Assembly (NCBI GenBank): GCA_014896485.1
Contig: JADBKH010000018.1
Coordinates: forward strand, 1 to 45,000
DNA length: 45,000 bases
Reading direction: 5' to 3'
Source of the DNA: Bacillota bacterium
GTDB taxonomy: Bacteria; Bacillota; Bacilli; Bu12
The position numbers were made by a program, and so were the translations under genes. The notes beneath the pieces are model-generated. The model was not told the origin of the DNA. It searched no databases and was given only the letters and a program-made list of their open reading frames with translations. This document shows positions 1-45,000 of this stretch, one piece after another (positions within the stretch are counted from its first letter, which is position 1; every line of letters starts with the position of its first letter).

Positions 1-201
1 CTCGCTTCGGGGTTGCCGCTGATCGATGTGTGGCCCTCTTCTCCTGGTTTGTACCTCGCTGTCGGCCATTTTCGCAACGGTATCCTCCTTTCCGGGATCA
101 CTGCGGAGATCGTCGTACGCGATCTGCTGACCAAGCATGCAGTTCCTCCGTTTGCCCACGCCTTTCGTCTTTCGGCGCACGAAAATCCTGCCTTTTCGTA
201 A
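1..201 (+). CDS. thiO: Glycine oxidase / FAD-dependent amino-acid oxidase, C-terminal end (partial)
   Basis: The reading frame is open from the first base and ends at TAA, giving the last 66 residues of a protein that starts outside the window. The segment GLYLAVGHFRNGILLSGITA is the C-terminal signature of the ThiO/DadA-type FAD oxidases, where GHxRNGILL lies close to the flavin. ThiO makes dehydroglycine for the thiazole half of thiamine in Bacilli. The residues after the signature (about 30) are also typical of a ThiO C-terminus. No thiS or thiG follows; the next gene runs in the opposite direction. The family is clear, but the exact substrate cannot be decided from the C-terminus, and another D-amino-acid oxidase is possible. 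Confidence 0.75.
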   Translation, partial: LASGLPLIDVWPSSPGLYLAVGHFRNGILLSGITAEIVVRDLLTKHAVPPFAHAFRLSAHENPAFS

Positions 202-232
202 AGGGCAACCGTCTCAGGAACCAGGGCGGTTA

Positions 233-1504
233 TTAAAGGGAGTGGCGTTCCCTGGAGAGCGGTACTTCGGTGGGGGATCCCGGCAGAGGCTTTGGCTTAG
301 AGAGGGTCTGCCAAGCGCCGGCAAGGGCACACAGCGCAGCAAACGCACAGGCGGCAAATCCAGCCGGATAGCCTTTCCATTGGATGAGGGGACCAAGTGC
401 CATGGCCCCGATCGTGATACCGAGATCAAAGGCGATGTAAAAAGTGGCATTGGCAGCGCCGCGGCGTTGGGGAGCGACGTGTTCGATCGCAAGGGCCTGC
501 ATCGCTGGTTGAACGCTGCCGAAGGCGATGCCTGCCAATACCGCTGCCAGTAAGAACCCGATCAGGTTGCCCGCCCAAGCGAGCAAAGCCATGGCCACAG
601 CCAGCAATGCCAGCGCAGGCAAAGTGGCCGCACGTCGTCCATAACGGTCGGAAAAGCGGCCGGCCAATGGACGGGCAGCCATCAGGCTCAACGCAAAAGC
701 GAAGAAGAAGAGCCCGGGTTGGACCAAGTGAAGCCGGCTGGCATCGAGCAGCACGTACGTGGTGACGCCGCCGAAGGCGATATTGGTCAGCAGGATCACC
801 AGGCTAGCTGAGAAGGCGCTGCGCTCCAGCAAACCGCTCCAAAAGCCGGAGGCCGCTTCGCGGGGCGCAGCAGTACTGGTCTGTGGGCGGAAGTCGTCAG
901 GTGTTGCCTTTTCGGCAGTCGACTGCGGCAAGCGGATCAGGAGCAGTACCACCAGGGCGATTCCAGCCAGTGCTGTGGCGGTCACAAAGAGCCGATCAAA
1001 ATGTGGATGGCCGCTTGCTCCGATCAGGGCGAGACCGACAGAAGGGGCGAATGCCATCGCCAGGGTCGATGCCAGACCATAATAACCCATCCCTTCGCCC
1101 CGACGCTGTGGGGGGATCAGATCGGCGGCGAGGGTGCCCCCTGCTGTCGGGATCGCTGCCCAACTGAGTCCGTGCACGACGCGTAAGGCGATTAGCAGCG
1201 CGATGGTGGAGAGAAGTGGGTAGAGCGCAGCGCAGGCGATGAACAACCCCAAGCTTGCCACGTAGACCTTCTTGCGGTTATGACGATCGAGCAGACGTCC
1301 CGCCCACGGGCGTGCGACGACTGCGGCCAGGGTAAACGATCCGGTGACCAGGCCGACGACAGCCGGCTTTCCTCCCAGCGCTTCGACAAAGAAGGGTAAA
1401 GTCGGCATCAGCATCTGGAAGCCCATAAAGACCAGGAATGCAACGAGACACAGCAAGAGAAAAGCCGGCTGAAACAGAGACGGCGACGGGTGGGTATCGC
1501 TCAT
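233..1504 (-). CDS. MFS transporter (12-TM, drug/H+ antiporter-like)
   Basis: A 423-residue integral membrane protein of the major facilitator superfamily, the usual size for a 12-helix member. The first helix is at about residues 14-34. The cytoplasmic loop 2-3 carries the motif A sequence GRLLDRHNRKKV, and a related copy (GRFSDRYGRR) sits after helix 8, showing the two six-helix halves. Such proteins usually export small molecules by proton antiport; nothing here identifies the substrate. The ATG is preceded by GAAGGGG on the minus strand. The gene is divergent from the acyl-CoA synthetase gene across about 100 bases and convergent with thiO. Confidence 0.85.
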   Translation of the reverse strand: MSDTHPSPSLFQPAFLLLCLVAFLVFMGFQMLMPTLPFFVEALGGKPAVVGLVTGSFTLAAVVARPWAGRLLDRHNRKKVYVASLGLFIACAALYPLLSTIALLIALRVVHGLSWAAIPTAGGTLAADLIPPQRRGEGMGYYGLASTLAMAFAPSVGLALIGASGHPHFDRLFVTATALAGIALVVLLLIRLPQSTAEKATPDDFRPQTSTAAPREAASGFWSGLLERSAFSASLVILLTNIAFGGVTTYVLLDASRLHLVQPGLFFFAFALSLMAARPLAGRFSDRYGRRAATLPALALLAVAMALLAWAGNLIGFLLAAVLAGIAFGSVQPAMQALAIEHVAPQRRGAANATFYIAFDLGITIGAMALGPLIQWKGYPAGFAACAFAALCALAGAWQTLSKPKPLPGSPTEVPLSRERHSL

Positions 1505-1525
1505 GAGAGACCCCTTCTTTATCTC

Positions 1526-1554
1526 ATTTTACACACACGAGACGGCGACTTCAC
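1526..1554 (-). promoter_or_regulatory. Possible sigma-A promoter of the MFS gene
   Basis: On the minus strand a TAAAAT -10 element (1531-1526) is preceded, 17 bases away, by a weak GTGAAG -35 (1554-1549). It lies about 20 bases upstream of the MFS start codon and overlaps the divergent promoter of the acyl-CoA synthetase. The -35 matches only three consensus positions. Confidence 0.35.
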
Positions 1555-1578
1555 CCACTTCGAAAAATTGGATATAAT
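1550..1578 (+). promoter_or_regulatory. Sigma-A-type promoter of the acyl-CoA synthetase gene
   Basis: TTCACC (1550-1555) and a perfect TATAAT (1573-1578) are separated by 17 bases. The predicted transcript would begin near 1585, giving a leader of about 23 bases with the AGGGGGTG ribosome-binding site just before the GTG start. Confidence 0.55.
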
Positions 1579-1607
1579 AACAGCACGCCTAACCAGGGGG
1601 TGTTGCC

Positions 1608-3242
1608 GTGAATGTGACCGATTACGATAGCACTTATCGCAGTTTTCAGTGGGAAGTGCCGCAACTTTTTAACTTTGCGCGGGATACGTTTGACCGTCAT
1701 GCCAATGCTACCCCTCAGCGACGAGCGATGCTATGGGTCGACGAAACAGGGCATGTACGCGATCTCTCTTTTGGCTATTTTGCCGAGCAGTCCCGTCGCT
1801 TTGCCGCTGCTCTGACTCAACGTGGCGTCACCCGCGGATCGACTGTCTTGTTGCTTTTGCCGCGTCTGACGGCGTGGTGGGAATCGATCTTGGGTTGCTT
1901 GCGTGCGGGTCTGATCGCCTCCCCAGGTACGATACAGCTAACGGCGGAAGATTTGGCCTATCGACTGGAAGCAGCAGAGATCGCAGCGGTGGTGACCGAC
2001 GCGGAGAACGCACCCAAGGTCGACGAGGCGCTCTCCCAAAGCGGCCATGCCGTTCGCGCCAAGCTGCTCTGTGGCGGGCAGCGGGAAGGCTGGGAGTCCT
2101 ATGATCAGGTATTAGAACAAGCTCCGGCCATATTTGAAGCGGCCGATACCCATGCCGACGATCCTGCTATGCTCTTCTTTACTTCCGGTACGACAGGCAA
2201 GCCGAAGATGGCCTTGCACACCCAGGCCTCGTATGGCATTGGTCATTACGTGACCGGTTACTTTTGGCTCGATTTGACACCGGACGATCTGCATTGGAAC
2301 CTCTCCGATACCGGGTGGGCAAAGGCAGGCTGGAGCAGCTTCTTTGGCCCCTGGACGATCGGGGCGGCCGTCTTTGTCCAACACGCTGCCCGTTTCTCCT
2401 CCAAAGAGACATTGCAGCTGCTTGCCACCTACCCGATCACCACCTTCTGCGGTGCTCCAACCAACTATCGCATGCTGATACAAGAAGATCTGTCCCAGTA
2501 TCGCTTTCCCCATCTACGCCACTGTGTTGCGGCAGGCGAACCGCTCAATCCCGAGGTGATCAATGTCTGGAAAGAGGCGACGGGGCTGACAATTCGCGAT
2601 GGTTTTGGGCAGACGGAGACGGTCCTGGTCTGCGGAAATTTGCCTTGTTTTGAGGTAAAGCCCGGCTCGATGGGCAAGCCGATGCCGGGCTTTGTGGTAT
2701 CGACGATCGATGAGGAGGGGCGTGAACTGCCGCCTGGGCAAGAAGGGGATATTGCCATTCGGGTCCGGCCGCAGCGCCCAGTTGGCCTCTTTAAAGCGTA
2801 TTGGAAAGAGCCGGAGCGTACGGCTGCTTGCTATCGCGGTGACTGGTATTTGACCGGTGATCGGGGCATGCGCGACGAAGACGGTTATCTGTGGTTTGTC
2901 GGTCGTTCCGATGATGTCATCCTCTCTTCGGCCTATCGGATTGGACCATTTGAGATCGAGAGCGTCTTGCTAGAGCATCCCGCTGTCGCCGAATCGGCGG
3001 TCGTTGCCAGTCCCGATCCCCTCCGTGGCAATATCGTCAAGGCGTTTGTCGTCTTGACAGAGGGCTACACGCCCAGTGAGGCGCTGGTCAAAGAATTGCA
3101 GCAGTTCGTCCAGCAAAAGACAGCGCCCTACAAGTATCCCCGGGAGATCGAATTCATCGACGAGCTTCCCAAGACGGTCAGCGGCAAGATCCGCCGTGTC
3201 GAGCTGCGTGAGCGGGAATTGCACAAAAAGGCGCAGGCATAG
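1608..3242 (+). CDS. Acyl-CoA synthetase (AMP-forming, medium-chain/acetyl-CoA synthetase-like)
   Basis: This 544-residue enzyme of the ANL superfamily would activate a carboxylic acid to its acyl-adenylate and then its CoA thioester. Visible core motifs are the phosphate-binding loop FFTSGTTGKPK (about residues 190-200), DGFGQTE, YLTGDRG, the hinge/adenine region GRSDDVILSSAYRIGPFEIE, and KTVSGKIRR with the catalytic lysine at 527. Length and the aromatic-rich segment HWNLSDTGWAKAGW place it with the acetate/medium-chain group (ACSM, YtcI) rather than long-chain ligases. The start is GTG with AGGGGG upstream and its own promoter. It is monocistronic. Whether it prefers acetate, propionate or a longer or aromatic acid cannot be told from the sequence. 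Confidence 0.85.
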   Translation: MNVTDYDSTYRSFQWEVPQLFNFARDTFDRHANATPQRRAMLWVDETGHVRDLSFGYFAEQSRRFAAALTQRGVTRGSTVLLLLPRLTAWWESILGCLRAGLIASPGTIQLTAEDLAYRLEAAEIAAVVTDAENAPKVDEALSQSGHAVRAKLLCGGQREGWESYDQVLEQAPAIFEAADTHADDPAMLFFTSGTTGKPKMALHTQASYGIGHYVTGYFWLDLTPDDLHWNLSDTGWAKAGWSSFFGPWTIGAAVFVQHAARFSSKETLQLLATYPITTFCGAPTNYRMLIQEDLSQYRFPHLRHCVAAGEPLNPEVINVWKEATGLTIRDGFGQTETVLVCGNLPCFEVKPGSMGKPMPGFVVSTIDEEGRELPPGQEGDIAIRVRPQRPVGLFKAYWKEPERTAACYRGDWYLTGDRGMRDEDGYLWFVGRSDDVILSSAYRIGPFEIESVLLEHPAVAESAVVASPDPLRGNIVKAFVVLTEGYTPSEALVKELQQFVQQKTAPYKYPREIEFIDELPKTVSGKIRRVELRERELHKKAQA

Positions 3243-3289
3243 TTTCGCCCCCATTCAGCGGTGAAATCGGGGCCGTTGGGAATGGGTAT

Positions 3290-4123
3290 TCAGTCGTCTT
3301 GAGCAACCTTGATGGCCAGCATCTCTTTGGCTTTGGTCCGATCGCCGGTACAGCTGATCATCCGCGGCGCATCGAGAAAGTACAGCGTAAAGCCTAAGGA
3401 ATCGTACAGCGATACGATTCGCTCGGTCGCTTGGTTGGAGGCAACGACGGTATTCGGGAGCGCTGCCAACCAATGGGCCAGACGCAGCTGGTCTTCCCAC
3501 GAAAAACCATCCGCAGCATACTGCCGAAAGGGCACATCGTACGGTGGGTCTGCATAGATGAAATCGCTTTCTTGAATGCGGAGTGCTTCAAAATCGCCTG
3601 AGGAGAACGTCCAGCGCTGGAACAGGCTGCGGTAAGCCGAAAAATCGGCTTGGTAGGAGATGTGCTTGTACCTGCCAAAGGGTACGTTGAACGCCCCGCC
3701 GCTGTTAAACCGGCACAAGCCGTTGTAGCCCGTGTGGTTGAGGTAGTAAAAGAGCGCCACTGCCTCTTTGCTGTTCCCTTTACCGGCTTTCAAAAGCGCA
3801 TTGAATCGATCGCGATAGGCATAGTAGGTTGCTGAGTCATTTTCCATTTTCAGATCGATCACTAACCCCTGTTGTATCCACCGATAAAACGAGATGAGGT
3901 GTGGGTTAATGTCATTGAGCAAGGCACGATCCGGCAGCAAACCGAGCGTGACGGCCAACCCGCCGCAAAAGGGCTCGACCAACCGCGCTTTGGGGTAGCG
4001 TGTACGATGTACTTCCCAAAGCGGCTGCAGATGAGGCACGAGCCAGCGTTTGCCTCCTGCCCACTTAAGTGGCGGCCGTGGTACGGGCATTTTCTTTTGC
4101 GCGATCAGCTGCGTTTTCGGCAA
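3290..4123 (-). CDS. D12-class DNA adenine N6-methyltransferase (Dam-like), apparently orphan
   Basis: A 277-residue SAM-dependent DNA methyltransferase. PPLKWAGGKR near the N-terminus and VEPFCGGLAV are the two SAM-site motifs, and DPPY (residues 192-195) is the catalytic motif of adenine-N6 methylases. The order and size fit the D12/Dam family, whose best-known target is GATC. The start is TTG at 4123; an in-frame ATG at 4090 would still leave motif X intact. No restriction endonuclease gene is next to it: the neighbours are an acyl-CoA synthetase (convergent) and an ABC exporter. It is therefore an orphan methylase here, possibly regulatory or a relic of a restriction-modification system. 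The recognition site cannot be read from the protein. Confidence 0.85.
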   Translation of the reverse strand: MPKTQLIAQKKMPVPRPPLKWAGGKRWLVPHLQPLWEVHRTRYPKARLVEPFCGGLAVTLGLLPDRALLNDINPHLISFYRWIQQGLVIDLKMENDSATYYAYRDRFNALLKAGKGNSKEAVALFYYLNHTGYNGLCRFNSGGAFNVPFGRYKHISYQADFSAYRSLFQRWTFSSGDFEALRIQESDFIYADPPYDVPFRQYAADGFSWEDQLRLAHWLAALPNTVVASNQATERIVSLYDSLGFTLYFLDAPRMISCTGDRTKAKEMLAIKVAQDD

Positions 4124-4439
4124 TCCAGCTCACTTCTCCAACCCCATCGCGGCTCAGGGTGGTGTTTGTGCAATGCAAGTATCCCTCTCTTCTGAAGGTA
4201 CCTCTTACCAAAATACTTCAAAGTGGTACGTTACGCTATCCCTATAAAAAGTGAGCCGGAACCAAACTGTCACGCGTGCAAAACGAAGCATTTCGCTCAA
4301 ACCAAAAGAGTCTTGTCAGCTCAGTCTCACTTCTCGTATGCTGGCTTTGGTTTTGAAGAAAAGGTCAGCTCATGCACGTCTCCCTATTTTTTCACTGTAT
4401 CAATTTATTCATATTTTTTGAGAAGAGGAGGCGTGACTG
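4124..4439. other. Intergenic region between the methyltransferase and the ABC exporter
   Basis: About 316 bases without a credible gene. They are clearly more A+T-rich than the flanking genes. The right half contains the candidate promoter at 4313-4342 and a T-rich stretch directly before the GAGGAGG ribosome-binding site. The left half must hold the promoter of the minus-strand methyltransferase, but I see only weak matches. No hairpin typical of a riboswitch was recognised. Confidence 0.5.
4313..4342 (+). promoter_or_regulatory. Candidate promoter of the ABC exporter operon
   Basis: TTGTCA (4313-4318) and TATGCT (4337-4342) with an 18-base spacer. It would leave an untranslated leader of about 90 bases before the GTG start. 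Confidence 0.4.
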
Positions 4440-5222
4440 GTGGTTCCAGTGTGCATCCAAACGCGCGGTCTGACGAAACGTTATGGTGACTTTGTGGCGG
4501 TCGACAAGCTGGATCTCGATGTATATGGGGGCGAAATCTTCGGTTTTTTAGGTCCCAACGGTGCTGGTAAGACGACGACGATTCGCATGCTCTGTGGAAT
4601 GCTTTTGCCTACATCCGGCAGCGCTCGGGTGGTGGGTTACGATGTGCAGCGTGAGCCCCGTCAAGTCAAACGAAGAATCGCCTACGTGCCAGACCAACCG
4701 ACGCTCTACCCAAAGCTCAACGCCTGGGAGTTTTTAGACCTGATCGGAGATCTGTGGCAGATGGATCGGCGAGAGGCGCAACAACGCAGTCAGGCACTTT
4801 TGGAATTGTTCGAATTGACCGATGCCGCCAACGATCGACTGGAGGGCTACTCGCATGGCATGAAGCAAAAGATCGCATTGGCAGGGGCCCTTTTACATCG
4901 ACCCGAGGTGATCTTTTTGGATGAACCGATGGTAGGCTTGGATCCGAAATCGGCGAGGCTATTAAAAGAGGTGATGCGTCGGTTGGCGAAAGAAGGTGTT
5001 GCCGTCTTTTTCTCGACCCACATTCTCGAAGTAGCGGAACAGTTGTGCCACCGCGTGGGCATTTTAAAGGCAGGTCACCTGATTGCCTGCGGTACGTTGG
5101 AGGAGCTGCGGCGCACACGTGGCCAAGCAGAAGAGTCACTCGAGGATCTTTTCTTGGAGCTGACGGGCAGTAGCGAAGAACGGGATATCATTGCTGCACT
5201 CAAAGGGAGCAGCCAACCATGA
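4440..5222 (+). CDS. ABC exporter ATP-binding protein
   Basis: A 260-residue nucleotide-binding subunit. Walker A is GPNGAGKTT (about residues 38-46), the signature is YSHGMKQKIALAGALL, Walker B is VIFLDEPMVGLDP, and the switch His is in FSTHILE. The SHGMKQK form of the signature is typical of ABC-2 type exporters (EcsA/YthP-like) rather than importers. The start is GTG 8 bases after GAGGAGG. The stop overlaps the ATG of the permease gene (ATGA), so the two subunits are translationally coupled. The substrate is unknown. Confidence 0.85.
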   Translation: MVPVCIQTRGLTKRYGDFVAVDKLDLDVYGGEIFGFLGPNGAGKTTTIRMLCGMLLPTSGSARVVGYDVQREPRQVKRRIAYVPDQPTLYPKLNAWEFLDLIGDLWQMDRREAQQRSQALLELFELTDAANDRLEGYSHGMKQKIALAGALLHRPEVIFLDEPMVGLDPKSARLLKEVMRRLAKEGVAVFFSTHILEVAEQLCHRVGILKAGHLIACGTLEELRRTRGQAEESLEDLFLELTGSSEERDIIAALKGSSQP

Positions 5223-7018
5223 GAGTGCCTGCTTCTTCACGCGGCGTAGGACAGGAACTGTGGCTTTTGCTGCGCTTGGAATGGAAACACATGGGGAGAA
5301 GTGGGAACAGCAAAGCGGTGGTCCTGGCTGCGCTGGTTGGCTTCCTCGTCCTCTTGGGACTGCTAGGATTTTTTCTGAGCTTCTTGTTAAGCGTGATGGA
5401 TCCCTTTTACGGGACGCGGCTGCTTGGACTTCTCTTTTGTGTCGCCGCTTTGATCGCTGCGCTGATGGGGGTGAGCAGTTCATTGAACAGCCTCTATACC
5501 GGGGCCGAGCTGCCCCTATTGTTCTCTGCCCCCGTGCACATGTGGACGCTCTTTGTCGCCCGTACGCTCGACATGCTCTCTACGGCAGCGTTGTTCAGTT
5601 TGGCGATAGGCGTGGGCCCAGCCATCTTCGCCGGGCTTTCTTGGCACGAGGGTGCGCTCTTCTACGTGCTCGTGGTGGTCGCTTGGTTGGGGAGTATCGG
5701 GTTGGGAGCTGTGATCGATCTCGTCCTCCTCTTTTTGCTCATGCGGGTCATCGCTCCCCAGCGGCTCCAAGAAGCGGTCAGCGTGCTGCAGATGATTGTC
5801 GGAGCGGGTTTCGGCATCGGCATGGGCCTGCTGGGTGCCTCTGGAAACCATCTTCTCATCCGAGCTCAATCCGGCGATGCCTTTTTGCAAGGCCTGCACA
5901 GGTTCGATGGATGGCCTCCGGGCTGGATCGGCGCTGGATTGGACATACCCTGGTCCGGCATCTCTGGACTTTTGCCGTTGGTTGGATGGCTGGCTTTGGG
6001 CGTCGGAGGCTACGTTGGGATGGTGCTCCTTCTGGCACGCTCGTACCTCCAAGGGTGGGCTGGTTTGGCCGAAGGTGGGGGCGCCAGGCGCCGTCAGCAC
6101 CAGAAGGCCTCCGAGCGGCATCAAGGGAAAGCTACGCCGCTTACCTCAGGCTTTTTTACTCCTCTTCGTACGCCACCTGCAGAGCGCTTTCTGCGTGCCA
6201 CTTATGCCATTGCTCGCAAAGATCTCAAGAGCATGTTGCGCGATGCGCGACAATGGGTCGGCCTTTTCAGCATCGTGCTGATGATCGGGTTTTTTATCGT
6301 GATGTCCATACAGGTCAGCGAGGAGCCGGCTGCGGGGCCCAACCTCCCTGTATTGTTCGTCTATCTGTTCATCGCTTTGCTCGTCGGGGGAGGGACATTG
6401 GGGCTCAACGCCTTTGGGCGGGAAGGGTTGGCGGTATGGGTCGTCAATGCTTCGCCGCTTTCTGGGTGGCCGCTGGTCTGGGCGAAGTTCCTCGTCTCCC
6501 TTTTTCCCGTACTCGTTGTGTTCGAGGGAGCCACGCTTTTTACGGTCTTGGCATTGCTACATCTGTCTGCTACTTTCTCAGCGATCTTGGCGTTGGCAGT
6601 GGCTTTGCTGCTCGTTGGATTGGTGGCAATCTCCCTCTGGGTTTCAGCAGGGCATGCCCGCTACAATCCGGAAAATCCTTCTTCTACTTTGGATCCGGCA
6701 GGAATGCTTCCGCTGTATGCAGCCAGCTTCATCTATCTGTTGTTGGTCGGCTACGGCTGCACGGTTGCGCTTTTGCCAGAGTCCGTTTCGGCAATGGTGG
6801 CGCAAAATGGGCCCACTTGGTTGCAAATGGTCCTTCTGCCAGCCACTTGGCCCGGTATCGCCAACGAGCTCTTTGGCTGGGGATGGAGTGGCCTGTTCTT
6901 TGTCTTTTGTCTCTACTACTTCCTGCGCAGTACTGTACAAGCTGTTCGGGAAGGGGTACAGGTGACAGTGGTGCACGGCACGAGAACAGGTAGGAGAGGA
7001 CGTTTTTCACGCGGTTAG
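5219..7018 (+). CDS. ABC-2-type exporter permease (large, about 12 TM)
   Basis: A 599-residue membrane protein of the putative ABC exporter family that pairs with EcsA/YthP-like ATPases. It has two hydrophobic halves, roughly residues 35-285 and 345-585, separated by a basic hydrophilic stretch of about 60 residues (GGARRRQHQKASERHQGK region). It begins at the ATG overlapping the stop of the ATPase gene. Its 3' end overlaps the end of the minus-strand azlC remnant by 12 bases. A second frame over the same DNA is also open for about 600 codons, but it encodes an Arg/Gly/Cys-rich sequence without helices and is taken as a shadow. The cargo is unknown. Confidence 0.75.
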   Translation: MRVPASSRGVGQELWLLLRLEWKHMGRSGNSKAVVLAALVGFLVLLGLLGFFLSFLLSVMDPFYGTRLLGLLFCVAALIAALMGVSSSLNSLYTGAELPLLFSAPVHMWTLFVARTLDMLSTAALFSLAIGVGPAIFAGLSWHEGALFYVLVVVAWLGSIGLGAVIDLVLLFLLMRVIAPQRLQEAVSVLQMIVGAGFGIGMGLLGASGNHLLIRAQSGDAFLQGLHRFDGWPPGWIGAGLDIPWSGISGLLPLVGWLALGVGGYVGMVLLLARSYLQGWAGLAEGGGARRRQHQKASERHQGKATPLTSGFFTPLRTPPAERFLRATYAIARKDLKSMLRDARQWVGLFSIVLMIGFFIVMSIQVSEEPAAGPNLPVLFVYLFIALLVGGGTLGLNAFGREGLAVWVVNASPLSGWPLVWAKFLVSLFPVLVVFEGATLFTVLALLHLSATFSAILALAVALLLVGLVAISLWVSAGHARYNPENPSSTLDPAGMLPLYAASFIYLLLVGYGCTVALLPESVSAMVAQNGPTWLQMVLLPATWPGIANELFGWGWSGLFFVFCLYYFLRSTVQAVREGVQVTVVHGTRTGRRGRFSRG

Positions 7019-7542
7019 AGGATGCAACCAGCGTTGTAGCACAAAACCGAGGGTCGCCCCACCTACGGCCCCCAACACAATGCCAAAATTGCCCCATTGC
7101 AGTGCAGTAGCCAAAACGGCAATGGTGGCTCCGCAAGCTGCAGCACTCAAGGCTGCAAAGGAACGTTTCCCCATCAGCAACAGGGCCAAAAAGAGCGCTG
7201 GCAGCGCAAAGGTGAGGATGTCTGAGAGCTGTGCAGGGACAGCGTGGCCGATGATCGCACCCAACAGTGTACCGAGAACCCATGAGGCGTAGCAAAACCC
7301 CTCGAAAGGGATTGGGTAGTGAGGGGAGAGACGCTTGTTGGCCAGGTGGGCACCGGTGACTGCAAAGACCTCATCGGTCAAACCAAAAGCGGCGAGCCAC
7401 TTTTTTCCTTCGGCGTCACAAAAGAAAGCCATTGCACCACCCAAGACGGCCAAACCACTCGGCTGCCCAAGAGGAGCGATCCGGCGCGAATGAGGTAGGT
7501 GCCCAACCCGACGCATAGCGTTTCGATGAGAACAGGCATCAT
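7007..7542 (-). pseudogene. azlD'-'azlC remnant (branched-chain amino-acid exporter genes, rearranged)
   Basis: Two pieces of the AzlCD exporter are joined out of frame. From the tandem ATG codons at 7542/7539, after GAGGTGG, a 54-codon frame (7542-7378) begins like AzlD: GLGTYLIRAGSLLLG then WPSWVVQWLSFVTP; it soon loses similarity and stops. In another frame, from about 7410 to the TGA at 7007, is the C-terminal half of AzlC: KKWLAAFGLTDEVFAVT, YASWVLGTLLGAIIG, FALPALFLALLLMGKR. The N-terminal half of AzlC and the rest of AzlD are absent. The join lies near 7400-7425. The order D then C is the reverse of the usual azlC-azlD operon. A functional exporter is unlikely. The divergent XRE-cupin regulator is the usual partner of such genes. 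Confidence 0.7.
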
Positions 7543-7579
7543 CGTACCACCTCTTTGAGCACTGTCGCCATGCTGTATA

Positions 7580-7605
7580 TTATAACAAATATTTGTATGT
7601 TATAA
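7580..7605. promoter_or_regulatory. Palindromic operator between azl remnant and XRE-cupin regulator
   Basis: A perfect 12-base palindrome ACAAATATTTGT (7585-7596) lies inside a wider inverted repeat whose 8-base arms are TTATAACA (7580-7587) and TGTTATAA (7598-7605). The A+T-rich element sits in the 84-base divergent gap, 22 bases upstream of the regulator start, where an autoregulatory operator would be expected. It also contains several TATA-like hexamers that could be -10 elements on either strand. Confidence 0.55.
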
Positions 7606-7626
7606 CATTCAGAGAGGTGAGCCCCT

Positions 7627-8190
7627 TTGGACCCTGGGCAGTTGACCTTCCATATTCGCGAGATGCTACGTCGTCTGCGCAAAGAACGCGGCTGGTCCCT
7701 CGAGCAACTGGCAGAAGCGACCGGGGTCAGTAAGCCGATGCTTGGGCAAATCGAGCGGGGTCTCTCCAATCCGATCGTGATCACGTTGTGGAAAATCGCG
7801 GGAGGGCTGGGTGTTCCGTTTTCCACCTTTTTCGAAATGCCGGAAAGCAGTTTGCGTGTCGTACATCGAGATGAGCAGCCGGTTGTGCTGGATGATGAAG
7901 GCAGAATCAGCGTGCGCAATGTGCTCTCCATCCGTACGCCTCACGTTGTCGAACTCTTTTGTGTGACATTGCTTCCCATGGGGGAGCATCGTGCACAGAC
8001 CCATGGGCAGCACGTCACCGAAGGAATTTGGGTCCTTCAAGGGGCGCTCACTTTGCAGTTGGGGGAACAATCCTATGTTTTGGAGGAGGGAGATGCCGTT
8101 TCCTTCGAGGCAGCGCACGCGCACCCCTACAGCAACACGACGAAAAGCCCTTGTACCTATCTCAATCTGCTGAGCTATTCCCAAGGATGA
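7627..8190 (+). CDS. XRE-family transcriptional regulator with C-terminal cupin domain
   Basis: A 187-residue two-domain regulator. Residues about 9-62 are an XRE helix-turn-helix: the turn is SLEQLAEATGVSKPMLGQIE and the third helix continues into RGLSNP. Residues about 105-182 form a cupin beta-barrel (HRAQTHGQHVTEGIWVLQGA, then LEEGDAVSFEAAHAHPY), a likely small-ligand pocket. Proteins of this architecture control amino-acid export and metabolism genes and are often divergent from azlCD, as here. The start is TTG with GAGAGGTGA upstream; no closer ATG exists in this frame. The gene looks intact although its probable target operon is broken, so it may now regulate only itself or distant genes. 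Confidence 0.85.
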   Translation: MDPGQLTFHIREMLRRLRKERGWSLEQLAEATGVSKPMLGQIERGLSNPIVITLWKIAGGLGVPFSTFFEMPESSLRVVHRDEQPVVLDDEGRISVRNVLSIRTPHVVELFCVTLLPMGEHRAQTHGQHVTEGIWVLQGALTLQLGEQSYVLEEGDAVSFEAAHAHPYSNTTKSPCTYLNLLSYSQG

Positions 8191-8218
8191 GCAGCATGGG
8201 GGTAGACGGATGTTCATC

Positions 8219-8247
8219 TTGACAGGATGTCGGTGAGTAGCCAAGAT
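8219..8247 (+). promoter_or_regulatory. Candidate promoter of the amino-acid ABC importer operon
   Basis: A perfect TTGACA (8219-8224) is followed after 17 bases by a poor -10, CAAGAT (8242-8247). The region also holds an inverted repeat CATCTTG (8215-8221) / CAAGATG (8242-8248) that covers both promoter boxes, and a second pair GATGTC (8226-8231) / GACATC (8248-8253). A strong -35 with a weak -10 inside an inverted repeat suggests a regulated promoter. Confidence 0.4.
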
Positions 8248-8300
8248 GACATCGTATCTTGCTTGCACAAAAGAACAATAGAAGAAGGGGAGGCGAATGG

Positions 8301-9143
8301 ATGCATCGGCGTTTTCTTGTGGGTGTTGCGGCGGTGGCATTGCTTGGATTTGCGCTGGCCGGTTGTGGCGGGGCAAGTGGCGGAGCCGGCAGTCAAGGCA
8401 ACACGCCATCCGCGCAGCAAAACACGGGCGCACCCAGCGGTTTCAACAAGACACTGACCGTAGGGACCGATACCTCGTTTGTGCCCTTTGAAATCCAGCG
8501 CAATGGCAAGATCGAAGGTTTCGACATCGATTTGTGGGAAGCGATCGCCAAGGATCAAAACTTGAAGTACAATTACCAGTCGATCGATTTCAACGGTCTG
8601 CTGGCAGGTTTGCAGACGGGACGGTTTGATATCGGGTTGGCCGGCATCACCATCAAGCCCGATCGCGCCAAGACGATCAACTTCAGCAATCCTTACTATC
8701 ACGAAGGGCTGCGCATCGCTGTGCGGGCCAATGAGAATGGCATCAGCAAACCCGAAGATCTCAAAGGCAAACGGGTCGGCGTAAAATTGGGCACAACCGG
8801 TGCAGATTATGCCAACAAGATTGTGGGGGCCCAAGTCGTCACTTTCAACAACGTCAATGATGCGTTTCAGGCACTCAAGGCAGGACAGGTCGATGCGGTC
8901 ATCAACGATGATCCCAACACCAAATACTTCATCACCCAGGGCAATTCCGATGTCAAAGTGGTGGGCGAGCTGCTCAGCAGCGAGGATTACGGCATTGGGA
9001 TTGCCAAGCAAGATGGACAGCAGCTGGTCGATATCGTCAACCGTGGACTGGCGGACATTGTCCAAAATGGCACTTATGCACAAATTTACGAGAAGTGGTT
9101 TGGCGAAAAACCACCCGCTGATCAACCACCGGAAGCTAAATGA
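8301..9143 (+). CDS. Amino-acid ABC transporter substrate-binding lipoprotein (GlnH-like)
   Basis: A 280-residue solute-binding protein of family 3. It begins MHRRFLVGV with a hydrophobic signal and the lipobox LAGC, so Cys22 would be lipidated and the protein anchored outside the membrane. A Gly/Ser/Gln linker follows, then the two-lobed fold: LTVGTDTSFVPFEI, GFDIDLWEAIAKD, DIGLAGITIKPDRAK, and the lobe 2 segment GKRVGVKLGTTGADYA. These match binding proteins for glutamine and other polar amino acids. The ATG at 8301 is chosen because AGGGGAGG precedes it and the signal peptide starts there. It is the first gene of an importer operon; a terminator-like hairpin after it would favour excess binding protein over permease. 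Confidence 0.88.
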   Translation: MHRRFLVGVAAVALLGFALAGCGGASGGAGSQGNTPSAQQNTGAPSGFNKTLTVGTDTSFVPFEIQRNGKIEGFDIDLWEAIAKDQNLKYNYQSIDFNGLLAGLQTGRFDIGLAGITIKPDRAKTINFSNPYYHEGLRIAVRANENGISKPEDLKGKRVGVKLGTTGADYANKIVGAQVVTFNNVNDAFQALKAGQVDAVINDDPNTKYFITQGNSDVKVVGELLSSEDYGIGIAKQDGQQLVDIVNRGLADIVQNGTYAQIYEKWFGEKPPADQPPEAK

Positions 9144-9161
9144 AAAGGTGCGACGGAGCGA

Positions 9162-9190
9162 GGGGGGACGGGTCACCGTTCCCCCTTTTT
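9162..9190 (+). terminator. Terminator/attenuator hairpin between binding protein and permease genes
   Basis: GGGGGACGG pairs with CCGTTCCCCC (one bulged T, GTCA loop) and is followed by five T. It lies between the first and second genes of the importer operon, so it probably acts as a partial terminator. Confidence 0.6.
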
Positions 9191-9219
9191 GAAAGAAAAA
9201 GGAAGGAAAGGAGGCGTAC

Positions 9220-9876
9220 ATGGGCGGGACGTTTCAGGTCATCCGGGAAGCGATGCCGCAATTGCTCCAGGGATTGTCGATTACCTTGGAAATCAGCGTG
9301 ATCGGCTTGCTTCTGGGCGGCATTCTCGGCATCCTGTTCGGATTGATGCGCAGCAGCAACAACGCAGTGCTCAAGGGCATTGCGACGGTCTACGTCGAGC
9401 TGATCCGTGGCACACCGATGATGGTCCAGGCCATCTGGCTCTACTTCGCGCTGCCACAGATCGTGGGCTTCTACTTCTCGACACTGCAGGCGTCGATCAT
9501 CGCCATCACGATCAACGCTGGTGCCTATATCGCAGAAATCGTGCGCTCCGGCGTGCAGTCGATCGACAAGGGACAGGTCGAAGCGGCCCGTTCGTTGGGA
9601 TTGACGGGTGGGCAGACGATGCGTTATGTCGTCTTGCCCCAGGCTTTTCGCCGAATCATTCCACCGCTGGTCAATCAGTTTGCGATCAGCCTGAAAGACA
9701 CGTCGATCCTCTCGGTCATTGGAGCGGGAGAGGTGATGCGGGTCGGGCAGATCATTGTGGCGAACAACTTCAAGGCGCTGCAGATCTATTCCACTGTGGC
9801 CATTCTCTATTTGATCATCGTCGAAATCATCTCGATCATCTCACAGCGCTTGGAGAGAAGGATGCGCGTTGATTGA
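9220..9876 (+). CDS. Amino-acid ABC transporter permease (GlnP-like)
   Basis: A 218-residue inner-membrane subunit of the polar amino-acid importer family (HisM/GlnP type). The N-terminal half contains the family motif [18 protein letters not shown]; the C-terminal half contains the EAA loop [20 protein letters not shown] that docks on the ATPase, followed by [15 protein letters not shown]. About five helices are visible. The ATG follows AAGGAGG closely. The gene overlaps the ATPase gene by 8 bases, so the importer is encoded as binding protein, permease and ATPase, with a single permease that presumably forms a homodimer. Confidence 0.9.
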
Positions 9877-10597
9877 GGTGCAAAACCTACACAAGCGTTT
9901 TGGAACACTGGAAGTGCTCAAAGGGGTCTCGATGACCGTGGAAGACGGAGAGGTGGTCTGCCTGATCGGGGCCTCTGGTGGTGGAAAGTCGACGCTGCTG
10001 CGTTGTATTAACGGCTTGGAGAGCTTCCAAGAAGGGGACATCATCATCGACGGGGTGCATTTGGCCGATCCAAAAACCGATTTAAACGCAGTGCGGCGCG
10101 AGATCGGGATGGTCTTTCAGCATTTCAACCTCTTTCCCCACTTGCGCGTCCGTGAGAACATCACCCTGGCTCTGCGTAAGGTACGGCATCTTTCCGCCGA
10201 TGAAGCCAATGAAGAGGCAATGCGTCAGTTGCAGCGCGTCGGTTTGGCGGAAAAGATCGATGCCTATCCGAGTCAGCTTTCCGGCGGCCAGCAGCAACGC
10301 GTCGCCATCGCACGTGCACTGGCGATGCATCCCAAAGCGATGCTCTTTGACGAACCGACCTCTGCGTTAGACCCCGAGATGGTCGGCGAAGTCCTCGGTG
10401 TCATGCGAGAGCTGGCCGCAGAAGGGATGACGATGGTGGTGGTCACCCATGAGATGGGCTTTGCCCGTACTGTCGCCGATCGCATCCTGTTTATTCACGA
10501 TGGTGTTATCCTTGAGGAAGGTCCTCCCGAGGCGATCTTCGATCACCCACGGGAAGTACGTACGCGTGAGTTTTTGAGCAAAGTACTCAATGTGTGA
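9869..10597 (+). CDS. Amino-acid ABC transporter ATP-binding protein (GlnQ-like)
   Basis: A 242-residue ATPase of the polar amino-acid uptake family, of standard length. Walker A is GASGGGKST, the Q-loop is [11 protein letters not shown], the signature [15 protein letters not shown], Walker B/D-loop [13 protein letters not shown], and the switch is [25 protein letters not shown] and HEMGFAR are characteristic of GlnQ/HisP-type ATPases. The start is TTG inside the end of the permease gene, with GGAGAGAAGGA upstream. It energises uptake by the GlnP-like permease; the substrate is a polar amino acid, not further defined. Confidence 0.92.
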
Positions 10598-10642
10598 GTC
10601 AGACGGTTGGAGAGGCACTCCAGAAATAGAGAAGGGGAGAAC

Positions 10643-12139
10643 GTGGAGAAGACAGGAGGGGATACCGGGCGAACGGTGCAGGGACGCTCGCCTTGGATGG
10701 TTTTAATCGTCACCAGCATCGCCGCCCTGACGGCGGTCTTCAATGGCAGCACACTCAATGTTGCGCTGCCCACCCTCATGCGCGTTTTGCATGCGCCGGT
10801 GACCGATATCGGTTGGGTGATGATGAGCTACATGGTGATCATGGCCGTCGCTGTCGTCCATGCGGGCAAACTGGCGGACCGTTTGGGACGCAAGCGGGTC
10901 TTTTTGATCGGCATGGCCATCTTTGCAGCCGGGGCCTTGGCCAGCGGGTTTGCCAGGAATGTGGCGGCGCTGATCGCCTTCCGCGCCTTGCAGGCCCTCG
11001 GAGGTGCGACCGTGATGGCCAACTCGACAGCCATCGTCACCGACGCTTTCCCTGCAGATAGGCGGGGCAGCGCCTTGGGGATCAATGGGATGGTGATTGG
11101 TGCCGGTAGCGTCGTCGGTCCCATTATCGGTGGGGTGCTGCTGAGCGTCGCAAGCTGGCAGTGGATCTTTTGGTTCAACGTGCCCATCGCTTGTGTGGTA
11201 CTGCTGTTGGGAAGCCGGATTCTGCCCCACTATCCGTCCAATCCCCGGCACCGTCGGTTTGACGTCTGGGGGACGCTCGCGCTGGTGGTTGGGCTGCTGG
11301 CATTGCTGGGGGCCATCACTTACGGCACGCTGATGGGCTGGGGACATCCGCTGATTGTGGCGCTTTTGCTCCTCGGTGGGTTGGCCTGCGGAGGTTTTTG
11401 GGAAGCCGAACGGCATGCGGAAGATCCGATCATCCGCTTTGCCCTCTTTCGCCGACGGGGATATGCGGTGGGCCATGTCTCCGTCTTTCTCAACGCATTG
11501 GCCCGCATGTCGGTCATGTTCCTGATGATTTTCTATTTGCAGGGAGCCCGTGGATACACGCCGCTTCAGGCGGCTATCGTCATGATCCCCATGGCTTTGC
11601 CGATGATGATTCTGGGCCCAATTGCCGGCTCCCTCTCAGACCATATCGGATCGCGCCTATTGACTTCTGGCGGGCTCTTTCTCGCCGCGATTGGGCTGTG
11701 GGGAATGAGCACTGTCGGGGATCATTCCTCTATCCTCTATGTGGCCATTTGGCTTGCAGTGATTGGCGCTGGTTCGGGACTGTTCAACTCTCCGAACACC
11801 GTCTCGATCATGAACAGCGTGCCCAACGATTATCGCGGTGTGGCTGCGGGAACAAGGACCATGCTGAACAACCTGGGGATGCTCTTCTCCCTTTCGGTGA
11901 CGGTGGGGCTGATGGGTGCCGTGTTGCCCAACACCAACGTGTTTGCGGCAGCTCACGGAGCCTCTGCCTTTCCGACTGGGCCCTTTTTGCATACGACGCA
12001 CCTCATCTTTTGGGGAGCGACGCTCATCAATGTGGTAGCTGCCGTACTTTCGATGTTTCGGGAGAGCAAACCACCGAAAAGCCGGCCTCGTTCCCAGCGG
12101 ATGCATCTTCCGGTACAGGTGGGACACGCTGCACATTAA
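10643..12139 (+). CDS. MFS drug exporter, DHA2/EmrB-QacA family (14 TM)
   Basis: A 498-residue efflux protein with 14 predicted helices, typical of the proton-driven DHA2 drug exporters. After a short hydrophilic N-terminus come helix 1 (MVLIVTSIAALTAVFNGSTL), NVALPTLMRVLH, motif A KLADRLGRKRVFLIG, and motif C GSVVGPIIGGVLL, which is specific to antiporters. The GTG at 10643 is preferred because GAAGGGGAGA precedes it; an upstream TTG at 10607 lacks a good ribosome-binding site. It follows the amino-acid ATPase gene by 45 bases with no terminator and ends at a strong one, so it may be co-transcribed with the importer. The substrate is unknown. Confidence 0.85.
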   Translation: MEKTGGDTGRTVQGRSPWMVLIVTSIAALTAVFNGSTLNVALPTLMRVLHAPVTDIGWVMMSYMVIMAVAVVHAGKLADRLGRKRVFLIGMAIFAAGALASGFARNVAALIAFRALQALGGATVMANSTAIVTDAFPADRRGSALGINGMVIGAGSVVGPIIGGVLLSVASWQWIFWFNVPIACVVLLLGSRILPHYPSNPRHRRFDVWGTLALVVGLLALLGAITYGTLMGWGHPLIVALLLLGGLACGGFWEAERHAEDPIIRFALFRRRGYAVGHVSVFLNALARMSVMFLMIFYLQGARGYTPLQAAIVMIPMALPMMILGPIAGSLSDHIGSRLLTSGGLFLAAIGLWGMSTVGDHSSILYVAIWLAVIGAGSGLFNSPNTVSIMNSVPNDYRGVAAGTRTMLNNLGMLFSLSVTVGLMGAVLPNTNVFAAAHGASAFPTGPFLHTTHLIFWGATLINVVAAVLSMFRESKPPKSRPRSQRMHLPVQVGHAAH

Positions 12140-12165
12140 CCGTACGTTCCCTCGTTTTCCAGATA

Positions 12166-12194
12166 ACGAAGGGCAGGCGCCCTTCGTCTTTTTT
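12166..12194 (+). terminator. Rho-independent terminator after the DHA2 exporter
   Basis: A perfect 9-base stem ACGAAGGGC / GCCCTTCGT with a four-base loop (AGGC), followed by C and six T. Confidence 0.75.
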
Positions 12195-12262
12195 GCGCTA
12201 GTTATAGTACCTGGTAATGATTTGTGGTAATATTTTTTCAGCGATGTTCTGGGAGGATTTCC

Positions 12263-12784
12263 ATGCAGGAGGATGTTCCGCGTACCCTTGCGCAACAGCT
12301 CTCTTTCTGGTCGCTGACATTGGTCTCGCCACTGGCCGCGGAGATGGCACGCAAGGCAGGTGTCAATCCCTGGCTTGGGTTTTCGGTGCAGGAGCGACAG
12401 CGTGTTGAAGCGGTGGTGGGTGCGGAGGTTGTCGCTCGTTTGGTCCCGCGTTGGGCGAGCGATCTGGATACGGCTTTGCGCCGCTACCCGTATGCGTTGG
12501 TGTGGCAAGTGCTTTCTGAACTTGCCTTGGCACCACCGCTCACTTCCGAACCTCTGGTGTGCTCTGGCGTACTTCTGGTTGTCGTTACCGCATCGGGCGA
12601 TGCACGGTATGGTCTGTGTCCTTCCTGTTCGCGTTTTGAAGGTAGACCGATTTGGGTAGCGGTGGACCACTGGGAACGACATGCGCGCAGTAACTGCCGT
12701 CACAAGCGGGCCTTCGCGCGAGAGAAGCAGCGGGGATCTGAAGACGAAGGCTCCTTTTTTGCCGGGAGTGCCTCCCTTCCGTAA
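12263..12784 (+). CDS. Hypothetical protein with a C-terminal Cys/His cluster
   Basis: I do not recognise this 173-residue protein. It begins MQEDVPRTLAQQ at an ATG six bases after GGGAGGA. The first two thirds look helical and soluble with a moderately hydrophobic centre (ALVWQVLSELALAPP, VLLVVVTA). Near the C-terminus are CPSC, then HWERHARSNC about 17 residues later, so a zinc-binding knuckle is possible. The last 25 residues are charged and look disordered. It starts 68 bases after a terminator, so it is a new transcription unit, and it is followed after 32 bases by the DUF554 gene. A TAATAT at 12228-12233 may be a -10. The ribosome-binding site and the length of the frame support a real gene. 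Confidence 0.6.
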   Translation: MQEDVPRTLAQQLSFWSLTLVSPLAAEMARKAGVNPWLGFSVQERQRVEAVVGAEVVARLVPRWASDLDTALRRYPYALVWQVLSELALAPPLTSEPLVCSGVLLVVVTASGDARYGLCPSCSRFEGRPIWVAVDHWERHARSNCRHKRAFAREKQRGSEDEGSFFAGSASLP

Positions 12785-12816
12785 AATAGGCCCAGGGACG
12801 GGAAGGGGGGGGCGGC

Positions 12817-13524
12817 ATGGCTGGGGCAGGGACGCTCCTCAATGTGGCCACGGTCTTGACTGGAGGCAGCGCCGGCTTGTGGCTTGGGGCGCGTTTCGCG
12901 CCACGGCTCCGGCAGGCTGCGTTTTGTGGCATTGGCATTGTTACCGCTGTGATGGGCATGCAGATGGCGCTACAGACCCACAACATCCTGATTTTGCTGA
13001 CGAGTCTCTTGGCAGGCGGTTTGTTGGGGTCTGGCATTCGCCTGCAAGAGCGTGTCGATGCTTTCGGACAATGGGTCGAGCGTATTTTCTTTCGCAAGGT
13101 CCGTGCCACCGCAGGACAAGGTCGGTTTGCAGAAGGTTTTGTGGCCGCAAGCCTGCTTTTTTGCGTGGGGCCGATGACGGTGCTGGGGGCATTGCAGGAC
13201 GGATTGCAGGGAGATATCCACCTGTTGGCCGTCAAGTCTGCCCTGGACGGTATCAGTGCATTGGTCTTTGCTTCATCGATGGGTGCCGGAGTGTTGCTTT
13301 CTACCCTCTCTGTTTTGGTCATTCAAGGCAGCATCACTGCATTGGCAGGTCTTTTACATACGGTCATCAGCAACGCCATGATCAGCGAGTTGAGTGCTGC
13401 CGGTGGTGCGATGGTGATCATGATCAGCCTCTCTTTGTTAGAGATCAAGGCACTGCGGGTGGCAGACTTTCTGCCCGCACTGCTCTTTGCCCCCTTGTTT
13501 GCATGGGTGGCCGCCCTGTTGTGA
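12817..13524 (+). CDS. DUF554 family membrane protein (YdfK-like)
   Basis: A 235-residue polytopic membrane protein with about seven hydrophobic segments. The opening GTLLNVATVLTGGSAGLWLG, the central SLLFCVGPMTVLGALQDGL and the following LAVKSALDGISALVFA are the conserved blocks of the DUF554 family. The biochemical role of this family is not established; a transport function is often supposed. The ATG is preceded by GGGAAGGGGGGG. It lies between an unrecognised small protein and a class V aminotransferase, spacing 32 and 27 bases, on the same strand. Confidence 0.85.
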   Translation: MAGAGTLLNVATVLTGGSAGLWLGARFAPRLRQAAFCGIGIVTAVMGMQMALQTHNILILLTSLLAGGLLGSGIRLQERVDAFGQWVERIFFRKVRATAGQGRFAEGFVAASLLFCVGPMTVLGALQDGLQGDIHLLAVKSALDGISALVFASSMGAGVLLSTLSVLVIQGSITALAGLLHTVISNAMISELSAAGGAMVIMISLSLLEIKALRVADFLPALLFAPLFAWVAALL

Positions 13525-13551
13525 TAAGCTGGGAGCAATGTTTTTGAGGAG

Positions 13552-14748
13552 GTGAGCACTACGGCATCCGCTGATCGCTTGACTGTGATTCGTCAGGCCT
13601 TGCCAGCACTGCAGCATGGGATCTATCTCAACACGGGAACAGCCGGTCCACTGCCTGAGGCGGCTTATAACACCTTGGTGGCGGAGAGCAGGCGAGAGTA
13701 TGAGGAAGGACGCAGCTCCCCGAAAGCATTTGTCGCCTTCGGCGAGGTCTTGGCACAGTTGCGTCAACGCTTGGCACAACTCTTACATGCCACCCCCGAG
13801 GAGATTGCCTTAACCCACAACACCACCGAAGGGATCAACATCTTGTTGTGGGGACTGCGCTGGTTGCCCGGAGACGAGGTGGTCACCTCTTCCCTGGAAC
13901 ATGAGGGGGTGCTTTTGCCACTCTATCAGCTCCATCACCGCAACGGGACCGTGATCCGGTTTGCCGACGTCGGCAATGGGGAGCAGCAGCAGGCCGTAGA
14001 AGCGTTTTCAAGAGCGATCACTCCAAAAACGCGGCTGGTCGTCCTCTCGCATGTGACCTACAGCACTGGAGCCTGCCTGCCGCTTGCTGAGATTACTGCG
14101 CTGGCGCATCGGGTGGGTGCCCGTGTCGTCGTCGATGCTGCCCAGTCAGCTGGAGCGATCGATGTCGATGTGCGGGCGCTCGATGTCGACGGCTATGCCT
14201 TCTCCGGGCAAAAATGGCTGCTCGGTCCGGAAGGGACCGGCGGATTGTTCGTACGGCGGGAGTGGATTCCCGAGATCGAGCCGACTTACGTGGGATATTT
14301 CAGCATGAACCATGCAGGGTACCGGACCGACGATCCCCATACCTTTACTCCTGCGCAGGGAGCGGCACGTTACGAGGGCTCTTCGGTCTTTCGTCCGGGA
14401 TTGCAGGCGCTTTTGGCCGATCTCGACTGGCTGATCGAGACGGTAGGACTGGGCTGGGTCTACACACGCGTGGCAGAGATGGCCACCTATGCCAAGCAAC
14501 AGCTACAGCGCTTGCCCCAGGTGAAACTTCTCACACCGCCCAATGCGGCGGGTTTGGTGAATTTCCTGCTGGAGGGTGTCGACAGCGTGCAGGTGGTGCA
14601 GGCGCTACACGAAGCGGGGGTCGTGATCCGCTCCATTCCCGACAATGGCGCCCTTCGCCTTTCCTGCGGGTTTTTCAACACCACCGAAGAGGTGGACAAA
14701 ACCGTTCAACTGCTGGGGGATTTGGCGGCTGCGTTGCACTCCGCATGA
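13552..14748 (+). CDS. Class V aminotransferase (cysteine desulfurase-like PLP enzyme)
   Basis: A 398-residue fold-type I PLP enzyme. The opening IYLNTGTAGPLPEAA, the segment LTHNTTEGINILLWGL, the cofactor Asp in VVVDAAQSAGAIDVDV and the Schiff-base lysine K221 in SGQKWLLGPEGTG identify class V (SufS/isopenicillin-N-epimerase/kynureninase group). The mobile loop with a catalytic Cys typical of SufS is not obvious, so a desulfurase role in Fe-S assembly is doubtful; an epimerase or lyase is equally possible. No suf genes adjoin. The start is odd: the GTG at 13552 lies inside a perfect ribosome-binding site AGGAGGTGA (13547-13555), and the codon at normal spacing is ACG at 13561. Confidence 0.82.
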   Translation: MSTTASADRLTVIRQALPALQHGIYLNTGTAGPLPEAAYNTLVAESRREYEEGRSSPKAFVAFGEVLAQLRQRLAQLLHATPEEIALTHNTTEGINILLWGLRWLPGDEVVTSSLEHEGVLLPLYQLHHRNGTVIRFADVGNGEQQQAVEAFSRAITPKTRLVVLSHVTYSTGACLPLAEITALAHRVGARVVVDAAQSAGAIDVDVRALDVDGYAFSGQKWLLGPEGTGGLFVRREWIPEIEPTYVGYFSMNHAGYRTDDPHTFTPAQGAARYEGSSVFRPGLQALLADLDWLIETVGLGWVYTRVAEMATYAKQQLQRLPQVKLLTPPNAAGLVNFLLEGVDSVQVVQALHEAGVVIRSIPDNGALRLSCGFFNTTEEVDKTVQLLGDLAAALHSA

Positions 14749-14775
14749 GCGCTTTTTGCCTGATCGTCTCTTCCA

Positions 14776-14804
14776 TTGCGCTCGACCAACTTCTCCGGTA
14801 CAAT
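14776..14804 (+). promoter_or_regulatory. Promoter of tRNA-Gly
   Basis: TTGCGC (14776-14781), a 17-base spacer and TACAAT (14799-14804), ending 11 bases before the first base of the mature tRNA. Confidence 0.6.
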
Positions 14805-14815
14805 AGCTTCGTATT

Positions 14816-14890
14816 GCGGGAATAGCTCAGTGGTAGAGCATCGCCTTGCCATGGCGAGGGTCGCGGGTTCGAATCCCGTTTCCCGCTCCA
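14816..14890 (+). tRNA. tRNA-Gly (anticodon GCC)
   Basis: A 75-base tRNA with the 3' CCA encoded. The acceptor stem is GCGGGAA/TTCCCGC with discriminator T, the D arm is GCTCAGTGGTAGAGC, the anticodon stem TCGCC/GGCGA encloses the loop TTGCCAT (anticodon GCC, reading GGC and GGU), and the T arm is GCGGGTTCGAATCCCGT. All stems pair. It is a single-gene unit with its own promoter and terminator. Confidence 0.97.
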
Positions 14891-14899
14891 AATGCACTT

Positions 14900-14928
14900 A
14901 TGCCGCCTATCAGGCGGCATTTTATTTT
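14900..14928 (+). terminator. Rho-independent terminator after tRNA-Gly
   Basis: Perfect 9-base stem ATGCCGCCT / AGGCGGCAT with a three-base loop (ATC), followed by TTTATTTT. Confidence 0.8.
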
Positions 14929-15018
14929 CCTGCATTTTCCACTGTGTCGAACGATTCATGCCTGTAAGATCTTCTTGAATGGTCGATGCAATACCATGGA
15001 GGAAGAAGGCGTGAACGC

Positions 15019-15870
15019 ATGCGATCGCTGTGGAAAAAGCTTGCGGCCTCTTTGGGCGCAGTGCTGATCGCCAGCGGCGTGGCAGGTGCCAGCTTTGCTC
15101 CAGATCTGCTCTACCGCTTGGGACAATGGTCGATACGGGCGGCCACGCCGTCCGGTCTGGCAACCGAGAAAGTTCTGAATACGCCGCACTTTACGATTCG
15201 TTATACTACGGCAGACGCCGCGATGGCATCGCTGGTCGGCCAAACGGCCGAGCGGGCTTATGCGGCCGTCCGCGCGGCGACGGGCTTTGCACCCAAGACG
15301 CGGATACCGATCACGATCTACCCGAGCACCCAGGCGCTGTCGGCTTCCTTTGGATGGGGGGACGCACGCCCTTCACTTGGTGTCTACTGGATGGGCGAGA
15401 TCCGTCTGCTATCGCCACAGGCCTACTGGGGTGATCGGTCTGATCTGGCCGAGATCTATTGGTCGCAGGGTCCCATGGTACATGAGTATACGCATCTGTG
15501 GATCGACGAGACGCTGCGCGGTCATTTTCCGCGTTGGTATACCGAAGGGGTAGCACAGGTGATGGAGGCACGTATCACTGGCTATGTGTGGACGCAATCG
15601 GATGCGACGCTCTCTTCACCCGGGCAATACCGTATGGAGGCATTGAACGATGATTTCGATGCGTTGCCCAATACAGCGTTGGCCTATCGGGAAGCCTATG
15701 CCGCTGCCGCCTATCTGATGGCGGATCCCAAGCGGTTTGCGGCGTTGCAGGAGCAGCTGCGCCAAGGGGCCAGTATGCAACAGGCGCTGACGAAGGTGTG
15801 GGGATTTCAGTCGTTGGATGCCTTTGATGCTGCCTGGCGGCAGTATGCCCAACAGCATGGCATCACCTAG
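15019..15870 (+). CDS. Peptidase MA-like membrane-anchored metallohydrolase
   Basis: A 283-residue protein with an N-terminal hydrophobic signal or anchor (about residues 6-27) and a gluzincin-type zinc site: HEYTH at 155-159 and a glutamate, E176, 17 residues further in YTEGVAQ. The preceding TPHFTIRYTT and the RIPITIYPS block match the peptidase-MA-like family. The active site would face the outside of the cell. No clear lipobox is present, so anchoring is by the hydrophobic helix or the protein is secreted. The ATG at 15019 is chosen because it gives a compact signal sequence and follows GAAGAAGG. The substrate is unknown. It follows the tRNA terminator and precedes the WalR-like regulator by about 107 bases. 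Confidence 0.75.
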   Translation: MRSLWKKLAASLGAVLIASGVAGASFAPDLLYRLGQWSIRAATPSGLATEKVLNTPHFTIRYTTADAAMASLVGQTAERAYAAVRAATGFAPKTRIPITIYPSTQALSASFGWGDARPSLGVYWMGEIRLLSPQAYWGDRSDLAEIYWSQGPMVHEYTHLWIDETLRGHFPRWYTEGVAQVMEARITGYVWTQSDATLSSPGQYRMEALNDDFDALPNTALAYREAYAAAAYLMADPKRFAALQEQLRQGASMQQALTKVWGFQSLDAFDAAWRQYAQQHGIT

Positions 15871-15977
15871 GCGAGGAGAGGCATGGGAAAACGATGCAAT
15901 GGGCAGGAAGTTCTGCTAGACTGATCCCATCCGAGCGTGCCACTCAAAAGAGGGGCCGCCGAAAGTGGGGCTTACCT

Positions 15978-16679
15978 GTGGGCCAGCAGGTGGCAGAACG
16001 CGAAGAACGCATTTTGGTGGTCGACGATGAACCGGGCATCACCGAGATGCTCCGTGTGATCTTCACGCAGATGGGTTTTGAGGTGCTCTGTGCCCAAGAT
16101 GGGGAGTCGGGCCTTGCCACAGCTCTTTCATCGTCTCCCGATCTGATCCTGTTGGACGTCCGTTTACCGAAGCTCGACGGGTTTACCGTTTGCCAAAGGA
16201 TCTGCGAACGGCAACAGACACCGATCATCTTGCTGACGGCGTGTGATGATGAGGCAGAGAAAATCTATGGTTTGGAAATCGGTGCGGACGACTACGTCAC
16301 CAAACCCTTCTCGGTCAGTGAACTGGTCGCCCGTGTACATAGCCATTTGCGTCGCAACAAGGTCCACCGTGACGAGGGGCTGATCCACCTGCCGGGATCT
16401 CTGCTGATCGACACCCGGCGTTTTGAAGTGCGTAAGGGCGGCGAGCGGGTGGCGCTTACGCCACGGGAGTTTCAGGTATTGCTCTATCTGGCACGCCACC
16501 GCGGGCAGTTGATCTCGCGAGAAAGGCTGCTCGAAGCGGTCTGGGGATACGATTACTTCGGTGGCGTACGGGCGGTCGATGTCACAATTCGCCGGCTGCG
16601 TGAGAAGATCGAGGAGGATCCCAGCCATCCGCATCTGATCCGGACGCGTCGTGGCGTGGGTTACGCGATCGAGGCGTAA
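15978..16679 (+). CDS. WalR-like response regulator (OmpR/PhoB family)
   Basis: A 233-residue two-domain regulator. The receiver has the acidic pair DDE (16-18), the phosphorylation site D60 in LILLDVRLPKLDG, the Thr of ILLTA and the Lys of VTKPF. The C-terminal winged helix contains LTPREFQVLLYLARH, EAVWGYDYFGGVRAVDVT and RRLREKIEEDPSHP, ending TRRGVGYAIEA. The C-terminal blocks are very close to WalR (YycF), the essential cell-wall regulator, and the later genes walJ and htrA belong to the wal operon of Bacilli. The sensor kinase WalK, normally next, is absent. The start is uncertain: GTG at 15978 is preferred, and a GTG at 15990 is an alternative. It could also be a PhoP/ResD-like paralogue. 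Confidence 0.85.
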   Translation: MGQQVAEREERILVVDDEPGITEMLRVIFTQMGFEVLCAQDGESGLATALSSSPDLILLDVRLPKLDGFTVCQRICERQQTPIILLTACDDEAEKIYGLEIGADDYVTKPFSVSELVARVHSHLRRNKVHRDEGLIHLPGSLLIDTRRFEVRKGGERVALTPREFQVLLYLARHRGQLISRERLLEAVWGYDYFGGVRAVDVTIRRLREKIEEDPSHPHLIRTRRGVGYAIEA

Positions 16680-16697
16680 AGGGAGAGGAGAGGGCGC

Positions 16698-17348
16698 GTG
16701 CGCTTGCTGCTCGTCCGGCATGGCGAGACGGTGGCCAATGTGGAGGGCCGTTTTCAAGGACAACGGGAGTATCCGCTGACACCTCGTGGTCTTCAACAGG
16801 CTGAAGCGATGCGAAAACGGCTCGAGGCGTTGCCGATCGATCTCGTTTTCAGCTCCGATTTGAGCCGGGCCTTGCAGACGGCACAGGTCATTGTCACCGG
16901 ACGGGCACTTTCGATTACGATCGATCCACGGTTGCGCGAGTATCGTTGGGGAGCCTTTGAAGGCCTGACCCATGCAGGAATCCGTGCCGCCTATCCCGAG
17001 TTGGGTGCGCGGTTGCGCGAAGAATGGGGGAGTTTGCCGATCCCCGGAAAAGAAGATCCGACGGCATTCGTGGAGCGGATCGATGCTTTCCTGCAAGCGC
17101 TTTTGGAAGGCGTTGCACAGGCAGCCACCGTGTTGATCGTCGCCCACGGGCGGTTGCTCAACGGCATGCTGGTACGTCTATTGGGGCTCCTCCCCCAGCG
17201 GCGATGGCCCTTTTCCTGTGAGAACGGAGCATTGACCGTTGTCGATTGGCATTTGGGCAATCAAGCTTGGTTACGCGTCTACAACGAGATTCCACCGGTC
17301 TTACAGCCCGCGCCGTGGGAACGGCGGCGCATGGACCTAGAGGAGTGA
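16698..17348 (+). CDS. Histidine phosphatase family protein (phosphoglycerate mutase-like)
   Basis: A 216-residue branch 1 histidine phosphatase. It begins MRLLLVRHGETVANVEGR, where the His of RHG is the residue that is phosphorylated; QREYPLTPRGLQQAEAM, the SSDLSRALQTA block, REYRWGAFEGL and the second catalytic His in VLIVAHGRLLNGML complete the active site. Such enzymes include CobC, broad phosphatases and GpmB-like proteins. Start GTG, 18 bases after the response regulator, with GGAGAGGAG upstream. It occupies the position where walK would normally be; it has no kinase features, so it does not replace WalK biochemically. The specific substrate is unknown. Confidence 0.85.
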   Translation: MRLLLVRHGETVANVEGRFQGQREYPLTPRGLQQAEAMRKRLEALPIDLVFSSDLSRALQTAQVIVTGRALSITIDPRLREYRWGAFEGLTHAGIRAAYPELGARLREEWGSLPIPGKEDPTAFVERIDAFLQALLEGVAQAATVLIVAHGRLLNGMLVRLLGLLPQRRWPFSCENGALTVVDWHLGNQAWLRVYNEIPPVLQPAPWERRRMDLEE

Positions 17349-17354
17349 GATCCG

Positions 17355-18158
17355 GTGCGCATCGCCACATTGGGTTCAGGGAGCTCCGGCAACGCGACGT
17401 ATGTTGAATCCACTTCTGGCGCCATCCTGTTGGATGCTGGCCTTTCCGCACGCCGGATCACCTTGGGATTAAAAGCGATCGGCCGCAACGTGCGCGATCT
17501 GTCTGCCATCTTTCTGACGCATGAGCATCGCGATCACGCGGCGGGGGTGGCTGTCTTGGCCAAACAGGTCGAAGTCCCCTTCTATGCTACCCCCGGTACT
17601 TGGCAGGCGTTGGGGGAAATTGCGCCCGATCGGCGTTGCGTCGAGCCGGGTGTCTCCCTGCAGCTGGAGGGCATGCGGGTGACGGCCTTCGAGGTGCCAC
17701 ACGATGCCAACCAGCCGGTTGGCTTTACTGTAGCGGCGGAAGGGGAGCGCTTTGCCCTGCTGACCGATCTCGGCTACGTCAGCGACGCCATCATCCGCGC
17801 GGTCCGGGGTTGCCAGGGTTTTCTTTGGGAAGCAAACCACGATCCCCGCTTGCTGCTCAATGGTCCTTATCCATGGACCCTCAAGCAACGCATCCTCGGC
17901 GATCATGGTCATTTGAGCAATCAACAGACGGCAGAGGCGCTTCGCCAAGTCGTCAGTGACGAGACGATGTGGGTGATGTTGGGACACCTTTCGGAGAAAA
18001 ATAATGATCCCAACCAAGCACGCCAGACGGCGAGTGAGGCACTGGTGGCTTCTGGGTGGCAAGCAGATGCGGAGCACCTGCACATTGTGCCGACCCACCA
18101 ACCCTCTGTCCTGTATGCCGTCGGTGCACCCTTGCGGGGATATGCGGATGCAGGGTAA
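17355..18158 (+). CDS. walJ: MBL-fold hydrolase WalJ/YycJ
   Basis: A 267-residue metallo-beta-lactamase-fold protein. The N-terminal signature ATLGSGSSGNATYVES, followed by ILLDAGLSARRI, and the metal site THEHRDHAAGV are typical of WalJ (YycJ), with downstream ligands in LLTDLGYVSD, GDHGHLSN and GHLSEKNN. WalJ is thought to be a nuclease acting in DNA mismatch repair and affecting coordination of division with replication. It starts with GTG six bases after the phosphatase stop, and its end overlaps the glycerate kinase start by 11 bases. Its presence beside a WalR-like regulator and HtrA is the main reason to see this as a wal-type cluster. Confidence 0.88.
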   Translation: MRIATLGSGSSGNATYVESTSGAILLDAGLSARRITLGLKAIGRNVRDLSAIFLTHEHRDHAAGVAVLAKQVEVPFYATPGTWQALGEIAPDRRCVEPGVSLQLEGMRVTAFEVPHDANQPVGFTVAAEGERFALLTDLGYVSDAIIRAVRGCQGFLWEANHDPRLLLNGPYPWTLKQRILGDHGHLSNQQTAEALRQVVSDETMWVMLGHLSEKNNDPNQARQTASEALVASGWQADAEHLHIVPTHQPSVLYAVGAPLRGYADAG

Positions 18159-19353
18159 CTCCCAACAGGCAAAAAGACAGCCGTGGCGAGTGATTGCCGC
18201 ACCCAACGGATTTAAGGGGACCCTTTCGGCCTGGGAAGCAGCGGCCTTTATCGCCCAGGGTGTGCAGCACGCAACGCAAGAGGCGGACGTGATCTGCCTG
18301 CCGGTGGCCGACGGAGGTCAGGAGACGGTCGAAGTGTTGGTGCGCGCCACCGGGGGGCGGTGGCAATCTTGCCGCGTGCACGATGCGCTCGGACGACCAC
18401 GTATGGCCCAGTGGGGAGTGCTTTCCCAGCGCCGGGGTGCTGTCGAGGTGGCCGCTGCCTGTGGGTTGGCCTTGCTTTCCGAAGGGGAACGGGATCCACA
18501 TCGGGCGAGCAGTTTTGGGGCCGGTGAACTGATCGCCCAGGCAGCCAATGCCGGCCTTTCGGAACTGTTCATCGGATTGGGTGGGAGTGCCACCAATGAT
18601 GGTGGTGCAGGCCTGCTGGAAGCGCTGGGTGCACGTTTTTTCGATGCATCTGGCAGGCAACGATCGCCTTTTACAGAGGGGGTCGACGTGCTGGGCGAGG
18701 TGGTGCGCGTCGATTTGCATCCCGTAAAACGGCGTTTGGGTAGCCTTCGACTGACGCTGTGTGATGTCAAGACGCTGTTGTGCGGCGTACAAGGCGCGAG
18801 CGCGTTGTTTGGGCCCCAAAAAGGCGTCGGCCCGCAAGAGGTGGCCGTTTTCGATCGCTGGTTGGCGCAGTGGGGGACTGTCTTGGCACAGGCGTCCAAA
18901 AGGGAGGTGGCGCAGTTGCCTGGTTCGGGCGCAGCAGGGGGATGTGGTGCTGCGCTCGCTGCGGTTGGGGCCACGTTGGCCGACGGGGCTGCGACGGTGC
19001 TGCGGGTGATGGATTTCGATCAAAAGTTGCAGGGAGCGGCGTTGGTGATCACCGGCGAAGGCAGCAGTGATCTGCAAACGCTGCAGGGAAAAGCACCGTG
19101 GGCGGTGGCCCAGGCGGCACAACGCGCGGGCGTCCCCTGTGTCCTGCTGGCAGGTGCACTGCGGCTTTCTGCACAGCAGTGGACCCATGCAGGTTTTTCC
19201 GGTGCCTGGTCGCTTGTGGCAGAACCGCAGTCGCTCTCCGAAGCACTTGCACGCAGCGGAGAGCGGCTTCGCGAGACGGCGTATGCCGTGGCTTTATTCT
19301 ACGCAGCCATCCGAAAGCAGCGGGTGGTCGAGGAGGCAAGGGAAGATGGATGA
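18148..19353 (+). CDS. Glycerate kinase (GlxK/GarK family)
   Basis: A 401-residue kinase that phosphorylates D-glycerate (2-kinase or 3-kinase). Conserved blocks are VIAAPNGFKGTLSAWEAA near the N-terminus, LPVADGGQETVEVL, AAACGLALL, the glycine-rich FIGLGGSATNDGGAGLLEAL, DVKTLLCGVQGASALFGPQK, LPGSGAAGGCGAALAA and the late ITGEGSSDLQTLQGK. The typical PDSFKGT is changed to PNGFKGT. Of the ATG codons at 18142 and 18148 the second is better spaced from GCGGGGA. It overlaps walJ by 11 bases and the HtrA gene by 8 bases, so it is embedded in the cluster. A metabolic kinase here is not part of the classical wal operon. Confidence 0.88.
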   Translation: MQGNSQQAKRQPWRVIAAPNGFKGTLSAWEAAAFIAQGVQHATQEADVICLPVADGGQETVEVLVRATGGRWQSCRVHDALGRPRMAQWGVLSQRRGAVEVAAACGLALLSEGERDPHRASSFGAGELIAQAANAGLSELFIGLGGSATNDGGAGLLEALGARFFDASGRQRSPFTEGVDVLGEVVRVDLHPVKRRLGSLRLTLCDVKTLLCGVQGASALFGPQKGVGPQEVAVFDRWLAQWGTVLAQASKREVAQLPGSGAAGGCGAALAAVGATLADGAATVLRVMDFDQKLQGAALVITGEGSSDLQTLQGKAPWAVAQAAQRAGVPCVLLAGALRLSAQQWTHAGFSGAWSLVAEPQSLSEALARSGERLRETAYAVALFYAAIRKQRVVEEAREDG

Positions 19354-20605
19354 ACAACCGCAGCGTCGCCGGAGCGGAGCGCGCACCGTCGGCTTGATCG
19401 GCATCGGCGTTGCCATTGGGGCAGTCGTCGCGACGCTCATGCTCTCAGGGATGGCCTGGGCCGGATGGGTGGCGTTGGGGCCTTCGACAGGTGCAGGTTC
19501 CAATCCGTCTGTACCGCCGGTTTCGATGACGACCCAACCGGTCAAAGACGGCGGAGTCGTCCGGGTCGATGTGCAGACAGCAATTACCGATGCAGCCAAT
19601 CGGGTGATGCCTGCTGTGGTCGGTGTGATCAACCTGCAGCGCACTTCGTCTGGCAATGGCTTCTCTCTGCCAGGCCCTTGGGGAGAAATTCTGCCTTTTC
19701 CGTTTGGCGGCGGAGGAAACAATGCCAACGGCAATGGATTGCAACAAGTCGGTGCAGGTACGGGCTTTGTCTTTGATCGAAACGGGTATATCGCGACCAA
19801 CGAGCACGTGGTAGAAGGTGCGCAGAAGGTCGTGATCGTCTTGCCTTCGGGAGAGCAGATCGATGCCGAAGTTGTGGGCAGCGATCAGCCCAGTGACTTG
19901 GCCGTGCTGAAGATTCCTGCAAACAAGGTCAAGACGGTAACCCAATGGGGGGATTCGGATGCAGTGAAGGCCGGTGAGCCGGCGATCGCGATCGGCAACC
20001 CCCTGGGACTGCAGTTTCAAGGATCGGTGACAGCTGGTGTTGTCTCTGCTCCCAAGCGGGAGATGACCACGGACCAAGCGAGCGGCTATACCGTCGAGAT
20101 GATCCAAACCGATGCTGCGATCAATTTCGGCAATTCCGGTGGGCCGCTGATCAATGCGGCGGGCAACGTGATCGGCATCAATTCCCAAAAGATCACCGAA
20201 GCTTCTCAAGGGCCCACCGAAGGGCTGGGATTTGCGATCACCAGCGATTTCGCGCGACCTCTGCTGCAACAACTGGTGCAAAACGGGAAGGTCGTCCGGC
20301 CCTTCTTAGGCGTATCGGCAGCACCTGTACCACTCGTCCTCCAAGATTCGCGTTACGCCGATCACTGGCAGTACATCAAGGTGCGGGACGGCGCTTTCGT
20401 CGTCGACGTCTTGCCCAACAGCCCAGCTGCAGCTGCCGGCATCAAGCCCAATGATGTGATTGTCGCGATCGGCGGACAAACGATCGACATGAATCACTCG
20501 CTGCAGGCAGTCTTGTGGCAACATCAGGTCAATGAGAAGGTGGGTGTACGCGTCAATCGCCAGGGGAAGAGCCTTGCATTGACCGTTACGCTGCGTGAGC
20601 GTTGA
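19346..20605 (+). CDS. htrA: HtrA-like membrane-anchored serine protease with PDZ domain
   Basis: A 419-residue DegP/HtrA protease. A short basic N-terminus is followed by one transmembrane helix (about residues 15-40), so the rest is extracytoplasmic. The trypsin-like triad is His154 (TNEHVV), Asp184 (SDLAVLK) and Ser264 (GNSGGPL). A PDZ domain occupies about residues 325-415 (VDVLPNSPAAAAGIKPNDVI). Gly/Asn-rich loop PFPFGGGGNNANGNG precedes the protease core. It degrades misfolded exported proteins in Bacilli, and the walR operon often ends in such a gene (htrC). The start overlaps the glycerate kinase stop. No CtsR or CssR site was seen; expression is probably from the operon. Confidence 0.92.
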   Translation: MDEQPQRRRSGARTVGLIGIGVAIGAVVATLMLSGMAWAGWVALGPSTGAGSNPSVPPVSMTTQPVKDGGVVRVDVQTAITDAANRVMPAVVGVINLQRTSSGNGFSLPGPWGEILPFPFGGGGNNANGNGLQQVGAGTGFVFDRNGYIATNEHVVEGAQKVVIVLPSGEQIDAEVVGSDQPSDLAVLKIPANKVKTVTQWGDSDAVKAGEPAIAIGNPLGLQFQGSVTAGVVSAPKREMTTDQASGYTVEMIQTDAAINFGNSGGPLINAAGNVIGINSQKITEASQGPTEGLGFAITSDFARPLLQQLVQNGKVVRPFLGVSAAPVPLVLQDSRYADHWQYIKVRDGAFVVDVLPNSPAAAAGIKPNDVIVAIGGQTIDMNHSLQAVLWQHQVNEKVGVRVNRQGKSLALTVTLRER

Positions 20606-20635
20606 TCCGCTCGATGAAAAAGGGGGAATACGACC

Positions 20636-21073
20636 ATCCAAGAAGTCTGGATTTATACCGATGGCGCTTGTTCCGGCAACCCCGGGCCAGGGGGATGGGC
20701 GGCCATCGTGCGCTGTGCAGAGGGGGAGCGCGAGCTGTCCGGCGGTGAACCCCGAACGACCAACCAACGCATGGAGCTGACAGCAGCCGTTGTAGCGATG
20801 GAACAGCTCAAGGAACCTGCTCGGGTCCATCTGGTCAGTGATTCCGCCTACTTGGTCAACGCCATTGCACAAAACTGGTTCGCCCGCTGGGAGAAAAATG
20901 GCTGGAAGACGGCCAAGCGCACCCCCGTCGAAAACCGTGACTTGTGGGAACGGCTGCTGACGCAGCTGCGCAGGCACACTGTTTTGGTCGAAAAAGTGGT
21001 GGGACATGCGGGCCATCCAGAAAACGAACGCTGCGATCGCTTGGCGCGGCAGGCCATTCCGCAGCTTAGGTAG
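20636..21073 (+). CDS. rnhA: Ribonuclease HI, probable AUC start codon
   Basis: A 145-residue RNase HI that removes RNA from RNA-DNA hybrids. The frame reads IQEVWIYTDGACSGNPGPGG, then the catalytic carboxylates in YTDGAC, TNQRMELTAAV, LVSDSAYLV and the late ENERCDRLAR; the basic handle KNGWKTAKRTPVENRDLW is intact. The frame has no ATG, GTG or TTG upstream of conserved sequence: it opens after TGA at 20615, and the first normal start is the GTG at 20708, which would delete the first catalytic Asp. ATC at 20636 aligns with the usual family start (MKEVxIYTDG) and is 9 bases after the AAAAAGGGGG ribosome-binding site. An ACG at 20630 is an alternative. Convergent with the PBP gene, two bases apart. 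Confidence 0.88.
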   Translation: MQEVWIYTDGACSGNPGPGGWAAIVRCAEGERELSGGEPRTTNQRMELTAAVVAMEQLKEPARVHLVSDSAYLVNAIAQNWFARWEKNGWKTAKRTPVENRDLWERLLTQLRRHTVLVEKVVGHAGHPENERCDRLARQAIPQLR

Positions 21074-21075
21074 GC

Positions 21076-23370
21076 CTAGCGACCAAACAGGCCGTTCCAC
21101 CAGCGTCCCAAACCCCCCGGTCCGGATCGGGGAGATTGTGGCTGCTGTGCCGTAGGTGGAGAAGCTTCTCCCTGCGGGCCGATCGGCTGCCACGGCCAGT
21201 GAAATCCTTCTGGGTGTAGCTGACAGTAAACGGTCGGGGCGGTCCCTGCCAGGAAGTGCTCGGTATAGTAAACCGGGCAACGGTTGGTGGCGAGTTCGCC
21301 ACTGAGAGGATCGACCACGGCCTGTGTCAGCTGGGCTGGTAAGGAGAAGCTGCTTTGAGAGACAACCGGCACACTGCTGAGGACGTCGGCAAATACGTGC
21401 ATGGCGACGTGCTGCTTGTCTTCAAAAGTGTTTTGTGTCTGATAACTGCCCATCCTTCCGACAAAGACGGCACAGACGAGTTGAGGTGTGTAACCGACCA
21501 TCCATGAACTCCAGTCGGTGCTGCCGGTCTTCCCAGCGACCGGGTACGCGGCAAGTTGCGGGCCAATGGTGGCGGCGGTTCCGCCCCGTGGAGAGGCAGG
21601 ATGATCTGCATCTCCAGGATAGGTGAGCTCTGGGGTACCAGCTGGGCGAAAGACCGACCGCAGCATGTCTGTGGTCAGTGCAGCAACGGCCGGGTCGAGC
21701 TGCTCATGCGCTTGGGGTTGATGCTTGCCTAGCGAAACGCCCTGGGGCGTTTGAACGTCGTCAATGAGATAAGGGCTGACCAGTTGTCCCCCGTTGGCCA
21801 GGACCGCATAGGCGCGGGCCATGGAAAGGGGTGTCAGATCAACACTGCCCAGTGTCAACGTGGGAACCGGGGGCAGGGGTTGGTCCCCAGGGTTTTTGCC
21901 GAGTCCAAAGGTCTGCTGCAGAAAGGCGGCTACTGCTTTCGGCTCGTCGGGCCCGTCTTTGACCATCGATTGCAGAAAGTACGTGTTATCGGAGAAGGCC
22001 AACGCCTGACGGAGGGTGATCGGTCCCAAACCATAACCCCAGGCGTTTTGGAAATGGGTTTCTTGGGGTGCCCATTGCGGCAGTTGAAGGAGGTCTTGGC
22101 TTTCCAAACGGGTCAGCGGTGTTGCACCGTGAGAGAGCAGGTAGGCTGTCACCATCGGCTTCATGGTCGATCCCGGTTGCCGTCCGATCTGGGTCCAGTT
22201 GCGATGATCATAGCGGTAATCGTGTCCGCCGACCATTGCCAAAATGGCGCCGTTGTGGGGGTTGAGGGTGATAACAGCCATCTGCAGATCAGTGCCGTGG
22301 GTCGCACTGTCCTCTGCAACGGCTTTGGGCCACCATGTGGCCACTGCTTTCTCCGCGGCTTTCTGCAGGTTGCTATCGATGGTCGTATAGACCGCCAGGC
22401 CGCCCGCATCGGCTTGCCAAGGATCGAGCGGGTAGCCGCTGGTCGGAGACTGCAGTTCCGCAGAGACCGCGTCAACGACGTACGGCAGATCGAGGGTGGC
22501 AGGTGGCGGGTTCAACGGCGCTGCCGGCTCCTGCAGCGCTTGTTGTTCCTGGGGGAGGGTGATGTACCCGTCGCTGCGCATGCGATCCAAGACGTACTTT
22601 TGGCGCTCTTTGGCCCGGGCAAATCCGGCTGGATCGGCAGGATCGTACAGGGAAGGGGCACGCGGCAATCCGCCCAGGAAGGCGGCTTGTCCCAGGCTGA
22701 GCGAAGCGACATCCCGATGGAAATAGGCTTGTGCGGCTGCCGCTGCGCCGTAGCGCCCGTGGCCGTAGTAGACGGTGTTTAAGTAGTCCTGCAGGATCTC
22801 GTCTTTGGAGAGCTTCAGCTCCAATTGGATGGTTAGCAGCGCCTCACGCAGCTTTCGTCCGACGGTGCGCTGCTGCCCGAGATAGAGGTTTTTGGCCAGC
22901 TGCTGGGTGATCGAGCTACCGCCTTCGACGACACGGCCTGCGCGCAAATCGGTCCACAGTGCACGTGCCAATCCCCTCAGATCAAAACCGTGGTGCTGAT
23001 AAAAATGCCGATCTTCTGCTGCGACCGTCGCCTGACGCAGCGCCGGACTGATTGCAGTCAGCGAGACGATCTCCTGCGTGCCGTCTTCTTGCGCCAAGGT
23101 GGCGATGGGTTGCCCATTGTGGTCATAGAGGCGCGTTGGGTTTAGCGACGGTGCAGGAGGAAGCGGGCTGAGCGCCAAGAAGGCAAAAAGACCCAAAACG
23201 GTTGCTGCACACAGGGCTGCCACCCCGCCGATCACCCAGCCGGGGCGGGGAAAGTGCACCCGCCGGTTGGGTCGGCGCGGGGGAGAGGGCTGGGTCAATG
23301 CAGCCGCTTCTTGACGCAGATTCACTTGTTTTGTATCCTGCATCGGAACGATCCCGTCCTTCTCGCCCAT
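21076..23370 (-). CDS. Class A penicillin-binding protein (bifunctional glycosyltransferase/transpeptidase)
   Basis: A 764-residue peptidoglycan synthase. A basic, Pro-rich cytoplasmic tail is followed by one transmembrane helix (about residues 45-70). The GT51 glycosyltransferase domain shows the catalytic EDRHFYQHHGFD, GGSSITQQLAKNLYL, RKLREALLTIQLE and LNTVYYGHGRYG. The transpeptidase has Ser401 and its Lys in QPGSTMKPM, SDN in ALAFSDNTYF, and KTG in VAGKTGSTDW. The C-terminal 90 residues carry three Cys and a Pro/Gly/Gln-rich tail. It is monocistronic and convergent with rnhA. The ATG at 23370 lies inside an inverted repeat; the ATG at 23343 is an alternative and would not alter any domain. 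Confidence 0.92.
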   Translation of the reverse strand: MGEKDGIVPMQDTKQVNLRQEAAALTQPSPPRRPNRRVHFPRPGWVIGGVAALCAATVLGLFAFLALSPLPPAPSLNPTRLYDHNGQPIATLAQEDGTQEIVSLTAISPALRQATVAAEDRHFYQHHGFDLRGLARALWTDLRAGRVVEGGSSITQQLAKNLYLGQQRTVGRKLREALLTIQLELKLSKDEILQDYLNTVYYGHGRYGAAAAAQAYFHRDVASLSLGQAAFLGGLPRAPSLYDPADPAGFARAKERQKYVLDRMRSDGYITLPQEQQALQEPAAPLNPPPATLDLPYVVDAVSAELQSPTSGYPLDPWQADAGGLAVYTTIDSNLQKAAEKAVATWWPKAVAEDSATHGTDLQMAVITLNPHNGAILAMVGGHDYRYDHRNWTQIGRQPGSTMKPMVTAYLLSHGATPLTRLESQDLLQLPQWAPQETHFQNAWGYGLGPITLRQALAFSDNTYFLQSMVKDGPDEPKAVAAFLQQTFGLGKNPGDQPLPPVPTLTLGSVDLTPLSMARAYAVLANGGQLVSPYLIDDVQTPQGVSLGKHQPQAHEQLDPAVAALTTDMLRSVFRPAGTPELTYPGDADHPASPRGGTAATIGPQLAAYPVAGKTGSTDWSSWMVGYTPQLVCAVFVGRMGSYQTQNTFEDKQHVAMHVFADVLSSVPVVSQSSFSLPAQLTQAVVDPLSGELATNRCPVYYTEHFLAGTAPTVYCQLHPEGFHWPWQPIGPQGEASPPTAQQPQSPRSGPGGLGRWWNGLFGR

Positions 23371-23381
23371 GTTTGGGCGAG
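23362..23381. repeat. Inverted repeat over the PBP start codon
   Basis: CTCGCCCA (23362-23369) and TGGGCGAG (23374-23381) pair perfectly around TGTT. On the minus strand the first ATG of the penicillin-binding protein is within the left arm, so a hairpin in the mRNA would hide that start. It might be an operator, a translational control element, or a sign that the real start is the ATG at 23343. Confidence 0.4.
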
Positions 23382-23398
23382 TTGGTTTGTAACGAAAA

Positions 23399-23407
23399 AG
23401 TATACCA
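23399..23407 (-). promoter_or_regulatory. Extended -10 promoter of the PBP gene
   Basis: On the minus strand TGGTATACT combines a TGn extension with TATACT, about 30 bases upstream of the PBP ATG. No clear -35 is seen at the right distance, which is acceptable for extended -10 promoters. Confidence 0.4.
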
Positions 23408-23454
23408 TACAGGCAATCGGCCTATCCTGTTGGCCGTAAGGAGGATTTGTCCAT

Positions 23455-23943
23455 TTGCTCGAGACGCCAACGCATTATACCTTGGTCGCCGGTCGTGCCG
23501 AAGGTGCAACACCCCTCAATGCCTTTGACAACGCACTGCTCGCTGCCCATGTGGGCAATGTGAATTTGTTACACGTCTCCAGTATTCTTCCGCCACGTTC
23601 ACAGTATGTAGAGCGGTTGACCATCCCGCCGGGCAGCCTGGTTCCTATCGCTTATGCTTCGATCATCGATGATCACCCGGGTGCTCTGATCACGGCGGGC
23701 GTTGCGGTCGGCCTTTCGAAAGATGCGTTTGGTGTCATTATGGAATTTTCCGGACACTGTGACGAAGAGACGGCGCAACAGCAGTTGCGTGCCATGATCG
23801 AAGAGGCATTTAGGGTGCGCAAGATGCCGCTTGCCGATATCCGCTTGATCACGATTGCGCATCGCGTCGAAAGACAGGGTTGTGCCTTTGCGGCCGTCCC
23901 GCTTTGGTATGCCACCGTCGAAGAAGGAGGCAGCGTACGATGA
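23455..23943 (+). CDS. pdaD: Pyruvoyl-dependent arginine decarboxylase
   Basis: A 162-residue proenzyme of the PvlArgDC family; it converts arginine to agmatine using a pyruvoyl group made by self-cleavage. The sequence GNVNLLHVSSILPP carries the cleavage site Ser42-Ser43, so Ser43 would become the pyruvoyl of the larger chain. The later AVGLSKDAFGVIMEFSGHCD with its glutamate and the AVPLWY end are also typical. The start is TTG with AAGGAGGA upstream. Its stop overlaps the ATG of speE (ATGA). Most Bacilli use a PLP-dependent SpeA instead. It is the first gene of a polyamine operon with speE, speB and argS, which confirms the assignment. Confidence 0.9.
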   Translation: MLETPTHYTLVAGRAEGATPLNAFDNALLAAHVGNVNLLHVSSILPPRSQYVERLTIPPGSLVPIAYASIIDDHPGALITAGVAVGLSKDAFGVIMEFSGHCDEETAQQQLRAMIEEAFRVRKMPLADIRLITIAHRVERQGCAFAAVPLWYATVEEGGSVR

Positions 23944-24788
23944 ACCTTTGGTTTACAGAGCGGGAGACACCGTCTGTGGCGCTCTCTGCAGAAGTAGAAC
24001 GGGTCCTCGATCACCATCAGACCGCTTTTCAGGATCTCTCGGTGTTGCAAACCAAGCCGTGGGGAAAACTTTTGATTCTCGACGGTGCCGTCATGGTCAC
24101 CGATCTTGATGAAATGGGCTATCATGAAATGATCGCCCATGTGCCGCTGCTGAGCCATCCGCATCCGGAAAAGGTCTTGGTGATCGGTGGAGGCGACGGC
24201 GGCACGGTGCGGGAAGTGGTCAAGCATGCACAGGTCCGGGAAGTGGTGCTGTGTGAGCTCGATCCGGATGTCGTTGCCGCTTCCCGCACCTATTTTCCAC
24301 AGTTGTCGAGCGGTTTGGATGATCCGCGGGTGCGGATTGTCCACGAGGATGGGGCGGCCTTTGTACGAGCTCAAGCCGGGGCTTTCGATGTCATCCTCGT
24401 CGATTCGACCGATCCCGTGGGGCCGGGCAAGGTCCTCTTCGAGGCAAGCTTTTATGCTTCCGTCAAGGAAGCGTTGAAGGCAGACGGCATGGTCGTCGCA
24501 CAGTCAGAATCTCCCTGGTACACGCCAGAGATCGTCACCGGTTTGGTGGCGGCGATGCGCACGGTCTTTCCAAAGGTGGGTCTGTATACCTCGCAGGTGC
24601 CTACCTATCCTGGGGGATTGTGGACGTTCACCATCGGCTCTCTCGGCCCGGATCCCCGCCAATGCGATCGCCGGCGCGCAGCACAGTTGGAGCATCTGCG
24701 GTACTACACGCCGGCATTGCACGAAGCTGCATTCGTCTTGCCGAACTTTGTACAAGAGTTGGTCCAAAAAGCGGGTGGCAATCTGTGA
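23940..24788 (+). CDS. speE: Spermidine synthase (polyamine aminopropyltransferase)
   Basis: A 282-residue aminopropyltransferase that adds the propylamine group of decarboxylated SAM to putrescine. Signatures are DLSVLQTKPWGKLLILDGA, the substrate loop TDLDEMGYHEM, VLVIGGGDGGTVREV with the nucleotide-binding Asp cluster, CELDPDVV, and the catalytic VDSTDPVGPG followed by SESPWY. The ATG overlaps the pdaD stop, and its own stop overlaps the GTG of speB. No speD (SAM decarboxylase) is in the window. Because agmatine is made and hydrolysed in the same operon, the acceptor could be agmatine rather than putrescine, as in thermophiles that use N1-aminopropylagmatine; the sequence does not settle this. 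Confidence 0.93.
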   Translation: MNLWFTERETPSVALSAEVERVLDHHQTAFQDLSVLQTKPWGKLLILDGAVMVTDLDEMGYHEMIAHVPLLSHPHPEKVLVIGGGDGGTVREVVKHAQVREVVLCELDPDVVAASRTYFPQLSSGLDDPRVRIVHEDGAAFVRAQAGAFDVILVDSTDPVGPGKVLFEASFYASVKEALKADGMVVAQSESPWYTPEIVTGLVAAMRTVFPKVGLYTSQVPTYPGGLWTFTIGSLGPDPRQCDRRRAAQLEHLRYYTPALHEAAFVLPNFVQELVQKAGGNL

Positions 24789-25690
24789 AGTCCGTGCCGT
24801 TTGCAGAGAGTGGATTGCCGTTTTTAGGGGCAGATGCTGCCTTGCCAGAGGCAGAGATTGCGCTGTACGGCATGCCGATGGACTGGACCGTCTCCTGGCG
24901 GCCAGGGACGCGCTTCGGCCCCCGGGCCATTCGAGCCGCTTCGCCGGTACTGGAGACGTTTAGTCCGTATCAATCGGCTGCCCTCGACGATTGGCGCATT
25001 GCCGATTGTGGCGATCTCGATCTGCCCTTTGGCAATGCATCCCGCTCTCTGCAGATCATTGAAGCTGCCGTAGGAGAATTGGTGGACGCGGGCAAGCGAC
25101 CGGTCGGTATCGGTGGAGAGCATTTGGCAGCCGTGGGGGCGGTACGGGCGCTGGCGGCACGTTATCCCGATCTGCGCCTGCTGCATTGGGATGCACATGC
25201 CGATCTGCGGGAAACTTACGCCGGCGAACCCCTCTCTCATGCCTGTGCCTTGCGCCGGATGAGTGAAGTCGTCGATCCGCAACGCATCTATTCGATGGGC
25301 GTTCGTTCTGCAACGGACCAAGAGTGGCGATGGGCAGAAGGCCACCTCCACTTTTTTCCTTTCGAACTTCTTCGCCCGCTGCAGGCGATCCAGGAAGAAC
25401 TGTCGGGCTACCCGGTCTATCTCACCTTCGACATTGACGTCATCGATCCGGGCTTTTGCCCAGGGACGGGCACGCCCGAGCCTGGCGGGGTGGTTCCCCA
25501 AGAGGCTTTCGAAGCGCTGGCCGCTTTGGCTGATCTGCACTGGGTTGGCTTTGATCTGGTCGAAGCCGCACCGTCCCTCGATGCCACAGGTGCGACCGCT
25601 GCGCTGGCGGCCAAGCTACTGCGCGAAGGGGTGATCGCATTGGGGCGCGCGCTTTCTAGGCGCCCGGCCTACGATCGGAAGGAGGAGTGA
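24785..25690 (+). CDS. speB: Agmatinase (ureohydrolase family)
   Basis: A 301-residue binuclear manganese ureohydrolase. It would split agmatine into putrescine and urea. The metal ligands are visible in GIGGEH, WDAHADLRE and FDIDVIDPGFCPGTGTPEPGG; the last block is diagnostic of agmatinase-type enzymes. The GTG at 24785 overlaps the speE stop; longer versions from upstream starts would run inside speE and have no family match. It lies between the aminopropyltransferase and argS (gap of two bases). Together with pdaD it completes a route from arginine to putrescine. If speE acts on agmatine, this enzyme might instead hydrolyse N1-aminopropylagmatine. Confidence 0.92.
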   Translation: MKSVPFAESGLPFLGADAALPEAEIALYGMPMDWTVSWRPGTRFGPRAIRAASPVLETFSPYQSAALDDWRIADCGDLDLPFGNASRSLQIIEAAVGELVDAGKRPVGIGGEHLAAVGAVRALAARYPDLRLLHWDAHADLRETYAGEPLSHACALRRMSEVVDPQRIYSMGVRSATDQEWRWAEGHLHFFPFELLRPLQAIQEELSGYPVYLTFDIDVIDPGFCPGTGTPEPGGVVPQEAFEALAALADLHWVGFDLVEAAPSLDATGATAALAAKLLREGVIALGRALSRRPAYDRKEE

Positions 25691-25692
25691 GA

Positions 25693-27360
25693 ATGGCCTA
25701 TGCGCCGCAGGATCCGGTGCGGGCAGCGCTGTGGGATGGGTTGGTGCAGGCAATCGGGCATCAGCAGTGGCCGATCCCAGAAGCGATGACCCTTACCCCC
25801 CCGCCACAGGAAGAACAGGGGGATTATGCCACCAACGCCGCGCTGCTTTTGGCCCGGGAACTTCGACAGCCACCCATGGAAATCGCACAGCGGCTGGCAA
25901 CCGCCCTCGATCGACGATCCTTGGGCCTTGCGTCGGTCGAGGTGGCACCTCCTGGGTTTATCAACCTGCGCCTGTTGCCGCAGACCTTTACTTCTGCTCT
26001 TCCGGGCGTCCTGGCAAAGGGGGAGGCATATGGCCAAGTGGATCTGGGCCAAGGGGAACGGATTAACGTCGAGTTTGTCTCTGCCAATCCGACCGGAGAT
26101 CTACACGTGGGCCACGCCCGTTGGGCCGCCGTCGGGGATAGCCTTTGCAATCTATTGGCTTTTGCCGGTTACGACGTGACACGGGAGTATTACATCAACG
26201 ATGCGGGCCGACAGATCGATCTGATGGCTGACTCGCTGGAAGCACGCTATCGCCAACTGCTTGGCCAGTCGGCAGAGATCCCGCCAGACGGCTATCACGG
26301 GGAGGACCTGCGCGCTTTGGCGCAGGAACTGATCGATCGGCAGGGTGACGTCTTGCTCGCCGAAGATCCCCACGTTCGCCACGATTTTTTCAAGGCCTGG
26401 GGATTGCAGCGCAAGATGGCGGTAATCCGTGAGGATTTGGAAGCGCTCGGCGTACATTTTGACGTTTGGTTTTCAGAGCGATCGCTGTACGAAGGCAAAG
26501 AAGTCGAGGCGGCGCTCGACCAACTGCGACGTCGTGGTGCACTCTACGAACAGGATCAGGCTGTCTGGCTGCGTACCACCGCCTATGGGGACGACAAGGA
26601 TCGCGTCGTGATCAAGTCAGATGGCAGTTATACCTATTTTGCTCCAGATATCGCCTACCACCGCAACAAGCTGGAGCGCGGGTATGATCGGCTGATCGAC
26701 ATCTTTGGTGCCGATCACCATGGTTATGTCCCCCGGCTACGCGCTGCTATCGCCGCTTTGGGCTACGATGCGCAGCGGCTTGAAGTGCTGATCGGACAGG
26801 TTGTCCGCCTCTTTCAAGACGGCCAAGAAGTGAAGATGTCCAAACGCACGGGCCGGTTGGTGACGTTGCGTGAGCTGACCGAGCTGGTCGGTAAAGAGAG
26901 TGCGCGCTACTTTCTGACGATGCGCTCGATCAATACCGCTTTAGACTTCGATTTGGATCTGGCACGCACCCAATCCAATGCCAATCCGGTCTATTACGTG
27001 CAGTATGCCCATGCCCGTATTGCCAGCCTGCTGCGCCAAGCCGAGCAAAGCGGAGAAACTTTCCATGCATCGCAGGCCGACTGGTCGTTGCTGGGCGAGG
27101 GGAATGCCTTGGCTGTAGTCAAAGCGGTACTGACCTATCCCGACGTGATCGCGGAAGCGGCCCGTGCACGAGCTCCTCACCGTCTCAATGCCTATCTCTA
27201 TGAGCTCGCAGGCGTTTTTCATGCCTTTTACAACCAAAACCGAATCTTGGGTCAAGCCCTTCCCCTGACCCAAGCCCGCCTAGGGCTCTCCATCCTTGTC
27301 GGGCAGATCCTGCGCAGCGGGTTACGGATTTTGGGGATTACAGCACCTGAGCAGATGTAA
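25693..27360 (+). CDS. argS: Arginyl-tRNA synthetase
   Basis: A 555-residue class I synthetase that charges tRNA-Arg. The N-terminal additional domain (about residues 1-115) recognises the tRNA D-loop. The HIGH signature appears as HVGH at 138-141 in VSANPTGDLHVGHAR, the KMSKR loop is at 381-385 followed by TGRLVTL, and the helical anticodon-binding domain ends in GLRILGITAPEQM, a typical ArgS terminus. The ATG at 25693 follows GGAAGGAGGAG and is three bases after the agmatinase stop, so it belongs to the arginine/polyamine operon. The same speE-speB-argS-rpoE-pyrG order is known in Bacilli. No T-box leader is visible. Confidence 0.97.
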   Translation: MAYAPQDPVRAALWDGLVQAIGHQQWPIPEAMTLTPPPQEEQGDYATNAALLLARELRQPPMEIAQRLATALDRRSLGLASVEVAPPGFINLRLLPQTFTSALPGVLAKGEAYGQVDLGQGERINVEFVSANPTGDLHVGHARWAAVGDSLCNLLAFAGYDVTREYYINDAGRQIDLMADSLEARYRQLLGQSAEIPPDGYHGEDLRALAQELIDRQGDVLLAEDPHVRHDFFKAWGLQRKMAVIREDLEALGVHFDVWFSERSLYEGKEVEAALDQLRRRGALYEQDQAVWLRTTAYGDDKDRVVIKSDGSYTYFAPDIAYHRNKLERGYDRLIDIFGADHHGYVPRLRAAIAALGYDAQRLEVLIGQVVRLFQDGQEVKMSKRTGRLVTLRELTELVGKESARYFLTMRSINTALDFDLDLARTQSNANPVYYVQYAHARIASLLRQAEQSGETFHASQADWSLLGEGNALAVVKAVLTYPDVIAEAARARAPHRLNAYLYELAGVFHAFYNQNRILGQALPLTQARLGLSILVGQILRSGLRILGITAPEQM

Positions 27361-27368
27361 AGGGCCCG

Positions 27369-27377
27369 TGGTACAAT
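27369..27377 (+). promoter_or_regulatory. Extended -10 promoter before rpoE
   Basis: TGGTACAAT combines a TGn extension and a TACAAT hexamer 24 bases upstream of the rpoE ATG. No clear -35 is seen because that region is the 3' end of argS. It would allow rpoE-pyrG to be expressed independently of the polyamine genes. Confidence 0.4.
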
Positions 27378-27400
27378 TGCAAAAGATGAGGAGATGGACG

Positions 27401-29553
<2,153 letters not shown>

Positions 29554-29615
29554 AGTGGACTTGCCACGGCCTGTCCACGAAAGAGAGGAAGTTACGAGCG
29601 CAAGGGGGTACCGCC

Positions 29616-30074
29616 ATGGAAGGGGCAAGGCCGTTGCTTTTGGTCGTCGACGATCAACATGGCATTCGTATCCTCATCCACGAGCTGTTCACACCGGAAG
29701 GTGTCGAGGTGGAAGGGGTGCGCAACGGCGAAGAGGCATCGGCATTCATTCGCCGTCGACGCCCAGACGTGGTGCTGTTGGATCTGAAGATGCCAGGGAT
29801 GGATGGTATGCATTTATTGCAGGAGATGCTTGCTATCGACAAGACGATCAAGATCATTGTCATGACAGCTTATGGGGAAACCGAAACGTTTCGGCAGATG
29901 GAAGCGCTGGGCGTAGTCGATCACTTTACCAAGCCTTTCGATATCATGGCCTTGCGCGCCGCAGTCCTCAACCAGCTGCAATGGACGCCCGGACAGCCCT
30001 GGCCGCCCAGCCCAAAGCATGACGCCAGTCCTCCCTCCCAAGAAAACGGACATCCTTTTTTCCACCCAAAGTGA
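29616..30074 (+). CDS. spo0F: Sporulation phosphorelay response regulator Spo0F
   Basis: A single-domain receiver that passes phosphate from sporulation kinases to Spo0B. Active-site residues are D12/D13, the phosphorylated D56 in VLLDLKMPGMDG, T84 in VMTAYGE and K106 in HFTKPFD, a constant two-residue shift from Bacillus Spo0F. DDQHGIRILIHELF is typical of Spo0F, as is the location between pyrG and fba. At 152 residues it is about 28 longer than B. subtilis Spo0F; the extra C-terminal part is Pro/Ser/His-rich and looks disordered. The ATG follows AAGGGGG. The short gap after pyrG holds no recognisable sigma-H promoter. Confidence 0.92.
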   Translation: MEGARPLLLVVDDQHGIRILIHELFTPEGVEVEGVRNGEEASAFIRRRRPDVVLLDLKMPGMDGMHLLQEMLAIDKTIKIIVMTAYGETETFRQMEALGVVDHFTKPFDIMALRAAVLNQLQWTPGQPWPPSPKHDASPPSQENGHPFFHPK

Positions 30075-30117
30075 GCGTTACAGTAGAGCATGCGTGCAAG
30101 GTCAAGGAGGAAGAGCC

Positions 30118-30966
30118 ATGTCATTTGCGACGTTGAAAGAACTCTTGGACCCAGCACTGGAGGGCCATTATGCGGTCGGCGCCTTCAATGTCAACAACTT
30201 GGAATGGCTACAAGCCATCGTTCAGGCGGCGGAAGAAGAGCGTGCGCCGCTCATTCTGCAAGCATCAGAAAACGCCCTGGCATATATGGGATTGCGCAAC
30301 TTTGCGGCACTGGCGCGTATTGCTGCCGAGGAGAGCACGGTTCCCATCGCGATTCACTTGGACCATGGGAAATCGTTTCAGACGGCCATGCGTGCGTTGC
30401 GTGAGGGATTTACTTCGATCATGATCGACACATCGGCCTTGCCATATGATCAAAATGTCGAACAGACGCGCAAAGCAGTCGAAGCAGCGGGAGCGCTGGG
30501 GTTGGCTGTCGAAGCGGAATTGGGCAAGATCGGGACAACGGCCGAAATGGAAGAAAATCCGGCGCTGTATACCGATCCGCAAGAGGCCAAAGACTTCATT
30601 GACCGGACCGGCGCTTATGCGTTGGCCGCATCGGTCGGTTCTGCCCACGGCGTCTACAAGGCAGAACCCCGTCTGGATTTCGACCGCATGCGCCGGATGC
30701 GTGCGCTTTTGCCGCAGACGCCCCTGGTCCTCCACGGCGGCAGTGGCATACCTGACGAACAAATCCGTCAAGCTATCGCTATCGGGGTGGCGAAAATCAA
30801 CGTCAACACCGAGAACCAGGTGGCGTTTACGCGCAAACTGCGTGAAGTGCTCGCAGCGGATGCCAAAGTCTACGATCCGCGCAAAGTACTCGGTCCCGGG
30901 CGGGATGCGATCGTCGAAGCGGTTCGGGAGAAGATGCGGCTTTTCGGTACCAGCGGCAAGGCTTGA
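30118..30966 (+). CDS. fba: Class II fructose-bisphosphate aldolase
   Basis: A 282-residue zinc aldolase that interconverts fructose 1,6-bisphosphate with dihydroxyacetone phosphate and glyceraldehyde 3-phosphate. Zinc ligands and active-site residues are in VPIAIHLDHGKSF, GLAVEAELGKIG, GSAHGVYK and PLVLHGGSGIPDEQI; KINVNTENQ binds phosphate. The length is that of Bacillus FbaA. The ATG at 30118 is seven bases after AAGGAGGAAGAG; starts further upstream would run through the spo0F end. It lies between spo0F and the transaldolase gene (18-base gap), as in B. subtilis. Confidence 0.95.
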   Translation: MSFATLKELLDPALEGHYAVGAFNVNNLEWLQAIVQAAEEERAPLILQASENALAYMGLRNFAALARIAAEESTVPIAIHLDHGKSFQTAMRALREGFTSIMIDTSALPYDQNVEQTRKAVEAAGALGLAVEAELGKIGTTAEMEENPALYTDPQEAKDFIDRTGAYALAASVGSAHGVYKAEPRLDFDRMRRMRALLPQTPLVLHGGSGIPDEQIRQAIAIGVAKINVNTENQVAFTRKLREVLAADAKVYDPRKVLGPGRDAIVEAVREKMRLFGTSGKA

Positions 30967-30984
30967 TCGAAAGGGGAAATCGCT

Positions 30985-31647
30985 TTGAAACTCTTTTTGG
31001 ATTCAGCCAATGTCGATCAGATCCGTGAAGTGTGGGAGCTTGGGATCTTGGACGGGGTGACCACCAATCCCACGCTCGTTGCGCAGCAGGGGCGCGCCTT
31101 TCTCGATGTGCTCAAAGAGATCCTCGATATTGTCGACGGGCCGGTCAACGCCGAGGTGGTGGCAACCGAAGCCGAAGCCATGGTGGAAGAAGGAGAGCGA
31201 CTGGCAGAGCTGTCCAAGAATGTCGTCGTCAAGATTCCGATGACCAAAGATGGCATTAAGGCCGTCAGCCTGCTGAGCAAGCGCAAGATCCATACCAACG
31301 TGACGCTTTGCTTCTCCGCTGCCCAAGCGCTGTTGGCCGGGTTGGCCGGCGCAACCTATGTCAGTCCTTTTATGGGTCGCGTCGACGATATCGATTGGGA
31401 TGGCGTAGAACTGGTGGCGGATATCGCAGAAGTCTACCACAAGCAAGGGATAGAGACGCAGATCTTGGCTGCCTCCTGTCGCCACCCGCTGCATGTGACC
31501 CAGGCAGCGGCAGCTGGCGCAGACGTGGTGACCATGCCCTATGAGGTCTTTGAGAAGCTCTTCCATCATCCGTTGACGGATATCGGCTTGAAACGTTTCC
31601 TGGACGATTGGGAAAAAGCCAAAGCGGTCTTAGGGGGCATCCAGTGA
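30985..31647 (+). CDS. tal: Transaldolase, small TalC/fructose-6-phosphate aldolase type
   Basis: A 220-residue Schiff-base aldolase of the pentose phosphate pathway. It begins with FLDSANVDQIREV and GVTTNPTLVAQQG; the catalytic lysine is in NVVVKIPMTKDGI, followed by HTNVTLCFSAAQALLA and YVSPFMGRVDDI. The short length is that of the TalC/FSA subfamily, equivalent to B. subtilis YwjH. Members act either as transaldolases or as fructose-6-phosphate aldolases; the gene context in Bacilli favours transaldolase. The start is TTG with AAAGGGG upstream. Its stop overlaps the murA start (GTGA). Confidence 0.92.
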   Translation: MKLFLDSANVDQIREVWELGILDGVTTNPTLVAQQGRAFLDVLKEILDIVDGPVNAEVVATEAEAMVEEGERLAELSKNVVVKIPMTKDGIKAVSLLSKRKIHTNVTLCFSAAQALLAGLAGATYVSPFMGRVDDIDWDGVELVADIAEVYHKQGIETQILAASCRHPLHVTQAAAAGADVVTMPYEVFEKLFHHPLTDIGLKRFLDDWEKAKAVLGGIQ

Positions 31648-32960
31648 GTCTTTCTGTAAAGACAGAAGGGCAGAGACGGCCTCCTGATCTCCGCTTGCAC
31701 GAGAATGCAGAGGAGCGGCTGCACATCTTTGGAGGACGGCGCCTTCGGGGAGAGATACGGGTCAGTGGGGCAAAGAACAGTGCCATTGCCCTGATGCCCG
31801 CGGCCTTGTTGGGTGACTCTCCTTCTGTCATTGAGAATGTTCCACGCATTACCGACGTCAGCCGCTACATTACGTTGTTGCACTTGTTGGGGGCAGAGAT
31901 GGACTGCTCCGAAAATACGGTGACGATCGATCCCCAGCAGGTGACGTCTGCGGCGCTCGACGGAGAACCGGTCCGAGCGATGCGTGCCTCTTATTACCTG
32001 ATGGGCGCCTTGTTGGGTCGCTTTCACGAAGCGCATGTCGGCATGCCGGGAGGATGCGATCTGGGCCCTCGACCCATCGATCAGCACTTGAAGGGCTTTG
32101 AGGCATTGGGCGCCGAGGTAGAGGTGCAGGGGGGGCTGGTGCACCTGCAGGCCAAGGAGTTGCATGGGGCACGGATCTACCTCGACGTGGTCTCGGTTGG
32201 GGCGACAATCAACCTGCTGTTGGCAGCAGCACGTGCCGATGGACAGACGATCATCGAAAACGCGGCACGCGAGCCCGAGGTGGTCGATCTGGCCAACTTT
32301 CTCTGCGCGATGGGTGCCCAGATCCGGGGGGCCGGCACCGATACCATCCGCATCCAAGGGGTATCCCATCTGCATGGGGCAGCCTATTCCTGCATTCCCG
32401 ATCGTATTGAAGCCGGGACATACATGATTGCCGCAGCTGCCACCAAGGGACGTCTTCGTGTCAGTGGTGTCATTCCGACACACCTGGATCCGCTGATCGC
32501 GAAGTTGCGCGAAATTGGTGTACGCGTCGAAGAAGACGGTGATGCCCTGCTGGTCGACGGAAGCTATCCTGGACAGCATGCCGTCGATATCAAGACGCAG
32601 CCTTACCCGGGCTTTCCGACCGATCTCCAACAACCGATGACCGCCTACCTGGCCATTGTCCCCGGGACCAGCATCATCACCGATACGATCTATGAATCCC
32701 GCTTTCGCCATGTCAACGAGCTAAAGCGCATGGGGGCAGACATCCGCGTACAAGGGCGCACGGCCGTGGTGGAAGGCGTGCCTCAGTTGACCGGGGCTGC
32801 CGTGACGGCGAGCGACTTGCGCGCAGGGGCTGCCCTGTTGGTAGCCGGATTGGAAGCGGAAGGGGAGACGATCGTTGACGGCCTGATCTATTTGGATCGC
32901 GGGTACGAACATTTCGAGGAGAAGCTGGCCGCAGTGGGTGCGCAACTCCAACGAAAATAG
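31644..32960 (+). CDS. murA: UDP-N-acetylglucosamine 1-carboxyvinyltransferase (second MurA type)
   Basis: A 438-residue enzyme for the first committed step of peptidoglycan synthesis, transferring enolpyruvate to UDP-GlcNAc. GEIRVSGAKNSAIALMPAAL near the N-terminus, the catalytic Cys138 in MPGGCDLGPRPIDQH (the fosfomycin target), GATINLLLAAA, YSCIPDRIEAGTYMI, KTQPYPGFPTDLQQP and the FRHVNELKRMGA block are all present. The GTG at 31644 is selected because AGGGGG precedes it by seven bases and it overlaps the tal stop; this gives about 24 residues before the usual family start. Its place matches murZ (murAB) of B. subtilis, so another murA near the atp operon is likely. Confidence 0.93.
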   Translation: MSLSVKTEGQRRPPDLRLHENAEERLHIFGGRRLRGEIRVSGAKNSAIALMPAALLGDSPSVIENVPRITDVSRYITLLHLLGAEMDCSENTVTIDPQQVTSAALDGEPVRAMRASYYLMGALLGRFHEAHVGMPGGCDLGPRPIDQHLKGFEALGAEVEVQGGLVHLQAKELHGARIYLDVVSVGATINLLLAAARADGQTIIENAAREPEVVDLANFLCAMGAQIRGAGTDTIRIQGVSHLHGAAYSCIPDRIEAGTYMIAAAATKGRLRVSGVIPTHLDPLIAKLREIGVRVEEDGDALLVDGSYPGQHAVDIKTQPYPGFPTDLQQPMTAYLAIVPGTSIITDTIYESRFRHVNELKRMGADIRVQGRTAVVEGVPQLTGAAVTASDLRAGAALLVAGLEAEGETIVDGLIYLDRGYEHFEEKLAAVGAQLQRK

Positions 32961-32984
32961 CCAGGAAAAAGCAAAGGGTTCAAA

Positions 32985-33017
32985 AAAGGACGAGGCAGCG
33001 TCACTGCTTCGTCCTTT
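32985..33017 (-). terminator. Terminator of rho (possibly bidirectional with murA)
   Basis: AAAGGACGAGGCAG pairs with CTGCTTCGTCCTTT around a five-base loop, with one G-T wobble. Read on the minus strand the stem is followed by a run of six T (32987-32982), so it terminates the rho transcript; on the plus strand the stem is followed by only TTTGCC, giving a weaker stop for murA. Confidence 0.65.
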
Positions 33018-33157
33018 GCCAAGAAGGGGAGAGAGGAAGGCTCGTGGGCATCGCACAGACGCACGTTGCAAGCTTGCACGAGCGGCCGTGTTTGCTACCG
33101 TGCCTATCCTTAGGTTAACCCGAAAAGGAGGAAATCATACTTGCCCAACCTGTCCGC

Positions 33158-34450
33158 TTATACGGAAGCAGCGGAAGCCGGTGCAGCGGTGTGCCTGTTG
33201 GAGCGTGTGCTTCCGGTGAGACGGATGCGTTCCAGAAATTCCGCGTTGGTTTTGGTCGAGGCGAGCATTTTGAGAAAATTGTCAATCACATCTGGCGAAT
33301 CGACCAGCACGCGGCGAAGGTTCCATAGCTTTTCTAGGGTATCGTGATCGAGAAGCAACTCTTCTTTACGGGTCCCCGACTTGAGAATATCAATGGCGGG
33401 AAAGATGCGGCGCTCCGAGAGCCGGCGGTCCAAGACCAACTCCATGTTTCCTGTTCCTTTAAATTCCTCGTAGATAACATCATCCATACGGCTGCCGGTA
33501 TCGACCAGGCAAGTCGCCAAGATGGTCAGGCTCCCACCTTCTTCGATGTTGCGCGCTGCACCAAAGAAACGCTTCGGACGGTGGAAGGCCGCTGGATCGA
33601 TGCCACCAGAGAGCGTGCGCCCGGAAGGCGGAACGACCAGGTTATAGGCTCGTGTCAACCGCGTAATCGAATCCACCAGGATGACCACGTCTTTTTTTGC
33701 TTCAACCAAGCGTTTGGCTCGCTCCAAGACGAGTTCAGCCACCCGAATGTGGTTTTCTGGTAACTCGTCGAAAGTCGAAGCGACCACTTCGGCCCGTACG
33801 GAACGCTGCATATCGGTCACTTCTTCGGGACGCTCGTCGATCAGCAGCACGAACAGTTCGGTTTCGGGGTAATTGTGGGCGATCGCGTTGGCTACATTTT
33901 TGAGTAGGACCGTTTTTCCCGCCTTGGGCGGTGCTACGATTAACCCCCGCTGCCCGCGACCAATCGGGACGAGGAGATCGATGATCCGGGTCGACAGCTC
34001 GGGCGGATCGTTTTCCAACACGAAACGTTCCTTGGGAAAAAGCGGGGTCAGGGCAGCGAAGTGCAGCCGTTCTGCCGCCTGTTCGGGCGCAACGCCGTTG
34101 ACGGCCTCGACATGTAGCATGGCAAACCAGCGCTCGTTCTCTTTCGGGGGACGGACGCGACCAGAGACCCGATCTCCAGGGCGCAAGTCGAAACGGCGGA
34201 TTTGGGAAGCGGAAATGTAGATATCTTCGTCCGAGGGGAGGTAGCCAACGGCACGCAGGAACCCATATCCTTCACTCATCACTTCGAGCGTGCCTTCTGC
34301 GAAGAGTAGGCCATCCTTTTCTGTCGCCGCTTTGAGGATGGCAAAAATGAGTTCGCGCTTCTTCATCTGGCTGTATCCTTCTACATGATGCTCTTTGGCC
34401 AGCCTGTAGAGGTCAGCCAGCTTCAGCGCTTCGAGATCGCTAAATTCCAA
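33158..34450 (-). CDS. rho: Transcription termination factor Rho
   Basis: A 430-residue hexameric RNA helicase. The N-terminal domain ([18 protein letters not shown]) and the cold-shock RNA-binding fold ([26 protein letters not shown]) precede the ATPase with Walker A APPKAGKT (Lys179), [26 protein letters not shown], the Q-loop [15 protein letters not shown] and the R-loop [13 protein letters not shown]-like segment. The start is TTG at 34450, with AAAGGAG eight bases before; longer frames upstream have no family match. After the normal end FLERIR there is a tail of about 20 residues. Unlike the usual murA-rho-rpmE arrangement it is transcribed opposite to both neighbours. Confidence 0.95.
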
Positions 34451-34574
34451 CCTACGAGCTCCTTTCGATGAGGACAGGCGCACAAAGCAAAGTCGACCAC
34501 CGAGGGGGTGTGCGTCAAAGACGACGTGCGGGAAGAAAAATGCAGAAATCAAAAAGCATGCCGTGAGGCATCTA

Positions 34575-34604
34575 TAGCATACTACAGCAGCACACTTAGC
34601 ATAC
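34575..34604. repeat. Two direct copies of TAGCATAC upstream of rho
   Basis: TAGCATAC occurs at 34575-34582 and 34597-34604, start-to-start distance 22 bases (about two helical turns). On the minus strand each reads GTATGCTA, which includes a possible -10 TATGCT. They may be protein-binding sites or tandem rho promoters. Confidence 0.35.
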
Positions 34605-34685
34605 CATATGCAGGCCCCCATGAAAAGTATCTTCCCCTTGTTGTTTCCTACCCGAACGGGGCGATTCTCCCGGCGTGCACGAGAA

Positions 34686-34715
34686 TTGTCGGGGTCAAGC
34701 GGACCGTGGTATACT
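34686..34715 (+). promoter_or_regulatory. Promoter of rpmE
   Basis: TTGTCG (34686-34691), an 18-base spacer and TATACT (34710-34715), with a TGG extension before the -10. Transcription would start near 34722, leaving a leader of about 100 bases. Confidence 0.55.
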
Positions 34716-34746
34716 TTGCACGCTGACGTTTTCGGCATCCATCGCT

Positions 34747-34770
34747 GGCCTTTGAAAACAAAGAAAGGCC
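34747..34770 (+). promoter_or_regulatory. Leader hairpin of rpmE (possible L31 autoregulatory element or attenuator)
   Basis: GGCCTTT (34747-34753) pairs with AAAGGCC (34764-34770) and is followed by GGTTTT. It lies in the untranslated leader of rpmE. L31 leaders are known regulatory RNAs in Firmicutes, but I cannot match this one to the known structure with certainty; a weak attenuator is the alternative. Confidence 0.3.
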
Positions 34771-34819
34771 GGTTTTATGTCTGCTTGAAGCAATCCTCCT
34801 GAAAGGTGTGCGATACGTG

Positions 34820-35020
34820 ATGAAGAATGCCATTCAGCCGAAGGTCTACTTGGCAACGGTGACCTGTACCTGCGGGAATAGTTTCCAGACACTTTCCACT
34901 AAACCGGAAGTGCATGTCGACATCTGCAACAAGTGTCACCCGCTCTATACGGGGCAACAGCGTTTTGTCGATACCGGGGGTCGGGTAGAGAAGTTCAAGA
35001 AGAAGTACGGGCTCTCCTGA
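34820..35020 (+). CDS. rpmE: 50S ribosomal protein L31 (zinc-binding form)
   Basis: A 66-residue ribosomal protein of the large subunit. The zinc ligands are seen in VTCTCGNSF and [12 protein letters not shown], so this is the Cys-containing RpmE form, not the zinc-independent YtiA type. The ending [14 protein letters not shown] is standard. ATG at 34820 matches the family start (MKxxI.PK); GTG codons at 34808 and 34817 in the same frame are closer to the GAAAGGTG ribosome-binding site and cannot be excluded. It has its own promoter and a leader hairpin. In B. subtilis it follows rho on the same strand; here it is divergent from rho. Confidence 0.95.
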
Positions 35021-35096
35021 GGAGGCAGTCCCGCGATCGCTGTGCTTTGTCGTGAAATTCCCTTTTTCCGCGCACACTACGCGTGGAGGTGGGTCA

Positions 35097-35663
35097 ATGT
35101 ACGCAAAGCATCGGTTGCGTGTGCTGGTCGTGCCGCTGCTGCTCGGACTGGGTGCTGTGATGACCGCGTGTGGACCGGCTGCTCGGCCGGCCCCGGCGCC
35201 TCAACAAGCGGCGCCGCCACCGGCTCCTGCACCGTTGCCCCAAACGCAGCCACCTGCGACTCAAACGGTTCCCCAAGTGCAGACGGGACCTGCACCTGCT
35301 GCACCGATGGCGCCCAACAACAGTCAGGCTGCTGCTCGCCAGGCCGATCGCCTTTCCAAAGCCGCAGCAAGCGTGGCAGGCGTGCGCAAAGCGACGGTCG
35401 TCGTCAACAACCATGCTATCTATGTAGGGTTGGACTTGAATGCCGATGTGACCGGTGCACAGACCAACCAAGTCAAGCGCCAGGTCCAGGAGCGCATCAA
35501 GCAACAGGTGGGACCCCAAGCGACGGTCACAGTAACGGCAGATGCCGATACCGTGCGCCGTTTACAGCAAATCTCGGCTGGGATTGCCGCGGGTCGGCCC
35601 GTTTCCAGCTTTGCCGATCAGCTGTCCGAGATCGGACGGCGGATGATGCCGAATTCGCGTTAA
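35097..35663 (+). CDS. YhcN/YlaJ-type sporulation lipoprotein
   Basis: A 188-residue secreted lipoprotein. The signal peptide ends in the lipobox VMTAC, giving Cys25 as the lipidated residue. Residues about 26-75 are a Pro/Ala/Gln-rich linker. The rest is a YhcN/YlaJ domain: ADRLSKAAASVAGVRKATVV, NNHAIYVGLDL, and VKRQVQERIKQQV with the final FADQLSEIGRRM. Members are found in spore inner membranes of Bacilli; some affect germination or outgrowth. The ATG at 35097 follows GGAGGTGGG. It sits between rpmE and prfA and ends at a terminator. A forespore promoter is likely, but I see only a weak match upstream. Confidence 0.82.
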   Translation: MYAKHRLRVLVVPLLLGLGAVMTACGPAARPAPAPQQAAPPPAPAPLPQTQPPATQTVPQVQTGPAPAAPMAPNNSQAAARQADRLSKAAASVAGVRKATVVVNNHAIYVGLDLNADVTGAQTNQVKRQVQERIKQQVGPQATVTVTADADTVRRLQQISAGIAAGRPVSSFADQLSEIGRRMMPNSR

Positions 35664-35687
35664 TCCGGCAGCGATCGCAGACGAGAG

Positions 35688-35721
35688 GGCAGAGGTGTAA
35701 GGCAGGCCTCTGCCTCTTTTT
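35688..35721 (+). terminator. Rho-independent terminator after the spore lipoprotein gene
   Basis: GGCAGAGG (35688-35695) pairs with CCTCTGCC (35707-35714), loop of 11 bases, followed by TCTTTTT. Confidence 0.65.
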
Positions 35722-35761
35722 GCGTCAAGATATCAAGAAAGGAATATGTGAAGGAGCAGCG

Positions 35762-36856
35762 ATGTCCAGCGAAACCATTCTCAGCCATCCCAAGCTGCAG
35801 CAGATGATGGCGCGTTTCGAGGAGATTCAACGGCAACTCTACGATCCGCAAGTGATACAAGATCCTCGGAAATTGGCCGAATTGGGGCGTGAGCAGGCAG
35901 AGCTTGAACCGGTGATCTCGGCTTTGCAGCAGCTTCGGGAGGCGGTACGCCAGATCGAGGAGGACGAGCGCTTGGTACAGGAGACGGACGATCCGGAGCT
36001 GCACGCGCTGGCGGAAGAGGAGCTGCAGAGTCGCCACGCTCAGGCAGAAGCGCTTGAAGAGCAGTTGCGGCGTGCACTGCTGCCCAAAGATCCCAACGAC
36101 GAAAAAAATGTTATCGTCGAAATCCGGGCTGCGGCAGGGGGCGAAGAGGCAGCCCTGTTTGCCAACGATCTGTTGCGCATGTATACGCGCTATGCAGAGC
36201 GACGTGGCTGGAAGTACGAGCTGTTGGCGGAAAGCCGGACGGAATTGGGAGGAATCAAGGAGGCAACGCTGGAGATCACCGGTCGCGGTGCCTACAGTCG
36301 ACTCAAATATGAGTCGGGAGCCCACCGGGTCCAGCGGGTACCGGTGACAGAGTCGGGTGGGCGGATCCACACATCGACCGCAACAGTGGCCGTGATGCCA
36401 GAAGCCGAGGAAGTAGACATCGAGATCGATCCAGACGAATTGCGCATCGATTTGTTCATGTCTTCCGGCCATGGTGGCCAGTCGGTCAATACCACCTATT
36501 CGGCTGTGCGCATCACCCACTTGCCGACCGGCATCGTGGTCACTTGCCAGGATGAACGCTCGCAGCTTAAAAATCGAGAGAAGGCCATGCGTGCACTGCG
36601 GGCGATCTTGCTCAAACGCAAGCAAGAGGAACAGCAGAGTCAAATTGCCCAAGAGCGTCGCTCCCTGGTGGGTTGGGGGGAACGTTCTGAGCGTATCCGC
36701 ACGTACAACTTCCCCCAAAACCGGGTGACCGATCATCGTATCAACTTTACAACCTATCGGTTGCAAGAAGTGCTTGATGGTGATTTGGACGAATTGTTGG
36801 ATGCCTTGGCATTGGCCGATGAACAGATCCGCCTCAAAGAGGTCCAGGGCGAATGA
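35762..36856 (+). CDS. prfA: Peptide chain release factor 1
   Basis: A 364-residue RF1 that reads UAA and UAG stop codons. The coiled N-terminal domain precedes the codon-recognition tripeptide PVT in RVQRVPVTESGGRIHTS, which marks RF1 rather than RF2, and the catalytic GGQ at 238-240 in SGHGGQSVNTTYSAVRITH. The Gln is the target of the methyltransferase encoded by the next gene. The ATG at 35762 with GAAGGAG upstream is used; the same frame stays open far upstream over the lipoprotein gene, but that part is a shadow. The end overlaps prmC (ATGA), so factor and modifying enzyme are coupled. Confidence 0.97.
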   Translation: MSSETILSHPKLQQMMARFEEIQRQLYDPQVIQDPRKLAELGREQAELEPVISALQQLREAVRQIEEDERLVQETDDPELHALAEEELQSRHAQAEALEEQLRRALLPKDPNDEKNVIVEIRAAAGGEEAALFANDLLRMYTRYAERRGWKYELLAESRTELGGIKEATLEITGRGAYSRLKYESGAHRVQRVPVTESGGRIHTSTATVAVMPEAEEVDIEIDPDELRIDLFMSSGHGGQSVNTTYSAVRITHLPTGIVVTCQDERSQLKNREKAMRALRAILLKRKQEEQQSQIAQERRSLVGWGERSERIRTYNFPQNRVTDHRINFTTYRLQEVLDGDLDELLDALALADEQIRLKEVQGE

Positions 36857-37710
36857 CGCGGACGGAGCATTTGGAGCGGGCTGCAGCCTGGCTCTCCTTT
36901 AATGGGATTGAAGCGCCGCGCAGAGAAGTGGAGGAGCTCCTCGCGTGGATCCTTGGGGTGTCTCGTCTGACCCTGTTGGCCCATGGCGAGGAACCGCTTA
37001 CGTCCGCACAAGGAGCGCGCTTTTGGGAAGCGGTCGACCGCCGCGCGCACCGTGAGCCGTTGCAGTACATCACGGGGGAGGTGTCGTTTTGTGGGTTGCG
37101 CCTCGCTGTAACGCCAGGGGTCTTCATTCCCCGCCCCGAGACGGAGCTGCTGGTTGAAGCCATTGTGGATCAAAGCGATCCGCAGGCTACGCTTCACTTT
37201 CTCGATTTGGGGACGGGTAGCGGCGCGATTGCGTTGGCCCTTTGCCACAGGTTGCCCCGGGCTGTGGGGGTAGCAGTCGATGTCTCCCGGGAAGCGTTGG
37301 CCGTTGCTGCCCAAAACGCGATACAACTGGACTTTGCGGAGCGCCTTCGACTGCTGTTTGGCGATCTGCGCGCCCTGGAGGCGACGGCGTTGCCCCTCTC
37401 CAGCTTTGATGTGATCGTCTCCAATCCACCCTACGTGCCACAAGAAGAGTATGTGCGTTTAGCGCCCGAAGTTGCCCGGTGGGAGCCGCGCACTGCCCTC
37501 GACGGCGGTGTGGACGGCCTGTGGGCTTATCGGGCCATTGCGCGGCAGGCCCCCTTGTTTCTGAAACCCGATGGACGGGTCGCAGTCGAATTGGGCGCAG
37601 GCGAAGCCGAGCCTGTGCAGGCCCTTTTCGTTCAAGCCGGCTTTACCTCCGGGACACTCATCGCAGATTTTGCCGGTATCCAACGCCTCTACATCACCCG
37701 TCGACCCTAG
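36853..37710 (+). CDS. prmC: Release factor glutamine methyltransferase PrmC
   Basis: A 285-residue SAM-dependent enzyme that methylates the Gln of the GGQ motif in release factors. The N-terminal helical domain (REVEELLAWILGV, REPLQYITGEVSF) binds the factor; FIPRPETELLVE, the SAM loop FLDLGTGSGAIALAL, and the catalytic NPPY (191-194) in VSNPPYVP are diagnostic. The ATG overlaps the prfA stop by four bases. It is of standard length and matches YwkE of B. subtilis in position. Confidence 0.95.
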   Translation: MTRTEHLERAAAWLSFNGIEAPRREVEELLAWILGVSRLTLLAHGEEPLTSAQGARFWEAVDRRAHREPLQYITGEVSFCGLRLAVTPGVFIPRPETELLVEAIVDQSDPQATLHFLDLGTGSGAIALALCHRLPRAVGVAVDVSREALAVAAQNAIQLDFAERLRLLFGDLRALEATALPLSSFDVIVSNPPYVPQEEYVRLAPEVARWEPRTALDGGVDGLWAYRAIARQAPLFLKPDGRVAVELGAGEAEPVQALFVQAGFTSGTLIADFAGIQRLYITRRP

Positions 37711-37727
37711 CCTTTTTCTTTTACCAC

Positions 37728-37755
37728 GTTTGCGACAGAGTATTCCGGCAAAACT
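37728..37755 (+). promoter_or_regulatory. Sigma-F-like promoter of spoIIR
   Basis: GTTTG (37728-37732) and GGCAAAACT (37747-37755) are separated by 14 bases. The -10 fits the sigma-F pattern GGnnAnAnT and the -35 matches four of five positions of GYWTA. spoIIR is known to be a sigma-F gene in Bacillus, so position and function agree; the spacer is one base short of the most common length. Confidence 0.45.
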
Positions 37756-37775
37756 GAAACCCAGGAGGGGTTTCG

Positions 37776-38501
37776 GTGAGTCGGCTTTTCTCATTTGCCA
37801 AACGCTCGTGTTTTGCTTTGCTTCTCATCGCATCGTGTGGAGGACTGCTGGCCTGGTTGAGCACCCGCCCGGGTACTCCCCTGGTCGTGGCCGCTGCAGC
37901 CACCGGCGCGCTGGCCGATGAGCAACTGCTCGGTGCCGCGGCACAACCCATCCCTTCCGATGCCCTGCGTCTACGCATTTTGGCCAACAGCGATACCCCT
38001 GCGGATACGGCAGAGAAATTACGGGTGCGGGATGCCATTCTCGCGACAGTAGGACCCCTTTTGGCCAACTGTACGACCGCCGAAGAAGCAGCGCAGCGGC
38101 TGCAAGCAGTGATCCCCCAGCTGACTTCGGTAGCCAATGCGCAATTGCAGGCAGATGGCGTCTCTTACCAGGCAACGGTCCGCTTCGGAGAGATTCCTTT
38201 TCCCACCAAGCGCTATGGGGACCGTCTCTATCCAGCCGGATTGTATCGTGGTCTTCTTATCACATTGGGTCAGGCACAAGGAGCCAACTGGTGGTGTGTG
38301 CTCTTTCCACCCCTTTGCTACGTTGCGACCGATGCTTCCGAGGCGCATCAAGCCGACGCTTCGACGGCATATGCGGCGTCGGCGCGTTTTGACGACCAGC
38401 AGCAGGAGATAGGCCAGCCATCCGACGATATTCCCCAAGTGCGCTTTGCGGTGTGGGACGGACTGCGTGCGCTGAGGCGCTTTGTCCACACGCTTTTCTG
38501 A
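37776..38501 (+). CDS. spoIIR: Stage II sporulation protein R
   Basis: A 241-residue secreted signal protein. Made in the forespore, SpoIIR activates the SpoIIGA protease that matures sigma-E in the mother cell. An N-terminal hydrophobic segment (about residues 10-30) is a signal peptide. The conserved domain includes IPSDALRLRILANSDTPAD, IPFPTKRYGDRLYPAGLYRG and the strong signature NWWCVLFPPLCYV. The C-terminal 60 residues are more divergent. The GTG at 37776 follows AGGAGGGG. Position after prfA-prmC matches B. subtilis, though ywkF is missing. A sigma-F-like promoter lies upstream. Confidence 0.95.
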   Translation: MSRLFSFAKRSCFALLLIASCGGLLAWLSTRPGTPLVVAAAATGALADEQLLGAAAQPIPSDALRLRILANSDTPADTAEKLRVRDAILATVGPLLANCTTAEEAAQRLQAVIPQLTSVANAQLQADGVSYQATVRFGEIPFPTKRYGDRLYPAGLYRGLLITLGQAQGANWWCVLFPPLCYVATDASEAHQADASTAYAASARFDDQQQEIGQPSDDIPQVRFAVWDGLRALRRFVHTLF

Positions 38502-38687
38502 TCGTTCCTTTCTTAGATCCTCGTTCTTCGGGTGGGTCCGATGGGTGGCAACCGATACTTCGGGATCGCGCCCTTTTCTGTTTGCGCTTCTCCTTGTGCT
38601 TCTCTAGGATGAAAGAGGAGCAAAGGCCTGGACGAAATAGCCTGCTGTGGCAGGGGCGTTGGTATGCCAAAGAGGGGGAAAGTAAGC

Positions 38688-40091
38688 ATGGATGGAGCAT
38701 CGATCGATCGAGAGATAGAGGAGCTGGCGCCGGCAATGCTCGATTTTGCCAAGCGTCTGATCGCTTACCCCAGTGTCGAGCAGCAGGGGGAGCCTGGGGA
38801 ACCTTTCGGGAAACCTGCTGCTGAGGTACTGGATTGTTTTTTGCGTGAGGCGGAAAGCCTCGGTTTTACGACGGTCAATGATGAGGCCTATGCCGGGCAT
38901 GCCGAATGGTCCGGCGGTAACCGGCTGGTAGGGGCGTTGGTACACCTTGACGTGGTACCGGAGGGAAGTGGATGGACCAAACACCGTGCCTTTGAACCTG
39001 TCATTGAAGACGGTCAGCTTTACGGACGGGGATCGGTCGACGACAAAGGCCCTGCGGCAGCCACGTTGTATGCCCTGGCTGCACTGCGGCGCGTGGGGAT
39101 GCAGCCAAAGGCGACGATCCGGTTGATCGCCGGTTGCAACGAAGAATCAGGGTGGCGCTGCGTTCACCACTATTTTCAACGATACCCCAGGCCAGCGTAC
39201 GCTTTTTCGCCGGATGGGGTCTTTCCCATTGTCGTGGCCGAAAAGGGAATTTTAGATGTCCGTGTCACGGTACCGCGCACTGCAGAGGGTGGAGAGCTGC
39301 ATTTGATCGCGGCAGGAGGTGGCACCGCTGCCAATGTGGTTGCTGATCGTGCATGGGCAGAGGTTGCAGGGGACCCCCAAGCGCTGGAAGAGGCCGCACA
39401 GCGTCTGGAACATGGAGATTTCCCTGGTGTAGCCGCCACGCTGCAACAGGGGCGTTTGCAACTGCGCGCCACCGGCGTCGGCGCTCATGCCATGCAGCCG
39501 CACAAAGGGATCAATGCCATCGTGCGTCTGGCGAGAGCTGCGGCGATCTTGCCCGTTGGAGAGTCAGAAGCGCAACTTTTCACCTTTGTGCGGGATCGCA
39601 TCGGAGAGCAAACCGATGGCAGTCTGCTGGGCATCGCCTGCAGCGATGAGGCGTCGGGTGCCTTGACCGTCAATCTGGGTCAACTGTGGACGTCGCCAGA
39701 ACAGATCGGCTTTTCGCTCAACATTCGTTATCCCGTCAGCCTCACTGCAGCGGTGCTGGAGGAGCGCCTGCACGCTGCTCTTGCCTCGTTGGGCGGCCAG
39801 ATACATTTCGAGGACAATGCGCCGCACGCTGTCGATCCGAACAGCCCGCTGGTGAACCAGTTGGCGGCGGCCTATGAAAAGGTCGTCGGTCAACCGGCGG
39901 AGCGCTTGGCCATTGGCGGGGGTACCTACGCACGTGCAGCAGGCAATGCGGTCGCTTTTGGCCCGATTTTTCCGTGGCGTGCGCCGCTGGATCATGAACC
40001 CGAAGAGCATATTGCGGTCGAAGATCTCATTGCCTGCGCCAAAATCTATGCCCGGGGGTTGGCCATGCTGGCCGATGAGGGCTTGTCATAG
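38688..40091 (+). CDS. M20 family dipeptidase (PepV-like)
   Basis: A 467-residue dizinc peptidase of the M20 family. Metal ligands are visible in VGALVHLDVVPEGSGW (His), YGRGSVDDKGP (Asp, bridging), AGCNEESGW (catalytic Glu then Glu) and AYAFSPDGVFP (Asp), with a final His in APLDHEPEEH. VHLDVVP, the RGSVDDKGP form and the NEESGW/SPDG pair match the PepV/Xaa-His dipeptidase group. It would hydrolyse dipeptides in the cytoplasm. The ATG at 38688 follows GAGGGGG; the ATG at 38664 in the same frame is an alternative. The preceding 186 bases after spoIIR have no clear promoter. Such a gene is not part of the core ywk-ywl cluster of B. subtilis. Confidence 0.88.
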   Translation: MDGASIDREIEELAPAMLDFAKRLIAYPSVEQQGEPGEPFGKPAAEVLDCFLREAESLGFTTVNDEAYAGHAEWSGGNRLVGALVHLDVVPEGSGWTKHRAFEPVIEDGQLYGRGSVDDKGPAAATLYALAALRRVGMQPKATIRLIAGCNEESGWRCVHHYFQRYPRPAYAFSPDGVFPIVVAEKGILDVRVTVPRTAEGGELHLIAAGGGTAANVVADRAWAEVAGDPQALEEAAQRLEHGDFPGVAATLQQGRLQLRATGVGAHAMQPHKGINAIVRLARAAAILPVGESEAQLFTFVRDRIGEQTDGSLLGIACSDEASGALTVNLGQLWTSPEQIGFSLNIRYPVSLTAAVLEERLHAALASLGGQIHFEDNAPHAVDPNSPLVNQLAAAYEKVVGQPAERLAIGGGTYARAAGNAVAFGPIFPWRAPLDHEPEEHIAVEDLIACAKIYARGLAMLADEGLS

Positions 40092-40159
40092 TTGTCCCTG
40101 CCTGCACATAGAGAGAAGGAGAGTACGATCTACCTTGCGCTCTCCTGGGGGCCTCGGCT

Positions 40160-40579
40160 GTGCAGCAATGGTTGGCATGGGCGCTGTTGGCGATGCTCTG
40201 CTACGGGATCGCTCCAGTGTTCGAAAAAGAAGGATTGACACGCATCGATCCCATCACCGCGGTCATGTTCCGCGGCTTTCTGGTGGGCTTTATCCTGCTT
40301 ATCTATCAACTGGCGAGCGGGCATGGTCCATTGATTCGTGAAGTCTCGCCTTCTGGTCTTGCGCTCGTTTTGCTTGGCTCGGTCTTTGGAGTGCTTTTGG
40401 CGCAGACTTTTTACTTTCAAGCGCTGCGGCAGGGATCTGTCGGACAAGTCGTGCCGGTTACCGGGGCTTGGCCGCTGGTGGCCGTTTTGTTATCGATGCT
40501 GTTTTTTCATGAACCATTGAGTTGGCCTCGTGCGGCAGGGGCGGTTTTGGTGGTTGCAGGGCTGCTGCTGCTGCGCTGA
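40160..40579 (+). CDS. Half-size EamA-domain transporter
   Basis: A 139-residue membrane protein with a single EamA domain and about five hydrophobic helices. It ends with the family pattern of the last helices: GQVVPVTGAWPLVAVLLSML, FFHEPLSWPRAAGAVLVVAG. Full EamA (DMT superfamily) proteins have two such domains in about 300 residues; half-size members probably act as dimers, like small multidrug or undecaprenyl-linked carriers. The start is GTG with GGGGG ten bases upstream; no ATG is available in this frame before conserved sequence. It lies between the dipeptidase and tsaC on the same strand. Substrate unknown. Confidence 0.8.
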   Translation: MQQWLAWALLAMLCYGIAPVFEKEGLTRIDPITAVMFRGFLVGFILLIYQLASGHGPLIREVSPSGLALVLLGSVFGVLLAQTFYFQALRQGSVGQVVPVTGAWPLVAVLLSMLFFHEPLSWPRAAGAVLVVAGLLLLR

Positions 40580-40614
40580 GCCATCGCATGTACTTGTCGT
40601 AGGGAGGGAAAGCC

Positions 40615-41676
40615 GTGGCGTGTCAGTGGGTGATTTTGGATGCCGATCAAGCACGTTGGACCGAAGTGTTGGAAGCACCAGCACAGGCATTGCGGGAGGG
40701 GCGGCTCGTCGCTTTTCCGACCGAGACCGTCTACGGCCTTGGCGCCAATGCTTTCGATGCCGCAGCAGTGCAGGGGATCTACCGGGCGAAAGGTCGACCC
40801 AGCGATAACCCATTGATCGTCCATCTCGCCGATGTACAGGAGGTTAGGAAGGTGGCAAGCGCATTTCCAGCGATTGCGCAGCGCCTTGCAGCCCGTTTTT
40901 GGCCGGGGCCGCTCACCTTAGTGCTGCCAGCCCGTCCCCAGCTGCCCCGTGTCACATTGGGGGGGCTGCAGACCGTGGCTGTCCGCTTGCCCAGCCATCC
41001 GGTCGCCCAACAGCTCCTGCGCCTGGCCAACGTCCCGGTTGCGGCACCGTCGGCCAACCGTTCCGGACGGCCGAGCCCGACGACAGCGGCCCATGTCTTT
41101 GCTGATCTGGGCGATCGCATCGATTACCTGATCGACGGTGGTCCCTGCTTGGTCGGTGTCGAATCGACGGTATTGGACGTAACTGTAACCCCTCCGGTAC
41201 TCCTGCGGCCAGGAGGCATTCCAAAAGAAGTGTTGGAGGCGACGGTAGGAGCGATTGAAGTCCCTGCGCCGTTGCAACCGGGGGAGCACCCCCGGGCGCC
41301 AGGGATGAAGTATCGCCACTATGCACCCCAGGCACCTCTGCTTCTTTTGGAGGGGCCCTTTCCGGCAGTCGTACAGGCAGCGCGAGAAGAACTTTGGCTG
41401 GCCGAGCAGGCGGGAGCATCTACCGGGCTGATCACCGATCGTGCCTATGCCGCACAGCTTTCCGCTACGGTTGTGCGCATCCTCGGCGATCCGGGAGAGA
41501 CGCAAGCCGCTGCAGCGGCCCTTTTTGACGCCCTGCGGGCCATGGATCAAGCGGGCGTTGACCGTATCCTTGCTACCCCTTGGCCGCGACGGGGGGTGGG
41601 GGAAGCCGTAATGAACCGTCTGGAAAAAGCGGCAGGTGGTCATGTGCGACGTGTGGGAACCCCTGCCGAGGCGTGA
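40615..41676 (+). CDS. tsaC: L-threonylcarbamoyladenylate synthase (YwlC/Sua5 form)
   Basis: A 353-residue enzyme that makes threonylcarbamoyl-AMP from threonine, bicarbonate and ATP, the first step of the t6A37 tRNA modification. The YrdC/TsaC domain (about residues 1-210) has VAFPTETVYGLGANAF, YRAKGRPSDNPLIVH with the KxR motif, the FWPGPLTLVLP block and AAPSANRSGRPSPT with SxN. The C-terminal Sua5 domain (about 235-353) is connected by PRAPGMKYRHYAPQAP, so this is the long TsaC2 form used by Bacillus. The start is GTG with AGGGAGGGAAA upstream. Position corresponds to ywlC. Confidence 0.93.
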   Translation: MACQWVILDADQARWTEVLEAPAQALREGRLVAFPTETVYGLGANAFDAAAVQGIYRAKGRPSDNPLIVHLADVQEVRKVASAFPAIAQRLAARFWPGPLTLVLPARPQLPRVTLGGLQTVAVRLPSHPVAQQLLRLANVPVAAPSANRSGRPSPTTAAHVFADLGDRIDYLIDGGPCLVGVESTVLDVTVTPPVLLRPGGIPKEVLEATVGAIEVPAPLQPGEHPRAPGMKYRHYAPQAPLLLLEGPFPAVVQAAREELWLAEQAGASTGLITDRAYAAQLSATVVRILGDPGETQAAAAALFDALRAMDQAGVDRILATPWPRRGVGEAVMNRLEKAAGGHVRRVGTPAEA

Positions 41677-41728
41677 TACACAGCCTCCCTTCTCGTATCG
41701 CCAAGCATTATAGCCGGGAGGCACAGAG

Positions 41729-42457
41729 ATGAACGCAATGCTGGTCAGCCTTGCGGCAGGAATGTGCACCCTCCTTGGTGCCGCATTGGCTTGGCAGATC
41801 GGGCATCCTGGCGAGGGGCTGCTGCATGGGTTGCTGGGGTTTGCAGCTGGGATGATGGTCATCATCACGTTCATCGATCTTCTTCCGGAATCTGCTTCTG
41901 GTGGACGCCCAGCACTGCTCACCTTCCTTGTCGCCCTCTTTCTTTTTGCGGTGGCGATTCGTCTTTTACAACCTGTGCCTGCCCTTTCTGCGAGCCAATC
42001 GTCGGGCAGTGCCCAGGCGTACCTGCGGATGGGGTGGACATTGGTCGCTGCAATTGCGTTGCACGATCTTCCCGAAGGATTTGCCATTGGCGCTGCGACA
42101 GGGGAAAACGTGCGGACGGGAACCGCCGTTGCACTCGCGTTGGCCGCACACAATGTGCCGGAGGGAATCACGATCGCGGTTCCCTTTTTGGCTGCAAAGG
42201 GCCGAAACCCACTTCCCCTCTTGCTGGCAGGATTGGATGCGCTGCTTTCGCCCCTTGGAACGGCGGCAGCTGGGTGGGTCTCTCAAAGTGCTGTAACAGG
42301 TGGGGTCGTTTTGGCCGATGCGATCGCTGCAGGAGCAATGTTGGCGGTCTGTGCCGTGGAATTGCTGCCCGAAGCGTTCTCGCAGCGTAGGAGGGCTGCC
42401 TTGCTCGGGTGCTGCTGCGGCGCCGTATTGGCGGCGATATTTGGTTTGGCATTGTGA
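41729..42457 (+). CDS. ZIP family metal transporter
   Basis: A 242-residue membrane protein with eight hydrophobic segments. Helices 4 and 5 contain the metal-binding pair HDLPEGFAIGAA and HNVPEGITIAVP, characteristic of ZIP proteins that import zinc or other divalent metals (ZupT/GufA group). The interhelical loop between helices 3 and 4 is short and lacks a long His-rich region. The ATG at 41729 follows GCCGGGAGG. At this position B. subtilis has ywlD, a MntP-like manganese exporter; here an unrelated metal carrier is present. Metal selectivity cannot be read from the sequence. Confidence 0.88.
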   Translation: MNAMLVSLAAGMCTLLGAALAWQIGHPGEGLLHGLLGFAAGMMVIITFIDLLPESASGGRPALLTFLVALFLFAVAIRLLQPVPALSASQSSGSAQAYLRMGWTLVAAIALHDLPEGFAIGAATGENVRTGTAVALALAAHNVPEGITIAVPFLAAKGRNPLPLLLAGLDALLSPLGTAAAGWVSQSAVTGGVVLADAIAAGAMLAVCAVELLPEAFSQRRRAALLGCCCGAVLAAIFGLAL

Positions 42458-42505
42458 GCGGCGGCTGATCCGTTATACTCATTGCAGACAGGAGGGGAAG
42501 TTTCG

Positions 42506-43387
42506 ATGCGCATCCTCTTTGTCTGTAGTGGAAATACGTGTCGTTCGCCGATGGCTGCTGCCGTTGCGCCAGAGATCGGAAAACGTCTCGGCATTCCCGT
42601 AGAAGCACGTTCGGCTGGGTTGTTCGCCATTGCCGGGTTGCCTCTCTCTGATGAAGCTGCTGCGACGCTGCGGAATCACCAGATAACGCCGCCGGATCAC
42701 CGCTCTCTGCCGGTCGGCGAAGAGGATCTTTTGTGGGCCGATCGCATCGTCGCCATGACAGCCGATCATGCAGCGGCGCTTCGCGCTCGCTTTCCCGAGA
42801 TTGCAACGAAAGTGGAAAACCTCTCCGAATGGGCCGGGGAGACGATCAGTGATCCGGTCGGACGTGGACAGCAAGCGTACGAGACCGCCTTTGCTCGTAT
42901 CGAACGGGGGATCACGCGTCTGTTGAAAGCAGATCAGCAGCCCCCTGCCTCCGCAAGTCCCACAAGTGGGCACATCCAGGAAACGGCGGATGGGCGCCTG
43001 CTTATCGTGTCGGATGAAGAGGGCGCGGCGTTGGCAGAGGCATTGACCCAAGCATTTCACGGCCTGGGGATGCCCGTGGAACGCCTTCCTGCGGCAGCGA
43101 GCGACCCACAGAGGATCGCCCTGCTGCTGGAAGACGCAGCGAAGCAGCAGGAGGGGGAGCTTGCTGTCGCTGTCAATGCATTGGGGTTTGATGTGGCCAT
43201 GGCGGCAAATCGTTCCACCTTTTTGCGCGCCGTCTTTGCCACCGATCCGACCGTTGCTGCCACTGCAAGGCGAACAGGTGCCGATCTGTTGTGTCTGGGA
43301 GCCGCTTTTTCTGGTGTGGAAAGTGGGCGGGCGATGGTACGGGCTTTCTTGTTTCCACAAAGCTTGCTGGAAGGATCACCCCGGTGA
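42506..43387 (+). CDS. ywlE: Protein arginine phosphatase (YwlE type) fused to a degenerate RpiB domain
   Basis: A 293-residue fusion. Residues 1-150 are a low-molecular-weight phosphatase: the P-loop CSGNTCRS starts at Cys7 and has Thr11, the residue that marks the arginine phosphatase YwlE rather than tyrosine phosphatases; the general acid is Asp116 in SDPVG. A Pro/Ala/Ser linker follows. Residues about 163-290 resemble ribose-5-phosphate isomerase [32 protein letters not shown] and the AMVRAFL end. But the RpiB catalytic Cys is Asn (N224) and the His-Asn pair is Arg-Thr, so isomerase activity should be lost. In B. subtilis ywlE and ywlF (rpiB) are adjacent separate genes. ATG at 42506 with AGGAGGGG upstream. 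Its end overlaps a possible glyA start. Confidence 0.88.
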
Positions 43388-43416
43388 TCCCAGACGGGAA
43401 GGGAGAGAACGCAAGG

Positions 43417-44703
43417 GTGCAATCTTGGGAAGAAGGCCCTTTGGCCGCATTGCGCGAGGCAGATCCCGAGCTGTATCAGGGGGTTATGGGCGAATTACAC
43501 CGGCAACGGGAAACGGTCGAACTCATCGCTTCTGAAAACTTCGTTTCACCAGCCGTCTTGGCTGCGATGGGGAGTGTGCTGACCAACAAGTATGCGGAAG
43601 GTACACCTGGCCATCGCTATTACGGTGGTTGCGAATGGATCGACGTCGTAGAGAAGTTGGCTCAGGAACGGGTCAAAGCACTCTTTGGGGCAGAGCATGC
43701 CAACGTACAGCCCCATTCGGGGGCGCAGGCGAACCTGGCCGCCTATTGGGCACTGATTGAGCCGGGAGACACAATTTTGGGCATGGATCTGAGCCAGGGC
43801 GGGCATCTGACGCACGGCTCCCCCGCCAATTTCTCTGGACGTCTCTACCACGTTGTCTCCTATGGGGTCGATCCCGACAGCGAACAGATTGATTACGAGG
43901 CTGTGGCCGAACTGGCGCACCAGTACAAGCCTAAACTGATTGTCGCAGGGGCTTCCGCTTATCCGCGACGCATTGACTTTGCCCGCTTCCATGAGATTGC
44001 AGAGGAGATCGGCGCCCTGCTGATGGTCGATATGGCCCATATCGCCGGTATCGTTGCTGTCGGGCGACACCCCTCTCCGGTTCCCTATGCCGATGTGGTC
44101 ACTTCGACGACCCACAAGACGCTACGAGGCCCGCGCGGGGGATTCATTCTCTCGTCGCAGCGCTGGCGCAAAGCCGTCGATCATGCGGTCTTTCCCGGGA
44201 CGCAAGGGGGGCCTTTGGAGCATATCATCGCTGCCAAGGCTGTTGCTTTCCATGAAGCTGCGCAACCGGCATTTGCCGAGTACATCGATCGCGTATTGGC
44301 CAATGCCCAGATGCTGGCACAGACGTTGGTGCAACGGGGACTTCGCCTTGTCTCCGGTGGTACAGAGAACCACCTGCTGTTGGTCGATCTCCGGCCCAAA
44401 GGGTTGACAGGGATCGTGGCTGAACAGGCACTGGATCAAGCGGGTATCACCGTCAATCACAACGCGATTCCCTTTGATCCGCAGAAGCCGACGATCACCA
44501 GCGGTATCCGGATCGGTACGCCAGCGGTGACCACACGTGGCATGGGGCTTGCAGAAATGCAGGAGTTGGGCGAGATCATCGCCGACGTGCTCGATCATCC
44601 ACAAGAGGAGCAGGTACTGCAACAAGGCCGAGAACGCACCCGTCGGATGCTGGAGCGTTTTCCCCTCTACCCACAGTGGGGCTCGGGATCGGAAATGTCT
44701 TAG
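43417..44703 (+). CDS. glyA: Serine hydroxymethyltransferase
   Basis: A 428-residue PLP enzyme that converts serine and tetrahydrofolate to glycine and methylene-THF. The N-terminal [19 protein letters not shown] and [17 protein letters not shown], the PLP region [17 protein letters not shown], the Asp of [13 protein letters not shown] and the Schiff-base Lys234 in [14 protein letters not shown] are all standard. The GTG at 43417 is preferred because AGGGAGAG is nine bases upstream; an in-frame GTG at 43384 overlaps the ywlE stop and would add 11 residues. It follows ywlE as in B. subtilis, but no upp gene lies between glyA and the atp operon. Confidence 0.96.
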
Positions 44704-44736
44704 GTAGATCGACCGATATCTTTTGAACGGTGGCAT

Positions 44737-44765
44737 TTGTTACGATAACTTGGTCTCGGTAGAAT
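44737..44765 (+). promoter_or_regulatory. Promoter of the ATP synthase operon
   Basis: TTGTTA (44737-44742), a 17-base spacer and TAGAAT (44760-44765), 26 bases upstream of the GTG of the first gene. Confidence 0.55.
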
Positions 44766-44790
44766 AAAGTGTGGTCTGGAGAGAACCTCG

Positions 44791-45000
44791 GTGTCACTCG
44801 AGTTACAGCGCATCACGCGACGCGTCTTTTGGACGCTTTTGGCCTTTACAGCGGTTTGCGTCATTGTCTTGGCTGCCCTGGGACATTTGCGTGAAGGTTG
44901 GCCGCTGGCGGCCGGCATCCTCGTGGCCATTGCCTGGTGGTCGGCGTTGGCGCATACGGTCGGACATCTTGACGTGCAGGCGCCCGCGAAAGCGCACCTT
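44791..45000 (+). CDS. atpI: ATP synthase protein I-like membrane protein, N-terminus (partial)
   Basis: The first 70 codons of a gene that continues beyond the window. GTG is preceded by GGAGAG. The translation begins MSLELQRITRRVFWTLLAF and shows two hydrophobic segments (about residues 11-32 and 38-55), as in AtpI, the small membrane protein thought to help assemble the c-ring. Location after glyA with a promoter in front matches the start of the atp operon in Bacilli. AtpI proteins are poorly conserved, so the name rests mainly on position and topology. Confidence 0.6.
   Translation, partial: MSLELQRITRRVFWTLLAFTAVCVIVLAALGHLREGWPLAAGILVAIAWWSALAHTVGHLDVQAPAKAHL

Follow-up and report, generated by a model that had tools for sequence, protein, structure and literature searches.

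Does a gene that fuses a protein-arginine phosphatase to a ribose 5-phosphate isomerase still encode two working enzymes and, if one half has failed, why has that half been kept? The question is raised by a single uninterrupted frame at 42506-43387 on the plus strand of the window, a 45,000-nucleotide stretch of a Bacillota genome, which encodes 293 amino acids plus a stop codon. A preliminary description had read this frame as a YwlE-type phosphatase joined to an RpiB-like half, and Pfam bears out both domains: LMWPc at residues 3-140 (42512-42925; E 2e-25) and LacAB_rpiB (PF02502) at residues 166-282 (E 5.5e-11, 43 bits). Because the latter score exceeds the curated cut-off of 24.7, the C-terminal domain is not a chance resemblance to RpiB, and the order of phosphatase then RpiB within one frame is that of the YwlE-RpiB fusion family. 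The two are separated by a flexible linker at residues 147-158 (42944-42979; AlphaFold2 pLDDT <50), and the degenerate RpiB domain defined by profile and alignment spans residues 164-293 (42995-43384) and is without the RpiB C-terminal tail.

The fusion gene follows, on the same strand, genes for threonylcarbamoyladenylate synthase (YwlC/Sua5; 40615-41676) and a ZIP-family metal transporter (ZupT-like; 41729-42457), and precedes glyA (serine hydroxymethyltransferase; 43462-44703), whose nearest GlyA matches come from the class of the window genome (Alicyclobacillaceae MAG L058, 66% identity). The wider gene order is prfA, prmC, spoIIR, a pepV-like gene, an EamA-type transporter piece, ywlC, the ZIP transporter, the fusion gene and glyA, surroundings that we take to resemble the ywl region of B. 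subtilis, minus ywlG. The EamA-type frame, at 40160-40579 and 5' of ywlC, is only 139 amino acids long and matches a carboxylate/amino acid/amine transporter model over its C-terminal half (positions 130-264 of the 264-position profile).

The LMW-PTP fold, the C(X)4-5R(S/T) P-loop and the Asp general acid are all present in the N-terminal half by profile, alignment and model. The P-loop CSGNTCRS (residues 7-14; 42524-42547) supplies the nucleophile Cys7 together with Thr11, Cys12 and Arg13, and both this loop and the general acid Asp116 with Pro117 (42851-42856) are invariant in the phosphatase alignment, with the residues as first described. Thr at P-loop position 5 steers LMW phosphatases to phosphoarginine (PMC8001253), and it is Thr, not Ile, that occupies this selectivity position in the window protein. 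By sequence and fold matches, the nearest solved structures to this half are 4egs and the YwlE structures 4pic, 4kk3 and 1zgg. The genome encodes the protein-arginine kinase McsB, in one cluster with McsA and CtsR, so the substrate system is present. The N-terminal half is best explained as a working protein-arginine phosphatase of the YwlE type, a reading that we consider probable from these residues and that carries with it a predicted specificity for phosphoarginine.

The C-terminal half was compared in an alignment with 108 homologues from fetched loci and with E. coli RpiB, whose sequence had been verified against 1nn4/2vvr. Its RpiB-family score is 45 bits, whereas full-length matches in 60 class relatives score 107-217 and one partial match scores 66; NCBIfam RpiB models match far under their cut-offs (40.8 bits vs 135 for PRK05571). 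In RpiB, the Cys, Thr and His and the phosphate-binding His/Arg residues have been shown or modelled to serve catalysis or phosphate anchoring (PMC4783025). The window protein has SDEEG (residues 169-173; 43010-43024) where RpiB has xDHxG, so that His10 is replaced by Glu171, and NALGFD (residues 224-229; 43175-43192) where RpiB has CGTGxG, with Cys66 replaced by Asn224, Gly67 by Ala225, Thr68 by Leu226 and Gly71 by Asp229. At RRTGAD (residues 255-260; 43268-43285), where RpiB has RxHNDxN, Asn100 is replaced by Thr257 and His99 is deleted (RR-TG against xHND in homologues). Tyr43 is replaced by Pro201, and Arg137 falls beyond the stop codon. Neither Cys66 nor a known substitute is therefore present, His99 is missing, and among the phosphate anchors His10, Arg133 and Arg137 only the second has a counterpart, the terminal Arg293. 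Residues retained are Asp9, Asp42, Gly69, Ala76-Asn77, Arg83 and Arg97 (E. coli RpiB numbering). A frameshift or assembly error behind the missing Cys was ruled out, as the flanks of every lost residue align in one frame.

The loss of Cys and His on which the preliminary description based a dead isomerase half is thus confirmed, and no full active site emerges after alignment; the damage had been under-reported, as His10, Tyr43, Gly67, Thr68, Gly71, Asn100 and the tail with Arg137 have gone too. Because the base, the oxyanion loop and the phosphate clamp were lost together, an isomerase, or a sensor that uses the old site, is unlikely, and the half is on balance best explained as a catalytically dead pseudoenzyme domain. 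It is very improbable that it is still an isomerase with altered catalysis, like RpiB variants with another base such as Glu75 of M. tuberculosis RpiB. RpiB sites do vary, with Asp and Tyr for Cys66 and His99 in three sequences beside phosphatase genes, and Asp229 sits in the catalytic loop of the window protein; against this, the loop glycines, Thr68, His10, Tyr43, His99, Asn100 and Arg137 are all gone together, the genome holds an intact RpiA, and the Glu75 position is presumably Val230. One of the three lies at 5441-5854 of locus L074 and the like sequences are in two other loci; all adjoin LMW phosphatase genes, share the pattern DHYDGSGGVYNDRR and have the rest of the site intact. They are probably RpiB-family isomerases that use a different catalytic base or act on a different substrate.

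The same fusion, which had been flagged as worth seeking in related genomes, occurs at 35 other loci in Bacillota. These comprise 27 from a search of 399 genomes of the phylum with a profile of fusions, in which both domains lay in one stop-free frame (27 of 398 sampled genomes), one from the same class (G043) and seven from named genome contigs, with two of the loci, L069 and L120, looking like one genome. The RpiB active site is kept in 35/35, all 14 scored positions being intact with minor substitutions only, and among the fusions found a dead isomerase half is present in the window fusion only. Unfused ywlE-rpiB neighbours are even more widespread, and in loci L033-L112 (Phycisphaerales, Planctomycetota and others) an LMW phosphatase gene adjoins an RpiB gene. 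As this adjacency extends far outside Bacillota, an old functional or regulatory link is suggested. In a single family of the class, L116 (G024) carries on the minus strand at 1680-3359 a ywlE with a C-terminal extension of ~60 residues beside a free rpiB, and L115 (G043) carries on the minus strand at 2480-3592 a ywlE fused to an intact rpiB. Since one family has both arrangements, fusion appears to be recent and repeated. The proposal that adjacent genes fused and the isomerase half then died fits these many intact fusions, and a fusion event shared with them may at most be supposed. Intact fusions being common, the joining of adjacent genes is ordinary; what is unusual is that the active site has been lost.

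A second intact rpiB, another item for which a search had been advised, is absent: the window genome is 96% complete and contains no other RpiB-family gene, and has the unrelated RpiA instead. This RpiA is intact, scores above the RpiA equivalog cut-offs and contains DGADE and KGGG...REK, which we take to be functional motifs of the enzyme. RpiA is present in 16/60 class relatives, of which six (G003, G006, G026, G029, G045 and G060) lack RpiB-family genes altogether; in a further three, all such genes score as LacA/LacB. True RpiB is absent from 9/16 RpiA carriers versus 1/44 genomes without RpiA (Fisher P 7e-6, a value inflated by relatedness), and the sole RpiB-less genome among the 44 is 86% complete. 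On gene content, the six are cases of non-homologous replacement of RpiB by RpiA in Bacilli-like families. RpiA is the likely reason that the RpiB half in the window became dispensable, and probably made it redundant. A free rpiB can be lost whole; this one, being fused to YwlE, would have eroded in place.

Redundancy with RpiA is also what would be expected if the RpiB half were a functionless, decaying tail whose frame is open merely because little time has passed, the main rival to a retained fold. The length of the terminal branch is in keeping with such decay: in the fusion trees it reaches 2.79 substitutions per site for the C-terminal half, the other fusions having a median of 0.19 and not exceeding 0.90, a rate ~15 times the homologues' median, whereas the branch of the N-terminal half (1.38) is inside the range of the others (maximum 1.71). 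Conserved positions have likewise been lost broadly, along with the C-terminal tail. Confinement of the loss to the active site was rejected, since conserved positions elsewhere were lost about as often and those kept outside it are not enriched (13/34 vs 4/13). For single buried hydrophobic columns, too, retention stays within the neutral expectation (P 0.11-0.21).

The coding properties of the half argue the other way. Internal gaps in its alignment are whole codons throughout, and its synonymous codon usage is that of the adjoining genes. Intact RpiB halves were neutrally mutated in 1000 simulation runs until their distance from the family equalled that of the window half; the frame was still open in 10% of runs, codon-position G+C bias reached the observed level in 4% and hydrophobic content in 2%. 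An open frame and such codon-position bias coincided in 0.4% (joint P about 0.004) and all three in 0/1000, figures that are approximate in that the ancestor, mutation spectrum and stopping rule were assumed. Because an in-frame half with this coding bias is rare under neutral decay, the C-terminal half has probably been kept folded, and a tail without function is, in our judgement, unlikely. With relatives in the alignment, AlphaFold2 gives the half pLDDT values mostly >90, a model that leans on RpiBs because the alignment is rich in them. Folded from its single sequence, the half reaches a pLDDT of 45, and that model was discarded as evidence of fold. The best 50 PDB matches listed by Foldseek are all phosphatases, with no RpiB structure among them.

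We therefore favour, as the probable though by no means certain explanation, a YwlE-type phosphatase whose fused RpiB became a pseudoenzyme through redundancy with RpiA, with its fold kept for structural reasons. ywlE and rpiB, operon neighbours across Bacillota, would have fused in frame, as they have repeatedly elsewhere; the genome would have acquired or kept RpiA, and because ribulose/ribose-5-phosphate would then be made by this enzyme, RpiB activity would have become dispensable. As the C-terminus of a needed phosphatase, the RpiB half would have escaped deletion; its active site and tail would have disappeared and its sequence would have diverged rapidly, but the fold and the frame would have persisted, the half most likely serving as a structural or oligomerisation appendage. 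The order of fusion, RpiA and decay is the one that we infer, and a structural or oligomerisation role is probable.

The persisting coding constraint would also suit a dead RpiB fold repurposed to control the phosphatase, whether by sensing a ligand or sugar phosphate or by docking McsB, ClpC or substrates. Glucose and Mn regulate ywlE in B. subtilis (PMC10448178), so a link to metabolism is conceivable. Yet the phosphate anchors and catalytic loop have been lost, which given their roles (PMC4783025) makes binding of sugar phosphates at the old site unlikely. Nor does any of 399 other class genomes offer a relative of the C-terminal half (E<=1e-7) that might reveal a new conserved surface, the order of the window genome being represented by one genome in the sample; viral contigs likewise held no relatives. 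Of the roles proposed in the preliminary description, sugar-phosphate sensing is unsupported with His10 and Arg137 gone, and dimerisation or targeting is possible. It is accordingly doubtful, and less probable than a decaying tail, that in this uncultured order the domain has become a regulatory or docking module dedicated to the phosphatase, through which removal of the McsB degradation mark would be tied to metabolism or quality control.

If the pseudoenzyme explanation holds, the locus would be a clean case of a fused enzyme domain that became a pseudoenzyme once a non-homologous enzyme, RpiA, took its reaction, the controls being the 35 fusions with an intact site and those RpiA carriers that have lost RpiB. 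The fusions also join the eraser of arginine phosphorylation to the pentose-phosphate pathway commonly in Bacillota, and no paper discussing them was found in the literature search. Were the dead domain to regulate YwlE, it would add a new point of control to arginine-phosphate protein degradation.

Among known systems, YwlE (4pic, 4kk3, 1zgg) shares with the window protein the Thr at the fifth P-loop position, Cys7, Cys12, Arg13 and the Asp-Pro pair, as well as McsB in the genome and operon surroundings of prfA, prmC, spoIIR, ywlC, a metal transporter and glyA; the window protein differs in its C-terminal RpiB-like domain of 130 residues, which a flexible linker attaches to the phosphatase. 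The closest solved phosphatase by sequence, the T. tengcongensis LMW phosphatase 4egs (E 1.3e-25), holds the phosphatase part only, but its molecule name is 'Ribose 5-phosphate isomerase RpiB', which suggests that its gene is itself such a fusion and received the RpiB annotation for that reason. The RpiB/LacA/LacB isomerases (PF02502; E. coli RpiB 2vvr) resemble the C-terminal half in its above-cut-off profile match and predicted alpha/beta fold, whereas the window half is without their catalytic and phosphate-binding residues. The Bacillota YwlE-RpiB fusions (L069 of Limnochordaceae; L115/G043 of the same class) have the same domain order in a single frame, and the linker of the window protein is within their range of lengths, but they keep the intact RpiB site of a bifunctional fusion, most of which, with the C-terminal tail, the window protein has lost. 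The locus thus belongs to a known kind, the YwlE-RpiB fusion, and what is new is that its isomerase half is dead.
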